Made by a program: the position numbers and the translations under genes. From NCBI GenBank assembly GCA_039030075.1, contig JBCCEW010000003.1, positions 248,001 through 312,000 of the forward strand: a stretch of DNA of 64,000 bases, read 5' to 3'. This stretch comes from Myxococcota bacterium. GTDB taxonomy: Bacteria > Myxococcota_A > UBA9160 > SMWR01. This document shows, piece after piece, positions 1-64,000 of the stretch (position 1 is the stretch's first letter; the number at the start of each line of letters is the position of its first letter). The notes under the pieces were generated by a model, which was not told where the DNA came from, searched no databases, and saw only the letters and a program-made list of their open reading frames with translations.

Positions 1-739
1 GCAGGTCGAAGGGCGGGCGCTTGTTCTCGGCCATCAACGTGGTCAGGAACATCAGGAAGCCGAGGGGCTGATAGAAGATCCCCCAGGCGGGCAGCCGCCA
101 GAACTCGAGCCAGCCCGGCAGAGCGAAGCCGAAGAGCGTCTCGAGGAAGCCGAAGACCCGGAAGGTCGTGTCCTGGGCGACCGCCATGTCCTGCAGTTTC
201 AGCGTCTCGAAGACCATGAAGACGCCGACGACGGACAGGCCCATCGTGACCTCGAAGGAGATCATCTGCGCAGACGCCCGCAGCCCGCCGAGCAGGGACC
301 AGTTGTTGTTGCTCGCCCAGCCCGCCATCACCGTGCCGTAGGTGGCGAGGGAGCCGATCGCAAAGATGTAGAGCAGGCCCCAGTCCGGGTTCGCTGCCAC
401 CAGCGAGAGCGTGTGGTCACCGAAGCTGTAGATGCCGCCGAAGGGGATCACCGCGAATGCGACGAGCGCCGGCAGCGCGGCCACCATCGGCGCCAACAGG
501 TGCATCCAGCGATGCGCGCCGGAGGGAACGACGTCTTCTTTCGAGAGCAGCTTCAAGACGTCGGCCAGGGGGTGGAAGAGCCCGAGGAGCGTCACGCCCC
601 CGATGTCGGCCCGGTTCGCGCCGATCCGGTCCTGCATGACGGCGCTCTGTTTGCGCTCGATCCAGGTGATGACGGGTGCCAGCCCCACGATCACCACGGC
701 CAGGATGAAGGCGGCCTTGAGGAAGCTCTCGAGGAACAC
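1..739 (-). CDS. nuoH: NADH-quinone oxidoreductase subunit H (partial, N-terminal part)
   Basis: This is the membrane subunit of complex I that helps form the quinone-binding cavity and links the hydrophilic arm to the proton-pumping arm. The translation begins V-F-L-E-S-F from a GTG directly after the nuoG stop (TAG-GTG). It continues through several hydrophobic helices and reaches the family motif AENKRPPFDL at the window edge. The E-R-K-Q-S-A-V-M-Q-D-R stretch after the first helix is also typical. About 246 residues are present of a usual 330-400; the 3' end lies outside the window. The gene is the last visible member of the nuoA-E-F-G-H run and must be co-transcribed with it. The identification is secure. 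Confidence 0.93.
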   Translation of the reverse strand, partial: MFLESFLKAAFILAVVIVGLAPVITWIERKQSAVMQDRIGANRADIGGVTLLGLFHPLADVLKLLSKEDVVPSGAHRWMHLLAPMVAALPALVAFAVIPFGGIYSFGDHTLSLVAANPDWGLLYIFAIGSLATYGTVMAGWASNNNWSLLGGLRASAQMISFEVTMGLSVVGVFMVFETLKLQDMAVAQDTTFRVFGFLETLFGFALPGWLEFWRLPAWGIFYQPLGFLMFLTTLMAENKRPPFDL

Positions 740-2326
740 CTAGGCCTCCTCCTCGAGGGGGAGGCCCGCGTCTCCGACCGCGTCGAAGGAGCGCCCGCGG
801 AAGAGCGGCACGCCTTCGGACAGCGCGCGCGAGGTCTCGCGCGCGTCGAAGCCAACCTCGAAGCCATCGAGGTGCAGCGCCTGCCCCAGAGCCGCGATCA
901 CCGCCCCTTCCGCCCGCGCGTCGAAGGCCGGCTCGACGGCGGGTGTCACCCGCTGCACGTGGCCCGTCGCGTTCGTGTAGGTGCCGGTGCGTTCCGCCGC
1001 GACCCGCGTCGGGAGCACGACGTCGGCGACACGCTGCAGATCCGAGACGTGGGTGTCGAGCCAGACGACGGTGTCCAGGTCGCCCAGGCCGTCGACGCCG
1101 CCGAGGTAGGCCGCGTCGAGGAGGTCGTGACCCGCGACCAGCAGCGCATCGAGCGCCCCGCGGCGCAGCTTCTCGCAGACCGCGGCCGCGTCCTCGAAGC
1201 CCATCGCGCGGGCACCGGCGGCGTTGGCGGCCTTCTCGGCGTGGAGCAGCAGGTCGTCGGCGTCGCCGCGCACCACGGCCACACCCGCCGTCTCGACGCC
1301 GAGGGCGTCGCAGAAGCGCCGCAGGACGAAGAGGTCTTCGTTGGTGGCGTGGGGCGAAGCGACCACTCCGATGCGACTGGCGCCTCGCGCCTGGCGCACG
1401 CGCGTCAGGCGATCCGCCGCCGCCTGCAGCGCGTCGCGGAACCCCACCACTTCCAGCACGCCGAGGTCGCCGCGCAGCATCGCGGTGGAAAGGCGATCGG
1501 CCGCGCCGATCTCCTTGTAGGAGAGGCGTCCCGCGTCGCAGATCCAGGTGTCGTTCACGGCGTCGTTGCGGCGCGGCTGATAGCGCTGAACCTTGTTGTC
1601 GGCGACACCGAGATACACGTTGCAACCGCGCGCGCAGCCGGTGCAGATGCCAGGCACGTCTTCCAGGAACCAGACGCGGATCTTGAAACGGAAGTCCTTC
1701 GTCGTGAGTGCGCCCACCGGACACAGATCGGCGACGTTCATCGAGTAGGGGTTGTCGAGGGGCTCATCGGGGAACGTGTCGATCACCGAACGGTCCCCGC
1801 GGCCACGGACGACCAGCTCGCCGGTTCCGGGAACCTCGCGGCAGAAGCGCACGCAGCGGCGGCAAAGGATGCAACGCTCCTGGTCGAGCACGATGGTGGG
1901 GCCGACGTCCACGTTCTTCGCGAGCGCGCGCCGAGGTTCGCGCGTGCGCGACTGGAGCGCGCCGTACTCGAAGGCGTAGTCCTGGAGCTTGCACTCACCG
2001 GCCTGATCGCAGATCGGGCAGTCGAGTGGGTGGTTGACGAGCAACATCTCCGTGACCCCGGCCCGCGCTGCCGCCACCCGCTCGTTCTCGGTGTGCACGA
2101 CCATGCCGTCCTCGACCGGGGTGTTGCAGGCGATCTGGAGCTTCGGCGCGCCCTCGATCTCGACCTGGCACAGGCGACAGGATCCGTCGATCGAGAGCTT
2201 CGGATGCCAGCAGTAGTGAGGAATCGTCACGTCGCGCATCAGCACGCCGGCGTCGTCGAGGGCCTCGAGCAGCATGGCGCCGTCCTCGACCTCGAGCGGA
2301 ATCCCGTCGACGGTGATGCGCGCCAT
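740..2326 (-). CDS. nuoG: NADH-quinone oxidoreductase subunit G (short form)
   Basis: This is the iron-sulfur electron-transfer subunit of the complex I N-module. It has 528 residues. The N-terminal [2Fe-2S] ferredoxin domain has Cys39, Cys50, Cys53 and Cys67. Next come the HxxxCxxCxxxxxC segment (HPLDCPICDQAGEC), a C-x2-C-x2-C-x3-C-type 4Fe-4S segment (CILCRRCVRFC), and a CTGCARGC segment opening the molybdopterin-oxidoreductase-like domain. The protein is much shorter than the roughly 900-residue E. coli form because the C-terminal molybdopterin-like domain is reduced, as is common in other phyla. The ATG overlaps the nuoF TGA by one base. The stop abuts the nuoH GTG. The nuo genes are therefore translationally coupled. 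Confidence 0.95.
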   Translation of the reverse strand: MARITVDGIPLEVEDGAMLLEALDDAGVLMRDVTIPHYCWHPKLSIDGSCRLCQVEIEGAPKLQIACNTPVEDGMVVHTENERVAAARAGVTEMLLVNHPLDCPICDQAGECKLQDYAFEYGALQSRTREPRRALAKNVDVGPTIVLDQERCILCRRCVRFCREVPGTGELVVRGRGDRSVIDTFPDEPLDNPYSMNVADLCPVGALTTKDFRFKIRVWFLEDVPGICTGCARGCNVYLGVADNKVQRYQPRRNDAVNDTWICDAGRLSYKEIGAADRLSTAMLRGDLGVLEVVGFRDALQAAADRLTRVRQARGASRIGVVASPHATNEDLFVLRRFCDALGVETAGVAVVRGDADDLLLHAEKAANAAGARAMGFEDAAAVCEKLRRGALDALLVAGHDLLDAAYLGGVDGLGDLDTVVWLDTHVSDLQRVADVVLPTRVAAERTGTYTNATGHVQRVTPAVEPAFDARAEGAVIAALGQALHLDGFEVGFDARETSRALSEGVPLFRGRSFDAVGDAGLPLEEEA

Positions 2327-3621
2327 CAGAGGTCGAAACTCTCGAGGAAGGGACAGCGGGCCTCGCGGATATGCGCCTCGAAATCCTCGCGGAAGTGGCG
2401 GAGCAGGCCCTGCACCGGCCAGGCCGCGGCGTCCGAGAACGCACAGATGGTCTGGCCCTCCATCTTCGCCGCGACGTCGAGCAGCAGCTCGAGATCCCCC
2501 GGCTTCCCCGCGCCGCGCTCGATGCGTTCGACGATCTTGTGCATCCAACCGGTGCCCTCCCGGCACTGGGTGCACTGACCGCAGGACTCGTCGCGAAAGA
2601 AGTAGGTGACGACGCACGCCACCCGCACCATGCAGGTGGTCTCGTCCATCACGATCACGCCGCCGGTACCGAGCATGGTCCCGCGCTCGCGCAGTGACTC
2701 GTTCGCCATCGGCACGTCGAGCTGGTTCGCGGGCAGGACCGGCATCGACAGGCCGCCCGGGATCACCCCCTTCACCCGCAGGCCATCGTGGATGCCGCCG
2801 GCGTGCTCGAAGACGATTTCGTCGAGGGGCGTGCCCAGCGGCAGCTCGAAGAGACCGGGGCGCACCACGTGGCCCGAGACACCGAAGAGGGTGCTGCCCG
2901 GGCTCTTCTCGGTACCGATTCCCCGGAACCAGTCCGCGCCGCGGTTCACGATGTGCGGCACGTGGCAGAAGGTCTCGACGTTGTTCACCGTGGTCGGTCG
3001 CCCGAAGGCACCGTGCTGGGCGGGGTAGGGCGGCTTCTTGCGGGGCTGCCCTTTCTTTCCCTCGAGTGATTCGAGGAGGCCCGTTTCCTCGCCGCAGATG
3101 TAGGCGCCGGCGCCGCGCTGCAGGACGACGTCGTGGCGAAAGCCGGTGCCCAGCACGTTCTTCCCGAGCACCTTCTTCGCGTAGGCCTCTTCGATCGCTT
3201 GCTCGAGGATGCGCGCGGGCTCCGCGTACTCTCCGCGGATGTAGAGGAACGTCTTCTCGGCACCGATCGCGAAGGCCGCGATCAAGATGCCCTCGAGCAC
3301 CTGGTGGGGGCCGCGCTCCATCAGGATGCGGTCCTTGAACGAACCGGGTTCCGACTCGTCGGCGTTGCAGACCAGGTACTTCGGCCCCTCGCTGTCCTCG
3401 GGCATGAAGGACCACTTCAGGCCCGTGGAGAAGCCGGCGCCGCCGCGGCCCTGCAGGCCCGCCGCCTGGAGCAGCTCGATCACCGCCGCCGGCTCCATCT
3501 CGCCGAGCGCCCGCTTCGCGGCCTCGTAGCCCCCCTGGCGTTTGTAGCCGTCCAAGCGCTGGTAGTCGTCCGAGGCGAAATGCTCGGTCAGGTACAGCGT
3601 CGTCAAGGGAGCGGTGAGCAT
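2326..3621 (-). CDS. nuoF: NADH-quinone oxidoreductase subunit F
   Basis: This complex I subunit binds FMN and oxidises NADH. It has 431 residues, a normal length. The glycine-rich GRGGAGFSTGLKW segment binds NADH and FMN. A second glycine-rich segment lies around GAGAYICGEETGLL. The C-terminal ESCGQCTQCREGTGWM segment supplies three ligands of the N3 [4Fe-4S] cluster, with the fourth Cys downstream (TICAFSDAAAWP). The start chosen is the ATG giving MLTAPLTTLY, nine bases after the nuoE stop. An upstream in-frame extension is only frame overlap with nuoE. The protein works with NuoE and NuoG as the NADH dehydrogenase module. Confidence 0.96.
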   Translation of the reverse strand: MLTAPLTTLYLTEHFASDDYQRLDGYKRQGGYEAAKRALGEMEPAAVIELLQAAGLQGRGGAGFSTGLKWSFMPEDSEGPKYLVCNADESEPGSFKDRILMERGPHQVLEGILIAAFAIGAEKTFLYIRGEYAEPARILEQAIEEAYAKKVLGKNVLGTGFRHDVVLQRGAGAYICGEETGLLESLEGKKGQPRKKPPYPAQHGAFGRPTTVNNVETFCHVPHIVNRGADWFRGIGTEKSPGSTLFGVSGHVVRPGLFELPLGTPLDEIVFEHAGGIHDGLRVKGVIPGGLSMPVLPANQLDVPMANESLRERGTMLGTGGVIVMDETTCMVRVACVVTYFFRDESCGQCTQCREGTGWMHKIVERIERGAGKPGDLELLLDVAAKMEGQTICAFSDAAAWPVQGLLRHFREDFEAHIREARCPFLESFDL

Positions 3622-3629
3622 CGGTGCGC

Positions 3630-4097
3630 CTAGTCGAGGCCGTCCAGCAGCTGCTTTGCCGCGTCGAGGTCGAGGTCTTCGTGGTAGCGCTCGCCGATCC
3701 GCAGCATCGGCGCGTAGCCGCAGGCGCCCAGGCACTCCTCGTGACCGAGGCGGATGCGTCCGTCGGGGGTGTTGCCGTCGGCGTCGACGCCCAGATGTTC
3801 GCCGAGCTCACGCAGCAGGGTCCGGGCGCCGCGCAGCGAGCAGGGCAGGTTCGTACACACGAACACCTGATGTTTCGGCTGGGGACGCGTGTGGAAGAGG
3901 TTGTAGAAGGAGACGACTTCGAGCACCTCGACCGGAGTGATCTCGAAGACCGCCGCCACCGCCCGTGCCGCCTCGGAGTCGATGCAGCCGTGTTCGCCCT
4001 GCACGATGTGGAGCGCCGGGAGCAACGCCCCCCGCGGCTGGGGGTACTTCGCGATCTCGGCGTCGATGCGGGCGCGCGCATCCGTGGAGATCACCAT
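3630..4097 (-). CDS. nuoE: NADH-quinone oxidoreductase subunit E
   Basis: This thioredoxin-like [2Fe-2S] subunit carries cluster N1a and sits beside NuoF. It has 155 residues. It contains the helical PRGALLPALHIVQ region, the VEVLEVVSFYNLF motif, and the cluster ligands in CTNLPC and ECLGACGYAP. The ATG overlaps the end of nuoA by seven bases. The gene follows nuoA directly, where nuoB, nuoC and nuoD would stand in a canonical operon. Confidence 0.95.
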   Translation of the reverse strand: MVISTDARARIDAEIAKYPQPRGALLPALHIVQGEHGCIDSEAARAVAAVFEITPVEVLEVVSFYNLFHTRPQPKHQVFVCTNLPCSLRGARTLLRELGEHLGVDADGNTPDGRIRLGHEECLGACGYAPMLRIGERYHEDLDLDAAKQLLDGLD

Positions 4098-4444
4098 TCC
4101 AGGCCGCCTTTCCGGTACTCGTAGAAGAGACCGATCGCGAGGGGGATGGTGAAGACGAACATCGCCCAGAAGCCGAACCATCCGAGCTCGGTGAAGACGG
4201 CGCCCCAGGGATAGAAGTAGATCGCCTCCACGTCGAAGACGACGAACAGGATCGCCACGAGGTAGTACTTCACCGCGTAGCGCTGCTTCGGCGACTGCAG
4301 CGGACGCTCCCCGCACTCGAAGGGCTCGTCCTTCTCCGGGAACGAGCGCTTCGGCCCCAGCGTGAGATGGATGCCGAGCATGGCGCACAGAATCGCGAGG
4401 CCGATGGCCACCACGATCAGAACACCCGTGTACTCCGCGAGCAT
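4091..4444 (-). CDS. nuoA: NADH-quinone oxidoreductase subunit A
   Basis: This small membrane subunit of complex I has 117 residues and three predicted helices. The conserved PFECGE loop, the RYAVKYYLVAILFVVFDVE segment and a C-terminal YEYRKGGLEW are typical of the family. The start chosen is the ATG giving MLAEYTGV. A longer in-frame start exists 36 codons upstream but would add a polar, low-similarity extension. The gene is the first of the operon. The 276 bases upstream, shared divergently with gpsA, should hold the promoter. No convincing -10/-35 pair is visible on this strand. Confidence 0.93.
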   Translation of the reverse strand: MLAEYTGVLIVVAIGLAILCAMLGIHLTLGPKRSFPEKDEPFECGERPLQSPKQRYAVKYYLVAILFVVFDVEAIYFYPWGAVFTELGWFGFWAMFVFTIPLAIGLFYEYRKGGLEW

Positions 4445-4708
4445 CGCGCCTGCCTCACTGGCCGCCCCCGGAATGGGCTCGGTCTCCGGAGCGGCTTGCG
4501 TTCGTGGGGGGCGCCCGTCGCGCGAGAGACACACGATCGTGTCAGAGCCCACTCCGTCCCGGCGGGCTCGGGCCTGCCGCGTGGGCGACGACGATCGCGG
4601 ATGGCACCGAAGTACCCGTTCCCGCGACGGAATCCGGGCGGAAGGTAGTTGGGTGCCCGAAGGGCGTCAAGAAACCGAAGCGGTTTCGGGGCGGCGCAAA
4701 CCCGGTGA

Positions 4709-4714
4709 TAGACT
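4709..4714 (+). promoter_or_regulatory. TAGACT -10-like box, leaderless type, for gpsA
   Basis: The hexamer TAGACT ends six bases before the gpsA GTG. This would place the transcription start at the start codon itself. There is no Shine-Dalgarno sequence in the gap (gcgcgc). The same arrangement recurs at several other genes in the window. Confidence 0.5.
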
Positions 4715-4720
4715 GCGCGC

Positions 4721-5725
4721 GTGGCGATTCCGGTGGGTGTCTTGGGTGCGGGCAGCTTCGGCACCTGTTTGGCGATGTTGTGTGCGCGCAACCACGACGT
4801 CGTGTTGTGGGCGCGGCGCGAGGAAACGGCGGAGGCGATCAATCGCGACCGCCGCAACCCGGACTATCTGAGCGATCTGCCCTTGCCCGATCGGATCCGG
4901 GCGACGTCGGACCTGGCCGAGGCCGTCAGCGAGGCCGAGCTCGTGGTCCTGGCCGTCCCGAGCCACGGCGTTCGCGAGGTGATGCGCGAGGCCGCGCGGC
5001 TGGTGCGTCGCGATGCGATCGTGATCTCCACCGTGAAGGGCATCGAGCTCGGCACCTGGAAGCGAATGGACGAGGTGCTGACCGAGCTGCTCGATCCCGT
5101 CATGCACCCCCGGCTCGTGTTCCTTTCGGGCCCCTCCTTTGCGCGGGAGATCGCCGACGGGAGACCGACGGCGGTCACGCTCGCCGCGCAGGTCGAGAGC
5201 TACGCGATCTCGGTGCAGGAATCGATCTCGACGCCGTCGTTCCGCTGCTACACGAGCAGCGACGTGATCGGCGCCGAGCTCGGCGGCGCGCTGAAGAACG
5301 TGGTGGCGATCGCCGTGGGCATCTGTGACGGCCTCGATCTCGGGCTCAACGCCCGCGCCGGGTTGATGACCCGCGGGCTCCGCGAGATCACCCGGCTCGG
5401 CACGCGCCTCGGCGCCGACCCGCTCACCTTCCTCGGCCTGGCGGGCATGGGAGACCTGGTGCTCACCTGCACCGGCGACCTCTCGCGGAACCGACGCGTC
5501 GGGACGGAGCTCGCGGCGGGGCGCGACCTGGCCTCGATCGTGGCGGATACGACCCAGGTCGCCGAGGGCATCCGGACGACCCAGGGCGCCTGCGCCCTGG
5601 CCGAGCGCCACGACGTCGAGATGCCGATCGCGAACGCCGTGCGGCAGGTGCTCGAGGGGAAGCTCTCCCCGCGCGACGCGGTCGGGGTGCTGATGACGCG
5701 CCAGCTGCGCAGCGAGAACGAGTAG
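4721..5725 (+). CDS. gpsA: NAD(P)-dependent glycerol-3-phosphate dehydrogenase
   Basis: This cytosolic enzyme reduces dihydroxyacetone phosphate to sn-glycerol 3-phosphate, the backbone for phospholipids. It has 334 residues, a normal length. The N-terminal Rossmann motif GAGSFGT is at residues 8-14. The family segments SGPSFAREIA, LGGALKNVVAIA (catalytic Lys) and LAGMGDLVLTC are all present, as is the late SRNRRVG segment. The GTG start at 4721 fits the family N-terminus. There is no ribosome-binding site before it, but a TAGACT box lies six bases upstream, so the mRNA may be leaderless. The gene is monocistronic or leads into the next lipoprotein gene 155 bases later. Confidence 0.95.
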   Translation: MAIPVGVLGAGSFGTCLAMLCARNHDVVLWARREETAEAINRDRRNPDYLSDLPLPDRIRATSDLAEAVSEAELVVLAVPSHGVREVMREAARLVRRDAIVISTVKGIELGTWKRMDEVLTELLDPVMHPRLVFLSGPSFAREIADGRPTAVTLAAQVESYAISVQESISTPSFRCYTSSDVIGAELGGALKNVVAIAVGICDGLDLGLNARAGLMTRGLREITRLGTRLGADPLTFLGLAGMGDLVLTCTGDLSRNRRVGTELAAGRDLASIVADTTQVAEGIRTTQGACALAERHDVEMPIANAVRQVLEGKLSPRDAVGVLMTRQLRSENE

Positions 5726-5868
5726 CCCGCTTCGGGGCGTGCTCGTGCCGCCTCCGCCGGGGCCGTCCGAGGCTTTGCGATCATGTTCTCATAGATAGGG
5801 AGGGGGGATTCCTGGCCCCAGCCCCTCGCCGTGCAGAGGGGCCTTCGGCGGCTCCGGGAGCCAGCCGG

Positions 5869-5874
5869 TAGACT
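5869..5874 (+). promoter_or_regulatory. TAGACT -10-like box, leaderless type
   Basis: TAGACT is followed by six bases (cgcgcg) and then the ATG of the lipoprotein gene at 5881. Hexamer and spacing match the box before gpsA, and no Shine-Dalgarno sequence intervenes. Confidence 0.5.
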
Positions 5875-5880
5875 CGCGCG

Positions 5881-6813
5881 ATGCCGCGGACCCCGCTCGA
5901 TTCCCACCGGCCGCTCGCCGTCGCCGTCCTCGCGCTCGTGGCATCTGGCCTCCTCACCAGCTGCATCACCCGGCCGGTGAAGGAACCGGTCTTCTCGGAG
6001 CGGGGCGTCGACGTGAGCCTGCGCTCCGAGTCGCGCTTCTTCTCCACCGTCGAGAAGGGGTACGAGCACCCGGTGACGATCGCGCCCGTCCGCGTCGCGC
6101 ACATCCTGTCGCGGATCGATCTTCGACCGCCCGAGGGCTACCTGGTCGCTCTCGAGGGAGAGCCGAAGAAGCGGGTGGCCGCGGTGCGGACCAACGCACT
6201 CTTCGAGATCGGCGAAGGCATCTCCCAGGCCCTCGCCGCGGCCGGCCCCGACCAGGAGGTCGTGGTGATGGTCGTCCGCGAAACCAAGCGCTTCGGGGTC
6301 TTCGACCACGACTACCTGACGAGCTTCCTCGTCTACGCCCGCGACGATCGCCTCTACCTACACATGGGCCACTTCGAGTGGGAGATCCCGAAGCGCCGCA
6401 AGGATCGCCTGCCCGAGCCGCGCGTCGGCAGTGCGCCCCAGCGCTACAAGATCCTGCCGAGCAGCGCGATGTCGCTGGTCAGCAGCCACAGCGTCGCCAT
6501 CGACTGGCGCGACGCGGTGTTTGCGCGTCCCACCCGCACGCGCGTGCTGCCGAGCGGCGAGATCGTGCGCAAGACGATCCTGCTCGAGAGCCCGCCCGAG
6601 GTCGACGACATCGAAGATCCGGTAGCGCGCATGCCGGACGATCTGAGCCCGGAGCAGCTGCGTGCGCTGGCCGACGTCGAGGAAGACCGCCGCGAGGGGC
6701 GCATCACCGAGATCGAGTACCGCTCGCGCCGGCGCCGGATCCTCGATCCGCAGGCGTCTGCCTCCCCCGCTCCGTCGCCCGAGGGCGATGGCGCAGGCGG
6801 GGCCGGGAGCTGA
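5881..6813 (+). CDS. lipoprotein of unknown function with SHOCT-like C-terminus
   Basis: I do not recognise the main domain. The 310-residue protein starts with a signal peptide ending in the lipobox LLTSC (Cys28), so it should be a membrane-anchored lipoprotein. The body (about residues 40-230) has alternating beta-type and charged segments and repeated Ser/Arg-rich turns. Residues about 255-290, DLSPEQLRALADVEEDRREG followed by an ITEIEY turn, resemble the short helical SHOCT module often found at protein C-termini (inference from pattern). The tail is Pro/Ala/Gly-rich. A TAGACT box lies six bases before the ATG. The gene converges on the lipoprotein at 6824, with ten bases between stops. 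Confidence 0.8.
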   Translation: MPRTPLDSHRPLAVAVLALVASGLLTSCITRPVKEPVFSERGVDVSLRSESRFFSTVEKGYEHPVTIAPVRVAHILSRIDLRPPEGYLVALEGEPKKRVAAVRTNALFEIGEGISQALAAAGPDQEVVVMVVRETKRFGVFDHDYLTSFLVYARDDRLYLHMGHFEWEIPKRRKDRLPEPRVGSAPQRYKILPSSAMSLVSSHSVAIDWRDAVFARPTRTRVLPSGEIVRKTILLESPPEVDDIEDPVARMPDDLSPEQLRALADVEEDRREGRITEIEYRSRRRRILDPQASASPAPSPEGDGAGGAGS

Positions 6814-6823
6814 GCGCGCTCCG

Positions 6824-7303
6824 CTACTCCACGTAGCCGAGGGAGCGGAGCATCTCGAGCTCGTCGCTGCCCTCGCTGGCCGCCTTCGCCGCGTCGATCT
6901 GGCCCTGGAGCTGGGTGTCGTCCGGGAACCGCTGCAGGCCGAGGTCGAGGGCCTGGATCGCGACCGTGCCGACGCCCGCGTTGCGCAGCTGGTCGGCGGT
7001 GGCGGCGTACTGGTCGGCGTTCATGTTCTGGGGCCGCTCACCGGCCAGCTTCGTCAGCTGGGCCAGGGCCGCCTCGCCCAGACCGTCCCGGGCCAGGGCT
7101 TCGAGCTTCACGAGTTCGAGCCCCCAGGCGGTGACTTCGTCGGCACCCGCGGCCAACCCCTGGTCGGCCGCCTGGAGCGCATCGGCGTAGCGCGTCTCGT
7201 TCAGGGCCTGGCGCGCCGTGGCGAGGGTGTCGCGAGCCGACTCCCCGCCACACGCGAGGACCAGGCCGACGAGGGTGAAAATCCACAGGCAACGCAGGCG
7301 CAT
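6824..7303 (-). CDS. small TPR-like lipoprotein ending in an LRSLGYV tail
   Basis: The protein has 159 residues. Its signal peptide ends in the lipobox LVLAC (Cys18). The remainder is Ala-rich helix-turn-helix sequence with TPR-like spacing (ALNETRYADALQAADQGL, then AIQALDLGLQRFPDDTQLQG). The last nine residues are EMLRSLGYV plus E. A closely similar ending, RLKGLGYIS, closes the 66-residue protein at 11867, across the divergent region. Such tails are, as I recall, seen in sulfatase-type proteins, which suggests a shared partner. The AGGAG Shine-Dalgarno sequence lies six bases before the ATG. The gene diverges from the phosphatase cluster at 7517 and may serve it. Confidence 0.8.
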   Translation of the reverse strand: MRLRCLWIFTLVGLVLACGGESARDTLATARQALNETRYADALQAADQGLAAGADEVTAWGLELVKLEALARDGLGEAALAQLTKLAGERPQNMNADQYAATADQLRNAGVGTVAIQALDLGLQRFPDDTQLQGQIDAAKAASEGSDELEMLRSLGYVE

Positions 7304-7516
7304 GGGTCGCTCCTAAAGATGGGAATGGGCTCGCCCGATTCGCCCCCCCAGAGCCGCGCGGGTCGCGCCGGTCCTGCGAGGATCGGCGCCGGCGAACCAC
7401 TCCTGGGTGGGGAGCGGCGAGCCTACCGTGCATCCCGCCCTCGTCCCCAGAGCCGCTCGGGCGGTCAGGTAGTCTATGATCCTCCGTTCGCCGGATCCAG
7501 GCCGGCCGAGTACTCC

Positions 7517-9820
7517 GTGAGCCACCACGCCCATTCCGCCCGCCCCGAGTCGCGCCCGCACCCCGCCCGCTGGTGGGCCGCGGGTCTGGTCCTGGCACTG
7601 GGGATCGCCGGTGCGCAGCAAGCCCATGCCTACATCGGCCCGGGTGCCGGCTTCGCGTTCGTCGGCTCCCTGCTCGTCCTGATCGCCACCTTCGCGATCG
7701 CCCTCTCCATCATCCTGACCTGGCCGCTGCGGCTGCTCTACCGGCTCATCACCGTGGGGAACCCCTACAAGGATGCCCAGAGCACGCGCGTCGTGATCCT
7801 CGGACTCGACGGGATGGATCCGGGACTCACGACGAAGTTCATCCGCGACGGACGGATGCCGAACTTCGAGAAACTCGCGAACCACGGCGTCTTCCGGCCG
7901 CTCGACACCAGCGTCCCCTCCATGTCCCCCGTCGCCTGGTCGACCTTCGCCACCGGCGTCGATGCGAGCCAGCACAACATCTACGACTTCCTCACGCGCG
8001 ACCCCTGCAACTACGCGCCGATGCTGTCGTCGACGGACATCGTGAACGCGAAGCGGGTCGTGAACATCGGCCGCTATATGGTGCCGCTCGGCAAGGCGCG
8101 CATGAAGCTGCTCCAGAAGAGCCAGCACTTCTGGAAGCTCCTCGGCGAGAAGAACATCTTCTCGATCATCCAGCGCGTCCCGATCACGTTCCCGCCGGTC
8201 CCCTTCAAGAATGGGATGCTCCTGTCGGGCATGTGCGTACCCGACCTGCGCGGCACCCAGGGCACCTTCTCGTTCTTCAGCACCGAGACCCAGGACGGCG
8301 AGGCGAAGTTCGTGGGCGGTGAGCAGACGGTGCTGCGGCGATCCCCGTCGAAGGACGGGGGAAGCACGATCCGCTCGCGCATCGTCGGCCCCGACCACAC
8401 CATGCTCCGCTCGGGCGGTCGCATGACCCTGCCCTTCACGCTCGAGATCGCGTCCGGCGCCGAGAGCGCCGAGATGACGATCGAGAGCGTGGAAGAGCCG
8501 GTGACCCTGAAGGTGGGCGAGTACAGCGACTGGGTGGAGCTCGCCTTCAGTGCCGGTCTGGGCATCAAGGTGCGGGGCATCGTCAAGCTCTACCTGATCT
8601 CGACGACGCCGGAAGTCCACCTGTACATGACGCCGATCCACATCGACCCGGAGAACCCGGCGATGCCGATCGCGCACCCCGAGGTCTACGCGATCTACTT
8701 GGCGAAGAAGCAGGGGAAGTTCGCGACGCTCGGGCTCGCCGAGGACACCTGGGCGCTCAACAACCGCGTCGTCGACGAGAAGGTCTTCTTCGAACAGGCG
8801 ATGAGCTTCTACGAGGAACGCGAAGCGATGTTCCTCGACGCGATCTCCCAGACGAAGAAGGGCCTGGTGACGACGGTCTTCGACACCACCGACCGCGTCC
8901 AGCACATGTTCTACCGCTATCTCGACCCGACCCATCCGGCGAACGCCGGCAAGGACACGGAAGAGTGGAAGGACGCGATCGGTCAGGTCTACGAGAAGAC
9001 CGACCAGCTGCTGGGCAAGGTCTGGGACCTCGTCGACGACCCGGACACGACGCTGATGGTGATCAGCGACCACGGCTTCACGAACTTCCGTCGCTGCGTC
9101 AACGTGAACACCTGGCTCCGCGAGAACGGCTACCTCTTCTTGAAGGACGAGAACGCCTCCACCAGCGGCGAGTACTTCGACGGCATCGACTGGTCGCGCA
9201 CGCGCGCCTTCGCGCTCGGGCTCACGGGCATCTTCATCAACCGCAAGGGACGCGAGCGCTCGGGCATCGTCGAAGAGGGCAGCGAGTACCGGAAGCTGGT
9301 GCAGGAGATCGCGGAGAAGCTCGGACAGCTCGTCGACCCGGAAACCGGCGAGGAGTGCGTGCGACGCGTCGCCGTGTCCCAGCAGTTCTTCCGCGGTCCC
9401 TACCGCTTCGATGCGCCCGATCTGCTCGTCGGCTGGGAAGGCGGCTACCGACACAGTTGGGAGTGCGCGACGGGCCAGGTCACCGAGACGGTCTTCAGCG
9501 ACAACGACCGCAGCTGGTCGGGCGACCACTGCGTGGATCCGTCGATCGTGCCCGGCATCTTCCTCTCGAACCGGCCGATCGCGGCCGAGGAGCCGCGGCT
9601 CATCGACGTCCCGGCCAGCGTGCTGCGCCTGTTCGGTCAGGAGATCCCCGGCTACATGCAGGGGAAGATGATCTTCCCCGAAGACGGTTCGCAGGGGAAC
9701 GTGGCCGGCATGCTCGACCCGCACAGCCTGCCCCAGAGTGGCGCGGCCCCGGGCGCCCGCATCTTCCCCGAGGAGTCCGGGGAAACCGTCCCGGCGAAGC
9801 AGGCCCAGCAGTCCACATGA
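7517..9820 (+). CDS. alkaline-phosphatase-superfamily phosphodiesterase/sulfatase-like, membrane-anchored (copy 1)
   Basis: The 767-residue protein belongs to the type I phosphodiesterase/nucleotide pyrophosphatase branch of the alkaline phosphatase superfamily. An N-terminal segment with two hydrophobic helices (about 20-38 and 44-78, separated by YIGPGAG) suggests an anchor with the catalytic domain outside the cytoplasm. Metal-site motifs are visible: GLDGMD (Asp98), SMSPVAWSTFATG with Ser137 in the nucleophile position, FDTTDRVQHMF, VISDHGF and SGDHCVDP. The substrate is unknown. The GTG at 7517 is chosen because it opens a plausible signal/anchor; no good ribosome-binding site is seen. 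A TAGTCT box near 7467 could be its promoter. The stop overlaps the ATG of copy 2 (ATGA). Confidence 0.88.
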   Translation: MSHHAHSARPESRPHPARWWAAGLVLALGIAGAQQAHAYIGPGAGFAFVGSLLVLIATFAIALSIILTWPLRLLYRLITVGNPYKDAQSTRVVILGLDGMDPGLTTKFIRDGRMPNFEKLANHGVFRPLDTSVPSMSPVAWSTFATGVDASQHNIYDFLTRDPCNYAPMLSSTDIVNAKRVVNIGRYMVPLGKARMKLLQKSQHFWKLLGEKNIFSIIQRVPITFPPVPFKNGMLLSGMCVPDLRGTQGTFSFFSTETQDGEAKFVGGEQTVLRRSPSKDGGSTIRSRIVGPDHTMLRSGGRMTLPFTLEIASGAESAEMTIESVEEPVTLKVGEYSDWVELAFSAGLGIKVRGIVKLYLISTTPEVHLYMTPIHIDPENPAMPIAHPEVYAIYLAKKQGKFATLGLAEDTWALNNRVVDEKVFFEQAMSFYEEREAMFLDAISQTKKGLVTTVFDTTDRVQHMFYRYLDPTHPANAGKDTEEWKDAIGQVYEKTDQLLGKVWDLVDDPDTTLMVISDHGFTNFRRCVNVNTWLRENGYLFLKDENASTSGEYFDGIDWSRTRAFALGLTGIFINRKGRERSGIVEEGSEYRKLVQEIAEKLGQLVDPETGEECVRRVAVSQQFFRGPYRFDAPDLLVGWEGGYRHSWECATGQVTETVFSDNDRSWSGDHCVDPSIVPGIFLSNRPIAAEEPRLIDVPASVLRLFGQEIPGYMQGKMIFPEDGSQGNVAGMLDPHSLPQSGAAPGARIFPEESGETVPAKQAQQST

Positions 9821-11841
9821 TCCGAAAGATGCTCCGCTCCCACCGCTGGCTCGTCGGCGGAGTCGCGCTGTTGGCGGCGGTCCTGGCCGGGAGCGCCTTT
9901 GCGGCGAAGCGCCAGCCCGGCGTGTTCGTCGTCGGTGTCGACGGCATGGACCCCGACATCCTGAAGCGCCTGATCGCCGAGGGGCAGATGCCCGAGTTCG
10001 CGAAGCTCGCGGCCGAAGGCAGCTTCCAGTCGCTGGGCACTTCGGTTCCGCCGCAGAGCCCGGTCGCCTGGTCCAACTTCGTGACCGGTATGAACCCGGG
10101 TGGCCACGGGATCTTCGACTTCATCCACCGCGATCCGGCCACCTACAAGCCGATCTCCTCGGCGACGCCCCCGGTCGACGATCCGGGCAGTGCGGTGCAC
10201 TTCTTCGGCTACGTGATCCCGACCAGCGCACCGGAAGTGGTCAACAACCGCGGCGGCACACCCTGGTGGGACGTCCTGACCGACGAGGGCGTGAACGTCG
10301 AGGTCTACCGGATCCCGGGCAACTTCCCGACGCCCCCGTCGGACGCGCGAGTCCTCGGCGGCATGGGTACGGTCGACCTGCGCGGCGGCTTCGGCACCTA
10401 CACCCTCTACACGGACCAGCCCGTCGAAGAAGATCCGAAGGGCGACATCCAGCGGGTCAAGGTCCAGGACTTCGACCTCGACGGGCAGGGCGACACGGTC
10501 ACCGCGATCCTGCGCGGGCCGCCGGATCAGTTCCGGCTCGAGCCGGGCGCCATCCCCGGCGACGACGACTATCTGACGAAGGGCGTCACCGTCCACCTCG
10601 GCGCCGAGCGCGGCTCGGCCGTGATCGAAGTCGACGGTCAGCGCGCGCTGCTGCGCGAGGGCGAGTGGTCGCCCTGGCTGGAACTGAACTACGAAGCGCT
10701 GCCCTTCGGTCTCGTCACCGTCTCCGGCACGGTGCGCTTCTACGCGAAGCAGCTGTTGGGCGGCTTCCAGCTCTACGCGTCGCCGGTGAACTTCTCGCCG
10801 GCGAACCCGGCCACGCCCCTCACGAGCCCCGACGATTTTGCGAACGAGCTCTACGAGAGCCTCGGCTTCTACTACACCCAGGGCATGCCCGAGGAGACCG
10901 ACGCCCTGAAGGACGGGGTCTTCGACGACGACGACTACATCCGGCAGGTCGCGCTCGTGCAGGAGGACACCCAGCGGATGGTGTCCCTCGCACTCGAACG
11001 CTTCGAGCCCGGCGACGCCACCTTCGTCTACCTCTCGGATGTCGATCTCCAGTGCCACATGCTCTGGCGCCACGGCGATCCGAAGCACGCCGATGCGCCG
11101 CCCCACCCGGCGCACGATCCGGCGACGGCCCCGAAGCACGAACACGACATCGAGGGCTTCTACCGCGACGTCGACCGCGAGCTCGGTCGCATTCGCGAAG
11201 CGCTGCCGCCCGACACCCTGCTCGTCGTCATGAGCGATCACGGCTTCCAACCCTATACGCGGAAGTTCCATCTCAACGGTTGGCTGCGCGAGCAGGGCTT
11301 CCTCGCGCTGAAGGACGGCGCGACGACCGGTCAGATCGTGACCGGCGACGTCGACTGGTCCAAGACGAAGGCCTACGGGCTCGGCTTCAACGGTCTCTAC
11401 CTGAACGTGGCGGGCCGCGAGGGCGAGGGCAGCGTGGCGCCGGAAGACGTCGACGCGCTGGTGGAAGAGCTCAGGACGAAGCTCGAGGCAATCGTCGACC
11501 CCAAGACCGGCGCGCGGGCGGTGTTCCGAGTGGACCGCGCCGTCGACGTCTATAGCGACGAGCGGCGCGCCGAAGGCCCCGACCTGATCGTCGGCTACGA
11601 CCGCGGGTACGGCGCATCGGACGAATCGACCCTGGGCGAGATCACCGAGGCGATCCTCGAAGACAACACCTCGCGCTGGTCGGGCAACCATCTGATGTCA
11701 CCCGACGTCGTGCCGGGAATCTTGCTGGTGAACCGCAAGCTCGCCGGCGCCGACTACGATCTCACCGACCTCACCGTCACCCTGCTCGCGCACTATGGTG
11801 TGGAGCCGCAGCCAGGGATGGTGGGCGAGGCCATTCGCTAG
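9817..11841 (+). CDS. alkaline-phosphatase-superfamily phosphodiesterase/sulfatase-like, secreted (copy 2)
   Basis: This 674-residue paralogue of the preceding gene starts with a signal peptide (residues 1-29, ending SAFAA), so it is exported. The superfamily motifs are GVDGMD (Asp42), PPQSPVAWSNFVTG with Ser81 in the nucleophile position, YLSDVDLQCHMLWRHGD, VVMSDHGFQ and SGNHLMSPDVVPG. A His/Pro-rich insertion (DAPPHPAHDPATAPKHEHD) follows the fourth motif and is absent from copy 1. The two enzymes are coupled by an ATGA overlap and so are probably made in equal amounts, perhaps acting on related substrates. The exact reaction cannot be read from the sequence. Confidence 0.88.
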   Translation: MIRKMLRSHRWLVGGVALLAAVLAGSAFAAKRQPGVFVVGVDGMDPDILKRLIAEGQMPEFAKLAAEGSFQSLGTSVPPQSPVAWSNFVTGMNPGGHGIFDFIHRDPATYKPISSATPPVDDPGSAVHFFGYVIPTSAPEVVNNRGGTPWWDVLTDEGVNVEVYRIPGNFPTPPSDARVLGGMGTVDLRGGFGTYTLYTDQPVEEDPKGDIQRVKVQDFDLDGQGDTVTAILRGPPDQFRLEPGAIPGDDDYLTKGVTVHLGAERGSAVIEVDGQRALLREGEWSPWLELNYEALPFGLVTVSGTVRFYAKQLLGGFQLYASPVNFSPANPATPLTSPDDFANELYESLGFYYTQGMPEETDALKDGVFDDDDYIRQVALVQEDTQRMVSLALERFEPGDATFVYLSDVDLQCHMLWRHGDPKHADAPPHPAHDPATAPKHEHDIEGFYRDVDRELGRIREALPPDTLLVVMSDHGFQPYTRKFHLNGWLREQGFLALKDGATTGQIVTGDVDWSKTKAYGLGFNGLYLNVAGREGEGSVAPEDVDALVEELRTKLEAIVDPKTGARAVFRVDRAVDVYSDERRAEGPDLIVGYDRGYGASDESTLGEITEAILEDNTSRWSGNHLMSPDVVPGILLVNRKLAGADYDLTDLTVTLLAHYGVEPQPGMVGEAIR

Positions 11842-11866
11842 CGCCCTCGCGGGCAAGGAGAAGCGC

Positions 11867-12067
11867 ATGTTTGGAGGCAACCAAGTCAAGGTCAAGATCG
11901 ACCGCGACCTCTTCGATCGGGTCCGCAAGGTGGCCGACGTCGCGGGCTACGCGACGACCGAAGAGTTCATCGTCCATGTGCTGGAGAAGGAGATGCTCCA
12001 CTTCGAGGACGCCGGCTCCGACGACGACATCCGCGAGCGGCTGAAGGGTCTCGGCTACATCTCGTAG
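11867..12067 (+). CDS. 66-residue ribbon-helix-helix-like protein with LKGLGYI tail
   Basis: The ATG at 11867 is preceded by AAGGAG with a five-base gap, a strong start. Residues 7-12 (VKVKID) look like a beta strand. Two helices follow (DLFDRVRKVADVAGYAT and TEEFIVHVLEKEM), the order of a MetJ/Arc-type ribbon-helix-helix domain. After an acidic linker (DAGSDDD) the protein ends IRERLKGLGYIS, a tail very like that of the lipoprotein at 6824. It could be a DNA-binding autoregulator or a small adaptor that uses the fold for dimerisation. It lies 25 bases after the second phosphatase gene, inside the cluster. Confidence 0.8.
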   Translation: MFGGNQVKVKIDRDLFDRVRKVADVAGYATTEEFIVHVLEKEMLHFEDAGSDDDIRERLKGLGYIS

Positions 12068-12087
12068 CGCCCCGCCTGCCGCGCCCG

Positions 12088-12906
12088 ATGCAGACCTTCA
12101 ACCAGATCTTCAGCGCCATCTTCGATGTCGTGCTCGCGCCCTTCGGGCACGAGCCCGCCGCGTTCGACCTGGTGGTGTGGCCGGTGCTGATGGGCGTGTT
12201 GGCGATCGCGGTGTACAAGCTCGTCTCGAACCAGAAGGCGCTCACCCGGGTCAAGAGCCAGATCAGCATGCGGCTGCTCGAGATCCGGCTGTTCAGCCAC
12301 GACATCGGGCAGGTGCTGCGCTCGACCGGCGCCATCCTCTGGAAGAACACGCTCTACCTGGGCAACCACATGATCCCGATGGCGGTGATGCTCGGCCCGT
12401 TCGTGGTGATCCTCGCGCAGCTGGTCGCGAACTACGCCTACACGCCCTCGCCGCCGGGAGCCGTCGAGCTGCTCCACGTGCGCCTCGATCCCGATGCGGG
12501 CGTGCCAGCGCGCGAGGTGCAGCTGACCCTTCCCGAGGGCGTCGTGCTCGATGCGCCGCCGGTGCGGACGGCCGATCACCAGGCGTTCTTCCGGCTGCGC
12601 GCCGAGCAGCCGGGCGACCACGTGCTCGCGGTCGACGTCGCGGGCGAACGCTTCGAGAAGGGGTGGGCCGTCGGAGGGGACGCCCGCAAGGTGCCGCTGA
12701 AGCGACTACGCGGACTCGAGGCAATCCTCTACCCGGGCGAGGCCGCCTTGCCCGGCAACGGTCCCGTACTCGGGATCGAACTCGAAACCCACATGCGCGC
12801 GCTGGGGCCGCTGCCCGCCGGCGAGCTCGGCATCGTGCTCATCACCCTGGTGCTGTCCCTCGTCGCCGGCTTCGCGGTGAAGGGCCTGTTCGGAGTGACC
12901 ATCTGA
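12088..12906 (+). CDS. integral membrane protein of unknown function (EMC3/TMCO1-like N-terminus?)
   Basis: The 272-residue protein has one helix near residues 25-45, a basic amphipathic stretch (residues about 48-70, KALTRVKSQISMRLLEIRLF), a second hydrophobic region around 95-120, a beta-rich extracytoplasmic part (about 125-240), and a final helix (about 247-266). The first half, a helix followed by a charged coiled segment and then another helix, resembles the Oxa1-superfamily DUF106/EMC3 plan. I hold this weakly. The gene starts 20 bases after the ribbon-helix-helix gene, and its TGA overlaps the ATG of the sulfotransferase by one base, so it belongs to the cluster. A role as scaffold or exporter for the cluster's substrate is inference only. 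Confidence 0.75.
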   Translation: MQTFNQIFSAIFDVVLAPFGHEPAAFDLVVWPVLMGVLAIAVYKLVSNQKALTRVKSQISMRLLEIRLFSHDIGQVLRSTGAILWKNTLYLGNHMIPMAVMLGPFVVILAQLVANYAYTPSPPGAVELLHVRLDPDAGVPAREVQLTLPEGVVLDAPPVRTADHQAFFRLRAEQPGDHVLAVDVAGERFEKGWAVGGDARKVPLKRLRGLEAILYPGEAALPGNGPVLGIELETHMRALGPLPAGELGIVLITLVLSLVAGFAVKGLFGVTI

Positions 12907-13517
12907 TGCTCCGCGCCCTGCGCAAACTCTTCGGCGGTGATCGCGGCGAGCCGCTGGTGGTCGTGAGCGGGCTGCCGCGCTCGGGCACCTCCATGATGAT
13001 GCGAATGCTCGAGGCCGGCGGCGTGCCCATCCTCTCCGATGGTGAGCGCGAAGCCGACGTCGACAATCCGAAGGGCTATTTCGAGCTCGAGCGCATCAAG
13101 GATCTCGAGAACGAGACGGACAAGTCGTACCTGCAGGCCGGGCGAGGCAAAGCGGTCAAGGCGATCTCCTTCTTGATCAAGGATCTGCCCGACGACAACG
13201 ACTACCGGGTCATCTTCATGCGCCGCGACCTCGACGAAGTGCTCGCGAGCCAGAAGAAGATGATCGACCGCCTGGACCAGGGCGACACGAGCGCCGAGGA
13301 CGAGGCGATGAGGGAGGCCTTCCGCAACGACATCGTGCGGGTGCGCCTCTACTGCAGGAACCACGAGAACTTCGAGCTCATCGAAGTGCACTACAAACAG
13401 GCCGTCGAAGACCCGGCCGCCGTCGCCCAGGAGGTGAACGCCTTCCTCGACGGAAAGCTCGACGAGACCGCCATGCGCGAAGCCGTCGACGCGAGCCTGT
13501 ACCGGAATCGGCGCTGA
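12906..13517 (+). CDS. small sulfotransferase-family protein
   Basis: The 203-residue protein has the PAPS-binding P-loop GLPRSGTSM (residues 22-30). It also has the second PAPS signature VIFMRRDLDEVLASQKKM, in which an Arg near 106 and Ser115 would contact the 3'-phosphate. Known members move sulfate from PAPS to a hydroxyl group of a sugar, lipid or protein. It is compact, near the lower size limit for the family. It ends the cluster of two phosphatase/sulfatase-superfamily enzymes. This suggests that the cluster adds and removes charged groups on one cell-envelope molecule (inference). The ATG overlaps the previous TGA. Confidence 0.87.
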   Translation: MLRALRKLFGGDRGEPLVVVSGLPRSGTSMMMRMLEAGGVPILSDGEREADVDNPKGYFELERIKDLENETDKSYLQAGRGKAVKAISFLIKDLPDDNDYRVIFMRRDLDEVLASQKKMIDRLDQGDTSAEDEAMREAFRNDIVRVRLYCRNHENFELIEVHYKQAVEDPAAVAQEVNAFLDGKLDETAMREAVDASLYRNRR

Positions 13518-13580
13518 GCGCGGCGGCAGCGAAGCGCCAGAGCGCTGCCCTGGAACCGCGCCGACGCCGCCAACCGCTAT

Positions 13581-13609
13581 TTGACTTGGGGTGGCTTCCT
13601 TCGTAGCCT
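13581..13609 (+). promoter_or_regulatory. sigma-70-type promoter of the riboswitch/trans-sulfuration gene
   Basis: TTGACT (13581-13586) and TAGCCT (13604-13609) are separated by exactly 17 bases. Transcription would start near 13616, about 15 bases before the riboswitch core. This is the clearest -35/-10 pair in the window. Confidence 0.6.
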
Positions 13610-13630
13610 GGAGATCCGGGTTCGAAAAAC

Positions 13631-13722
13631 CGGGTGATTTCCGGTGCTTGCAGACCCGCGAACCCCGGGGATCCGATCGTCCAACGGCCTCTCTGGGACC
13701 CGCATCCGCGCTGCTAAGCACC
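13631..13722 (+). ncRNA. SAM-II-type riboswitch with an enlarged loop
   Basis: P1 is CGGGT (13631-13635) pairing with ACCCG (13654-13658). Its loop reads GATTT, seven bases, TTGCA, one base; the same GAUUU-N7-UUGCA pattern occurs in the SAM-II consensus. GGTGC in that loop (13643-13647) pairs perfectly with GCACC (13718-13722), giving the H-type pseudoknot. The 3' pairing strand is preceded by GCTAA (13713-13717), matching the conserved GCUAA(A). The unusual part is about 54 bases between P1 and GCTAA, where known examples have roughly ten. The pseudoknot ends six bases before the GAGG ribosome-binding site of the next gene, so ligand binding should block translation. SAM-II is known upstream of methionine genes, which fits this context. 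Confidence 0.75.
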
Positions 13723-13739
13723 CACTCTGTGAGGCCAAG

Positions 13740-14945
13740 ATGAGCAAACGCCCTGCATCGGCGGGGGGTTCCGGGCATTCCGGGGATTCCACCCGGGCGG
13801 TCCATGGCGGTGAGCGCGCCCACCAGGCGACCGACGCCGTCACCACCCCGATCTATCAGACCTCGACCTTCTGGTTCCCCGACAGCGAGACCCTGGCCGC
13901 CTTCCAGGAAGGCCGGGCCACGCGCGAGGAGTACGGCCGCTACGGCAACCCCACCTGGCAGGCGGTCGAGCGGAAGCTCTGCGAGCTCGAAGGGGCCGAG
14001 GAAGCCGTCCTCGCCGCCTCGGGCATGTGCGCCCAGACGACGCTGTTCCTGGCGCTGCTCCCGAAGGGCAGCCACTTCGTGATCACCAGCGACTGCTACC
14101 GGCGCACCCGCCAGTTCATCGAGCAGTACCTGACGAAGCTGGACGTCGAGACCACGATCATCGACCCGAGCGACACGAAGCAGCTCGCCGACGCCCTGCG
14201 GCCCGAGACGCGGCTCTTCTTCACCGAGAGTCCAACCAACCCGTACCTGCGCGTGATCGACGTGCCCGAAGCGGTGCGCGTGTGTCACGCCCAGGACGTC
14301 GAGGTCGTGATCGACTCGACCTTCGCCACCGCGGTCAACCACCGCGCCCTCGACGACGGCGCCGACTACGTGGTGCACAGCGCAACGAAGTACCTCGGCG
14401 GTCACAACGACCTGCTGGCGGGGGTCGTGCTCGGGAGCAGCGAGAAGATCGCGCCGGTGCGCGAGGCGATGGGCGTGCTCGGCGGTGTGATCGACGCCCA
14501 CGCGGCGTACCTGTTGCTGCGCGGTCTGAAGACTCTCGGCATCCGCATGGAGCGTCACAACGCCAACGGCGTCGAGGTGGCCGAGTGGCTCGAAGCCCAC
14601 CCGAAGGTGCGTCAGGTCTGGTACCCGGGGCTGCCCAGCCACCCGGACCACGGCACCGCGAAGAAAATCATGAAGGGCTTCGGTGGCGTGGTGACCTTCG
14701 AACTCGATACGAGTCTCGAGGGCGCCTTCCGCTTTACCGACGCCTGCGAGATCCCGTACCTCGCCCCGAGCCTCGGCGGCGTCGAGAGCCTGATCGAGGT
14801 CCCCGCGCTGATGTCGTTCTGGGATCGCACCTCGGAAGAGCGTGCGGCCCTGGGCATCCGGGACAGCCTGGTGCGCTTGTCCGTCGGCATCGAGGACCCG
14901 GCCGATCTGATTGCCGACCTCGCCCAGGCGCTGGAACGGATCTAG
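13740..14945 (+). CDS. trans-sulfuration PLP enzyme (O-succinyl/acetylhomoserine sulfhydrylase or cystathionine gamma-synthase type)
   Basis: The 401-residue protein belongs to the Cys/Met-metabolism PLP family. The PLP lysine is Lys217 in HSATKYLGGHND. The YGRYGNPT segment (cofactor phosphate contacts from the neighbouring subunit) and ESPTNPYL are also present. Family members convert activated homoserine to homocysteine or cystathionine, or cleave cystathionine. A SAM-II-type riboswitch directly upstream points to a biosynthetic role in methionine synthesis, so MetZ- or MetB-like activity is more likely than a lyase. The ATG at 13740 follows GAGG with a suitable gap. An upstream in-frame ATG at 13644 lies inside the riboswitch and is rejected. 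Confidence 0.9.
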   Translation: MSKRPASAGGSGHSGDSTRAVHGGERAHQATDAVTTPIYQTSTFWFPDSETLAAFQEGRATREEYGRYGNPTWQAVERKLCELEGAEEAVLAASGMCAQTTLFLALLPKGSHFVITSDCYRRTRQFIEQYLTKLDVETTIIDPSDTKQLADALRPETRLFFTESPTNPYLRVIDVPEAVRVCHAQDVEVVIDSTFATAVNHRALDDGADYVVHSATKYLGGHNDLLAGVVLGSSEKIAPVREAMGVLGGVIDAHAAYLLLRGLKTLGIRMERHNANGVEVAEWLEAHPKVRQVWYPGLPSHPDHGTAKKIMKGFGGVVTFELDTSLEGAFRFTDACEIPYLAPSLGGVESLIEVPALMSFWDRTSEERAALGIRDSLVRLSVGIEDPADLIADLAQALERI

Positions 14946-15010
14946 CGCGGCGTCGTGACCCCGTGACGGATCACTCGAGGTTCCGCGCGTTCGATCGGTC
15001 GAGGCGACGG

Positions 15011-15472
15011 GTGCAACGACAGGTGCGCGCGCTCGGCGCCCTCGTGCTCGCCGCCAGCGTGCTGGGTGGGTGCGCGAACCTCGTGCACGGCAAGACCCAG
15101 CGGATCACGATCGACTCCGAGCCCCGCGGCGCCCTCGTCATCGTGCACCCCTACGGGCGCACCCTGAAGACGCCCGCGGAGACCGAGCTCGAACGCTGGC
15201 GCGACTACTGGGTCGAGTTCCGCCTGGAGGGCTACGAGACTACGACGGTCGTGCTGCGCAAGATCGACAACGGCACCACCGCGTGGAATTGGTGGGCGGG
15301 TGGGGTCCTGCTGAGCTGGGTTGGCTTCATGATCGATGCGGACAGCGGAGCGAGGTATTCCTTCGTCCCCGGCGACCTCTTCGTGACGTTGGTTCCCGAG
15401 CAAGAGGCTGCCGCTTCCGAAGCCGACGGCACGCCATCGATCGAAGAGAAGCCGGACGAACCCGGGAAGTAG
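15011..15472 (+). CDS. PEGA-like lipoprotein
   Basis: The GTG at 15011 follows GAGG and gives a 153-residue protein with a compact signal peptide ending in LGGC (Cys21). A GTG at 14963 would add 16 residues without a ribosome-binding site. Residues about 35-75 (ITIDSEPRGALVIV, then a P-A-E-T turn and VEFRLEGYE) look like a PEGA-type beta domain, usually found on surface or periplasmic proteins. A hydrophobic WNWWAGGVLLSWVGFMI segment follows, then a conserved-looking DADSGARYSF motif and an acidic tail. Function is not known. It follows the PLP enzyme by 65 bases and may share its transcript. Confidence 0.78.
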   Translation: MQRQVRALGALVLAASVLGGCANLVHGKTQRITIDSEPRGALVIVHPYGRTLKTPAETELERWRDYWVEFRLEGYETTTVVLRKIDNGTTAWNWWAGGVLLSWVGFMIDADSGARYSFVPGDLFVTLVPEQEAAASEADGTPSIEEKPDEPGK

Positions 15473-15478
15473 CGTCGG

Positions 15479-15958
15479 CTAGGAGGCCGGCACGCGCGAC
15501 GTCATGAAGCGGACCGCCGCGCGCACCTCGTCGTCGGAGAGCGCGGCGTTGCCGCCGCGCGCGGGCATCTCACCCACGTCACCGTAGAAGCCGTCGAGTG
15601 CGTGCTCGTAGAGCACGTCGAGGCCCTGTGCGATACGCGGACCCCAGAGCTCGGCGTTGCCGATCAGCGGCGCCCCGCCGAGACCGATCGAGTGGCACTG
15701 GATGCAGGTGCCGGTCCAGACGACGCGCCCGGCCTCGAGGTCGGGGTCCTCGAGGGGGGTCGTCCAGACGGACGGGGCGGGCAGTGGTGGTGATCCACCG
15801 TGACCCGACGACGCCGTCTTCGGTTGACTCAATACCTTGAACGTGGCTTCGCCCTCGGGCTTCGCTCCCGCGTCGGAACAGCCGGCGGTCGCCAGGGCGA
15901 ACGCCAACCACCACGTGACTCCTCGTTGAGCCCGCGGTCGCCCGAGGATTCGGCCCAT
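15479..15958 (-). CDS. monohaem cytochrome c lipoprotein
   Basis: The 159-residue protein has a signal peptide with a lipobox ending at Cys27 (LATAGC), a flexible Ser/Pro/Gly linker, and a class I cytochrome c domain with the haem motif CIQCH (Cys85, Cys88, His89). A Met in GEMPARGG is the likely sixth haem ligand. It probably carries electrons in the periplasm to or from the multihaem protein encoded upstream. The ATG at 15958 is used. A GTG at 15970 overlapping the DUF3365 gene is the alternative. It is the last gene of the electron-transfer operon. Confidence 0.85.
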   Translation of the reverse strand: MGRILGRPRAQRGVTWWLAFALATAGCSDAGAKPEGEATFKVLSQPKTASSGHGGSPPLPAPSVWTTPLEDPDLEAGRVVWTGTCIQCHSIGLGGAPLIGNAELWGPRIAQGLDVLYEHALDGFYGDVGEMPARGGNAALSDDEVRAAVRFMTSRVPAS

Positions 15959-15962
15959 CGGT

Positions 15963-16556
15963 TCAGCCACTCAGCGGGATCCGCAACACCACGCCGCCCA
16001 TCACGTCTCCGAGTTCGAAGTCGGACTTCGGCGTGTCCTTGTGCTCGTTGTGGCAGCTCACGCAGGCCGGTGCCACCGCCGTGTCGGCGTAGACCGCCGT
16101 GAAGTACTTCTGACCACCGAGTTCTTCCTCGGCGTAGAAGTTCTCTCCCTTGTTGTCGGCGACGAACTTGAGTCCGGCCTTCTCGACGTCGGTGCGCGCC
16201 GTGTTCTGCTTGTTGATCGGCCACTGGGAGAGCAGGGCGTAGCTGAAGCCCACGTCCTTCTTCGCGACCATCTCGGCGCCCATGCGGAACATCTGGGCGG
16301 GCAGCGGGAGAGCCGGCTCTTCCTTCCAGTGCTCGCTCGCCTTGATCACTCCCTGCTCCTTCACCAGACGGTTGACCACATTGCGGGTGTAGACCGTGCG
16401 GTCGGATTCCATGACCGCATGGAGCGCATCGGCCATCAGCTGCGGTTCGATGCCCCCGCTGGCGGCCTGGGGCGCCGGCTGGCAGGCGACCACGAACAGC
16501 CACCCCGCACCCAATGCGGAGAGCCCGGTCAGTCGGTTTCGGATTCGTTCATTCAT
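15963..16556 (-). CDS. DUF3365-type haem-binding lipoprotein
   Basis: The 197-residue protein has a signal peptide with lipobox FVVAC (Cys25). It has the features of the Tll0287/DUF3365 domain: NRLVKEQGVIKASEHW-type helices, an FRMGAEMVAKKD region, an FTAVYADTAVAPACVSCHNEH haem motif, and a C-terminal FELGDVMGGVV. The known family covalently binds one c-type haem and is proposed to sense redox or gas. The ATG follows AAGGAG and overlaps the multihaem gene's end by eight bases, so expression is coupled. Confidence 0.85.
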   Translation of the reverse strand: MNERIRNRLTGLSALGAGWLFVVACQPAPQAASGGIEPQLMADALHAVMESDRTVYTRNVVNRLVKEQGVIKASEHWKEEPALPLPAQMFRMGAEMVAKKDVGFSYALLSQWPINKQNTARTDVEKAGLKFVADNKGENFYAEEELGGQKYFTAVYADTAVAPACVSCHNEHKDTPKSDFELGDVMGGVVLRIPLSG

Positions 16557-17955
16557 GCTCGTTCTCCTTTTCTTCTTTCCATGGGGGTGTCCGGCCTTCC
16601 AACTCCCAGCGAAGGACGGACGCAAAGTGGATGCTCTCGACCTCGACCGAGGACGAGCCGCGGAAGTTGCGCGCGACGAGTGCGGGGTCGGCGAGGGCGT
16701 CGAGCGAGAAGCCGAGCCCGTGGCAGTCGAGGCACACGGAGCGAATCATCTTCTCGTTGGGCCGCAGGAAGTCGTTCTGGTTGTGAGCGACGCGGCGGCG
16801 GCCGAGGCGCGAATCGTCGATGCGGGGCAGGTGACAAGTGGCACACGACACACCGCTACCGGCCGGCAGCCGTCCCGCGCTCTCGTCTTCCCACAGGCGC
16901 GCGTGCACGGAGTCTGCGTAGGCCGTCGAGTGATCGTCGGCGTGACAGCCGAGGCAAGCGTCGACGGCGGCGCTGCGCCGATCGAAGCCATGCGCACTGT
17001 GACAGGTGTTGCAGTCGAGGGCGTGTTCGGCGGCGTCTTCGTGCATCGGGAGGCGAGCGAGCGACGGCGTCATCGCGGGGAGTCCCGCCGCCAGCCGCAT
17101 GCCGTGCCGACCGGCCAGGAAGCCCTCGCGTTCGGCCACGTGACACGACTGGCACGCGTCGGGGCCCGGGCTCTCCGTCCATGCCTGCCCCTTGGGCGCG
17201 TGGCAGTCGCCGCAGTTCACTCCGGCTTCGGCGTGGCTGGTGCCGTCCCAATCGGCGACCCAGTCCGCGAGGTCTTGACGCGCAGGCGCGTCGTGGTCGG
17301 AAGCCGAGAGGGGCGCACCCGACACCAGCTTCGCCTCGACGGACCAGGCGCGGAGATCGCTCGCCGGCAGCCGCGGCGACTGCTTGTGAGGCGGGTCGCT
17401 GCGGTGCTCGACGAGGAAGTCTTCGTAGAGCGCGCGGTTGTCGTGAAAATTGTGACAACCGCCGCTCGCACACGAGTCGAAGGGAAGGTCGCGGTGGGTG
17501 GGACGATCCTCGCCAATGTCTTCGTGGCAGCGGTGGCAGTAGTCGCCGGGGAGGCTCAGCCCCATCGTCGTGGTGACCTCGGGGCGATGCTCCTGATGGC
17601 AGGTGATGCAGTAGCGCGCGTCCAACACCGCGACGCGATCGGCGTTGCGCGGATCGGTGAACTTCGACTTCGGGTGGGAATCGTCGACGCGCTCGAGTTC
17701 GGCGCTGTGACAGTCGATGCAGGCGTCCTGCAGCACGTCCGCGTTCGAGAAGTTCCCGGTGTGGCAGCTCTCGCAGGCGAGCTCGATCTGGTAGTGACCA
17801 TCCGTCGTCGCACCGGGCAGGAACACGGTCCGCTTCACCGGCAGCGACTCGATCGCGTCAGGCCGGAACATCAACAGACCCAGGAGCGCCGTCGCGACGA
17901 CGCTGGCTCCGATCCACAGCCACACCTTCCAGGTCACCGCGAGCGCCCCGCGCAT
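16549..17955 (-). CDS. membrane-anchored multihaem cytochrome c (10 CXXCH plus one CX4CH)
   Basis: The 468-residue protein has an N-terminal uncleaved anchor (about residues 8-30). A long periplasmic part follows with ten CXXCH sites: CESCH, CIDCH, CITCH, CHRCH, CGDCH, CQSCH, CNTCH, CLGCH, CATCH and CLDCH. One CX4CH site (CASGGCH) makes up to eleven haems. His residues next to several sites (CHQEH, CHNFH, CHSAH) are likely distal ligands. It resembles NapC/NrfH- and octahaem-type electron conduits in architecture, but I cannot place it in one named family. It begins 26 bases after the FAD/BFD/cytochrome-b fusion and should receive electrons from it (inference). Confidence 0.88.
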   Translation of the reverse strand: MRGALAVTWKVWLWIGASVVATALLGLLMFRPDAIESLPVKRTVFLPGATTDGHYQIELACESCHTGNFSNADVLQDACIDCHSAELERVDDSHPKSKFTDPRNADRVAVLDARYCITCHQEHRPEVTTTMGLSLPGDYCHRCHEDIGEDRPTHRDLPFDSCASGGCHNFHDNRALYEDFLVEHRSDPPHKQSPRLPASDLRAWSVEAKLVSGAPLSASDHDAPARQDLADWVADWDGTSHAEAGVNCGDCHAPKGQAWTESPGPDACQSCHVAEREGFLAGRHGMRLAAGLPAMTPSLARLPMHEDAAEHALDCNTCHSAHGFDRRSAAVDACLGCHADDHSTAYADSVHARLWEDESAGRLPAGSGVSCATCHLPRIDDSRLGRRRVAHNQNDFLRPNEKMIRSVCLDCHGLGFSLDALADPALVARNFRGSSSVEVESIHFASVLRWELEGRTPPWKEEKENEHE

Positions 17956-17981
17956 GCATCCAAGCGACTCGAGTGCATCGG

Positions 17982-20003
17982 CTAGTACATGTAGACCGAG
18001 AGAACATGGAACCCGACCAGCACTGGCATGGGCCAGAAGAGGACGATGTGCGCCGCCGTCCAGGCGCGGCGCAGGCCGCCGCCCCAGGGCGAAGGCAGGC
18101 GGTGCTCGAGGCTGGTGACGAGTGCCGTCAACGACCCGAGCAACACCACGCCGAGGAGACTCGTCATCAGCGCGAAGTTGAGGTTCTCGCCCAGACGAAA
18201 GCCGGTATGCCAACCGATCCCAGCGACGGTGGAGACGCCGAGGACGGTGTGGACGAAGCGCCAGTGCGCGAAGCTCCCCGCGCGGAAACGCGGCCAGCGT
18301 TTTCGCAGAGAGAGCAGCAGGCTCGCGACGCAGGCCGCCAGCAGCGAGTAGCCGCTCACCTGCTTCCACCAGGCGTCGCGCCAGAGGAAGTCGAAGCTGG
18401 GCGTTTCGAGCACCGACGTCGTCATCGGAATCGGCCCGACCGTTGCGACGACGGCCAGGGCCGCGAGCCCGACGAGGGCCGCGATCCCCAAGCGCCGGCC
18501 GGCACTCTCGCGCTGCGCACCGATCCGCTCGCCCGCGATCTCCTCGAGGAGCGGTTTGCAGGAGCCGCACACACTGCCGGCACCCGTGCTCTCGCCCAGC
18601 CGCTGACTGGTGCGCGCCCCCTCGGCGAAGGCCTTGCGAACCGCGCCGCAGGTGACGCCGGTGCAGGTGCAGAGCACCGCGCTGTCCGGCCATTCCGCGA
18701 GTTCGGGCCCGAGCCCCTCCCCCCACAGGCGCCCGCTCTTGGCGAAGCGGCGCTCCTGGCGAACACCGACGCGCGCGCCGCGCGCGACCGCCTCCTGGAG
18801 ACGCGGGAACTCACCCCCCGTCCCCAACTCGCTGGCGCCGACGATGCAGCCGTCCTGGAGCAGGACGCGGCGATAGCGTTCGCCCTCCTGCCACGTGAGT
18901 GCGCGGTAGCCGGGCCCGTCCTCGAGCACGTCGCCGACGCTCGACACCGCGATGCCTTCGACCTTCAGGGTCGCGGACGGGACGGCCGGGGAAAAGCTCC
19001 CCTGGCCACCGAGCAGGCGGTCGACCAACGCCTCGGCCATCGCGTAGCAGGGGGCGACGAACCCGTAGAGGCGGCCTGCGTGTCGCGCGCACTCGCCGAT
19101 CGCCGCGACGTCCGGGTCCGAGGTCGCGAGCGCGTCGTCGACCTCGATGCCGCCGCCGTGGTGACACGCGATCCCGGCCTCGCGCGCCAGTTCGTCGCGC
19201 GGGCGGATTCCGGTTGCGACGACCACGGCTCCCACGTCGAGCGACTCGCCCGAGGGCAGAGAGAGCGCCAGGCCGCTCTCGGTGGGCGTGATCGCGTCGA
19301 CCGGCGCCTGCACCCGGAACTCGATTCCCAGCGACTCGAGTCGCCGCTGCAAGACCTCCGCCCCTTCGCGTTCCAGCTGACGTGTCATCACGTGGGGCGC
19401 GCGCTCGAGCACCACCACCTCGAGGCCCTGCTCGCGCAACGACGCAGCGGCCTCCAAGGCCAGCAGCCCCCCGCCGAGGATCGCGACGCGCTCGGCATGG
19501 CGAGCCGCGTCGGCAATGCGCTCGACGTCATCGAGGGTGCGATAGGGGTACACACCCTCGAGGTCGATCCCCGGGATGTCGGGCAACCAGGCCCGCGCGC
19601 CGGTCGCGAGCACGAGCTGGTCGTAGGACACGTCCCGTCCGGCGTCGGTCGTGACGCACTTGCGCCCGGGGTCGATCGCCGAGACCCGCTCCTTCAGGCG
19701 CAGTCCGATGTGGTGGTGCTCGTACCAGTCGTCGTCCCGCAGGCGCAGGGCGGAGGGAGCGCCTCCGTCGAGTACCGCGCCCAGGTGGACCCGGTCGTAG
19801 GGAGCCGTCGGCTCCTCGGAGATCAAGCGGATGTGGAAGTGCTCCGAGCCGCCGCGGGCGACAAGGCGTTCGACGAGGTGCTGCGCGACCATCCCCCCGC
19901 CCACGATCACGAGACGCGCTGCGGTGTCGGCAGACTCCGCGCGGTCGGTGGGGGCGGTGTGGCTCCGAGGTCGGCTCCAGAAGTTCGCGGCGGACCCGCT
20001 CAT
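17982..20003 (-). CDS. fusion of NirB-like FAD oxidoreductase, BFD [2Fe-2S] domain and cytochrome-b-type membrane domain
   Basis: The 673-residue protein has three parts. Residues about 30-400 are a pyridine-nucleotide-disulphide-type FAD oxidoreductase as in nitrite reductase large subunits: VIVGGGMVA, LATGARAWLP, ILGGGLLALEAA and a second VVVATGIRP. Residues about 430-500 form a BFD-like [2Fe-2S] domain with CTCTGVTC and VCGSCKPLLEE. The last 160 residues hold about four membrane helices, with His pairs (HWRFVHTV, IGWHTGF, AAHIVLF, VGFHVLSV) placed to bind b-type haems. It probably passes electrons between NAD(P)H or quinol and the multihaem cytochromes encoded downstream. The ATG at 20003 is the first in-frame ATG next to the FAD domain. 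Confidence 0.85.
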   Translation of the reverse strand: MSGSAANFWSRPRSHTAPTDRAESADTAARLVIVGGGMVAQHLVERLVARGGSEHFHIRLISEEPTAPYDRVHLGAVLDGGAPSALRLRDDDWYEHHHIGLRLKERVSAIDPGRKCVTTDAGRDVSYDQLVLATGARAWLPDIPGIDLEGVYPYRTLDDVERIADAARHAERVAILGGGLLALEAAASLREQGLEVVVLERAPHVMTRQLEREGAEVLQRRLESLGIEFRVQAPVDAITPTESGLALSLPSGESLDVGAVVVATGIRPRDELAREAGIACHHGGGIEVDDALATSDPDVAAIGECARHAGRLYGFVAPCYAMAEALVDRLLGGQGSFSPAVPSATLKVEGIAVSSVGDVLEDGPGYRALTWQEGERYRRVLLQDGCIVGASELGTGGEFPRLQEAVARGARVGVRQERRFAKSGRLWGEGLGPELAEWPDSAVLCTCTGVTCGAVRKAFAEGARTSQRLGESTGAGSVCGSCKPLLEEIAGERIGAQRESAGRRLGIAALVGLAALAVVATVGPIPMTTSVLETPSFDFLWRDAWWKQVSGYSLLAACVASLLLSLRKRWPRFRAGSFAHWRFVHTVLGVSTVAGIGWHTGFRLGENLNFALMTSLLGVVLLGSLTALVTSLEHRLPSPWGGGLRRAWTAAHIVLFWPMPVLVGFHVLSVYMY

Positions 20004-20361
20004 GCGAGCCCTCCCACGTGGGACACACTTCGTTCTCGGGGCTTCGGAGATCCTGAGCTCCGAAGCCGGACGCGCACGTCGGCCCTCGCACCCGCGGTCG
20101 GCTCGTGCACTGCGCACATCGGCATGCGCTGCGACGGTTCAAGATTCAGGCCAAGTCGACCCCTGGCGGGGCAGGAAGACCCAAGCCGCGACCGCCGGGC
20201 GGGTCCGATCCCAAGCGCGTCGGGAAGGGAGCAGGGGTGCGCGTTCGAGCGCGTGCCGGCTTGCGCTCGCATGGGCACGTACGCGAAGCGTGCGCGCCTG
20301 GATGCTCATGATTGGCGCATCCCTGCTCGAAAGCTGGTCGAGCCGGACGGGGCGCGATCGC
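20004..20361. other. 358-base region without a gene
   Basis: This region lies upstream of the FAD/cytochrome operon and downstream of ogt, both on the minus strand. It holds the 10-bp hairpin described separately. I see no protein-coding signal that passes a codon-bias check by eye and no recognisable riboswitch. It should contain the operon promoter, but no convincing hexamers were found. Confidence 0.5.
20040..20067 (-). promoter_or_regulatory. perfect 10-bp inverted repeat in the leader of the electron-transfer operon
   Basis: GGCTTCGGAG and CTCCGAAGCC are separated by eight bases (atcctgag). The repeat lies 37-64 bases before the ATG at 20003. No T-run follows on either strand. It is therefore more likely an RNA leader structure or the operator of a dimeric regulator than a terminator. 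Confidence 0.5.
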
Positions 20362-20886
20362 TTAGAGCAGATCGCCCTGGCGCGGTTGGGCATGCTCCAG
20401 CGCCAGGAGCTTCGCCTTCACGTCGAGGCCGCCGGCGTAGCCACCGAGCTTTCCCCCCGTGTTCACCACGCGGTGGCAGGGCACGATCAGCGAGACCGGG
20501 TTGGCGCCGTTCGCCGCACCCACCGCTCGCACCGCCTTCGGACGCCCGACGCGCTGGGCGAGGTCGGCGTAGGTGATCTTGTCTCCGAAGGGAATCTCGC
20601 GCAGCGCGGACCACACCTCGAGCTGGAAGGCGGTGCCGCGCAGATCGAGCGGTACCTCGAAGCGCTTGCGCTTGCCCTCGAGGTATTCGATGAGCTGCTT
20701 CACGGCCATGCGATTCGGCGCAAAGCCCTCTTCGAGCCGCGCGCCGGGAGCGCGTTGGGCAAGCCAACCGCCAAGGCCGCGGCCGCTGTGGTGGGGTAGC
20801 TCGACGAAGCAGAGTCCTGCGGCCGTGGAGGCGACGCGCAGTGTGCCGATGGGGGAGTCCACGCGGGTCGTGTGGACGGTCTCCAT
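20362..20886 (-). CDS. ogt: methylated-DNA--[protein]-cysteine S-methyltransferase
   Basis: This suicide repair protein takes the methyl group from O6-methylguanine (and O4-methylthymine) in DNA onto its own cysteine. It has 174 residues. The acceptor motif IVPCHRVV (Cys137) is intact. The helix-turn-helix region with YADLAQRVGRPKAVRAVG (Arg finger) and the late GGYAGGLDVKAKLL segment are present. The ATG at 20886 gives METVHTT. A short upstream extension is possible but unlikely. A TATGTT box lies eight bases before the ATG and no Shine-Dalgarno sequence is seen, so the mRNA may be leaderless or nearly so. Confidence 0.93.
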   Translation of the reverse strand: METVHTTRVDSPIGTLRVASTAAGLCFVELPHHSGRGLGGWLAQRAPGARLEEGFAPNRMAVKQLIEYLEGKRKRFEVPLDLRGTAFQLEVWSALREIPFGDKITYADLAQRVGRPKAVRAVGAANGANPVSLIVPCHRVVNTGGKLGGYAGGLDVKAKLLALEHAQPRQGDLL

Positions 20887-20894
20887 GGGCGCGC

Positions 20895-20900
20895 AACATA
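20895..20900 (-). promoter_or_regulatory. TATGTT -10-like box before ogt
   Basis: On the minus strand TATGTT is followed by eight G/C bases and then the ogt ATG. The spacing is two bases longer than in the tightest leaderless cases. Transcription would start at or within two bases of the start codon. Confidence 0.4.
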
Positions 20901-21006
20901 CCATCGACCGCCGGTTTTTTGACGACGAAAAGACCGGGGCCCGCGCTTTCGTGAAGCGCGCCGAACTGCGCGCACCCACGGGGCGTCCTTGCGCGACGAA
21001 ACGCGT

Positions 21007-22581
<1,575 letters not shown>

Positions 22582-22587
22582 GGGCCG

Positions 22588-22593
22588 ACCTTA
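22588..22593 (-). promoter_or_regulatory. TAAGGT -10-like box, leaderless type, for the sigma-54 regulator
   Basis: On the minus strand TAAGGT, six bases (cggccc), then ATG at 22581. There is no Shine-Dalgarno sequence in between. It has the same geometry as the gpsA box. Confidence 0.4.
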
Positions 22594-22684
22594 GCGAAGT
22601 TGGGCCACGAGACGGCTGTCGCCGCGGTGGCCCGGCGAACGCGGGCCCCGGCGCGCGGCACACACCACGCGCCGGAGCTGCGTT

Positions 22685-23218
22685 CTAGCGCCGTGCGCGC
22701 CGCTTTGCCGTCGTCTTCCGAGCGGTGGTGCGGCGAGCCGTCTTCTTCCGCGCGGTCTTGCGGGCCGTCTTCTTGCGCGCCGTCTTCCGCGTGGCCTTCT
22801 TGCGGGCGGTCTTCCGCGCCGTCTTCTTGCGAGCCGTCTTGCGCGCGGTCTTCTTGCGCGCCGTCTTCCGGGTCGCCTTCTTACGGGCGGTCTTCCGCTT
22901 CGCCGTCGACTTCTTGCGCGCCGTACGACGCGTCGCGGTGCGGCGGCGGGCGGCCGTCTTGCGGCGGGCCGTCGTCTTCCGACGCGTGCCCGAGCGCTTC
23001 ATCTTCACCTTGGCGACGTTGCCCTTCTTGTCGATGAAGTAGAGGTAACCCTCTTCGCGCTCGATGCCGCACTTCACGACCTTCTGGGTGGTCTTGCCCT
23101 TCGGCACCTTGCCGCCGCCTCGGGCCATGCGAGCTCGGCTGACGTCGCCCTTCTTGTCGACGTAGTACAGCCAACCTTTGACGCGCTTGATCCCAGTCTT
23201 CTCAACAACCGTGGCCAT
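22685..23218 (-). CDS. histone-H1-like basic protein with two N-terminal beta repeats
   Basis: The 177-residue protein has two similar N-terminal units. The first reads KRVKGWLYYVDKKGDVSRARM (the Tyr/Asp/Lys core lies near residues 12-30). The second contains EGYLYFIDKKGNVAKVKM, about 40 residues later. From about residue 72 to the end it is almost only Lys, Arg, Ala and Thr, in units of K-K-T-A-R-K-T-A-R, like eukaryotic histone H1 tails and the Hc1/H1-like proteins of other bacteria. It should bind DNA non-specifically and compact the nucleoid. The N-terminal duplicated module is not one I can name. A GGAG-type site (AAGGAG) lies seven bases before the ATG. Confidence 0.85.
   Translation of the reverse strand: MATVVEKTGIKRVKGWLYYVDKKGDVSRARMARGGGKVPKGKTTQKVVKCGIEREEGYLYFIDKKGNVAKVKMKRSGTRRKTTARRKTAARRRTATRRTARKKSTAKRKTARKKATRKTARKKTARKTARKKTARKTARKKATRKTARKKTARKTARKKTARRTTARKTTAKRRARR
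22733..22925 (-). repeat. tandem coding repeat of Lys/Arg/Ala/Thr units
   Basis: Units of about 27 bases (nine codons) encoding variants of A-R-K-K-T-A-R-K-T are repeated through the H1-like tail. Near-identical DNA units make this stretch prone to slippage, so its length may vary among strains. Confidence 0.7.
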
Positions 23219-23775
23219 CGGCCATCTCCTTCGTGTCGGGTGTGTCCCGTCGGGAGGGGGGATGGGCAATACGGAACTGGAGGATGGATTCGAACGTTTG
23301 GAACGAAATCGAACGGTGTTCGAGGTGCGTTCGGGCCGAAACCCGGGCGGAGACCAGAGGGGTCGAATCCCCCGCACCGTCGGAGAGTGTGGGTCTCGAT
23401 TTTTCGGCTGTCAACGGGGTTTCAGGTATTTACCGTCGGAGTTGCGAGTCGCCACCGACGGTGGATTCGGGGGTCGGACGAGGCTCTCCGTCGGGGCTCC
23501 GACGGTGGCCCGTCGGAGCGGGGAAGTGGCCCGGTCCCGCCACCGTCGGTAGCGGCGGGGTACTGAGGCGGTTTCCCGACGCTGGGCCGCCTGCCGGCCG
23601 GCCCGGCCCGCGCAGCGTGGACGTCACAGGCCTCATTCGGGCCGGGTGCGCAGGGTGGAGCGAGGGGCCGCTGCCACCCCACGACCCCTGCCGAGCGTTG
23701 CTCGAAGCCCCCGGGGCTTGGCGCTAGCCTGTCGTCGCGCTGAACGACCGCTCCACCACGGGGATCCCAGACCGC
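23219..23775. other. 557-base region without a gene
   Basis: This divergent intergenic region lies between the H1-like gene (minus) and the sugar epimerase (plus). It holds a cluster of CCGTCGG repeats (separate entry), one TTTTT run near 23400 preceded by a four-base GAGA/TCTC stem, and a TAGCCT box near 23725 that could be a -10 for the sugar locus. An open frame at 23233-23727 has no ribosome-binding site or domain and is not accepted. Confidence 0.6.
23377..23549. repeat. cluster of CCGTCGG(AG) repeats in both orientations
   Basis: CCGTCGGAG occurs at 23377, 23433 and 23510, and its reverse complement CTCCGACGG at 23497. Close variants occur at 23452 (CCACCGACGGTGG), 23488 (CCGTCGGGG) and 23540 (CCACCGTCGG). 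There are seven copies of the core in 173 bases, some back to back and able to fold into hairpins. They do not fall in a gene. They could be binding sites for the adjacent H1-like protein or another regulator. Confidence 0.6.
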
Positions 23776-24711
23776 ATGAGCGAAGTTCTGCTCACCGGAG
23801 GCACCGGCTTCGTCGGGCGCCACGTCGTCCGGCCCCTGGTCGAACGGGGCTACCGCGTACTGCGGGTGCGCTCGGTGGCGACGGCTCCGGAGCCCTGTGA
23901 GGGCGTCGAGGAGCTTCGCTGCGACCTCCTGGACCCGAGCGCCCTGGAGGCGCTCTTCGGGGCGCACCGGCCGCAGCACTGGCTGCATCTGGCCTGGTAC
24001 ACCGAGCACGGTCGCTTCTGGGACGCACCCCAGAACCTGGACTGGCTGGCCGCCAGCGCGCGCGGGCTGCGCCACTTCGTCGCGCACGGCGGGCGCCGCG
24101 TCGTGATGGCGGGCACCTGCGCCGAATACGGCCCCGGTGACGCACCCTGCGACGAACACGCCACTCCCCTCACCCCGGGCAGCCTCTACGCCACGAGCAA
24201 GCGCGCGCTCTGCGACGTGCTTCGGGACTTCGCCGCCGCAGCGGGGCTTTCGGCCGCCTGGGGCCGCATCTTCCAGCCCTACGGCCCGGGCGAACCGGCC
24301 GGCCGGCTGCTGCCGTCGGTGATCGACGCGCTCCAGAAGGGCGAGCCGGTCCGCTGCACCCACGGGCGGCAGGTCCGCGACTGGATGTACGTGGAGGATG
24401 TCGCGGCGGCCTTCGCCGCCCTGCTCGACTCCGAGGTCGAGGGCGCGGTCAACATCGGGAGCGGTGTGCGCGCGAGCCTGCGCGAGGTGGTGGAGACCGT
24501 CGCGAAGCGCAGCGGCGTCGCGAACCCGACCCTCGAGTTCGGCGCGCTTCCCGCGCGGCCCGACGAGCCCCAGCTGCTCGTGGCCGCCACCGAACGCCTC
24601 ACCCGCGAGGTCGGCTGGTCGGGGGCACGAGACCTCGCGGCCGGCCTCGACGCGACCCTGGACGCTTCGAAACTGACGCGCGGACCTCTCGCGCGCGCAG
24701 CCACCGGCTAG
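23776..24711 (+). CDS. NAD-dependent sugar epimerase/reductase (extended SDR)
   Basis: The 311-residue protein has the NAD-binding motif GGTGFVG (residues 8-14), a DLLDPSALEAL segment after the second strand, and the active-site YATSK (Tyr-x3-Lys). Relatives act on nucleotide-linked sugars as 4-epimerases, 4-reductases or 3,5-epimerase-linked reductases. It opens the surface-sugar locus and lies seven bases before the CmcI-like gene. Together with the C-methyltransferase and the CDP-glucose enzymes, it most likely reduces or epimerises a CDP-4-keto-6-deoxyhexose (inference). Confidence 0.85.
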   Translation: MSEVLLTGGTGFVGRHVVRPLVERGYRVLRVRSVATAPEPCEGVEELRCDLLDPSALEALFGAHRPQHWLHLAWYTEHGRFWDAPQNLDWLAASARGLRHFVAHGGRRVVMAGTCAEYGPGDAPCDEHATPLTPGSLYATSKRALCDVLRDFAAAAGLSAAWGRIFQPYGPGEPAGRLLPSVIDALQKGEPVRCTHGRQVRDWMYVEDVAAAFAALLDSEVEGAVNIGSGVRASLREVVETVAKRSGVANPTLEFGALPARPDEPQLLVAATERLTREVGWSGARDLAAGLDATLDASKLTRGPLARAATG

Positions 24712-24718
24712 GAGACCC

Positions 24719-25468
24719 ATGCCCGGCGACGATTTCGAGGAGCGCAACGCGCGGCTCACCGCGGAGATGGCGGCCGACGAGCGCCTCGGTGAACTCAGTC
24801 ACGAGTGGATGGTGCGGAGCTCGCAGCACGAGTACTCGTACCACTTCACCTGGATGGGCCGGCCGATCATCCAGCTGCCCCAGGACATCGTCGCCATGCA
24901 GGAGATCCTGTGGCGGGTGCGCCCGGAGCTGGTGATCGAAACCGGCATCGCCCGGGGCGGATCGCTGGTGTTCCACGCCTCGATCCTGGAGCTGATCGGC
25001 GGAGAAGGGCGCGTACTCGGCATCGATGTCGACCTGCGCGACCACACCCGACGCGCCCTCGAAGAGCACCCGATGGCGAAGCGGATCGACGTGCTCGACG
25101 GCTCGTCGATCGACGAGGCCCTCGTCGAGCAGGTGCGGGAGCGGGCCCGAGGCCGTTCGCCGGTGCTCGTGATCCTCGATTCGAACCACACCCACGAACA
25201 CGTCGCCCGCGAGCTCGAGCTCTACGCACCGCTGGTCACGGAGGGCAGCTACTGCGTGGTCTTCGATACCATCGTCGAGACGATGCCGGCCGACTTCTAC
25301 CCGAACCGCCCGTGGGGCCCCGGGGACAACCCCTGGACCGCCGTCCAGGCCTTCCTCGCGGACCATCCGGAGTGGGTGGTCGACCAGCCCTTCGAGAACC
25401 GACTGCTCCTCACGATGGCGCCCGGCGGCTACCTGCGCCGCGTAGGCCGGAACGGAGAAAGCGGATGA
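24719..25468 (+). CDS. CmcI/rhamnosyl O-methyltransferase-family protein
   Basis: The 249-residue protein matches the cephalosporin hydroxylase (CmcI) family. Features are SYHFTWMGRPIIQLPQDI, ELVIETGIARGGSLVFHASIL (SAM-binding segment), GRVLGIDVDLRDHTR and LVILDSNHTHEHVAREL. Despite the family name, characterised relatives in glycolipid loci methylate sugar hydroxyls. Between a sugar epimerase and rfbF, sugar O-methylation is the better guess. The stop overlaps the rfbF ATG (ATGA). Confidence 0.85.
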   Translation: MPGDDFEERNARLTAEMAADERLGELSHEWMVRSSQHEYSYHFTWMGRPIIQLPQDIVAMQEILWRVRPELVIETGIARGGSLVFHASILELIGGEGRVLGIDVDLRDHTRRALEEHPMAKRIDVLDGSSIDEALVEQVRERARGRSPVLVILDSNHTHEHVARELELYAPLVTEGSYCVVFDTIVETMPADFYPNRPWGPGDNPWTAVQAFLADHPEWVVDQPFENRLLLTMAPGGYLRRVGRNGESG

Positions 25469-26292
25469 GTGCCGGCGGCGACCCGAAGGTCGTGATCTTG
25501 TGCGGAGGGCTCGGGACGCGCCTGCGCGAAGAGACCGAGTACCGCCCGAAGCCGATGGTGACGATCGGCGACCGCCCGATTCTCTGGCACATCATGAAGG
25601 GCTTCAGCAGCCACGGCTTCCGCGACTTCGTGCTCTGCCTCGGATACAAGGGCGAGAAGATCAAAGAGTACTTCTACAACTACGACATCCTGAACACGAG
25701 CTTCACGATCGAGCTCGGCTCGAAGAAGCAGGTCGAGTTCCACTACGAGATCCCCGAGGCCGACTGGCGCGTCACCCTCGCCGACACCGGCGAGCACGCC
25801 ATGACCGGCGCTCGCGTCCGTCGCGTCGCGAAGTACATCGAGGGCGACCGCTTCCTGCTGACCTACGGCGACGGTGTGTCGAACGTCGACGTGCGTCGCC
25901 TCCTCGAGTTCCACCGCGCCCACGGCAAGACCGCGACGGTGACGGGTGTGCACCCGCCGTCGCGCTTCGGCGAGCTGGTCGTCGACGACGCAGGGCGCGT
26001 GCTCGAGTTCGCGGAGAAGCCCCAGGCCCGGGGCAGTTACATCAACGGCGGCTTCTTCGTCTGCGAGCGCAGCTTCTTCGACTACCTCGAAGACGACGAC
26101 AGCTGCGTGCTCGAGAACGAACCGCTCGAGCGGCTCGCCGCCGCGGGCGAGCTGATGACCTATCGCCACGACGGCTTCTGGGCCTGCATGGACACCTACC
26201 GCGACTTCTCGTACCTGAACGATCTGTGGTCGCGGGGGGAGGCCCCCTGGCGGGTCTGGGACCGCGCGCCCAGCGACCCGACCCCGCGCTGA
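25465..26292 (+). CDS. rfbF: glucose-1-phosphate cytidylyltransferase
   Basis: The enzyme makes CDP-glucose from CTP and glucose 1-phosphate, the entry step to CDP-6-deoxysugars. It has 275 residues. The nucleotidyltransferase signature CGGLGTRL (13-20), the RPKPMVTIGDRPILWHIM segment and a LLTYGDGVSNVD metal/sugar site are typical. The C-terminal FWACMDTYRD motif is specific to the cytidylyltransferase branch. The gene overlaps the upstream CmcI-like gene and is followed after five bases by rfbG, so the two CDP-sugar steps are co-expressed. Confidence 0.95.
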   Translation: MSAGGDPKVVILCGGLGTRLREETEYRPKPMVTIGDRPILWHIMKGFSSHGFRDFVLCLGYKGEKIKEYFYNYDILNTSFTIELGSKKQVEFHYEIPEADWRVTLADTGEHAMTGARVRRVAKYIEGDRFLLTYGDGVSNVDVRRLLEFHRAHGKTATVTGVHPPSRFGELVVDDAGRVLEFAEKPQARGSYINGGFFVCERSFFDYLEDDDSCVLENEPLERLAAAGELMTYRHDGFWACMDTYRDFSYLNDLWSRGEAPWRVWDRAPSDPTPR

Positions 26293-26297
26293 GGCCG

Positions 26298-27428
26298 ATG
26301 GGAACCCAGGGCGCCTTCGACGCCGCCTACGCGGGCCGCCGGGTCCTCGTGACGGGCGATACCGGTTTCAAGGGCACGTGGCTCTGGCAGTGGCTGGAGG
26401 CGCTGGGCGCCGAGGTCCACGGTCTCGCCCTGCCGCCGCCGACCCAGCCGAGTCTGTGGGAGCAGGCGTCCCTCGACGGCGCGGGGCGCCACCGCGAATG
26501 CGACGTGCGCGACCCGGACGCCGTCGCCGCGCGAATCGACGCGGTGCAGCCCGAGGCGATCTTCCACCTGGCCGCTCAGTCGATCGTGCGCGAGAGCTAC
26601 GAGGCACCGCTTCCCACCTTCGCCACGAACGTGATGGGCGTCGCCCACGTCGTCGACGCGCTCCGCACGAACCCGCGGCCCTGCGCGCTGGTCATCGTCA
26701 CCAGCGACAAGTGCTACGCCGGCGACCCCGGCACCCTCGGCCACGCCGAAGGCGACGCCCTGGGTGGCCGCGATCCGTACAGTGCGTCGAAGGGCGCCGC
26801 CGAGATCGTCACGGCCGCGTACCGGGAGTCCTTCTTCCCCGCCGACGAGCACGACCGCCACGGTGTGGGCATCGCGTCGGTGCGCTCGGGCAACGTGATC
26901 GGCCCGGGCGACTGGGCACGCGACCGCATCGTCCCCGACGCCATTCGCGCCCTGTCGGCCGGCGAGGCCGTGCCCGTGCGCAACCCCGGGGCGACGCGTC
27001 CCTGGCAGCACGTGCTCGAACCCCTCGCGGGCTACCTGTGGGTGGGAGCGCGCCTGCTCGGGGGGCGTCCCGCGGAAGCGTGTCAGGCCTGGAACTTCGG
27101 GCCGGCCCTCGAGGCCTGCCGGCCCGTCCGTGAGATCGTCGATGCGATCCTGAAGGCCTGGGGAGACGGACGCTGGGAGACCGCGGCCCCCGGTGGCCCG
27201 CCCGAGTCCCCGACCCTCGCGCTCGCGATCGACAAGGCGGCCGCCGAGCTCGACTGGCAGCCGGTGTGGGAACTCGGCGAAGCCATCGAGCGCACGGTGC
27301 ACGGCTACCGCGCGCTCCTCGACGCGCCGAACCCCGACGCCGTACGCGCGCTGATGACCCGCGAGATCGAGGCCTACACGGCGCGCGCCGCCGACGCGGG
27401 TCGCAGCTGGGCGGCGGGGGCGGCGTGA
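26298..27428 (+). CDS. rfbG: CDP-glucose 4,6-dehydratase
   Basis: The enzyme converts CDP-glucose to CDP-4-keto-6-deoxyglucose. It has 376 residues. The N-terminal NAD motif TGDTGFKGTW, characteristic of this dehydratase rather than RmlB, is at 19-28. VTSDKCYAG holds the catalytic Asp/Lys pair region, and DPYSASKGAAE carries the Tyr-x3-Lys. The product is the branch point for dideoxy and branched sugars. No ddhC or ddhD gene is present here, so a 3,6-dideoxysugar is not the expected product. The stop overlaps the next GTG. Confidence 0.94.
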   Translation: MGTQGAFDAAYAGRRVLVTGDTGFKGTWLWQWLEALGAEVHGLALPPPTQPSLWEQASLDGAGRHRECDVRDPDAVAARIDAVQPEAIFHLAAQSIVRESYEAPLPTFATNVMGVAHVVDALRTNPRPCALVIVTSDKCYAGDPGTLGHAEGDALGGRDPYSASKGAAEIVTAAYRESFFPADEHDRHGVGIASVRSGNVIGPGDWARDRIVPDAIRALSAGEAVPVRNPGATRPWQHVLEPLAGYLWVGARLLGGRPAEACQAWNFGPALEACRPVREIVDAILKAWGDGRWETAAPGGPPESPTLALAIDKAAAELDWQPVWELGEAIERTVHGYRALLDAPNPDAVRALMTREIEAYTARAADAGRSWAAGAA

Positions 27429-28678
27429 CCGACTGCGTCGCCATCGATCGCTGCCGGGTCTGCGACGCCGCGCCGCTGGAGACGGTGCTCGACCTCGGCG
27501 AGACGCCGCTCGCGAATCGGCTCCTGCGCGAGGATCAGCTCCGCGACCCGGAACCCCGCTATCCGCTCTGCTGCGTCTACTGCCCGGGCTGCAGCCTCTT
27601 GCAGATCCGTCACACCGTCGCGCCCGAGATCCTGTTCCGCGACTACGTCTACCAATCCTCGGTGAGCGACGCGGCCGTCGCGCACGCAGATGCCCACGTG
27701 CAGACGCTGATCGAACAGCACCGGCTCGGCGCCGGCAGTCGCATCATCGAGGTGGCCAGCAACGACGGCTACCTCCTGCAACACGCTCAGCGCGCCGGCG
27801 TTCCCGTGCTCGGCATCGAGCCTGCCCAGAACATCGCGAAGCTCGCCGAAGAACGCGGGATCCCGACGCGCGCCGAGTTCTTCGACCGCGCCTGCGGTGA
27901 GCGGCTGGTCGCCGAGGGCATCACCGCGAACGCGGTGCTGGGCAACAACGTGCTCGCCCACGTCCCGGACCCGCGCGGCTTCGTCGGGGGAGCGGCGGCG
28001 CTGCTCCGCGACGGGGGTGTCGTCGAGTTCGAGTTCCCCTACGTCGGCGACCTCGTCGAGAAGCTCGAGTTCGACACGATCTACCACGAGCACCTCTCCT
28101 ACTTCAGCGCCCACGCCATCGAGGCGCTGTTCGCGGCCGAAGGACTGGTATTGACCGACGTCTCCCACTGGCCGATCCACGGCGGTTCCTTGCGTGTGAC
28201 CGGGGCGCACCGCGCCGACCCGGCGGGACGCGCCCGCGTCGAAGCCCTGCTCGAACGCGAGCGCGAGTTCGGCATGGACCGCCGCGACTTCTACACCGAC
28301 TTCGCGAAGCGCGTCGACCAGCTGCGCGACGACCTGCGCGCCCTGCTCGCCGAGCGCGTGGCGCGGGGCGAGCGCATCGTCGCCTACGGTGCGTCGGCGA
28401 AGGGCTCGACGTTGCTCAACTACTGCGGGATCGGGCGCGAGACCCTGGCCTACGTCGTCGACCGCAGCCCGGTGAAGCAGGGACTCTTCACGCCGGGGAC
28501 CCATCTCCCGATCCACGGTCCCGAGCGTCTCGTCCAGGACCAGCCCCCGTGGACGCTCCTCCTCACCTGGAACTTCGCCGAGGAGATTGCGGCCCAGCAG
28601 ACCGAGTACCGAAGCCGCGGCGGACGCTTCCTGGTTCCCGTGCCCGAGCCCGGCGTCCTCGAGGACGGCGCAGGGTGA
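27425..28678 (+). CDS. sugar C-methyltransferase (TylC3/NovU family)
   Basis: The 417-residue protein has a zinc-binding N-terminus (Cys10, Cys13 and the CCVYCPGC pair), a SAM-binding domain (IIEVASNDGYLLQHA), the AVLGNNVLAHVPD segment, the catalytic region EFDTIYHEHLSYFS, and a C-terminal domain with VAYGASAKGSTLLNY. This order is that of enzymes that put a methyl group on C-3 (or C-5) of nucleotide 4-ketosugars. It indicates a branched-chain deoxysugar. A GTG start overlaps the rfbG stop (GTGA). Confidence 0.92.
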   Translation: MTDCVAIDRCRVCDAAPLETVLDLGETPLANRLLREDQLRDPEPRYPLCCVYCPGCSLLQIRHTVAPEILFRDYVYQSSVSDAAVAHADAHVQTLIEQHRLGAGSRIIEVASNDGYLLQHAQRAGVPVLGIEPAQNIAKLAEERGIPTRAEFFDRACGERLVAEGITANAVLGNNVLAHVPDPRGFVGGAAALLRDGGVVEFEFPYVGDLVEKLEFDTIYHEHLSYFSAHAIEALFAAEGLVLTDVSHWPIHGGSLRVTGAHRADPAGRARVEALLEREREFGMDRRDFYTDFAKRVDQLRDDLRALLAERVARGERIVAYGASAKGSTLLNYCGIGRETLAYVVDRSPVKQGLFTPGTHLPIHGPERLVQDQPPWTLLLTWNFAEEIAAQQTEYRSRGGRFLVPVPEPGVLEDGAG

Positions 28679-29199
28679 GGTTCGTCGAGCTGTCCCTGCC
28701 CGGTGCCTTCCGGGTCGAGCTCGAGCCCATCGAAGACGACCGCGGATCCTTCGCACGCACCTTCTGCGCCGAGGAGTTCGCGGCGAAGGGGCTCTTCGAC
28801 CGCATCGCCCAGTGCAACGTGTCCCACAACCGCAAGCGCGGGACGCTGCGCGGGCTCCACTACCAGCGCGAGCCACACGCCGAGGCGAAGCTCGTGAGCG
28901 TGACCCAGGGCGCCATCTTCGACGTGCTCGTGGATCTGCGACCCGAGTCGAAGACCCACCACCAGTGGATCTCCGTCGAGCTCGCCAGCGATCGCGCTGA
29001 AGCGCTCTACGTCCCGGCCGGGCTGGCCCATGGCTTCCTGACCCTCTCCGACGACGCGGTCGTCTTCTACCAGATGTCGACGCCGTACCAACCCGACGCG
29101 GCGGCCGGGTTGCGCTGGGACGACCCGGCGCTCGACATCACCTGGCCCTTCGCGCCCGAGGTGATCTCGGACCGCGACCGCGAACACCTGCTGCTCTGA
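28675..29199 (+). CDS. RmlC/RfbC-type nucleotide-4-keto-6-deoxysugar 3,5-epimerase
   Basis: The 174-residue cupin-type protein has the catalytic His62 in GTLRGLHYQ, the DDRGSFART start, KLVSVTQGAIFDVLVDLR, and FYQMSTPYQPDAAAGLRWDDP with the catalytic Tyr. Relatives epimerise C-3 and/or C-5 of 4-ketosugars. Here the substrate would be CDP-linked, not dTDP-linked as in rhamnose synthesis, because no rmlA or rmlB is nearby. A GTG start overlaps the preceding stop. Confidence 0.92.
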   Translation: MRFVELSLPGAFRVELEPIEDDRGSFARTFCAEEFAAKGLFDRIAQCNVSHNRKRGTLRGLHYQREPHAEAKLVSVTQGAIFDVLVDLRPESKTHHQWISVELASDRAEALYVPAGLAHGFLTLSDDAVVFYQMSTPYQPDAAAGLRWDDPALDITWPFAPEVISDRDREHLLL

Positions 29200-29212
29200 A
29201 GGGCAGCGCGGG

Positions 29213-30124
29213 TCAGTGCCCGCGCGCCTGGAGCGCGTCGACCAAACTGTCGAGCACCTCGGCGGGGTCGATCGGGTCGAGCCCGAAGCCCGGCAGGAAG
29301 TCCGAGGCATCCAGGCTCGAATGACGCGGCGCCGCGCCCGGCGCGATCCCGCGCTCGGCCGCCGATACGCCGCGAACCCGCGCCGGGTCGACGCCCACGC
29401 GCGCAGCAACGTGTCGCGCCATCTCGAGGTACGACATCTCGCGTTCGGCCGACAGCTGGCGGATCCCGGAGACTCCGTCCTCGCACATGCGACACAGGGC
29501 CTGTGTGACATGCGCCAGCGCCACCGGCGCCGCCACCATGTCGTCGAAGGCCTCGATCTCCTCGCCGGCGGCGAGGGACCGGATCCAACCCGCGAAGAGC
29601 GCGTCGTCGGGCGCCAACACCTTCGTGAGACGCAGCACCGCGAGCTCGGGGTCGAGCGCCGCGAGGTGACGCTCGGCGTGCTGCTTCGAACGACCGTAGG
29701 GCGTCGGGGCACCGGTGGGATCGTCCGCCTTGCGCCGCGGCGTCTCACCGTCGAAGACCGCGTTCGTCGATACGAAGATCGTTCCCGCGCCCGCCTCGCG
29801 CAGGGCGCGGCAGATCACCCCCGGGCCGACCACGTTCACCGCCTCGGTGACGGCGAGATCCTCGGCGCAAGCCGGGTAGCTCGAGAGCGCCGCGCAGACG
29901 ATGCCGACGTCGCAGTCCGGCAGTGCGACGGCACCCTCCCGCGCGACCGCGGCCAGATCCAGGAAGCGCGTGCCGTCGGGCGGAGCCGGGCGACGACTGG
30001 TGCGCCAGACCCGCCATCCGCGCGCCTCGAGGTCCGCGGCCAACGCGCGACCGACGCGACCGTCCCCGCCGACGACGAGGGCCGTGCGCAAGCCAGGGGC
30101 GCCAACCGGATCGACAGACTCCAC
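29213..30124 (-). CDS. RmlD-type SDR reductase
   Basis: The 303-residue protein has ALVVGGDGRVGRALA as its nucleotide-binding motif (slightly degenerate) and TPYGRSKQHAERH with Tyr-x3-Lys. It also has STNAVFDG, corresponding to the RmlD catalytic Thr/Asp region. It most likely reduces the 4-keto group of the finished sugar. It runs opposite to the rest of the sugar genes, converging on rfbC with 13 bases between stops. The GTG start at 30124 follows an AAGGAA site with a four-base gap. Confidence 0.85.
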   Translation of the reverse strand: MESVDPVGAPGLRTALVVGGDGRVGRALAADLEARGWRVWRTSRRPAPPDGTRFLDLAAVAREGAVALPDCDVGIVCAALSSYPACAEDLAVTEAVNVVGPGVICRALREAGAGTIFVSTNAVFDGETPRRKADDPTGAPTPYGRSKQHAERHLAALDPELAVLRLTKVLAPDDALFAGWIRSLAAGEEIEAFDDMVAAPVALAHVTQALCRMCEDGVSGIRQLSAEREMSYLEMARHVAARVGVDPARVRGVSAAERGIAPGAAPRHSSLDASDFLPGFGLDPIDPAEVLDSLVDALQARGH

Positions 30125-30178
30125 GTGCTTCCTTCCGGTCCCGTCGCGCGTCGTGTCGTGGCCTCTGCTCCGCGACGA

Positions 30179-31384
30179 CTAGAGCGGCCCGACCAACGCC
30201 TCGAAGCGATCCATGAAGTGATCGAAGGTGAACTCGGCGCGGTAGCGTTCGCGGCCCCGTGCGCCCAGCGCGTCCGCGCGATCCGGGTCGCGCCAGAGTG
30301 CGACGAGCGCCGCCGCCATCGCCTGTGGATCGAGGGCGTCGACGTTCACGCCGTTCACGTCGTCGAGTACGGTCTCCGCCGGCCCCCCCGTGTTGCCCGC
30401 CAGCACGGCTCGACCGTGGGCCATGGCGTGGACGGGCACCAGGCCGAAGGGCTCGTCGACCGAGGGGAAGAGCAGGAAGCGACAGCCGGCCACCAGCGCG
30501 TTGAGCTCGGCGTCGGAGCGCCAGCCCTCGAGCACGAGATGGTCGCCGAGTCGTGCGGCATCGATCACCGGCCCGTGTCGCTCCGCGTTCAGCCCGGTGA
30601 TCCGCACGCGCAGGTCGGTCGCACCGAGTTCGTGCACGGCGATCCGCAGCGCTTCGAGTGCCCCCGCCACGTTCTTGTGAAACTCGTTGGCCGCGACCCA
30701 GGCGACGTAGGGCTTCGCCTCGGACGCCGGGACGGGCACGTACTCGGGTTCGGGCATGCCCAACGTGCAGGGCACGACGTCCCGGCCGTAGACCTCGGCC
30801 GCGACCTTCGCGGTGAAGACGCTGTTGCCGAGCACGCGATCGATCTGGCGGCCCGCTTCCAGATCCTGGGCGCGGTCGGTATCGACGCGCGCCCGGGCGT
30901 GGTCGCGACTCAGACGATCGCGGTCGGCGAAGCCCTCGGCCGCCCACGTGTAGCGATCGCGCTCCTCCATCGCGGCAGCGATGGTGGGCTGGGTCTGTTG
31001 CCAGTAGAAGCGCGCGCGGGGCTCCTCGCAGAACCAGACGACGCGGGTGTCGGGCAGGGACCGCAGGGCTTCGCGCGCCCAGACCTGTGCGGGGCTGTTG
31101 TGCGCGACGATCAGCCCGCAGTCCGGGCCGAGCAGCTGGGCCAGGCGGCGGCCGGGCAGCGCCTTGCGGACCCGGCGCGTCCGGAAGCGATCCCAGTAGC
31201 GCTCGGGCAGGGTGTGCAGGGTGATCCCGTCCCAGTCCCCGTCGTTCCAGCGCGCTGCAGAGAACTTCCGTGCGACCACGGTGACGCGATGGCCTCGACG
31301 GCGCAGCGCCTGAGCCATCCAGAGAACGACGTTCTCGGCGCCGCCGCGGTGGTCGAGCCGCGGATGAACGAGTCCGATGTGCAT
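30179..31384 (-). CDS. glycosyltransferase, GT4-like
   Basis: The 401-residue protein has the GT-B plan: an N-terminal HPRLDHRGGAENVV acceptor-domain opening and a C-terminal donor domain with LFPSVDEPFGLVPVHAMAHG (EX7E-type Glu residues) and AGNTGGPAETV. It transfers a sugar from a nucleotide donor to a glycan. A CTATAAT consensus -10 lies nine bases before the ATG, and the start lacks a ribosome-binding site. It is divergent from the GT2 gene at 31480. Confidence 0.9.
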   Translation of the reverse strand: MHIGLVHPRLDHRGGAENVVLWMAQALRRRGHRVTVVARKFSAARWNDGDWDGITLHTLPERYWDRFRTRRVRKALPGRRLAQLLGPDCGLIVAHNSPAQVWAREALRSLPDTRVVWFCEEPRARFYWQQTQPTIAAAMEERDRYTWAAEGFADRDRLSRDHARARVDTDRAQDLEAGRQIDRVLGNSVFTAKVAAEVYGRDVVPCTLGMPEPEYVPVPASEAKPYVAWVAANEFHKNVAGALEALRIAVHELGATDLRVRITGLNAERHGPVIDAARLGDHLVLEGWRSDAELNALVAGCRFLLFPSVDEPFGLVPVHAMAHGRAVLAGNTGGPAETVLDDVNGVNVDALDPQAMAAALVALWRDPDRADALGARGRERYRAEFTFDHFMDRFEALVGPL

Positions 31385-31393
31385 GCCCGGCGG

Positions 31394-31399
31394 ATTATA
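31394..31399 (-). promoter_or_regulatory. TATAAT -10 box, near-leaderless, for the GT4 gene
   Basis: A perfect TATAAT on the minus strand, nine bases before the ATG at 31384. Transcription would begin one to three bases before the start codon. It is part of a 95-base divergent promoter region shared with the GT2 gene. Confidence 0.55.
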
Positions 31400-31467
31400 G
31401 GAGTCGCTCCCGGCGCTCGCGCCTCGGCGGCCGGAAACCCGGCACGGCTGCCCGCGGGCCGAACGTC

Positions 31468-31473
31468 TAGAAT
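31468..31473 (+). promoter_or_regulatory. TAGAAT -10 box, leaderless type, for the GT2 gene
   Basis: TAGAAT, six bases (cgccgc), then ATG at 31480. It matches five of six consensus bases and has the same spacing as the gpsA box. Confidence 0.55.
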
Positions 31474-31479
31474 CGCCGC

Positions 31480-32361
31480 ATGCCGAGCTCCGAGCGCGCG
31501 CTGACCATCGGCCTGCCCGTGTACAACGGTGCGAAGGTCGTGGGTTCCGCGATCGAATCCCTGCTGGCCCAGACCCACGCGGATTTCACGCTCCGGATCT
31601 CGGACAACGCGTCGACCGACGACACGGAAGCCATCTGCCGCGACTACGCGCAGCGCCACGAGCGCATCGAGTACGTCCGGCAGCCCGAGAACCTCGGCGC
31701 GATGCCGAACTTCGGCTTCCTGCTGGCGAGTGCCACCACGCGCTACTTCATGTGGGCGGCCTGCGACGATCATTGGCAGCCCACCTTCGTCGCGCGGAAC
31801 CTGGCCGCCCTCGAGGCGAGCGACCGTGGCGTCTGCAGCGTGTCGCGCGTCGCGTTCATGGAGGGTTCGCGGGTCGAACTCATCGGAGCCACGGCGCCGC
31901 TCGACGGCACGCCGGCCGAAAACCTCGTCCGCTACCTCGGCGCGCCGGAAACCAACTCGCGCTTCTATGGCATCCACCGCACCGAGGTCCTGCAACGCTG
32001 CTTTCGCGCCGACGACACCTACGTCGCCAGCGACTGGGTCGTGATGGCCCGCACGCTGCGCTTCGGCACCCACCTCGAGGTGCCCGAGCTGCTGATGCGC
32101 CGCGGTGTGCAGGGCGACTCCTCGAACGCGGTGCGTCTGGTGCTGTCGACGAATCCGTCGTGGCTGAGCCGCTGGTGGTTGCCGATGTGGCCGATGACCC
32201 GACGCGTCCTCGCCGAACACGGCGGCTACCTGCTGCGCGAGGACCCCGCGAAGCTGCGCGCGCTCGTCGCCGTGCTGTGGTCCGAGAACCGACGCTGGAC
32301 GCGCGGACACCGGCGCTCGCTGCGGCATCGCCGGCGCGCCGAGCGCAAGCGCAAGGCGTGA
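31480..32361 (+). CDS. glycosyltransferase, GT2-like
   Basis: The 293-residue protein has a GT-A fold. It opens LTIGLPVYNGAKVVGSAIES, has the SDNASTDDTE nucleotide-binding segment (about 41-50) and a CDDHW metal motif (95-99) in place of DxD. The C-terminal third is basic (RRSLRHRRRAERKRKA), which may hold it at the inner membrane face. It is a likely assembly enzyme for the surface glycan that carries the methylated deoxysugar. Confidence 0.9.
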   Translation: MPSSERALTIGLPVYNGAKVVGSAIESLLAQTHADFTLRISDNASTDDTEAICRDYAQRHERIEYVRQPENLGAMPNFGFLLASATTRYFMWAACDDHWQPTFVARNLAALEASDRGVCSVSRVAFMEGSRVELIGATAPLDGTPAENLVRYLGAPETNSRFYGIHRTEVLQRCFRADDTYVASDWVVMARTLRFGTHLEVPELLMRRGVQGDSSNAVRLVLSTNPSWLSRWWLPMWPMTRRVLAEHGGYLLREDPAKLRALVAVLWSENRRWTRGHRRSLRHRRRAERKRKA

Positions 32362-32371
32362 AGGGCGCGCG

Positions 32372-33202
32372 CTACTTCCAGGCCTGGACGACGAGCCGGT
32401 AGTTGCGCGGTGTGCGCCCGCGCTTGCGCCGACGCCAGCTCCACAGCGAGCGGTCCTTCGGCACCTTCGTCGTCGCTTGCACGCGCGAGAATCCCGCGGC
32501 CCGGCACATGTCCGAGAGGCAGCGCAGGGTCGGGACCCACCAGTTGGTGGGGTCGTCGTTCAGCTCGTTGAACGGATGGAAGAGCGCCATGCTGGCGTCG
32601 GGGAAGCCCGGGATCCGCGTGGCTTCGGTCTCGATGATCGCGACCTCGCGGGTCACCTGGGCCAGGCGCTGCAGGGCCAGGAAGGGATGCTCCATGTGGT
32701 AGAGCACGCCGAGGTAGAGAACGACGTCGAAGCTGCCGAGGGCCGCGAGGTCCGTGTCCATGAAGTCGGCGACGACTGAGTTCACCTTGCTGCCGCGCAG
32801 TTCGGCCGCGGTGTCGAAACCCGCCTTCCCCGGCAGCCGATCGGGCTGCCACACCGGCAGCTCCTCGGGAGGCTGGATGCGCTCCCCGGCGGCGATGCGC
32901 TCGTCGCGGTACGCGCTGTAGGCGGGGATGTCCATGCTCCAGACGTGGTGGTCGAGCGCGACCACCTCGGCCGCACCCAGCCGCTCGCAGGAGAACGAGA
33001 AGAACCCGTCCCAGGCACCGATGTCGAGGACCCGCTTGCCCTGGAGATCGGGCAGCTGGAGGTTCGCGAGCTCGGCGTCGAGCAGCTCGGGAGTCTTGTT
33101 CCCGGGCGTATGGATGCCCTGCCCGACCTCGACGCTGTGCCACCAGAGCGGCACTGCGTCCACGCGCTCGCGAATCGTCTTCGGATCCAGGCCGTCGCTC
33201 AT
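32372..33202 (-). CDS. SAM-dependent methyltransferase, CmoB/DUF1698-like
   Basis: The 276-residue protein has SAM motif I VLDIGAWDGFFSF, a long acceptor-side helix, and VVLYLGVLYHMEHPFLAL as motif IV/post-IV, in the pattern of CmoB-like methyltransferases. CmoB carboxymethylates tRNA wobble uridine, but several relatives in glycan loci methylate sugars. In this position (between GT2 and gshB) a glycan target is possible. The ATG at 33202 is supported by a TATCGT box six bases before it. Confidence 0.82.
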   Translation of the reverse strand: MSDGLDPKTIRERVDAVPLWWHSVEVGQGIHTPGNKTPELLDAELANLQLPDLQGKRVLDIGAWDGFFSFSCERLGAAEVVALDHHVWSMDIPAYSAYRDERIAAGERIQPPEELPVWQPDRLPGKAGFDTAAELRGSKVNSVVADFMDTDLAALGSFDVVLYLGVLYHMEHPFLALQRLAQVTREVAIIETEATRIPGFPDASMALFHPFNELNDDPTNWWVPTLRCLSDMCRAAGFSRVQATTKVPKDRSLWSWRRRKRGRTPRNYRLVVQAWK

Positions 33203-33208
33203 GGGCGG

Positions 33209-33214
33209 ACGATA
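33209..33214 (-). promoter_or_regulatory. TATCGT -10-like box, leaderless type
   Basis: On the minus strand TATCGT, six bases (ccgccc), then ATG at 33202. No Shine-Dalgarno sequence intervenes. Confidence 0.45.
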
Positions 33215-33275
33215 GCCGACCTCGTGCCGGGCCTCTCCGGCGCGCTGGGGCCTGGGCCTGCCGTCGCGAGCCCGC

Positions 33276-34256
33276 TCAGGAAGACGCCGTGCGGTGTTCG
33301 GCGACCTTCGCTTCCAGGGCGTCGACGATCTTCGACTCGAGGCGGCGGTTCTCGAGGGCATTCACTTCCTGAACGCCCGTCGGACTCGTGACGTTGATCT
33401 CGGTGAGCTTGCCGCCGATGACGTCGATGCCGACGAAGAAGAGTCCGTCGCGCTGCAACCACGGGCGGATGCGATCCAGGATGCGGCGGTCGTCGTCGTC
33501 GAGCTCGGCGAGCGCGGCAGAGCCACCCACGTGGAAGTTCGCACGCGTCTCGCCCTGGGCCGGCACCCGCAGCACCGCGCCGAGCGGCTCGCCGTCCACC
33601 AGCAAGATGCGCTTGTCGCCGGTCCGCACCGCCGGCAGGTAGGCCTGCGCCATCACCGGGTTGGTCTCGAAGCGGGTCGACTGCTCGAGGATCGAGTTGA
33701 GGTTCTTGTCCTCGCGGTGCACGTGGAAGATCCCCTCGCCGCCGCGTCCGTCGAGAGGCTTCACGATCATCTCGCCCCCCAGCTTGTCCAGGAAGGCCAG
33801 CAGTCGGCCGATCGACTTCGTCACCTGGGTCGGGGGCATCAGGTCCGGGAAGTTCAGCGCGTAGAGCTTCTCGTTCGAGGCGAGGATGCCGGCGGGCCGG
33901 TTCAGCACCAGCGCACGCTGGCAGAGCGTGAGGATCTGGGTGGCCGTAACGTAGGCGGAATCGACGGGCGGATCCTTGCGCTGCAGGACCAGGTCGACTT
34001 CGGCGTCGAAGACCATCGATACGGAGGGCCCGAGGTCTGCGTGGCGGCCCTCCTCACGGCGGAGCGTGACGGGGGACACATTCGCGACCACGCCCTCGTC
34101 GCCCACGGCCAGATCGCCCGGGTCGCAGTAGAGCACCCGGTGCCCCCTGCGCTGGGCTTCCAGCATGAGTACGAAGGTGGTGTCGCCCTGGATATCGATG
34201 GATTCCACGGGATCCATCACGAACACGATCGTCAGCTGCGGGGTCTGTGCGTTCAT
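33276..34256 (-). CDS. gshB: glutathione synthetase
   Basis: The enzyme joins gamma-glutamylcysteine and glycine with ATP. The 326-residue protein has the N-terminal substrate domain (FVMDPVESIDIQGDTTF), and an ATP-grasp fold with MIVKPLDGRGGEGIFHV and a late FVGIDVIGGKLTEINVTSPTG that carries the Mg-binding residues. The length is normal. No gshA is in the window. The ATG start gives the family N-terminus. The GST-like protein at 53185 could use the product. Confidence 0.94.
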   Translation of the reverse strand: MNAQTPQLTIVFVMDPVESIDIQGDTTFVLMLEAQRRGHRVLYCDPGDLAVGDEGVVANVSPVTLRREEGRHADLGPSVSMVFDAEVDLVLQRKDPPVDSAYVTATQILTLCQRALVLNRPAGILASNEKLYALNFPDLMPPTQVTKSIGRLLAFLDKLGGEMIVKPLDGRGGEGIFHVHREDKNLNSILEQSTRFETNPVMAQAYLPAVRTGDKRILLVDGEPLGAVLRVPAQGETRANFHVGGSAALAELDDDDRRILDRIRPWLQRDGLFFVGIDVIGGKLTEINVTSPTGVQEVNALENRRLESKIVDALEAKVAEHRTASS

Positions 34257-34393
34257 CTCGAAAGGGAAACCATCGTGGCCCGGGGGGGCCGGGTTGTCTG
34301 GGAGGTCATCGGTTCAGTCCATCCCCGTTCCGGCCGATTCGGTAGCGCAGGGGGAAGGGCCTCGGCTACGGTAGGATTTCCTGAGGAGTAACG

Positions 34394-37060
34394 ATGACTT
34401 CCAACAGGTCCCGGCCCGCGCGCCCGAGGCGTTGGGGACGCCTCCTCGCGGTCATGGCCGGATTGTTCGTGCTCGGGGGCCTGGCCGGCAGCGTAGCCTT
34501 CTACTTCGCGTTCCTGGCCGACCTCCCGGATCCGCGCTCGATCGCCGACTACGAGCCGAAGCTCGCGAGCACGGTGTACAGCACGGACGGCGAGCCGATC
34601 GGCGAGTTCTTCAAGGAGCGGCGACGCCTCGTCGAGTACGAGGAGATTCCCAAGCACGTCGTCGACGCCTTCGTCGCGGCCGAAGATGCGGACTTCTTCG
34701 AGCACCAGGGAATCGACTTCCGAGGCATCCTGCGCGCCGCCTGGCGCAACTTCCAGGCCGGTGGGACCGTCGAGGGCGCCAGCACCATCACCCAGCAGAT
34801 GGTGAAGAGCCTGCTGCTCACGCCCGAGCGCAGCTATCGCCGGAAGGTGCGCGAGATGATCCTCGCCCGCCGGATCGAGCAGCGCTTCACGAAGCAGGAG
34901 ATCCTGTACCTCTATCTCAATCAGATCTACTTCGGGAACGGTGCCTACGGCATCGGCGAGGCCGCGCGCAGCTATTTCGACAAGGACGTCTCGGAGCTGA
35001 CGATCTCCGAGGGCGCCCAGCTGGCGGGCCTGCCCAAGGCGCCTTCTCGCTACTCGCCCTTCCGCAATCCCGACCTCGCCGAGCGCCGCCGGCTCTATGC
35101 GTTGGGTCGGATGCAGAAGGAAGGGATGATCACCGCGGCCCAGCACACCGAATTCTCGTCCAAGCGACCCGATTTCATCGACGGCTCGAAGGTCGAGGCC
35201 TTCGACACCGCGGCCTACTTCACCGAAGAGGTGCGGCGCTTCCTCTTCGATCACCTGGGTGGCACTGCAGTGCTCGAAGGCGGGCTGCAGATCGAGACCA
35301 CCCTCGATCTCGGGAATCAGGCGGCGGCGGTCGCGGCGGTCCAGAAGGGCCTCGAGGCGCTCGATCAGCGCAACGGCTACCGCGGCGCGCTGCGCAAGGT
35401 GGAGCCCGACGCGATCGAGGACGAGCTACCGAAGCTCGCGAAGGAGAACGGGCTCGTCCGCCGCGAAGAGGCGAAGGCGCGTCCCGACGAGTTCCCGGGC
35501 TTCGAAGAACTCGCCGAGGCGGAGATCGAGGCCGGCGTCGAGTACGACCCCCTCGCGGTGCTCGCCGAGCGCCAGTACTGGCTCGGCGTCGTTACCAAGG
35601 TGGACGGCAAGGAGAAGCGCGCCACCGTCGCCCTCGGCGCCGACGTCGAGGGGAGCGTCTTCCTCTCCGACGTCGACTGGGCGCGTCCGATGAACCCGGA
35701 CATTCGCCCCTACAAGATGAGGAAGATCGAGAAGATCCTGTCGGTCGGAGACATCGCCCGCTTCGAGCGCGCGCCCACCGACAAGGCTCTCGACGGCGTC
35801 GAAGGGGCCGAGCTGCGGCTGAACCTCTACCAGGAGCCGAACGTCCAGGGCGCGCTGATCTCGATCGACGTGGACAGCAACGACATCCTCGCGATCGTCG
35901 GCGGCTACGACTTCGCGCGCAGTCAGTTCAACCGCGCCACCCAGAGCCGTCGGCAGCCGGGCTCGGCGTTCAAGCCGCTGGTGTACGGCGCGGCCCTGTC
36001 GATGAGCGACGGCAGCGGTCGACCGCGCTACACGCCGGCCTCGATCATCCACGACCGTCCGAAGGTGTATCGCGACCGTCGTTCGGGCTTCGTCTGGAAG
36101 CCGAAGAACTACGGCCGCGAGTTCTACGGCCCGATCACGCTGCGTACCGCGCTCGCGAAGTCGGTGAACAACGCCGCCGTGCACCTCTGCGATCAGGTCG
36201 GCGTGGGCAACGTGATCCGCTACGCGGAGAAGATGGGCATCCACTCGCCGCTCGAGGCCTCGCTGGGCATCGCCCTGGGCACGAGCGGCGTGTCCCTGCT
36301 GGAGCTCACCCGTAGCTACGCGGTGTTCCCGAACGGCGGGATGCGCGTGGTGCCGCGCTTCCTGCGTCGGGTGCTCGACCGCGAGGGCAACGTGCTGCTC
36401 GATAACGTGCCCCTCGGCGATCCGCTCCTCGAAGAGACCGAGGACGTCGCGGCCGGCCAGCCCGGTGACGCGAACGGCGACGGGTCCGAGGCCGGCTTCG
36501 ACACGAACGGTGCCGCCGACCCGATCGACGAGGATCGGCTGCTGCCCGCCTCCCAGGCCTACCTGATGGCGGACATGCTGCGCGCCGTCGTCATCGAAGG
36601 CACCGGTCAGCGCGCCCGCGCCCTCGGCCGACCGCTCGGCGGCAAGACCGGCACGACCAACGACCAGGCCGACGCCTGGTTCGTCGGCTTCTCGCCCGAG
36701 ATCGCCACCGGCGTCTGGGTCGGCTTCGACGAGACGCGCTTCCTCGGCGCCGGCGAGACCGGCTCCCGCGCGGCGCTGCCGGTCTGGACCGACTACATGC
36801 GTGACGCCCTGCAGAAGCTGCCGAAGCGCGACTTCGAGGTGCCTCGCGAGAGTGGCATCGTGTGGGCGCGGATCGATCGCCAGACCGGTCTGTTGGCCAC
36901 GCGCGAGACCGAACGGGTGGTGTTCCAGCCCTTCATCGCCGGGACCGAGCCCACCCGCACCGCCGCCGCCGCGCAGCAGCAGAACCGCGCACGGCAGGAC
37001 CTGCGCGAGGACAGCTTCGGTTCCGACGCCTTCCCGATGACGGAACCCGACGCGTTCTAG
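34394..37060 (+). CDS. penicillin-binding protein 1A (bifunctional transglycosylase/transpeptidase)
   Basis: The 888-residue class A PBP polymerises and cross-links peptidoglycan. It has a short cytoplasmic N-terminus and one membrane helix (about 16-40). The GT51 domain has the catalytic Glu97 in EDADFFEHQG and EGASTITQQMVK. The transpeptidase domain has Ser524 in SAFK (SxxK), SVNN (SxN) and KTGTTN. Between them lies an insert of about 150 residues (330-480) of the OB-like type seen in PonA. An acidic DANGDGSEAGFD-type insert lies shortly before the KTG motif. AGGAG ends seven bases before the ATG, and TAGGAT upstream is a plausible -10 with a short leader. Confidence 0.95.
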   Translation: MTSNRSRPARPRRWGRLLAVMAGLFVLGGLAGSVAFYFAFLADLPDPRSIADYEPKLASTVYSTDGEPIGEFFKERRRLVEYEEIPKHVVDAFVAAEDADFFEHQGIDFRGILRAAWRNFQAGGTVEGASTITQQMVKSLLLTPERSYRRKVREMILARRIEQRFTKQEILYLYLNQIYFGNGAYGIGEAARSYFDKDVSELTISEGAQLAGLPKAPSRYSPFRNPDLAERRRLYALGRMQKEGMITAAQHTEFSSKRPDFIDGSKVEAFDTAAYFTEEVRRFLFDHLGGTAVLEGGLQIETTLDLGNQAAAVAAVQKGLEALDQRNGYRGALRKVEPDAIEDELPKLAKENGLVRREEAKARPDEFPGFEELAEAEIEAGVEYDPLAVLAERQYWLGVVTKVDGKEKRATVALGADVEGSVFLSDVDWARPMNPDIRPYKMRKIEKILSVGDIARFERAPTDKALDGVEGAELRLNLYQEPNVQGALISIDVDSNDILAIVGGYDFARSQFNRATQSRRQPGSAFKPLVYGAALSMSDGSGRPRYTPASIIHDRPKVYRDRRSGFVWKPKNYGREFYGPITLRTALAKSVNNAAVHLCDQVGVGNVIRYAEKMGIHSPLEASLGIALGTSGVSLLELTRSYAVFPNGGMRVVPRFLRRVLDREGNVLLDNVPLGDPLLEETEDVAAGQPGDANGDGSEAGFDTNGAADPIDEDRLLPASQAYLMADMLRAVVIEGTGQRARALGRPLGGKTGTTNDQADAWFVGFSPEIATGVWVGFDETRFLGAGETGSRAALPVWTDYMRDALQKLPKRDFEVPRESGIVWARIDRQTGLLATRETERVVFQPFIAGTEPTRTAAAAQQQNRARQDLREDSFGSDAFPMTEPDAF

Positions 37061-37140
37061 TGCCGGCTTCCCTCCGTGCGTTCGACCGACTCCCCGCCCG
37101 GGGAGCCTCCGCCGGCTGCGACCGCACGAGCGCCTGAGCC

Positions 37141-37542
37141 ATGCGGGGAACACCGGAAGAAGCGTTGCTGCGGAGCAACGAGGCCTTCTACGAGGCCTTT
37201 GCCACGCGCAACATGGAGGCGATGGACGAACTCTGGGCCCACGCGACGCCCGTCGCATGCGTGCACCCGGGATGGCCGCCGCTCCACGGGCGCGCGGAGG
37301 TGATGTCGAGCTGGCGCTCGATCCTGCTCGACGGCGACGCACCCGAGATCACCTGCGAGAACGCCCAGGCGGTGCTGCTTGGCTCCGTCGGTTTCGTCAC
37401 CTGCTACGAGCGCATCGGTGACGACCGCCTCGCCGCGACCAACGTCTTCTCCCTGGAGGACGGCGTCTGGCAGCTGGTGCTCCACCAGGCCGGCGGCATC
37501 GCGCCGGAAGCGGCGGCGCCCCCGGACCAGCCCCTCAACTGA
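37141..37542 (+). CDS. SnoaL-like/NTF2-fold protein
   Basis: The 133-residue protein shows the cone-shaped NTF2-like pattern: a helical start (EEALLRSNEAFYEAFATRN), a DELWAH turn, a VACVHPGWPPLHGRAEVMSSW motif usual in this group, and beta strands to the end. Such proteins bind small molecules or act as ketosteroid-isomerase-like enzymes. The substrate cannot be inferred. It follows the PBP gene by 80 bases. Confidence 0.82.
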   Translation: MRGTPEEALLRSNEAFYEAFATRNMEAMDELWAHATPVACVHPGWPPLHGRAEVMSSWRSILLDGDAPEITCENAQAVLLGSVGFVTCYERIGDDRLAATNVFSLEDGVWQLVLHQAGGIAPEAAAPPDQPLN

Positions 37543-37551
37543 CGCCGACGT

Positions 37552-38178
37552 TCAATCCGAGTCCGGCTCACCGCCGAGCCAGGCCAGCGCATCGCGGCTG
37601 ATCCGTGCGAGCCCCTCGCCGAAGAAGTGGTCGGCGCCGGGGACCACGGACAGGCGACGATGGGCCTCGTCTCCGAAGTGGGCCTCGACCTCCGGGAGCG
37701 GGGCGAACGCGTCTTCGCTGCCGACGATCGCGAGGGCGGGCCCGCGAAACGAAGCGAGCGCTTCGACGTCGAGCATTGCTGGGGGGGGCGCCACCAGGAG
37801 CAGCTTGCGCACGCGCGGGTTGCGCGCGGCGACCCGCACCGCCGTCGCGGCGCCGAACGAGTAGCCCGCCGCGATGAGCGGTCCCTCGACGGTCTCGGCG
37901 AGGTAGTCGACGCTCGCCTGGTAGTCGGCGTCCGCGTCCCCCGCGTCGCCGCTGGGCGCACCGCCGCTGGCCCCGACCCCGCGCCAGTTGAAGCGCGCGG
38001 TGGCGTAGCCGGCGCGCTTGCAGGCCCAGGTCAGCTCGGTCACCACCGGCGAATCCATGCTGCCGCCGTAGAGCGGGTGGGGGGGTGCCAGCACCGCGCC
38101 CCCACAGTCGGGCCCCTGGCCTCGGATGAAGATGCCCTCGAGCACCCAGTCGACCGCGGGGAGCGCGATCGTGATCAT
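37552..38178 (-). CDS. alpha/beta-hydrolase fold protein
   Basis: The 208-residue protein has a short alpha/beta-hydrolase plan. It has the oxyanion-type HPLYGGSMDSPVV segment, RFNWRGVGAS, the nucleophile elbow GYSFGA (Ser), a late acid region (IVGSEDAF) and the catalytic His in PGADHFF. It resembles the bacterial dienelactone-hydrolase/YqiA-like esterases. The ATG at 38178 has an AGGAA site six bases upstream and is preferred over a GTG seven codons earlier. Substrate unknown. Confidence 0.85.
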   Translation of the reverse strand: MITIALPAVDWVLEGIFIRGQGPDCGGAVLAPPHPLYGGSMDSPVVTELTWACKRAGYATARFNWRGVGASGGAPSGDAGDADADYQASVDYLAETVEGPLIAAGYSFGAATAVRVAARNPRVRKLLLVAPPPAMLDVEALASFRGPALAIVGSEDAFAPLPEVEAHFGDEAHRRLSVVPGADHFFGEGLARISRDALAWLGGEPDSD

Positions 38179-38210
38179 CTTGTCTTCCTGTCGCGTCACG
38201 CCGCAGACGT

Positions 38211-38216
38211 TACCCT
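38211..38216 (+). promoter_or_regulatory. TACCCT -10-like box, leaderless type, for the NUDIX gene
   Basis: TACCCT, seven bases (gccgcgc), then GTG at 38224. No ribosome-binding site intervenes. Confidence 0.35.
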
Positions 38217-38223
38217 GCCGCGC

Positions 38224-38760
38224 GTGTCTCGACCGCCCGACGACGATGGCCAGCCGCTACGGGGCTTCCGAGTGCAGGTCTCCGAGGAGGAGTTCGTCCT
38301 GCCGAACGGGCGCACGATGCTCCTCGACGTCGTCCGACACCCGGGCGCGTCGGCGGTCGTGCCCTTCGTCTCCGACGACGAAGTGCTCTTGATCCGCCAG
38401 TACCGCCACGCCGCGGGCGGCACGATCTACGAGGTCCCGGCGGGCAAGCTCGACGCGGGCGAAGCCCCCGACCTGTGCGCGGGACGTGAGCTCGAAGAGG
38501 AAGCGGGCTGCCGCGCCGGACGCCTCGAGCGCCTCGGCCAGATCTGGACCACGCCGGGATTCACCGACGAGGTGATCCACCTCTTCGCCGCCTTCGATCT
38601 CACGCGCGTACCGCCGCGCCCCGAGGACGACGAAATCATCGAGACCGAGGTCGTGCCCCTCAGCCAGGCGATCGCCTGGATCTGGGACGGGACCCTCACC
38701 GACGCCAAGAGCGCGATGGCCCTGCTCCACGCCGCGCACCGCGTGGGACGACTCGGGTGA
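38224..38760 (+). CDS. NUDIX hydrolase, ADP-ribose pyrophosphatase-like
   Basis: The 178-residue protein has a complete Nudix box from Gly74 to Cys96 (GKLDAGE, seven residues, then RELEEEAGC). It follows a beta sheet with VVPFVSDDEVLLIRQYRHAAGG and a late DDEIIETEVVPL segment, typical of NudF/ADP-ribose pyrophosphatases that hydrolyse ADP-ribose to AMP and ribose 5-phosphate. The GTG start is the only one that keeps the N-terminal strands. It is coupled to the LLM gene by a GTGA overlap. Confidence 0.9.
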   Translation: MSRPPDDDGQPLRGFRVQVSEEEFVLPNGRTMLLDVVRHPGASAVVPFVSDDEVLLIRQYRHAAGGTIYEVPAGKLDAGEAPDLCAGRELEEEAGCRAGRLERLGQIWTTPGFTDEVIHLFAAFDLTRVPPRPEDDEIIETEVVPLSQAIAWIWDGTLTDAKSAMALLHAAHRVGRLG

Positions 38761-39686
38761 AGCTGGGCGTCGTCTTCGGCTGGCACTGCCTCGCCTGGGA
38801 AGACCTGCTCGCCCTGGTCATGCGGGCCGAAGCGCTCGGCTACGCGGCCGCCTACCACGACGGAGACATCACCCAGCTCGGCCAGCGCCAGGACACCGAG
38901 GTGCTCGACGGTTGGACGGTCACCACGTCGCTCGTCGCGCGCACCGAGCGCATCGGTGTGGGCTCGATCCGGCTGGTCCAACACTGGAACGCGGCGCGGC
39001 TCGCCCAGGCGGCCGCGACCCTCGAGCGGATCGCGCCCGGACGACTCCAATTCTTCGCCTCGATCGGGGATCGGCCCGAAGACCCCGCCTGGGGCATCCC
39101 GCGGCTCTCGCCCGCAGAGCGCATCGCGTTCCTCGACGAGACCCTGGGCGCCGTGCGCGCCCTCTGGCGCGGCGAGGCGGTCGAATGCGACGGCGCATAC
39201 GTCCGGCTCGACCGCGCGCGGGTACGCCCGGTGCTGGGTGCTGGGGCGCCGGCCATCGAACTCGGTGCCAAGGGTCCGAAGCTCCTCGAGCTGGTGGCCC
39301 GTCATGCGGACATCTGGAACGTCAACTGGCCGCCGATCCCGGATCGGGTCGCGGCTTCGGCCGACACCCTGGCGGCCGCCTGCGGCCGCGCGGGACGCGA
39401 CCCCGACGCGATTCGGCGTCGGATGTGGGTCTTCGCGCGCGCCCAGCGGCTCGGCAGCGCCGAGGCCCTTGCCGAGTTCCGGCGTTGGAACCCCTGGTTC
39501 GCCCATCTGCCGGACGCCGAGGTGACGCCCTCCCTGGTCACCGGCACGCCGGCCGAATGCGCGGATCAATTGCGGCACTGGGGCTCCCAGCTAAGGCTGG
39601 AGATGGCCGTGGTCGATCTTTCGGGTCTGGACGCCGGAGCGGCCCGGGAGACCCTGGAGGCGTTCCCAGGGGGAACGATTCGTTGA
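38757..39686 (+). CDS. luciferase-like (LLM class) F420- or FMN-dependent oxidoreductase
   Basis: The 309-residue TIM-barrel protein opens MKLGVVFGWHCLAWEDLLAL. It has LVARTERIGVGSIRLVQHWNAARLAQAA (the non-prolyl cis-peptide region), APGRLQFFASIGD, and GPKLLELVARHADIWNVNW, the phosphate-binding end. The pattern fits the F420-dependent glucose-6-phosphate dehydrogenase/mer branch, but FMN use cannot be excluded. Coupling to the NUDIX gene suggests shared cofactor or nucleotide turnover, though this is inference. A second LLM protein lies at 50371. Confidence 0.88.
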   Translation: MKLGVVFGWHCLAWEDLLALVMRAEALGYAAAYHDGDITQLGQRQDTEVLDGWTVTTSLVARTERIGVGSIRLVQHWNAARLAQAAATLERIAPGRLQFFASIGDRPEDPAWGIPRLSPAERIAFLDETLGAVRALWRGEAVECDGAYVRLDRARVRPVLGAGAPAIELGAKGPKLLELVARHADIWNVNWPPIPDRVAASADTLAAACGRAGRDPDAIRRRMWVFARAQRLGSAEALAEFRRWNPWFAHLPDAEVTPSLVTGTPAECADQLRHWGSQLRLEMAVVDLSGLDAGAARETLEAFPGGTIR

Positions 39687-39828
39687 CGCTCGGCGCGGCC
39701 GTGCCGTAACCTCAAGTGGACCGCGGGATTCGCGCCCTTCCCGCCCGCCCAGGACCATCACCGCATCCGAGCTCCCGGCAACGGGCGCGTGTTCGCATAG
39801 GCTCCGGGGCACGGAAGAAGGGAATCGA

Positions 39829-40596
39829 GTGTACGGCGGCGGTCGGAATCAACCCGGAGGCGCGGGCCTGGGCTTTGGCCCGGCGTTCACGCCGCCCATC
39901 GTCAAGCAGCTGCTCATCACGCTGGCTGCGGCGTTCGTTGCACAGGGCCTCGTGCAACAGGTCCGCGACTACCTGCCGGTCGTTCCCGTCGACGTGTGGC
40001 AACGCGGGTACCTGTGGCAGCCCTTCTCGTACATGTGGCTCCACGGTGGTCTCGGCCACATCGTGATGAACTGTTTCGTGCTGTGGATGTTCGGCTCCCC
40101 GCTGGCGATGGCGTGGGGGCCGAAGCGTTTCTTGCGCTTCTACTTGATCTGCGGTGTCGGCGCGGGCGTCATCATCGCGACGCTGCCGTTCCTGCTCTAC
40201 GGCTTCGGCTTGGGGGCGGGTTTCTCGCTCAACATCCCGACCGTGGGTGCCTCTGGCGCGATCTACGGCGTGATCCTCGCCTACTCGCTCACCTGGCCCG
40301 ATCGCACGATCATGCTGATCTTCCCGCCCGTGGCCTTCAAGGCCATCTGGCTCATCCCCGCCATGTTCTTCATGACGCTCGTGTTCGGCGGGGGCAACGT
40401 CAGTCACGTCGGCCACCTCGGGGGGGTGCTGGTCGGGTGGCTGTACCTGCGGCAGACCGGCGACGCGGGCTCGGTGTTCTCACTCGAGCAATTGAAGTAC
40501 CGCTGGCGGCGCTACCGCATGCGTCAGAAGCTGCGCGCCGTGCAGTACGAAGAATGGGAGTCGAAGCGGCGCGATCAGGACCGCCGCTACCACTAG
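39829..40596 (+). CDS. rhomboid-family intramembrane serine protease
   Basis: The 255-residue protein has six hydrophobic segments. The catalytic serine is Ser142 in GASGAIYG and the catalytic His is His196 in HVGHLGG. The oxyanion His/Asn motif HGGLGHIVMNCFVLWMFG is present between the first helices. It cleaves membrane proteins within or near the bilayer. The C-terminal tail (about 220-255) is highly charged and cytoplasmic. The GTG start is preceded by AAGGGA. A Gly-rich N-terminus precedes the first helix. Confidence 0.93.
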   Translation: MYGGGRNQPGGAGLGFGPAFTPPIVKQLLITLAAAFVAQGLVQQVRDYLPVVPVDVWQRGYLWQPFSYMWLHGGLGHIVMNCFVLWMFGSPLAMAWGPKRFLRFYLICGVGAGVIIATLPFLLYGFGLGAGFSLNIPTVGASGAIYGVILAYSLTWPDRTIMLIFPPVAFKAIWLIPAMFFMTLVFGGGNVSHVGHLGGVLVGWLYLRQTGDAGSVFSLEQLKYRWRRYRMRQKLRAVQYEEWESKRRDQDRRYH

Positions 40597-40612
40597 CCGG
40601 TGGAACCCCCCT

Positions 40613-41497
40613 ATGAGCTGGCGACGAGACACCTCGGAAAAGACCTCGGAAGGTCGCGGCATTACCGGCTTCCTGCGCAGCCTCCTATCGGAGATGCCGT
40701 GGAGTGAGAAGGCCGAGGCCGAGGAGAAGCACCAGTTCGCCACGCCGTCGGGCCAGGTGCTGCGCGTCCACAACTCGAATGGGCGTACCCGCATCACCGG
40801 CGAAGAGCGAGACGACATCGAGGTCGTCGCATTCAAGACGGGCCGGGCCGAGTCGGCGGACGCCGCCCAGCAGCTGGTGCAGGACATTCACATCGACTTC
40901 CAGGAGACCGGCGGCCGCCTCGACCTCGATGTCGAGGTACCCCGCAAGTGGAACCGGCGCGGCGCTGCCAATCTCTGCATCAAGCTGCCGCGCGAGATGG
41001 AAGTGTGGGTCGCCGCCGCGAATGGCCGCGTCGAGGTCGAGGGAATCCGCGGCCTCGTGCGGGCGAAGTCGACGAACGGCGCCGCAAAGGTGTGTGACGT
41101 GATCGGCGACGTCGAGGTTGCCACCACCAACGCGAAGGTCTCCTGCACCTGCACCTGCGGTCGGCTGCTGGCGCGCTCGAGCAATGGCAAGATCGAGATC
41201 GACCAGCACCGCGGCTCGGTCGACGCCTCCACCAGCAACGGGCTGATTCGTGCCTCGCTCGAGGACGTCGGCGCCGACGGCGTGCAGCTGGCCACGAGCA
41301 ACGGACGCATCGTCCTCGACCTGCCCGAGGTCGTGGACGTCGACGTGGACATCCGCGTCGACAACGGCGTGATCCGCAGCGATCGCGAGGTGCTCGCGAA
41401 GGGTCGTGAGACGATCGGGCGCCTGCTCGGCCGCCTGGGCGCCGGCGGCAAGCTCGTGAAGCTCCGCACCTCGAACGGTTCGGTCTCGCTCCGCTAG
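40613..41497 (+). CDS. DUF4097-like beta-helix protein
   Basis: The 294-residue protein has no signal peptide. After a basic N-terminus, it contains repeating short strands with an S-N-G or T-N-G turn (NSNGRTRI, ANGRVEVEGI, STNGAAKV, SSNGKIEI, TSNGLIRAS, TSNGRIVL, TSNGSVSLR). This is typical of DUF4097 (putative adhesin) beta-helices. Two Cys-rich residues (SCTCTCG) in the middle are unusual. It is 16 bases after the rhomboid gene and is probably co-transcribed. The molecular role is unknown. Confidence 0.85.
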   Translation: MSWRRDTSEKTSEGRGITGFLRSLLSEMPWSEKAEAEEKHQFATPSGQVLRVHNSNGRTRITGEERDDIEVVAFKTGRAESADAAQQLVQDIHIDFQETGGRLDLDVEVPRKWNRRGAANLCIKLPREMEVWVAAANGRVEVEGIRGLVRAKSTNGAAKVCDVIGDVEVATTNAKVSCTCTCGRLLARSSNGKIEIDQHRGSVDASTSNGLIRASLEDVGADGVQLATSNGRIVLDLPEVVDVDVDIRVDNGVIRSDREVLAKGRETIGRLLGRLGAGGKLVKLRTSNGSVSLR

Positions 41498-41532
41498 CGC
41501 CCGCGACGGCGCCCAGTCGCCTGCGCTCGACG

Positions 41533-42456
41533 CTAGGCCTCGAGCGAACGCCCCAACGTCACGTCGCCCTCGATCGTGGTGCGATTGATGACGCGTCGCA
41601 CGCCCGGCCGCGTGCCCCGGGTGCAGTGCATCGCGCGCCAGTTGTCCCAGAGCACCATGTCCCCGGGCCGCCAGTCGTGGAAGTAGTGGAAGTCGGGCCG
41701 GCGGGTGTGCTCGACCAGCTCGTGGAGCAGCGCATCCGCTTCGTCGTTCGTGAGCCCGGCTCGCTCGGGCTCTGCGATGCGATGCAGGAACTGCTCGACC
41801 ACCTCGAGCACGGGCACCTTCGTCACCGGGTGGGTGACCACGATCGGATAAGCCGCGTCGGGGAACTCGGGGTAGCCCATGTCGGAGGGCTTCTTCGGGC
41901 TGCCCGGCCCGGGCTCGTAGCCATCGAGGTCCACGAAACGCATCTGGCGTCGCTGCACCGTGAATCGATACACGACCTCGAGCCCCGCGATGCGTTGCTT
42001 CGTCGCTTCGGGCAGGGCGGCGTAGGCCTTCCCCAGATCGCCGAAACCGGTCTGGCCATCCTCGTCCGCGACTTCGACGGCACGCAACACGGCGCCCCGG
42101 TTCGGACGGCCCGTGTAGTGGAGGTCCATGTGCCAATCGAGACGACCCACGATCTCCTGGCCGTGGTAGAAGGCGGTCTGGAAACGATCGGCCGGTCCGC
42201 CGTTCACGAGCTCGAAGAGCTCGGGGTGCTCCGACGAGATATTCGTCTCGAGGGGGTGGCGCTCGAGGGGGCCGAAGATCCGGCTGAACTCGATCTGGGC
42301 GCGGGCATCGATCGTCTGGTCGCGGAAGACCAGGATCGCGTGTTCGTCCCAGAGCCCGCGAAGCTCGGCCTGCACCGCCTCGGAGGCGGGGGCGCTCACG
42401 TCGAAGCCTTGAACTTCCACGCCGACGTTTTCGAGGGCTCGTGTTTCGAGGGGCAT
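41533..42456 (-). CDS. TauD/TfdA-family Fe(II)/2-oxoglutarate dioxygenase
   Basis: The 307-residue protein has the family's iron-binding His-x-Asp (His109, Asp111 in DWHMDLHYTGRP), the distal His in NWRAMHCTRGTR with a 2-oxoglutarate-binding Arg, and an early LVFRDQTIDARAQIEFSRIFG segment typical of TauD. Members hydroxylate taurine, alkylsulfates, 2,4-D and similar compounds. The substrate here is unknown, as no transporter for sulfonates adjoins it. GGGAGA precedes the ATG. Confidence 0.9.
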   Translation of the reverse strand: MPLETRALENVGVEVQGFDVSAPASEAVQAELRGLWDEHAILVFRDQTIDARAQIEFSRIFGPLERHPLETNISSEHPELFELVNGGPADRFQTAFYHGQEIVGRLDWHMDLHYTGRPNRGAVLRAVEVADEDGQTGFGDLGKAYAALPEATKQRIAGLEVVYRFTVQRRQMRFVDLDGYEPGPGSPKKPSDMGYPEFPDAAYPIVVTHPVTKVPVLEVVEQFLHRIAEPERAGLTNDEADALLHELVEHTRRPDFHYFHDWRPGDMVLWDNWRAMHCTRGTRPGVRRVINRTTIEGDVTLGRSLEA

Positions 42457-42572
42457 GTCGTCTCCCTGTGTCCGGACGCCTCGGGGCGGTCGCAACCGCA
42501 TCCACGCACGCCGGTTGCGACCGAGGGTTCGGTGCCGGGAGAACGTGCGCGGCTTCGACGCCGCGCGCCAGC

Positions 42573-43637
42573 TCAGTCGCCGATCTTCCGGCGGAGCTCC
42601 TCGCCCGTCGCGCTCTCGAGCACGATCGCCGCAGGTTCGATCTGCTTGACGATCAACTCGCCGAGCACGTCGCCTTCGACCAGCCGACGCGACTCGCTCT
42701 CGCCCTCGAGCAGGAGCCAGGCCACGCGGCGATCGGCGGCCGGGTGCCAGTGGGTGCGCTCGACCCGAAAGGCGGGCGCGGACGCAGCCGGCGCCTCGGG
42801 CGGAGGCGGCGGAGGGACTTCCGCGCGCGGAGCCGGCGGAGCCGTTTTCGCGGCCGGCTCCTTCGTCTTCGGCGGCGGCGCGGGCTTGTAGGGGTGGGGC
42901 CCAGCGTCCGCACGCTGCGACGGTGCGGGCTCTTTCGCAACCGGCTCGGGTGCGGCGGGCTTCGGCTCGGGCGGAGCGGCGCGCGGAGCCGGTGGCGTGG
43001 GTTCGGGTGCGGGTGCCTTCGCGACGCGGATCGGCTCGGGCGGAGGCGCGGGTGCTTCACGAACCGGCGGCCCCTCGGCGGGCGGCGCCGGCACCGCCGC
43101 CGCGGCGCGATCGGCGGCGGCCTGCCGCGCGCGGCGCGCCGCAGACGACGACGTGACGGGCCGCTCGGAGCCGGGCTTCGGCGTGTCGCTCGGAGCGATC
43201 GGGTTCGCGTCCGCGATGCGCGGCGCCGGGGTGGGGCGCGCGAGCACCTCGACTTCGGAGGCGAAGGCCTTCTCGGGCGGTCCGGTCGGCGGGTCGATCG
43301 CCGGCGGCGGAGAAAGCTGCTCCGAGGGAATCGGCGGAAGCGGAGGCGGACGCACGTCGGCGGGAGGCGGAGCGGGCGCTTCGCCCGGAGGGGCTGCAGC
43401 CGCCACCGTCGGTGGCGTCGTCCCGCCATCGGCTTCGCCGGAACTCATCCACCAGAACACGCCGGCGCCGGCGCTCAACCCGAGCAGCAGCGCCAGGACG
43501 GCAGCGCCCCAAGGCGTGCCGGAATCCCTGGAGGGCGGCGGGGTCGGGCCGGCGATCTCTTCGCGGAGCGGACGCCCCTCATGGGTGGCCGCCTTCTCTT
43601 CTTCGAGACGACGCAGGGCCTTGAGGATGGTGCTCAC
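42573..43637 (-). CDS. gspB: GspB-type general secretion protein
   Basis: The 354-residue protein opens STILKALRRLEEEKAA after a GTG, the standard GspB/ExeB N-terminus. It has a single membrane helix (about 43-64), a very long Pro/Ala-rich periplasmic linker (70-290), and a C-terminal domain (FRVERTHWHPAADRRVAWLLLEG) of the T2SSB type. GspA and GspB help insert the type II secretion secretin through the cell wall. Its GTG overlaps the gspA stop (GTGA). Confidence 0.87.
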   Translation of the reverse strand: MSTILKALRRLEEEKAATHEGRPLREEIAGPTPPPSRDSGTPWGAAVLALLLGLSAGAGVFWWMSSGEADGGTTPPTVAAAAPPGEAPAPPPADVRPPPLPPIPSEQLSPPPAIDPPTGPPEKAFASEVEVLARPTPAPRIADANPIAPSDTPKPGSERPVTSSSAARRARQAAADRAAAAVPAPPAEGPPVREAPAPPPEPIRVAKAPAPEPTPPAPRAAPPEPKPAAPEPVAKEPAPSQRADAGPHPYKPAPPPKTKEPAAKTAPPAPRAEVPPPPPPEAPAASAPAFRVERTHWHPAADRRVAWLLLEGESESRRLVEGDVLGELIVKQIEPAAIVLESATGEELRRKIGD

Positions 43638-44500
43638 TCGGACCTCTTCCCGGTGAACCTCCGCCAGCCAGAGCGCTGGCGGGCACGCCGCCGGTCGCGA
43701 GCCGACAGGATCTCGCGCGCCGCCCGTCCGACGTGGGCGCGCTCCACCTGTTGGGACCCTTCAGCATAGCCTGCGAGCAAAGCGCGGTCTGCGAGCAGGT
43801 TGACCAGCCGCGGGACCCCGCGCGAACGCCGGCGAAGCTCGCGCAACGCCCCGGCGCTGAACACCTTTCCGTTGCGGCCCGACGCCACCTTGAGACGGTG
43901 CAGCACGTACTCGGCCGCCTCCTGGGACGACAGCGGCGCCAGCTGCCAGCGTACCCCGATGCGTTGTCGAAGCTGGCGCAGCTCGGGCCGATCGAGCATC
44001 GCGTCGAGTTCGGGCTGACCGAAGAGCACGATCTGCAACAGCTTCTCGGTCGAGGTCTCCAGGTTCGAGAGCATGCGCAGCTCTTCGAGGGTCGACACGG
44101 GCAGGTTCTGCGCCTCGTCGACGATCAACAGGACGCGACGTCGCTCGCGGCTCGCGTCGAGGAGGAACCGGTTCAGCCGATCGAGCAGTTCGGCGCGCGA
44201 GCCTTCGGTGGGAAGCGCCAGCTCGCGGTGAATCGCTTGCAAGAGCTCGAGTCGCGAGAGCTGGGGGTTGAACAGGTAGGCGATCTCGGCGTTCGGTCCG
44301 AGACGCTCGAGCAGCGTCCGACACAGGGTCGTCTTGCCCGTGCCGACCTCGCCCGTCACGGCGATGAAGCCCTCGCCCTGCTCGATGCCATAGAGCAGGT
44401 GCGCCAGGGCTTCCCGATGCGACGACGAGAGGAACAGGTACCGCGGGTCGGGCGTGAGCGAGAAGGGCTTCTCGCGGAGACCGAAGTGGCGCGTGTACAT
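43634..44500 (-). CDS. gspA: GspA/ExeA-like AAA ATPase
   Basis: The 288-residue protein opens MYTRHFGLREKPFSLTPDPR, the usual ExeA start. It has Walker A GEVGTGKT (50-57), Walker B VLLIVDEAQ, and the SRGVPRLVNLLADRALL sensor region. It lacks the long C-terminal peptidoglycan-binding domain of E. coli/Aeromonas GspA, so this may be a cytoplasmic-domain-only form. It works with the adjacent GspB. Confidence 0.9.
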   Translation of the reverse strand: MYTRHFGLREKPFSLTPDPRYLFLSSSHREALAHLLYGIEQGEGFIAVTGEVGTGKTTLCRTLLERLGPNAEIAYLFNPQLSRLELLQAIHRELALPTEGSRAELLDRLNRFLLDASRERRRVLLIVDEAQNLPVSTLEELRMLSNLETSTEKLLQIVLFGQPELDAMLDRPELRQLRQRIGVRWQLAPLSSQEAAEYVLHRLKVASGRNGKVFSAGALRELRRRSRGVPRLVNLLADRALLAGYAEGSQQVERAHVGRAAREILSARDRRRARQRSGWRRFTGKRSE

Positions 44501-44605
44501 CAGCACCACTCCCGCTGGCTGGGTGCCGGGAATCGGACGCGGGCGTGCGGCTGCGGGCGAACGCGTTGGATGCGTCCGTCCGCGGCAGCGAAGGCGTCGA
44601 CCTCC

Positions 44606-46471
44606 CTAGAGGTTGACGCGGGTCTTCGCCTGGGTGTCGCCGTCGCGCAATGCGGGTTCGGTCGCCTTGTCTTCGTCAGCACGGCTCATCGTGCGCAGAG
44701 CGCGCTGGGTCCGGGCGATCGCAGCGCGCTGCACGCGCAGCTCCTCACTCTGGGCGGCTACCTGGCGCTCGAGCTTCTCGCGCGCCTCATTCGCTTCTTC
44801 GAGCTTCGCTTCCATCGCCTGCATGCGGCGCTCGAACTCCTGGAACATGCGGGACATGTCGGCATCCGGCGCGGCCGAGCCACCCATCACCGGGGGCGGC
44901 GTCGTCGGGGACGGAGCCATCGTCGGGTCGGCGGGCAGATCCATGTCTTGGTTCATCATCGGGGCATCTCCCAGGGAGGAATCATCTGCGGCGGCATCCA
45001 TGTCGCCGAACAGGGAATCGGTTTCTTCGACCGTGGGTTCCGCGCTCGGGGCGGACATGTCCACGGCAGGCGGCGCCTCACGGAGCGCCGGGGCTTCGGG
45101 TTCGACCACCGGCGGCGCGATCGGCTCGGCGACCGGCTCCGGCGTGGCTTCCGCCGGCTCGAAGGGAGCCGGGGCATCGAAGAGATCATCACTGGCAGCC
45201 GCGAGGGGCGCGGTGTCGGCCACCGGCTCGGGCTCGGGCATCGTGAACGGCTCGGGCGTCTCGGTCGCGGCGGGAGCGACGGGCTCCGGCATCGGCTCGC
45301 CCATCGAGAAGCCGTCGGTCGGGATCCGACCCATGTCTTCGCTGGCCGCGTCGGTGTCGCCGAAGGCATCGGAGATCGCGGTGACGTCCGAGTCGTTGGG
45401 CAACGCGCGGCGTCGGCGTGCCATCAGGAATCCACCCACGCCCAGGGTCACCAGCACACCGGCGATGACGGCCATCGCGGTCGGGCTGCTCAGGCGCTCG
45501 GCCCAGCTCGGCTCGGCCGGCGCGGCGGGCATCTCGGCGTGTCGCGGCGTCGTCGACGCCGGCTTCGGAGCGGGCGTCTTCGCCACCGGCTTCGCAACGG
45601 GAGCGGTCGGCGTGATCTCCGGGTGACCGGGGATCGTGTTCATCTCGGGAGCCGGCTGCTTCGTGGTGCGCGGATCGGTCGGCTTGGCGGCGGTCGGCGT
45701 TTCGGCCTTGGCCACCGCCTTGGGCTTGGCTTCCGGCGCAGGCGTCTTCGCGACGGGTGCGACCGGGGTCTTCACGGGTTCGGGCTTCGGCTCGGGCTTC
45801 GCCTGCGGCGTGGTCTTCGCCACGGGGGCGACGGGCTTGGGCTCGGGCTGCTTCGCGAGCGGCGGCTTCGGCGCAGGCTTTGCGGCCGGCTTCGCAGCGG
45901 GCTTCGGCTTCGGCGTCTCGGCCTTGGCGGTCGGCTTCGGCGCGGGCTTCGCGGTCGGCTTGGGCGCCGGCTTCGGCGTCGCCTTCGCGGTCTGCTTCGG
46001 TGCGGCCTTCGGCTTCGGGGCCGGCTTCTTCGCGACGGGCTTCGGCTTCGGCTTCGCCGCGGGCGTCGCCACCGGCTCCGGCCGCATCAGGTCGAGGACG
46101 ATCCGCGGCGGGTTCGCCAGGATCATCTCCTGCAGGCGCAGGTTCGACTTGTGGAGATCGATCTCGGCGACGGCGCGCGAGCCCGCCTGGAGCTTCATCC
46201 GCTTGACGTCGCCGCTGACGGGCACCTCGCGGGCAGCGGAGGCCGCTTCGACGGTGACGCGCAGCGCCGGCGTCGTGCCGGAGACCTTCTCGACGCGGTA
46301 GCCGGCGGCTCGGTCGAGCTCGAAGACGATGCGCGTGAACTTCGCGTGCTCACCCACCCGCACGCGCATCACCTGGGCCGCGAAGGCCGGGAGCGCGGTG
46401 GCCACGACGATCCCGACGACGAGCAGCGCCGCGAAGCGGCTGCGCAGGATCTGGGTGGTGAGACGAATCAT
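44606..46471 (-). CDS. AMIN-domain membrane protein with Lys/Pro-rich linker and C-terminal coiled coil
   Basis: The 621-residue protein has a signal peptide (to about 31, ending AFAA), an AMIN domain (about 32-125; MRVRVGEHAKFTRIVFELD and NPPRIVLDLMRP), and a 200-residue Lys/Pro/Ala linker. A membrane helix follows (about 330-350, MAVIAGVLVTLGVGGFLM). After it come an acidic Pro/Asp/Glu-rich cytoplasmic part and a coiled coil (MSRMFQEFERRMQAMEAKL onwards, to about 600). AMIN domains bind peptidoglycan and are found in PilQ and AmiC. The layout recalls FimV. With gspA and gspB next door, it may help position a secretion or pilus complex (inference). Confidence 0.82.
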   Translation of the reverse strand: MIRLTTQILRSRFAALLVVGIVVATALPAFAAQVMRVRVGEHAKFTRIVFELDRAAGYRVEKVSGTTPALRVTVEAASAAREVPVSGDVKRMKLQAGSRAVAEIDLHKSNLRLQEMILANPPRIVLDLMRPEPVATPAAKPKPKPVAKKPAPKPKAAPKQTAKATPKPAPKPTAKPAPKPTAKAETPKPKPAAKPAAKPAPKPPLAKQPEPKPVAPVAKTTPQAKPEPKPEPVKTPVAPVAKTPAPEAKPKAVAKAETPTAAKPTDPRTTKQPAPEMNTIPGHPEITPTAPVAKPVAKTPAPKPASTTPRHAEMPAAPAEPSWAERLSSPTAMAVIAGVLVTLGVGGFLMARRRRALPNDSDVTAISDAFGDTDAASEDMGRIPTDGFSMGEPMPEPVAPAATETPEPFTMPEPEPVADTAPLAAASDDLFDAPAPFEPAEATPEPVAEPIAPPVVEPEAPALREAPPAVDMSAPSAEPTVEETDSLFGDMDAAADDSSLGDAPMMNQDMDLPADPTMAPSPTTPPPVMGGSAAPDADMSRMFQEFERRMQAMEAKLEEANEAREKLERQVAAQSEELRVQRAAIARTQRALRTMSRADEDKATEPALRDGDTQAKTRVNL

Positions 46472-46691
46472 GGTCCGGGTGGGACTCCTGAGACGAGGGA
46501 ACTCATCCCTCTGCGTGCAGCGTATCGGCAACCAGCCAGCAGCGCTTGACCGGGTTTCTGGGCCGCCTCCGCATTTTCGCGGCCTTTCGCCGAGGGGGTT
46601 TTGCCCCGAGACGAGCGGAGGAGACGTACTGGGTGAGCGCAGGGGACGGGCACGGCGCTTTGCCCCTTAAGGATAGGAACGCCGAGCGTCC

Positions 46692-47471
46692 TCAGGCCGG
46701 CGGATGCAGCAGCGCCCCGATCTGATCGAGTGCCTCGGCGATGCGCGGCCCGTACCAGGACACGAGCGTCCCATCCAGGCAGTGGATGCGACCCTCCTGC
46801 GCCGCCGGGATGTCGAGCCGGGCGAGCTCGCTGGCATCGGCCAACCCGAAGGCGTACGGCTCATCGGGCAGAAGGATCACCTCGGGTTGGCTCGCGACGA
46901 TCTCCGACTCTTCGACGATCGGGTAGCGGCGCTCGGTCCTTGCCGCGAAGACGTTCACACCGCCGCAGACCCCGAGCAGATCGTCGGCGTACGTGTCGCT
47001 GCCGACCGCCATCCACGGACGCTTCCAGATCGGACAGAACACGCGCGTGGGATTTGGCACCTGCAGGGCGCGCCGCGCCTGGAAGGCGTCTCGCACCCGG
47101 GCGAGTACCGTGTTCCCCGAAGCCTCGGGCGCGCCCAACCCCGCGATCTCCTCGAGGAGCCCGATCGCCTGCTCCACTGTGCGCGGGTAGGTCACCCAGA
47201 CGGGAAGCCCCGCTTCCCGCAGTCGTTCGACATCGCGCTCGCGGTTCTCCTCGCGGTTGGCAATCACCAGATCCGGTGAGAGCTCCCGGATCCGTGCGAG
47301 ATCCGGATTCTTCGTGCCGCCCACCTTGGGGAGTGCAGCCACCGCTTCCGCCGGGTGCACACACCAATCGGTCACCCCGACGACCCGCGCCCCGAGCCCG
47401 AGCGCGAACAGGGCTTCGCTGAGACTGGGAACGAGAGAGACGATGCGCTGCGCCTCGGACGCGGGCCTCAT
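46692..47471 (-). CDS. BtuF-like periplasmic-binding-fold protein (no signal peptide)
   Basis: The 259-residue protein has the helical-backbone binding fold: IVSLVPSLSEALFALGLGARVVGVTDWCVHPAEA, LSPDLVIANREENRERD, and a late PEVILLPDEPYAFG. These are typical of cobalamin/iron-complex binding proteins. There is no export signal at the ATG, which overlaps the ArsA stop (ATGA). The upstream in-frame sequence is not a signal peptide either. It may work in the cytoplasm or be a cobalamin-processing sensor. No btuCD genes are visible. Confidence 0.82.
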   Translation of the reverse strand: MRPASEAQRIVSLVPSLSEALFALGLGARVVGVTDWCVHPAEAVAALPKVGGTKNPDLARIRELSPDLVIANREENRERDVERLREAGLPVWVTYPRTVEQAIGLLEEIAGLGAPEASGNTVLARVRDAFQARRALQVPNPTRVFCPIWKRPWMAVGSDTYADDLLGVCGGVNVFAARTERRYPIVEESEIVASQPEVILLPDEPYAFGLADASELARLDIPAAQEGRIHCLDGTLVSWYGPRIAEALDQIGALLHPPA

Positions 47472-48634
47472 GCCTCCGCCGCTCCAAGGGAGACGTCGAG
47501 CACGCCGTCGCGCCACTCGGTCGCATGGATCGCGAGATCCGCCATCGAAGCGGGCAGGGCGATCCGGCGCTCGAAGTCGCGCACGCTTACGACCAGGTCC
47601 TCCCCCCGCAGCCACACGTCCCACTCTTCGTCGGGAACGGCGCCCAGCGCGATCTCGAGGTGGTGCACGTCCGCCTCGCTGCGGAAGCGCACCGGCGGCC
47701 GGTCCACGAACCGGGACGCGGGGTCGCGCGTGCCGTAGAGGGCGAGGCCCAGCTCACGGAGGGCAGAGGCTCCGATCGGCTCTTCCGCCCGGAGTGGCGC
47801 TTCGAAGATCGGCAGTGGGAAGCCCGCTTCGATCTGCGCGCACTGCTCGCGCTCCCGCTCCCGTTGGCGCGCGAACGCGGGGGTGCTCAGCTCGGCGGGC
47901 AGTCCGCGGTTCACGAGCACCGCGTCGCACGCCACTCCGTACAGCGACAGGTAGGCAAAGGTGCGGCGGGTCTCCTCGACGACGACCCGCGCCGGGTTGA
48001 CGACCAGCCGGGCCTGGCTCCGCTCGGGGTCGGTGAGCAGCTGCCGCACCGCCTCGACCTGTTCGGTCAGCGCTTCGAAGGCGTCGAAGACGTGCTCGGG
48101 GGCGACGAAGTTGCCGGCCCCGAGTCGCTCGGCGACTGGGCGCATCGCGCGCGCGGCGCGGCGCTTCCAATCCCACAGCCCTCCCATCAACACGCGCAGC
48201 ACGTCGGGTAGTCGGAGCAGCCGGAGGTTCGCCGCAGTGGGAGCGCAGTCGACGATGCAGAGATCGTGGGCGCCGGTGGACGCGGCTTCGTGAATCGCGC
48301 GTAGCGAGACCCACTCCTCGAGTCCCGGCCAGACGAGCAGCTCCTCGGCGACGAGGTGATCTTCCTGGAAGAGCAGGGCGCGCAGCCAGGTCTCGATGGC
48401 TTCCCAGGAGCGGTCGAGTTCGGCGAGCGTCGAGACCTCCTGGGCCACGACCTTCGGCGCCACTTCGACGGGCTGGGGGCCGACGGGTCGGGCCAGCGCG
48501 TCGGAGAGGCTGTGGGCCGCGTCGGTGGAGATCACGCAGCAGCGGTGGCCGTGCTCGGCTGCGGCCAACGCCGTCGCCAACGCGAGGCTCGTCTTCCCGA
48601 CCCCGCCCTTTCCCGCGAACAGCAGGACCCGCAC
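47468..48634 (-). CDS. ArsA/GET3-like ATPase (copy 1)
   Basis: The 388-residue protein begins VRVLLFAGKGGVGKTS; residues 8-15 are the deviant Walker A with the signature Lys of the ArsA/MinD class. It has ISTDAAHSLSDAL (switch I), VDCAPTAANLRLLRLPD (switch II), and a C-terminal beta-rich extension (about 320-388) seen in cyanobacterial/myxobacterial ArsA homologues. No arsB or arsenic operon is present, so a GET3-like chaperone role is plausible. The GTG start overlaps the stop of copy 2 (TAGTG). Confidence 0.88.
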   Translation of the reverse strand: MRVLLFAGKGGVGKTSLALATALAAAEHGHRCCVISTDAAHSLSDALARPVGPQPVEVAPKVVAQEVSTLAELDRSWEAIETWLRALLFQEDHLVAEELLVWPGLEEWVSLRAIHEAASTGAHDLCIVDCAPTAANLRLLRLPDVLRVLMGGLWDWKRRAARAMRPVAERLGAGNFVAPEHVFDAFEALTEQVEAVRQLLTDPERSQARLVVNPARVVVEETRRTFAYLSLYGVACDAVLVNRGLPAELSTPAFARQREREREQCAQIEAGFPLPIFEAPLRAEEPIGASALRELGLALYGTRDPASRFVDRPPVRFRSEADVHHLEIALGAVPDEEWDVWLRGEDLVVSVRDFERRIALPASMADLAIHATEWRDGVLDVSLGAAEA

Positions 48635-49815
48635 TAGCCGCCGGCCTCGCTGCGCGCGAAGCGCACGTGGAGCATGTCGTCTTCGATGCGTGCCGCCGCC
48701 AACGCCAGGCCCGCGTAACGACGCGGGAGCTTCAGCGCGCGGCGCCGCGCGGGCGTCGTGATCACGAGATCGTCGGCCACGCGAGCGACATCGAGACGGC
48801 TCGCGTCGGTGGCGGGAGCCGGAACGCGCACCCAGTAGTCCCCACCCTCGCGCTCGAAACGCACGCGCGGCGCCGAGCACAGCCTGGCCGCCGGGTCATG
48901 CTGCTCGAAGAGCGCGGCCGCGTAGGCTTCCAGGGCCACGCGTCCGGTGACCTCCTCGGGCTGGAGGAAGCCGTGGAGGACCGGAAGCGGTGCGAAATGG
49001 GCGGCGATCTCGCGCGCGCGCTCGGACTGGGCTGCCCAACGCTCGCGGAACAGCGGCTCGTGTGCCGCCTCCTCGGGAAGCAGCCGATTCAACACGACCG
49101 CATCGCAAGGCACCTCGAAGAGCGCGAGCTCGGTATAGGCCCGACGGGCTTCATCGATCACCAGTCGCTCGGGCGTGACCACCAGACGCACGGAGGTGTC
49201 CGGGCCGGTGATCCTGGCCTGCAGCGCCGCCAGCTTGCGGTACACGAGGGCCTCGGTCTCGGTGAAGACCCCGTCGTCGGGGACCGGCGCCCCGAGCCAG
49301 CGCTGCGCCATGGGGCCTGCGACGCCCATCAACGCTGCCGCGATCCGCAGCACGTGCCGGCCCATTCCACGCGCGACGTCGGGCAGCGTCGCCAGGCGCA
49401 ACGCCACGTCGGTGGGGGCACAGTCGAGGATCAGCTGGTCGTAGTCGCCGCTCGCGGCGAAGGCTTCGACGGCGAAGAGCGTCGTGAGCTCTTCGACGCC
49501 CGGCAGCATCGCGAGCTCTTCTGCCACGGCGCCTTCGATGCCGTGGTGGTGAAACGTGCGGAGCAGGAAGTCGCGAACGCGACCCCAGTGACGTGCGCTC
49601 TCGACGCGCGCGTCGATCTCGAGCGCGAACAGCTGGGGCGCAACTTCGCGGGGCTCGGGTCCGAGCCGCTCTTCGAGGACGTCCCCGAGGCTGTGCGCAG
49701 CGTCGGCAGACGCAACCAACGTACGGCACCCGCGCTGCGCGGAGAGCGCAGCAGCCGCTGCCGCGGTGGTCGTCTTACCGACACCACCCTTGCCGGTATA
49801 CAGCACGAGCCTCAC
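48634..49815 (-). CDS. ArsA/GET3-like ATPase (copy 2)
   Basis: The 393-residue paralogue has VLYTGKGGVGKTT, ASADAAHSLGDVL and ILDCAPTDVALRLATLPD. Unlike E. coli ArsA, which fuses two ATPase halves, the two halves are here separate coupled genes. The C-terminus (RVRFEREGGDYWVRVP onwards) is an alpha-crystallin-like beta domain, as known in bacterial Get3 homologues with two domains (inference). GTG start; the zinc-ribbon gene ends 12 bases upstream. Confidence 0.88.
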   Translation of the reverse strand: MRLVLYTGKGGVGKTTTAAAAAALSAQRGCRTLVASADAAHSLGDVLEERLGPEPREVAPQLFALEIDARVESARHWGRVRDFLLRTFHHHGIEGAVAEELAMLPGVEELTTLFAVEAFAASGDYDQLILDCAPTDVALRLATLPDVARGMGRHVLRIAAALMGVAGPMAQRWLGAPVPDDGVFTETEALVYRKLAALQARITGPDTSVRLVVTPERLVIDEARRAYTELALFEVPCDAVVLNRLLPEEAAHEPLFRERWAAQSERAREIAAHFAPLPVLHGFLQPEEVTGRVALEAYAAALFEQHDPAARLCSAPRVRFEREGGDYWVRVPAPATDASRLDVARVADDLVITTPARRRALKLPRRYAGLALAAARIEDDMLHVRFARSEAGG

Positions 49816-49827
49816 GGCTCGACGGTA

Positions 49828-50211
49828 TCACGCCGCGCTGGCGACCTCCGACAGCGGGGTCGTGCCGGCCCGCACGGTTCGGACGCTGCGCACGAGGGGG
49901 CGCGCATACGCCTCGGTCCAGCGGTGGTCGCAGTGATCGCAGGCGCCCAGCAAGAGCACGTGGGCCTCGTTGGCCGCCGGCGAGACGTCGACCTCGTCGA
50001 GGGTGACGCGGTGCGATCCGCACACAGCGCAGTGGGGCGCCGTCGATGCGCCCGAGGTGCTGCGCCAGACGTCTCCACCGACGTCGGCGCGGCGCTCGAT
50101 CGAGCGATCCGACGTGCGCGGGTCGAGGCCTTCCTGCTCCAGGCGGTCGAACCCGTCCCGGCGGTCGAGCTGTTCTCGTCGTTCGCGATCGTTTCGATGG
50201 ACTCGCGGCAT
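49828..50211 (-). CDS. small zinc-ribbon protein
   Basis: The 127-residue protein has a strong ribosome-binding site (GGAGG, eight bases before the ATG), which supports it as a gene. The N-terminal half is charged (RNDRERREQLDRRD). The C-terminal half contains two Cys pairs, CAVC and CDHC, 29 residues apart, consistent with a zinc ribbon (APHCAVCGSHRV and GACDHCDHRW). It opens the operon with the two ArsA-like ATPases. A role in substrate handover is only a guess. Confidence 0.7.
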   Translation of the reverse strand: MPRVHRNDRERREQLDRRDGFDRLEQEGLDPRTSDRSIERRADVGGDVWRSTSGASTAPHCAVCGSHRVTLDEVDVSPAANEAHVLLLGACDHCDHRWTEAYARPLVRSVRTVRAGTTPLSEVASAA

Positions 50212-50370
50212 CCGATGGTCCTCCTCCGCACCCCTTGGTGAGTCTCAGGAAACCGAAGCCACGTGACACATCCGGTCACGCCCTCGGGGACATCAGACGA
50301 TTCTGTCCGGGCACGGAACGCTGCGTCTCGATACGATCCGGCTCGGAACCCCACGCCGAGGAGACCCCCC

Positions 50371-51384
50371 ATGCGCGTCGGCATCATTCTCACAGCGGGC
50401 ACTGCCCGCGGCGATCTCGACCTCGCCGTGCGCGCCGAAGCGGCGGGCTTCGACGGCGTCTACACGATCGAGTTCTTCAACCGCCACGGCTACGTCCCCC
50501 TCGGAGCCATCGCCCAGGCCACCTCGCGGGTGCGGATCGGAACGGGTATCGCGAACGCCTTCACCCGCAGCCCGTTGCTCCACGCCAGCGCCGCGATGGA
50601 TCTCGACGAGCTCTCCGAGGGTCGCATGGTGCTCGGCCTGGGCAGCGCGACGCGGCGCATGAACGAAGACTGGTACGACGTGCGCTTCTCGGCACCCGCG
50701 CCCCGGATGCGCGAGCTCGTCGAGCTATTGCGGGCCGCCTTCGCGGCCAGCGACGGCGTAGGCTTCGAATGGGAGGGCGCGCACTGGCAGCTCAAGGTGC
50801 CGATCTACTCGCGACCCGGCGCGGTGCGCAGTGACATCCCGATCTGGATCGCCGCCGTGAACCGCGGAATGATCGCGGCCGCTGGCGCCGTCGCCGACGG
50901 ACTCGTCGGCCACCCCATCGCCACGCGTCGCTGGCATCGGGAAGTCACGCTCCCCGGCTTGCGCAAGGCCGAGGCCGCGGCGGGCCGCGACGAAGGCGCC
51001 TGTCGCCTCGCGCCCTACGTACTCACGTCGATTCAGGAAGACCGCGCCCTCGCAATCCAGGACGCGAAGAACCAGATCGGCTTCTACTTCACGACCGGCC
51101 TCTACCACACCATCCTCGACTTGCACGGCATGCGCGAAGTCGGCGAAGCCTGCCGCGCCGCGCTCAAGAAGATGGACACGAAGGCCATGGCGGAAGCCAT
51201 CCCCGATGCGCTCGTCGACGAGGTCGCGATCGCCTGCACACCGGACGAAGCCGTCGACCGACTCACCCAGTGGAAGGACCTCACCGAGGATCCCCTGCTC
51301 TACGCGCCGAGCGTCGGTGTACCGCGGGAACGCCTCGAGCAGAACCACGCCGCGACCCTCGACCTGTTCGCGAGCGCCACGTGA
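50371..51384 (+). CDS. luciferase-like (LLM class) oxidoreductase
   Basis: The 337-residue TIM barrel opens MRVGIILTAGTARGDLDLAV. It has VRIGTGIANAFTRSPLLHA, LSEGRMVLGLGSATRRMNEDWY, and IPIWIAAVNRGMIAAAGAVADGLVGHPI, matching F420-dependent LLM oxidoreductases such as those in mycobacteria and Binatota. GAGGAG lies eight bases before the ATG. It is the first of four genes coupled by GTGA/ATGA overlaps. Confidence 0.88.
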   Translation: MRVGIILTAGTARGDLDLAVRAEAAGFDGVYTIEFFNRHGYVPLGAIAQATSRVRIGTGIANAFTRSPLLHASAAMDLDELSEGRMVLGLGSATRRMNEDWYDVRFSAPAPRMRELVELLRAAFAASDGVGFEWEGAHWQLKVPIYSRPGAVRSDIPIWIAAVNRGMIAAAGAVADGLVGHPIATRRWHREVTLPGLRKAEAAAGRDEGACRLAPYVLTSIQEDRALAIQDAKNQIGFYFTTGLYHTILDLHGMREVGEACRAALKKMDTKAMAEAIPDALVDEVAIACTPDEAVDRLTQWKDLTEDPLLYAPSVGVPRERLEQNHAATLDLFASAT

Positions 51385-52085
51385 GCGAGGAGCAGGACCG
51401 GTTCGAGGAGCCGTACGACGTCCGCAAGGAAGAACCCGGCAAGTGGGACCAGAAGCGTCGGCTCGCCGACGCCATGCGTCTGGTGATCGAGCGGTTGGTC
51501 TCGAGCGACGCGCCCGAGGCCGAGCTGTCGCGCGCGGCCGACGCGCTGGAGCAGTACGCCGACAACCTCGCCACCCACCCACGCCTGAAGTATGTCCACG
51601 GCTACGCCGAGAGCGCGAACGCCGGGGACACCTCGGCCTTCTTCGACCGCAGCCCGATGATCGGCCTGGCGAACCCGCTGGCTCCACCCGTGCGCCTCGG
51701 ACGCACCGGCGACACCACCGCCGAGGGACGCGTGACCTTCGGATCGGCCTACGAAGGCCCGCCCGGACACGTCCACGGCGGCTACGTCGCGGCAGCCTTC
51801 GACGAGGTACTGGGCTTCGTGCAATCGCTCTCGGGGCGCCCCGGGATGACGGGGACCCTGACGGTCCGCTATCGCAAACCCACACCGCTCCACACCGAGC
51901 TGCGCTTCGAGGCCGAGTACCTGCGCGCCGAAGGTCGGAAGCTCTTCACCGAAGCGCGCGTGCTCGCCGACGGGGTGCTGTGCGCCGAAGCCGAGGGCAT
52001 CTTCGTCTCGATGGAACGCGAACGCTTCGCCGTGCTCGAAGCAGTGCGGGCCGAGCGCGAGGCGGCCCGGGACGACTCCGAGTGA
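51381..52085 (+). CDS. PaaI-like thioesterase
   Basis: The 234-residue protein has an N-terminal charged helical segment (about 1-60) and a hotdog domain (about 90-220) with GPPGHVHGGYVAAAFDEVLG, the PaaI/4HBT active-site region. The predicted role is hydrolysis of acyl-CoA thioesters. The GTG start overlaps the LLM stop by four bases, and the stop overlaps the next GTG. Confidence 0.88.
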   Translation: MSEEQDRFEEPYDVRKEEPGKWDQKRRLADAMRLVIERLVSSDAPEAELSRAADALEQYADNLATHPRLKYVHGYAESANAGDTSAFFDRSPMIGLANPLAPPVRLGRTGDTTAEGRVTFGSAYEGPPGHVHGGYVAAAFDEVLGFVQSLSGRPGMTGTLTVRYRKPTPLHTELRFEAEYLRAEGRKLFTEARVLADGVLCAEAEGIFVSMERERFAVLEAVRAEREAARDDSE

Positions 52086-53188
52086 GGCGCCGCGCTCTCT
52101 GGCTCGGCATCGTCCTGGCGGGAGCATTCGGCGCGGTCGCACTCGCCGACACCGAAGCCGACACGCTGGGCCACCGCGCCGCGGCTTGGCTCGCGAGCCT
52201 CGACAGCGACCAACGCCGCGCCGCCCGCTACGAGTGGGAAGACGACGAACGCTTCGACCTGCGGCTCGCGCCGATCGGCCTCGAGGGTGTCCGACGCCGA
52301 GATCTGGACGATTCCCAGTGGCGCGGGCTGCGCCACGTGCTCGCCGGCGCGCTGAGCGAGCAGGGCCTCGCAAAGGTCGAGACGATCATGAGCCTCGAGC
52401 GCGAGGTGCGTCGCCGCGATCGCGAATCCCTCCTCGGCGGCTGGTTCGGGGGCTTCATTCACGGCGAGGACCTCTACTACACGTCGGTCTATGGGGAACC
52501 CGACGCCGGGACGCCCTGGGGCCTGCGTTTCGACGGCCACCACGTCTCGCTCAATTGGACCGTCGATGCATCGGGGCGCGTCTCGACGACACCCTTCTTC
52601 CTCGGCGGAGAGCCCCGGGAAGTGCCCGCCGACTGGGAACGCGCGGGCTTGCGCGTGCTGGCCGACGAGGAGGATCGCGGCGGCGCCGTGCTGGCAGCGC
52701 TCACGGCGGAACAGCGGGCGGCTTCCGAGCTTCCCTTCACCCTCGCCAGTGGCATTGCCGGCAACGACCGCGCCCACTTCCTCGGAGAGGGCGCCCGCGT
52801 CGACGCTTCCGAACCCGCCGGCGTGGCCTACGCGGGGCTCGGCCCCGCGGCCCAGGCGGCCGTCGATGCGCTGCTCGAGGCCTACCTCGCAAACTTCGCC
52901 GCACCGCTTGCGACGCAGCATCGTGCGGCCGTCGACGCCGGCGGACGCGGACGGCTGCACTTCGCGTGGTCGGGGAGCCTCGCGCCGGGCGCGCCGGGCT
53001 ACTACCGGCTGCAGGGCCCGGACCTCCTGATCGAGTTCGACAACACGATGGAAGCCGCCGATCACGTGCACCTGGTGGTGCGCCGCTTCGACGGCGACTT
53101 CGGACGCGATCTCCTCGCCGAGCACCACGCGCGACATCACACGCCCCACCGAAGCGCGCGGGCCGACCACGAGGGCCTCGCCCGATGA
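52082..53188 (+). CDS. DUF3500 family exported protein
   Basis: The 368-residue protein has a short signal peptide (about 1-22, VALA cleavage) and the DUF3500 pattern: LDSDQRRAARYEW, DLDDSQWRGLRHVLAGALSEQGLAK, GLRFDGHHVSLNWTVDASG, and a late IEFDNTMEAADHVHLVVRRFDGDFG with several His residues. Its reaction is unknown. The His-rich motifs suggest metal binding. It is coupled to the thioesterase and GST genes. Confidence 0.9.
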   Translation: MRRRALWLGIVLAGAFGAVALADTEADTLGHRAAAWLASLDSDQRRAARYEWEDDERFDLRLAPIGLEGVRRRDLDDSQWRGLRHVLAGALSEQGLAKVETIMSLEREVRRRDRESLLGGWFGGFIHGEDLYYTSVYGEPDAGTPWGLRFDGHHVSLNWTVDASGRVSTTPFFLGGEPREVPADWERAGLRVLADEEDRGGAVLAALTAEQRAASELPFTLASGIAGNDRAHFLGEGARVDASEPAGVAYAGLGPAAQAAVDALLEAYLANFAAPLATQHRAAVDAGGRGRLHFAWSGSLAPGAPGYYRLQGPDLLIEFDNTMEAADHVHLVVRRFDGDFGRDLLAEHHARHHTPHRSARADHEGLAR

Positions 53189-54519
53189 GCGATCGCTACC
53201 GCCTCTTCTCCTGGGAGCACAGCTACTTCTCGGGAAAGACCCGCGCTTATCTCCGCTACAAGGAGCGCGCCGGCGCGCTCGGTGCCGGCTTCGAAGACAT
53301 CCTGGCCACGCCCGAGCTGATCCAAGGGCTCTTGTTGCCCCGTTCGGGCAGCGGTGCCGTGCCCCAGCTCCAGACGCCCGACGGAAGCTGGGTGCAGGAT
53401 TCGAGCGAGATCATCGATGTCTGCGAGGAGCGGCATCCCGACACGCCCGTCCTGCCCGACACCGGCGCCGCACCGCGGCAGGCCGTGGCCAGTGCACTCC
53501 TCGAGCTCCTCGCCGACGAGTGGGTGGTGGTCCCGGCGTTCTGGGAACGCTGGTACTTCAGTGAGGACGACCGCGCACCCAGCCACCGCGGCTTCAACGA
53601 ACAGCAGTGGGGTGCGGTGTTGGCCCCCGATGCGACGGGCGCGGAACGCCGCGCCGCAGGTGCGGCCTTCTTCGAAACCGTCTTCGGGATCTCGGAAGCG
53701 CGCACCGCGCCGCGCGGGGTCTACGCCGGGCTCGTGCAACTCGGCGTCGACGAGAACACGGAGCCCGCGTGGCAAGCCAGCCAGCACCGACTGCTCGAGC
53801 GTCTCGAACGCCTGTTCGGCGAACACGACTTCCTGCTCGGCGGACGACCGAGTCTGGGCGACTTCGGCCTGCTCGGACCGCTCTATCCCCACCTCTACCG
53901 CGACGCTGTCTCGGGCTTTGCCTTGCGCACCCACTTCCCGCTCGTTTGTGAGTGGGTGGAACGCACCAACGGCGAAGGCGCCCTCAACGCGCGGCGCCCG
54001 GGGCAGAAGCTCTACTCGCTCGACGAAACCGGTGCGCTCGTCGCCCGCGTCGCCACCACCGACGGGGGCGAGTGGCTCGCGGACGACGCGCTCCCCGAGC
54101 GGCTGGCGCCGGTGATCGCCGTCTTCTTCGAAGAGATGTGGCCGGTGCTGTGCGATGCCGCGGACGCGCTCACCCGGTTCATCGCGGGACCGGATCACGC
54201 GGCGGGGAGCGAGCTCCCCGGGAAGACCTTCACCGCGACGCCGGGCTTCGAAGCCCTGCAGACGGGGGAAGGGGCACTCACGCATGCCTTCGAGCTCGGG
54301 GGCGTGGCGGGGCGCCGCATGGTGATTCCCTACCAGATCTGGATGCTCCAGCGGCTCGAGCGCGTGGTCGCTCGGGCCCGGGCGAAGCCCGAGGGGGCGG
54401 CGTCCCTCGACGCCTGGCTCGCCGGCTTTCCCCGCGGCCACGAGCTGCTCGAACTCGACGCGCGGCTGGCCGGTTGCCGCGTACGCAAGGAAGGCGCTCG
54501 CCTCTTCTCGGTCGCCTGA
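53185..54519 (+). CDS. glutathione S-transferase-like protein
   Basis: The 444-residue protein has an N-terminal thioredoxin-like GST domain (RLFSWEHSYFSGKTRAYLR, GAVPQLQTPDGSWVQDSSEI) and an all-helical part (about 100-270, with LLGGRPSLGDFGLLGPLY). A further 170-residue C-terminal region follows, beyond the usual GST length, with no clear fold. Use of glutathione is supported by gshB at 33276, but the substrate is unknown. The ATG overlaps the DUF3500 TGA. Confidence 0.85.
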   Translation: MSDRYRLFSWEHSYFSGKTRAYLRYKERAGALGAGFEDILATPELIQGLLLPRSGSGAVPQLQTPDGSWVQDSSEIIDVCEERHPDTPVLPDTGAAPRQAVASALLELLADEWVVVPAFWERWYFSEDDRAPSHRGFNEQQWGAVLAPDATGAERRAAGAAFFETVFGISEARTAPRGVYAGLVQLGVDENTEPAWQASQHRLLERLERLFGEHDFLLGGRPSLGDFGLLGPLYPHLYRDAVSGFALRTHFPLVCEWVERTNGEGALNARRPGQKLYSLDETGALVARVATTDGGEWLADDALPERLAPVIAVFFEEMWPVLCDAADALTRFIAGPDHAAGSELPGKTFTATPGFEALQTGEGALTHAFELGGVAGRRMVIPYQIWMLQRLERVVARARAKPEGAASLDAWLAGFPRGHELLELDARLAGCRVRKEGARLFSVA

Positions 54520-54623
54520 GCCGTTCTCGGTCGCCAGCCGGCAGGACACTCCGCTGCCCCTCGCGGGGCGCCTCGAACGCCCTACCTTCCGGTCGTTCCG
54601 AATCCCGAAACCAGGAGACCACC

Positions 54624-55733
54624 GTGCGCGCTGCTCTGCTCGAAGCCCCTCGCAAACCGCTGGCCATCGTCGACGACCTCGAGATCGATGCCCCGGGTCC
54701 GGGCCAGGTTCGCGTCGACGTCTCGCATTGCAGTCTCTGCCACTCGGATCTCGGCTTCGTCGACGCCGAACACGACGGGGGCAACTTCCCCATCGTGCTG
54801 GGCCACGAAGCAGCCGGCGTGGTCGAGAGTGTCGGCGTCGGCGTCGACCCGAGCGAACTCCAGCCCGGCGACAAGGTGGTGCTCACCCCGTGCCCGCCCT
54901 GCGGCACTTGCTACTGGTGCGTGCGCAACGAGCAGGCCCTGTGTCGCAACTCGGACAACATCCTCACGAGCACCTTCAGCGACGGCAGCACCGGCCTGCG
55001 CCGCGGCGACACCGTCGTGTACCGCGGTCTCGGCGTCGCGGGGCTCGGGTCCCAGGTACTCACCCAGAGCACCGGCGCCGTGAAGATCCCCGCGGACGTC
55101 CCCACCGAGGTGGCCTGCGTGATCGGCTGCGCGGTGCAGACGGGCGTCGGGGCCGTCCTCAATACGGCCCAGGTCGAACCCGGTGCCACGGTCTTGGTAA
55201 TGGGTGGCGGCGGCATCGGCCTCTCCATCCTCCAGGGCGCCCGGATCGCCGGCGCATCGCGGATCATCGTGTCAGACCCGGTGGCCGAGCGCCGCGAGTT
55301 CGCCCAGCGGCTCGGCGCCACCCACACCCTCGACCCCTCGGAAGTCGACGTGATCACCGAGTGTCACAAGCTCACGAACGGGATCGGGGTCGACTACGCC
55401 TTCGACGCAGCCGGTGCGGCAGCCCTCGTTACGACCGGGATGTGGGCCAGCCGCAAGGGCGGCACGATCGTGCTCGTCGGCGCGGTCCCCCCCGACCAAC
55501 CCGTGCAGGTGTCTCCCGCCGCGCTCTTCGCGGTGCAGGAAAAGAAGCTCGTCGGCTGCCTGCTCGGCAGCTGCAACTCCCAGCGCGACGTGCCGCGTTT
55601 CCTCGAGCTCTGGCGCGCCGGCAAGCTCGACCTGCCGGGCATGATCAGCTCGTGCCGTCCGATCGACGCCGTGAACGAAGCCTTCGACGACCTGCGCCAC
55701 AGCCGCGGCGTGCGGCACGTGCTGGCGTTCTAG
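54624..55733 (+). CDS. zinc-dependent alcohol dehydrogenase
   Basis: The 369-residue medium-chain dehydrogenase has catalytic zinc ligands in HCSLCHSD (Cys39) and GHEAAG (His61). It has a structural zinc site with CPPCGTCYWC (Cys90, 93, 96, 99) and Cys107, and a GGGGIGLSI Rossmann motif. The pattern fits class III/NDMA-dependent-type dehydrogenases that may act on alcohols or aldehydes. AGGAG precedes the GTG start by six bases. It lies 104 bases after the GST gene, so it may have its own promoter. Confidence 0.92.
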   Translation: MRAALLEAPRKPLAIVDDLEIDAPGPGQVRVDVSHCSLCHSDLGFVDAEHDGGNFPIVLGHEAAGVVESVGVGVDPSELQPGDKVVLTPCPPCGTCYWCVRNEQALCRNSDNILTSTFSDGSTGLRRGDTVVYRGLGVAGLGSQVLTQSTGAVKIPADVPTEVACVIGCAVQTGVGAVLNTAQVEPGATVLVMGGGGIGLSILQGARIAGASRIIVSDPVAERREFAQRLGATHTLDPSEVDVITECHKLTNGIGVDYAFDAAGAAALVTTGMWASRKGGTIVLVGAVPPDQPVQVSPAALFAVQEKKLVGCLLGSCNSQRDVPRFLELWRAGKLDLPGMISSCRPIDAVNEAFDDLRHSRGVRHVLAF

Positions 55734-55737
55734 GGCG

Positions 55738-57327
55738 CTAGCGAAGTCGCGTCACGTCGAAGCGCGTAAAGGCGTGGGCGACCGCAACCGCGCCGGCGGC
55801 GCAGGCGAAGCCCGCGGACACGATCGGGACACCGATCGCGGCCCAAGGAGATTGCGTCGCCACGAGGGCCAGCTGGCCCGATGCCAGCACCGCACCGAGC
55901 ACGAGTGCCAGCCCGAGGAACTTCACCATCGCCGTGCCCAGGGTGCGGCCCACGAAGCCGACGTCGCCCGGGTCGTCGGGGACGGTTCGATACGGGAGCC
56001 AGAGGAACACCCAGTTGTCGATGCAGAGGGCGATCCAGCTGACGACCGGAAGCACGGCGAGCCAGACCAGCGCCCAGGAGAACGACAACACGCCGGTCAA
56101 GGAAACCAGCGCCAGCACCCCCGCGGCCTGAATCGTCGTTGCGAGTGCCACGGCCGGTATCAGCTGCCCGACCGCGAGGGCGAGTGGCGGCACGGGCCAG
56201 CTCTTCAACAGATCCATCCGGTCGAAGTCCCGACGGAAATCGCAGGCCAGGTTGTCGCCCATCAGGAGCGGCAGGGCCGTGGCCAGGAACATCCCGGAAA
56301 ACGCCAGCGGCACGATCAGCGACGGGTCGCCGCCGCGCAACCACGGGATCCCCAGCGACGCGCTCGTCGCCAGTGCCACCACCGAGAGGACGAGCAAGAT
56401 GCCGCGCGGGTTGCGCGCCAACTCTTGCGTCTGCCGCCAGGCCACGGGCCCCACGCCCGCCAGCTGCGGGAACATCGGCACGCGGCGTTGGGTGCTCGGG
56501 CCCGTGTCGAAGACCCCGCCACTGCGCATGCGCGAGAGCCGACGCTGGCGACGCTCGCTCTGCGTCACCGCCGCTTCGCGGTAGGGGACGTCGAGCACGA
56601 CGATATGGGTGACGAGGGCCGCAAGGATGCCGACGGCCACCACCATGTGGCCGAGCCAATCGAGGCCTCCGCTCGCGCCGATCACCCCCAGGAAGGGTTG
56701 GGTCGGTGCCGTGACGAAGCCGAGCACCTTCGATTCGAGGAAGAACGCGCGAAACTGCAGATCGGGCGAAGCGCGCAACTCGAGCGCCGCCGCGACGACG
56801 GGGCCCAGGAAGATCAACGTGAGCCCCGCGCGCACGAGCCAGACCGGCACGCGCTCGCCGAGCCATGAGCGTCCGACCGCGATCCACTGGGCCGAGATCT
56901 GCAGCAAGAGAAACACGAGCGTGTAGCCCGTAAAGGATGCGACCCAGCTCGGGCCGCGCCAGGCGGGAAGGAGCGAGAGCAGCAAACCCGAGAACACGGC
57001 GACACGCGCTCGCTCGGCGATGTTGTAGAGCACGAGGTCGCGTCGGGTGAGCGGCGCGGTGAAGAGCCAGTCGACGTCGGGCGGGCGGAAGTAGAGACCC
57101 ACCGGCGAGAACGCGCCGAGCACCACGAGCACCATGAGTGCCGATGGACCGTAGACGTAGAGATTGCCGCCTACCCCCGGGCCGCCTCGCGAGGTCAGCA
57201 CGATCATCCCCGCGAAGAAGAAGAGGCCGATCGTCGCCAGCACCCCCCGCGGCGTGCGCCAACGCTGCCACCAGCCCCGCGCCGCGCTGCGCGAGTCGCG
57301 CCAGACGAGCCAGACGAGCGGATGCAC
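55738..57327 (-). CDS. ABC-2-like transporter permease
   Basis: The 529-residue protein has about 12 hydrophobic segments (for example FFFAGMIVLTSRG, ALMVLVVLGAFSPVG, SWVASFTGYTLVFLLL), interrupted by a soluble loop with ERRQRRLSRMR. It is the permease partner of the ATPase encoded upstream. The GTG start overlaps the ATPase stop (TAGTG). Substrate unknown; the pair most resembles ABC-2 exporters. It is tail-to-tail with the alcohol dehydrogenase, with four bases between stops. Confidence 0.85.
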   Translation of the reverse strand: MHPLVWLVWRDSRSAARGWWQRWRTPRGVLATIGLFFFAGMIVLTSRGGPGVGGNLYVYGPSALMVLVVLGAFSPVGLYFRPPDVDWLFTAPLTRRDLVLYNIAERARVAVFSGLLLSLLPAWRGPSWVASFTGYTLVFLLLQISAQWIAVGRSWLGERVPVWLVRAGLTLIFLGPVVAAALELRASPDLQFRAFFLESKVLGFVTAPTQPFLGVIGASGGLDWLGHMVVAVGILAALVTHIVVLDVPYREAAVTQSERRQRRLSRMRSGGVFDTGPSTQRRVPMFPQLAGVGPVAWRQTQELARNPRGILLVLSVVALATSASLGIPWLRGGDPSLIVPLAFSGMFLATALPLLMGDNLACDFRRDFDRMDLLKSWPVPPLALAVGQLIPAVALATTIQAAGVLALVSLTGVLSFSWALVWLAVLPVVSWIALCIDNWVFLWLPYRTVPDDPGDVGFVGRTLGTAMVKFLGLALVLGAVLASGQLALVATQSPWAAIGVPIVSAGFACAAGAVAVAHAFTRFDVTRLR

Positions 57328-58061
57328 TAGACGCGCACGCCGGCTTCGGTCGCACCGAAGAAGATCTCTTCGAGCGATGCATCGTCTTGCAGCGTGGGGA
57401 GCTCGGCCGCGATCTCGGCCTTCGCCCCATGAAACAGCTTCTTCCCCTGGTGCAGAATCAGGAACTGGCTGCAATGGTGTTCGATCTGGCCCAGCAAATG
57501 GCTGCTCATCACCACCGCATGTCCGGCATGGGCATGGGAGCGAATCGTCTCGAAGAGCGTCCGAATCCCGCGCGGGTCGAGCCCGACGAGCGGCTCGTCG
57601 AGGATCAAGAGGCGCGGCGTGTGGAGCAACGCGGACGCCACCGCCACTTTCTGGCGCATCCCACGGGACAGCGACTCGGCCAGGGTGTCGCGCCGGTCGT
57701 CGAGCTCGAGGTTCTCGAGCAACTCGCCGGCCCGCTTCTCCCAGCCGTCGACCTGGTAGAGCCGAGCCGAGAGTTCGAGATGCTCCCAAACGCTGAGTCG
57801 ACCGAAGAGGTTGGGCTCGTCCGGGACCAGGGCCATGCGGCGCTTCGCTTCAGCGGGATCGGCCGCGGTGTCGATACCGCTGATCTCGATCTGTCCCGAC
57901 TCACTTCGGATGATCCCGGCGATGCAGCGCAGGGTGGTGGTCTTGCCGGCACCGTTCGGGCCCACCAGCCCGAGGATCTCGCCCGCGCGCAAGGTGAAGC
58001 TCAGGTCGTCGACGGCGGTGCGCTCTTCGAACCGCTTCACCAGATTGCGCACCGTCAGCAT
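57327..58061 (-). CDS. ABC transporter ATP-binding protein
   Basis: The 244-residue ATPase has Walker A GPNGAGKTT (about 34-42), the signature SLSRGMRQKV, Walker B LLILDEPLVGLD and the switch His in SSHLL. It is of the CcmA/ABC-2 export type. It drives the permease at 55738. The ATG gives MLTVRNLVKRF, a normal start. Confidence 0.93.
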   Translation of the reverse strand: MLTVRNLVKRFEERTAVDDLSFTLRAGEILGLVGPNGAGKTTTLRCIAGIIRSESGQIEISGIDTAADPAEAKRRMALVPDEPNLFGRLSVWEHLELSARLYQVDGWEKRAGELLENLELDDRRDTLAESLSRGMRQKVAVASALLHTPRLLILDEPLVGLDPRGIRTLFETIRSHAHAGHAVVMSSHLLGQIEHHCSQFLILHQGKKLFHGAKAEIAAELPTLQDDASLEEIFFGATEAGVRV

Positions 58062-58103
58062 GGCCCGCGACTCTAGCTCAGCGGAGGTCGCTCTCGGCGC
58101 CGC

Positions 58104-59615
58104 CTAGCGACCGACCGGGACGAAGCGTTCGGCCGCCAGCGACCGCAGCCGGTCGATGTCTTCGCGGCGACTCACCGCGAGGGGGACCGTGCCATCGAGC
58201 TCCCGCAGCAGGTGGGCGTCCGTGAGCGGCTGGCGCTCGTGAAGACTGCGATACAGGGCTGCGATGACAGCCTGTTCGATCTCGGCCCCACTCATGCCGT
58301 CGCTCGCGAGCACCAGGTCGTCCAGCTGGTGTCCCTGCGGATCCTGTTCGCGCAGACGCAGGTGGATCTCGAAGATCGACCTCCGCTCGGGGGATTTCGG
58401 CAGATCGACGAAGAACACCTCGTCGAAACGCCCGCGGCGCATCAGCTCCGGTGGCAACGCGAACACGTCGTTCGCCGTCGCCACCACGAAGACCGGGGCG
58501 CTCTTCTCCTGGAGCCAGGTCAGCAGATGCCCCTGCACGCGCCGACTGAGGCCCCCGTCGTTCGCGTCGTCTCCCGAGGACGACGACCCGAAGGCCTTCT
58601 CGATCTCGTCGATCCAGAGCACAGCGGGCGCCAACCCTTCGGCCAGCTGCAGCGCGCGCCGCAGATTCTTCTCGGTCTCGCCGATGTACTTGTCGTAGAG
58701 CCGACCCGCATCGAGCTTCAGGAGCGGCTGTTGCCAGGCGCGCGCGATCGCCTTCGCGGCGAGCGACTTCCCGCAACCCTGGACACCGGCCAGCAGCAGG
58801 CCCTTCGGCGGAGCGAGATTCAGGGCGCGGGCGCGTTCGCTGTAGCCCTCGCGCGCCCGCTCGAGCCATTCCTTCAGCCGCTCGAAGCCGCCGATCTCGA
58901 ATGCGTTGTCGCCAGCCGGGTAGTACTCGAGGATGCCGTCGTCCTGGATCCAACGCGCCTTGCGATCGACGACCGTCGCGACGTCGTCGGCCGCGAGCTT
59001 GTTGTCTTGCAGGGCCACATAAGTGACGGCCTGCCGCGCTTGATTCAGGGTCAAGCCGCGCACCGCTTCCAGCAGCGCCGCCCGATCCTTCGGGTCGAGC
59101 GCCACTTCCACCTTCGGGCGCTCGGCCAGCGAGTCGAGCGCGCCGTCGATCGCGCTTTCGAGTTCACGCTCGGTGGGCAAGGCCAAGGGTAGATGCACCG
59201 CGTGGTGCTCGAGCTCGGGAGTCAGCGTGACGTTCGTACCGGTGAGCAGCACTGCCGAGCCGCGCTGTTCGAAGGCCTGGCACACCTCGCGCAAGAGGCG
59301 CGCGACCAGCGGCGTCTCGAGATGGGTCGAGAAGTCCTTCAGCCAGAACATCCCGTCGCGGTCCATCGCGAGGAGGTGTTGAAGTACACCCTCGGGTGTC
59401 TGTGTCGTCGCGATCGGGTTGCCGCCCCGCGTGTGGTCGCTCGCAAAGTGAAGGCCACGCGAGATCGACCACTCGAAGAGCGAGATCGCCAACCGGTGCG
59501 ACGCCGCCATCGCCAGCCGCCGCGCCCGATCCTCCTCGGAGGTCTCGATCACGATCAGCGGATGGTACGAACCCACCAGCACCACGAGCTCATGCAGGGT
59601 GCTCGCCAGGGTCAC
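58104..59615 (-). CDS. Ycf46-like AAA+ ATPase
   Basis: The 503-residue protein has an N-terminal non-catalytic domain (1-235) and an AAA+ domain with Walker A GVQGCGKS (277-284), Walker [10 protein letters not shown] (331-339), the [18 protein letters not shown] sensor-1/arginine-finger region and a C-terminal lid. This matches the Ycf46 family of chloroplasts and cyanobacteria, whose role may lie in photosynthesis or CO2 regulation there but is unknown here. A GTG start lies six bases after a TAGCTT box, so the mRNA may be leaderless. Confidence 0.88.
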
Positions 59616-59621
59616 CCCGGG

Positions 59622-59627
59622 AAGCTA
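59622..59627 (-). promoter_or_regulatory. TAGCTT -10-like box, leaderless type, for the Ycf46-like gene
   Basis: On the minus strand TAGCTT, six bases (cccggg), then GTG at 59615. It shares the spacing of the gpsA and GT2 boxes. Confidence 0.4.
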
Positions 59628-59673
59628 GACGCGCTCGTTGTGGAGCGCGAGCAGCCGGACCGAAGCGGCGCCG

Positions 59674-60135
59674 TCAGAGTGCGCGCCAACCCATGCCGCC
59701 CCAGACACCGATCGCGGTCACGAAGGCGAAGAGCCCCGCCCAGGCAGCGATCTTGCCGGCGCGCGTGTGCTGGAGACCTCCGGGAAGCGGCGATCCGGGC
59801 AGCTTCGGAGGCTCGCCGAGCTCGCCTTGGAAGCGCCAGGCCCGGTAGAGCGCCACGCTGCTCGCCACCAGCATCACGGCAATGCAGCACTCGTGGAGAT
59901 AGAGAATCGCGTAGTCGAGTGCGGTCCAGGCGCTGCGGTCCTCCTTGCCGAGGAACGCGACCTTCCCGATGTAGGAAGCCAGGAACAACACGACCAGGCC
60001 GCCGGCGATGCGCATACCGCGGCGGTGCCGGACGATGTCGCCCGCGCGCACAGCCACGATCGCCCGCCAGCCCACGAAGACGATCACCGCCAGGTTGACC
60101 AGGGCGGCCGTCCAATACACGAGCTTCGGATCCAT
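59674..60135 (-). CDS. DUF420 membrane protein
   Basis: The 153-residue protein has four hydrophobic segments, with His/Cys positions (RHRRGMR, YLHECC, LQHTRAG) typical of DUF420. A relative, CtaM in Bacillus/Staphylococcus, is needed for assembly of haem-copper oxidase, so a respiratory assembly role is possible. It lies 14 bases after pyrE, probably in the same transcript. Confidence 0.82.
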   Translation of the reverse strand: MDPKLVYWTAALVNLAVIVFVGWRAIVAVRAGDIVRHRRGMRIAGGLVVLFLASYIGKVAFLGKEDRSAWTALDYAILYLHECCIAVMLVASSVALYRAWRFQGELGEPPKLPGSPLPGGLQHTRAGKIAAWAGLFAFVTAIGVWGGMGWRAL

Positions 60136-60149
60136 GGGACCCGACCAGC

Positions 60150-60701
60150 TTAGACGGGCAGGTCGCCCCGTGTGAAGAGGGCTTCGAGCGAAACACCCCG
60201 AGACGCGAACGCCTCGCTGCCGCCTTCGCCCCGATCCACCAGGCAGATCACGCGGGCGACCTTGCCGCCGGCCGCCTCGACGAGATCGAGGGCCTGGAGC
60301 GTGGAGCCGCCCGTCGTGACCGTATCCTCGACGAGCGCCACCGGGCGCCCGGGCTCGAAGCCGCCCTCGATCTGGCGTCCCAGGCCGTGGCCTTTCTTCT
60401 CCTTGCGCACGAAAAAGCCGAGCAGGGGGGTCTCGGTGTCGCGCGCCGCCGCCGCGGCGAGCACCGCGGACACCAGGGGCACCGCCCCGACCGCCATCCC
60501 ACCCACGGCGTCGACGGCGGGACCGCGACTCAGGGTGTCGAGCACCAGCTCGCCGGCGAGCTGGACGCCGCGCGGCCGCATCAGGGTCTGACGCAGGTCG
60601 AGGTAGAAGTCGCTCTCCTTGCCGCTCGCGAGTACGACCTTCTCCCGGCGGAAGGAGACCTCGAGGATCAGATCGAGGAGCTGCTGGCGGGCGTCGCTCA
60701 T
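60150..60701 (-). CDS. pyrE: orotate phosphoribosyltransferase
   Basis: The enzyme makes orotidine 5'-monophosphate from orotate and PRPP in pyrimidine synthesis. It has 183 residues. It contains [39 protein letters not shown] (the mobile loop with catalytic Lys) and the PRPP-binding [14 protein letters not shown]. Its ATG overlaps the acyl-CoA dehydrogenase stop (ATGA), an unusual partner for pyrE. Confidence 0.94.
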
Positions 60702-61876
60702 TGCTTGCGGATCCCCAGCGCGAACTCGGCGACCATCTTGCGGTGCAGGTCGCTGGTGCCTTCGCCGAACTCGAGGGCCTTGGCCTCGAGCAGCAGGCGC
60801 CCGATCTCGTACTCGGCCGTAACGCCGTAGCCGCCGTGGATGCCCATCGCGTCGAGCGCATTGTGCGTCGCGGCCTCGCTGGCCATCAGCTTCGCGAGCG
60901 ACGACTCCATCGTGGCGCGCTCGACGCCGGCGTCCTTCATGCGTCCGAGCCGGTAGACGACGCCGCGCGCCCCCTCGGTGCGGATGATCATGTCGGCGAT
61001 CTTCTTCTGGGTCATCTGGAACTCGCCGATCTTCTGGCCGAAGGCCTCGCGCTCGTCGGCGTAGGACACAGCGAGATCGATGCAGCGCTGGGACTGGCCG
61101 AGACAGCGCGCCGCCACCGAGTAGCGCCCCATGTCGAGGGCCGACCCGAGCACCGGGAAGCCGCCGCCCGGCGTACCGATCAGGTGCTCGTCGGGCACGA
61201 AGGCGTCTTCGAAGTGGACCTCGGCGAGGTTGTCGCGCTTGAGCGTGCGCATCGGGAACTCGCCGATCGAGATCCCCTTCGTCTCACGCGGATCGACCAG
61301 GAAGGCGGTCACGCCCTTGTGCTTCTTGTCGAGATCGACGGACGCGACCACGAAGAAGAGCCCCGCGTGGGCGGCGTGGCTGATGAAGACCTTCGTGCCG
61401 TTCAACAGGTAGCCACCGTCGACCTTCTTGGCGGTCGACTTCAGGTTGCCGAGGTCGGTACCGCCGCCCGGCTCGGTCAGGCAGGCCGAGGTGATGCAGT
61501 CGCCCGACGCGATCTGGGGCAGCCACTTCTCCTTGAGGGCGTCGTTGCCCCAGCGCAGGATCGTGCCGCCGACCAGCGAGTTGCTGACCGAGACCACCGA
61601 GGCGACCACCCAGTCGACGCGCGCCAGCTCCTCGCAGATGATCCCGTAGGTCATGACGTCGGAGAACGATCCGCCGTACTCCTCGGGGATCATCGGGCCC
61701 ATCAGGCCGAGCGGGGGGAGCTTCTCGATCAGCTCGAGGGGGTACTTCTCCTCGCGCTCGTAGCGCTCGACGTGGGGCAGGATCTCGTTCTCCGCGAACT
61801 CGCGGACGGTCTGCCGGACCAGCCGCTGCTCGTCGTTGAGGTCGAAATCGGCCAGGCGGTCCTGGGGGTTGGACAT
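60698..61876 (-). CDS. acyl-CoA dehydrogenase
   Basis: The 392-residue flavoprotein oxidises acyl-CoA esters. It has the FAD-contact segment [45 protein letters not shown], and the C-terminal [27 protein letters not shown] with a Glu in the usual catalytic area. The GEGTSDLHR ending is typical. The chain-length preference cannot be read. GGAGG lies four bases before the ATG, and TATGCT (61898-61903) is a likely -10. Confidence 0.94.
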
Positions 61877-61897
61877 GTTTCCTCCGGGGGGCCGTCC

Positions 61898-61903
61898 AGC
61901 ATA
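61898..61903 (-). promoter_or_regulatory. TATGCT -10-like box for the acyl-CoA dehydrogenase/pyrE unit
   Basis: TATGCT on the minus strand lies 21 bases before the ATG at 61876, with GGAGG between. Here a normal short leader is used, in contrast to the leaderless genes. Confidence 0.4.
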
Positions 61904-62009
61904 GCGCCCTCACGTAAAGGGCCCGGGACGGCCTCTAGCGGCCGTTTCCGGGGGTTTTGCGGTGCCTGGCGGCCTCGCCTACGCTCCCGCGTCCCACTGG
62001 AGACGGCAC

Positions 62010-62138
62010 GTGAAGAAGGCGAAGGCGCTTCCCCACAGAAATCGCAACAAGAGCGCGCGACACCGGTCGAAGCTCAAGGCGAAGCACAAGCGCGTGCGCC
62101 TGCGCCGCAGCTCCGGCGGCCGCAAGACCTACCGGTAG
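62010..62138 (+). CDS. 42-residue basic protein
   Basis: A GTG at 62010 follows GGAG with a seven-base gap and opens a 42-residue frame. The protein is about half Lys and Arg ([10 protein letters not shown], then ...[12 protein letters not shown]... to ...GGRKTYR). It has no acidic residues. Such composition is seen in small ribosomal or RNA-binding proteins, but I cannot place it in a named family. Its last ten bases overlap the end of the convergent gene at 62129. A TACGCT hexamer lies near 61979. Because it is small, it is easily missed by gene finders. Confidence 0.65.
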
Positions 62139-63547
62139 AGCGACCCCGGGCGCGCCACCGCTGCGCCCTGTCGCCAGGCACCGAGCCCCGCCGCGCCCAG
62201 CAAGAGCGCTGCGGCGAAGACCGCACCCCAGGGACCGAGTCCCGGGGCCGCGGGCAGACGCCGTGTGGCTTTGAAGATGCCGCCGTTCGTCGTGGAGCTC
62301 GAGGTCAGCCCGTAGAACACCACGTCTCCCCGGTCGTTCGCGGAGATCGTGGAGAACTCGCCGAACGTGCCGCCACCGGGCACCGGGACCGGACGATCCT
62401 CGAGGACCACGGGGCGCACGACCCCGTCCGACGCGAAGAAGATGCCATCGTCGAGAGGCGTCGAGTAGCGCGCGGCGAAGAAGACCTCGCCGGCATCGTT
62501 GATCCCGGAGGGGGGCGGCACGCGCCCGTACATCTCACCCCCGGTATCGGGAGCGACCTGATCCACGATCGCCACGAGCGAGTCGGTGCCACCCGCGTCC
62601 ACGAAGATGCCCTCGAGCAGCACCCCCGGCGGCGGCGGGTCGACGGTGACCCCGGTGTAGAAGGCCGCGACACCGCTGCCGTTCACGACCGGGGACATCA
62701 TGTTGAAGGGAATGCCGCCCGGGATCGGGCTCAGGTAGATCCCACCGCCCGTACCGGGGGCGGGATCTCCGTCGAGCGCCAGCGCGCGTTGGACCCCGTC
62801 CTCGTCGAGGAAGATTCCGTCGGTGATCCCGTTGCTGTCCGTGTCCGCCTCGAAAACGACGTCTCCGGTGGATCCGATCCTCGTGCGACAAAACAGCTGG
62901 GTGTAGGTTGCGCCCCCGGTCCCGGGCGCCGGGTCCCCAACGAGCGCCACGGGGCTCGCGACGTTGTCCGCCACACGAACGATGCCGCGGGTCACGGTTC
63001 CGCCGGAGATCCCCGTACACGTCGCGATGACGCCCGAATCGCTGACCGTGAACTCGCTAGCCGTGAAGGTCAGCGTTCCGCCACCGGTTCCCGGGACGGG
63101 GATTCCGCTCTCCACCGCCACGGTGTGGACGCCATCCACGACCTTGAAGATGCCCGGCGTCCCCACGGTGCGCGTCGCCCGGACGTAGATGGCACCCGCA
63201 TCGTCGATCGCCGCGCTATCGACGAGCGCATAGCTGCCTCCCCCCGGCGCCGGATCCCCCTCGACCAGCACCTGGGTGATCACACCATCGCGGTTCAGGT
63301 AGATGCCTTCGGCCTGTGTACTCTTCAGTCTCGCCTTGAAGACCACGTCGCCTGCATCGTTGATGCTCTGTCCCCCGAGATGCAGGCGGAAGACCTCCAG
63401 GGAATCGCCACTCGTCCCGGGAGCAGGCTGGTCCGTGATTACGACAGCCGACAGGTCGTAGCCCTGGGACCAGGCGGGTGCCGCCACGCCCAGGGACAAC
63501 GCGAGCCCGGCTGCGACGAGCGAACGCATGTTGCGGTGTCGGTCCAT
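62129..63547 (-). CDS. exported repeat protein with sorting-like C-terminal tail
   Basis: The 472-residue protein has a signal peptide (about 1-28, ending PAWSQ). It then has seven units of about 50-60 residues, each opening with a V[15 protein letters not shown] motif (variants [36 protein letters not shown] twice, [19 protein letters not shown]). Each unit contains INDAGDVVF-like strands, as in beta-propeller proteins. The C-terminus has a Pro/Gly-Trp segment (APGLGPWG), a hydrophobic helix and a basic tail ([16 protein letters not shown]), like sorting signals of the IPTL- or PEP-CTERM type. It is probably displayed or anchored on the cell surface. GGAGG precedes the ATG; TACGAT further upstream is a plausible -10. 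Confidence 0.83.
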
Positions 63548-63627
63548 GCTTCCTCCGAGGGCTGCCACGCATCGTATCACCGGATCCGACCGCGCCGTGG
63601 CCGCGCGCTGGCTTCGCGCAGATGCCG

Positions 63628-63633
63628 TAGCAT
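63628..63633 (+). promoter_or_regulatory. TAGCAT -10 box, leaderless type, for tgt
   Basis: TAGCAT, seven bases (ccgcgcc), then ATG at 63641. No ribosome-binding site intervenes. Confidence 0.45.
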
Positions 63634-63640
63634 CCGCGCC

Positions 63641-64000
63641 ATGCCCCCGGCCCCTGCCCAGCCCTTCACCTTCGCCCTCGAGGGTCGCTCGGGCGACGCC
63701 CGTGCGGGTGCGTTCTCGACGCCCCACGGTGCCTTCCGCACACCGGCCTTCATGCCCGTCGGCACCCACGGAGCGGTGAAGGCGATGGCGCCCGATCAGG
63801 TGGCCGAAACGGGCGCCGAGATCATCCTCGCCAACACCTATCACCTGTCGCTGCGCCCGGGCGAAGCGCTCGTCGAGAAGTTCGGCGGGCTCCACGCGTT
63901 CATGCGCTGGGACGGGCCGATGCTCACCGACAGCGGGGGCTTCCAGGTGTTCTCCCTGCCGAAGTCGGAGATCAGCGACCGGGGCGTGCGTTTTCGCCAC
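63641..64000 (+). CDS. tgt: queuine tRNA-ribosyltransferase (partial, N-terminal part)
   Basis: The first 120 codons are present. The enzyme exchanges guanine for queuine or its precursor at the tRNA wobble position. The segments [62 protein letters not shown] and [13 protein letters not shown] are characteristic; the Asp in LTDSGG is the proton acceptor. The remainder lies outside the window. It may be translated from a leaderless mRNA. Confidence 0.95.

Follow-up and report, generated by a model that had tools for sequence, protein, structure and literature searches.

A putative C-terminal docking tail associated with alkaline phosphatase-superfamily enzymes in a conserved Myxococcota gene cluster

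Analysis of a window of 64,000 nt from a Myxococcota genome (assembly GCA_039030075.1, contig JBCCEW010000003.1, positions 248,001 to 312,000) identified a conserved gene cluster in which two alkaline phosphatase (AP)-superfamily enzymes, AP1 and AP2, are encoded next to two proteins of unrelated fold, RHH and LIPO, which share an LxxLGY C-terminal tail. On the strength of its sequence distribution, this tail is, on balance, likely to represent a docking element that AP-type enzymes either possess themselves (in cis) or obtain from another protein (in trans). The cluster itself is considered somewhat likely to encode a two-sided membrane module, which would be built on AP1 and AP2, with tails supplied in trans and with the sulfotransferase SULT and the membrane protein MEMB arranged around this core. 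The AP superfamily is large, and for most of its members we know of no partner or substrate. A description of the tail, of an association of RHH with the AP superfamily or of this gene set was not found in the open-access literature, and the cluster is therefore regarded as undescribed on a provisional basis.

Results

The features of the cluster are listed in Table 1. The first-pass annotation had reported two AP-superfamily genes in tandem with an ATGA overlap; this overlap is present and both gene products matched the type I phosphodiesterase family PF01663 (AP1, E 2.4e-32, 113 bits; AP2, E 1.2e-38, 134 bits; cut-off 23 bits). The same annotation had described the genes as coupled end to end, which applies to the AP1/AP2 junction and to the MEMB/SULT junction, a TGATG overlap, but not to AP2 and RHH or to RHH and MEMB, which are separated by gaps of 25 nt and 20 nt, respectively.

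Table 1. Features of the AP1-AP2 cluster, with positions in the window
Feature	Position	Strand	Description
LIPO	6824-7303	-	Lipoprotein, 159 aa, TPR-like helices, divergent from AP1, C-terminus LRSLGYVE
LIPO tail codons and stop	6824-6850	-	
AP1	7517-9820	+	Type I phosphodiesterase-fold enzyme, 767 aa, GTG start, no LGY tail
AP2	9817-11841	+	Second type I phosphodiesterase-fold enzyme, 674 aa, signal peptide, no LGY tail
RHH	11867-12067	+	66 aa, resembles ribbon-helix-helix proteins, predicted cytosolic, C-terminus LKGLGYIS
RHH tail codons and stop	12041-12067	+	
MEMB	12088-12906	+	Membrane protein, 272 aa, predicted TM1 - cytosolic helices - TM2 - Ig/filamin-like domain - TM3
Ig/filamin-like domain of MEMB	12448-12789	+	Residues ~121-234, inserted between TM2 and TM3
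SULT	12906-13517	+	Short sulfotransferase, 203 aa, PAPS-binding loops GLPRSGTS and RRDLDEVLASQ

The gene order, with LIPO divergent from AP1-AP2-RHH-MEMB-SULT, was kept in approximately 35 Myxococcota genomes that represent many families of the phylum, with flanks that vary from genome to genome, which supports the earlier view that these genes form a system. Within the class, RHH was found in 19 and MEMB in 21 of 91 genomes, and these were essentially the same genomes (one MEMB match, L098, was left out as spurious). The search outside the Myxococcota covered plasmid records, and no plasmid occurrence of MEMB was found there. Loci L062 and L096 have no SULT gene, and in L063 it is displaced; such absences are weak evidence because the genomes are mostly MAGs. 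Insertions of ~3.5 kb were observed within the otherwise gapless module between AP2 and RHH in L092 and between MEMB and SULT in L079. Clustering of the flanking ORFs revealed that the module alone recurs and that other common neighbours represent the chromosomal context of close relatives, so that flanking genes were rejected as indicators of a pathway. A gene encoding a lipoprotein-like protein at 5881-6813 of the window is a neighbour of the module in some close relatives only (e.g., L051, L053 and L055).

Both AP1 and AP2 contain the metal ligands and the nucleophile of type I phosphodiesterases, the conserved active-site residues being D98, S137, H463, D518, H519 and H671 in AP1 and D42, S81, D410, H414, D474, H475 and H625 in AP2, and the nearest solved relatives of AP2 are NPP phosphodiesterases. 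The C/S-x-P-x-R motif of formylglycine (S1) sulfatases is not found in AP1 or AP2, where SPVAWS is present at the nucleophile instead. While AP1 and AP2 thus share the metal ligands and the Ser/Thr nucleophile position with the NPP/phosphonoacetate hydrolase family (PF01663), they differ from this family in occurring as a pair whose predicted topologies are opposite and in having large inserts. An LGY tail was not found on AP1 or AP2 in any genome examined.

AP1 had been annotated as membrane-anchored and AP2 as secreted. The N-terminus of AP1 indeed contains two hydrophobic segments separated by a conserved YIGPGAG loop, a two-helix hairpin, and AP2 starts with a signal peptide, which in several orthologues includes a lipobox indicative of a lipoprotein. 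Across all 29 AP1 orthologues analyzed, net charge was +3 to +10 after TM2 and 0 or -1 in the loop; by the positive-inside rule, the strongly positive stretch after TM2 places the catalytic domain of AP1 on the cytosolic side, a prediction that corrects the earlier view of this enzyme. Since RHH has no signal peptide, LIPO is a lipoprotein and AP2 is exported, each compartment is predicted to contain a tail carrier together with an AP enzyme that has no tail, that is, AP1 and RHH in the cytosol and AP2 and LIPO in the periplasm.

The LRSLGYVE terminus of LIPO and the LKGLGYIS terminus of RHH, both pointed out in the first-pass annotation, were each confirmed, and the L..LGY columns were 100% identical among complete orthologues of LIPO (n = 22) and RHH (n = 37), against a mean of 39% and 64%, respectively, in the remaining columns; the LIPO of L083, which has extra residues after LGY, was left out of this count. 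A search of the DNA of the 91 genomes of the class with the pattern LxxLGY[IV]x-stop yielded 356 matches, compared to 8 for the reversed-pattern control. The possibilities that the tail occurs at random and that the genes are not neighbours elsewhere, which together had been named as evidence against a system, are thus contradicted by these counts and by the conserved gene order. The 29 tail loci sampled comprised four LIPO genes, one RHH gene and a spurious frame of 14 residues. Among the 23 other carriers, an AP-superfamily domain, either sulfatase or type I phosphodiesterase, was found in 22, and no domain in the last. When all tails of two genomes were considered, at least 29 of 35 followed an AP-superfamily domain encoded on the same strand, at a distance of 250-800 nt. 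The link between this tail and sulfatase-type proteins, which the first-pass annotation had stated, is therefore supported.

None of the sampled tailed "sulfatases" carries the formylglycine motif [CS]xPxR at the active site, and several have T-x-P there; therefore, "sulfatase" is here the name of a fold and need not be the function. A search for the tail among PDB sequences retrieved chance helices only. In the home genome, 12 sulfatase-domain matches were found compared to one tailed sulfatase, and a large number of the AP enzymes in these genomes lack both a tail and a known partner. The number of sulfatase-domain matches was 108 in G031 and 51 in G020, which are also the genomes with the highest LGY-tail counts. 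A secreted sulfatase-fold enzyme encoded on contig C27 of the home genome (L066:73-1527) ends in LRSLGYVE, almost identical to the LIPO tail, and no active-site [CS]xPxR was seen in this protein.

Of the two tail carriers in the cluster, LIPO showed only a weak TPR match in Pfam; its orthologues were identified in 23 loci, with the lipobox Cys18 and L..LGY being invariant. Scans against Pfam and NCBIfam did not assign RHH or MEMB to a confident family, and a weak RHH_1 match was obtained for 6 of 22 RHH orthologues (best E 0.0016). The AF2 monomer of RHH consists of helices without a strand and had no fold match with Foldseek. The invariant residues of RHH are L59, G61, L62, G63, Y64 and I65, and L..LGYI was found in all complete orthologues. 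RHH resembles CopG/Arc-type ribbon-helix-helix proteins, including antitoxins, in being small and helical and in its weak RHH profile matches, but differs from them in that its C-terminal LGY tail is invariant and its neighbours belong to the AP superfamily rather than being a toxin. SULT matched PF13469 (E 1.1e-12, 49.1 bits; cut-off 27) and has intact 5'-PSB and 3'-PB loops, with PRSGTS and RRDLDEVLAS conserved in 15 orthologues.

Further loci indicate that the tail can be supplied in different ways. In divergent loci without LIPO, its place on the AP1 side is taken by an RHH paralogue (L062) or by a tailed sulfatase-fold enzyme (L095 and L097), and a tailed sulfatase-fold gene is found close by in L063. 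In another Myxococcota locus (L152:7683-11306; G251:C545), three genes follow one for a tail-less type I phosphodiesterase; the first product resembles APS kinase and has a degenerate P-loop, the second is an RHH protein and the third an ABC ATPase, and each of the three ends in LxxLGY. No tail was seen on homologues of this ABC ATPase from other loci than L152, and the tail as a general trait of the ATPase family was therefore rejected.

The plasmid search with RHH yielded one borderline haloarchaeal match (E 0.08), which adjoins an alkaline phosphatase family gene and ends in VTDRLSDLGYLD. An iterated search identified ten haloarchaeal RHH-LGY proteins, all with the LGY tail and all encoded in or near glycan-biosynthesis genes; as the query was tailed, these tails are not independent evidence, while the neighbours of the genes are. 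Six of the ten genes directly abut an AP/sulfatase gene (plasmid loci L128, L129, L130, L132, L133 and L137) and four are not immediately beside one. None of the six abutting enzymes and none of four others within a few genes has a tail, whereas all five located farther away in these loci carry it in cis (P = 0.0003, with the "near" class set post hoc; P = 0.04 for strict adjacency). These haloarchaeal enzymes start at the catalytic core and have no signal peptide. Tail-less RHH proteins from the same search were found beside a RelE-type toxin gene or other genes and not beside AP genes. The glycan cluster of L129 also encodes a hypothetical protein of 308 residues that ends in RLRALGYV (L129:12522-13448). 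Taken as a pattern in sequence data, the occurrence of the tail either in cis or in trans fits what may be expected of a docking peptide.

A profile of the MEMB family matched archaeal MJ0480 (DUF106, PDB 5c8j) with E 2.4e-6, TM1-TM2 and TM3 being colinear, and with the TM core alone this protein was the sole match up to E 10 (E 1.3e-5). Comparison of MEMB and MJ0480 by hhalign gave 75%, compared to 0.2% for the reversed-sequence control. The Pfam model PF01956 (EMC3_TMCO1) did not match single MEMB members and had no match in the home genome. In the AF2 model, which was based on an alignment of only 2 sequences, pLDDT was <50 for the TM segments and ~85 over most of the insert domain, for which filamin profile matches (E ~1e-3) and weak Ig/filamin fold matches were also obtained. 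Foldseek searches with this model returned only weak matches to Ig/filamin-type and other beta domains, a restriction that reflects the low confidence of the TM part. MEMB is therefore a probable but not a proven member of the Oxa1/DUF106 superfamily, given the low confidence of the modelled TM fold and the lack of a match to the Pfam EMC3_TMCO1 model. The colinear arrangement of TM1, cytosolic helices, TM2 and TM3 is shared with members of this superfamily, such as DUF106/MJ0480, EMC3, TMCO1, GET1 and YidC (PMC8887752, PMC8675477); in contrast to these, MEMB is bacterial, its TM2 and TM3 are separated by an Ig/filamin-like domain, and it scores below the Pfam model. The literature on the superfamily treats DUF106 as an archaeal family and names YidC as the member found in prokaryotes.

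Discussion

In the proposed mechanism, the cytosol-facing AP1 and the periplasm-facing AP2 would form the core of the module, with RHH supplying the tail in trans in the cytosol and LIPO supplying it in the periplasm. The tail would dock on the AP-fold domain and complete an oligomer or an active-site entrance, which would couple the enzyme to its partner. A precedent may be found in the AP-superfamily enzymes SmCS (choline sulfatase) and RlPMH (phosphonate monoester hydrolase), in which a C-terminal tail reaches the neighbouring protomer; in choline sulfatase, this tail contributes to the active-site entrance of the neighbour and is essential for activity (PMC5870055). In SmCS and RlPMH, however, the enzyme itself always contains the tail, which has no traceable LxxLGY, whereas AP1 and AP2 lack a tail and unrelated proteins carry it. 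SULT could add sulfate from PAPS in the cytosol, and MEMB could retain a lipid-linked or membrane substrate or move it between the faces. Taking into consideration the topology, the presence of SULT, the archaeal glycan context and the lipid scrambling shown in vitro for Oxa1-type proteins (PMC10491306), the wider role of the module may be a two-sided modification, by phosphoester or sulfate, of a substrate that is lipid-linked or resides in the membrane. The assignment of any particular substrate class to the cluster would be doubtful at best.

Several other explanations were considered for the tail. Since the tail is part of an AP enzyme itself in most carriers, it could represent a helix cap that stabilizes the AP-fold domain, with the C-termini of RHH and LIPO being look-alikes that have no functional link to the enzymes. 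This seems improbable given that RHH and LIPO have unrelated folds and yet keep L..LGY without exception beside AP enzymes that have no tail, and that the same pattern is seen in haloarchaea and for the APS-kinase-like protein and the ABC ATPase at L152. Recognition of the tail by a common third factor, such as a protease, chaperone, maturase or scaffold, instead of by the AP enzyme would agree with the different folds of the carriers, and tags for sorting or degradation are known to occur at C-termini. Such a factor, which we regard as only slightly less improbable, would need to act on carriers from either compartment, cytosol or periplasm, and from archaea as well as bacteria; furthermore, the flanks contain no other recurrent gene, the only recurrent neighbour is an AP enzyme, and the AP enzymes found beside trans carriers are the tail-less ones.

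The resemblance of RHH to CopG/Arc/NikR-type proteins could indicate a DNA-binding autoregulator within an ordinary hydrolase operon, with a tail that senses the level of enzyme. The position of the RHH gene inside the operon, between AP2 and MEMB, and the finding that tail-less RHH homologues adjoin toxin or other genes and not AP genes both speak against this explanation, which also does not account for the exported LIPO and is thus quite unlikely. AP-superfamily hydrolases often scavenge phosphate or sulfate, and the cluster could likewise serve nutrition by hydrolysing phosphate or sulfate esters from outside the cell, in which case MEMB and SULT would be passengers unrelated to this function. 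Of all the explanations considered, this one appears the least likely, considering that AP1 is predicted to be cytosolic, that MEMB and SULT are kept in strict order and that no uptake genes recur in the flanks.

The docking reading of the tail may also extend beyond this cluster. We tentatively suggest, at slightly less than even confidence, that LxxLGY serves the AP superfamily as a general tag, in archaea as well as in bacteria, and is either carried in cis or provided by unrelated trans carriers (i.e., RHH, the TPR lipoprotein, the APS-kinase-like pseudoenzyme and the ABC ATPase), and that in Myxococcota this tag has been built into a transmembrane machine together with a bacterial Oxa1-superfamily protein. 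If this is true, a short C-terminal tag would pair proteins with AP enzymes and could allow functions to be assigned by sequence in both bacteria and archaea. Moreover, MEMB would represent a bacterial Oxa1-superfamily-like protein that is distinct from YidC and placed between cytosolic and periplasmic enzymes, which would extend the superfamily beyond protein insertion.
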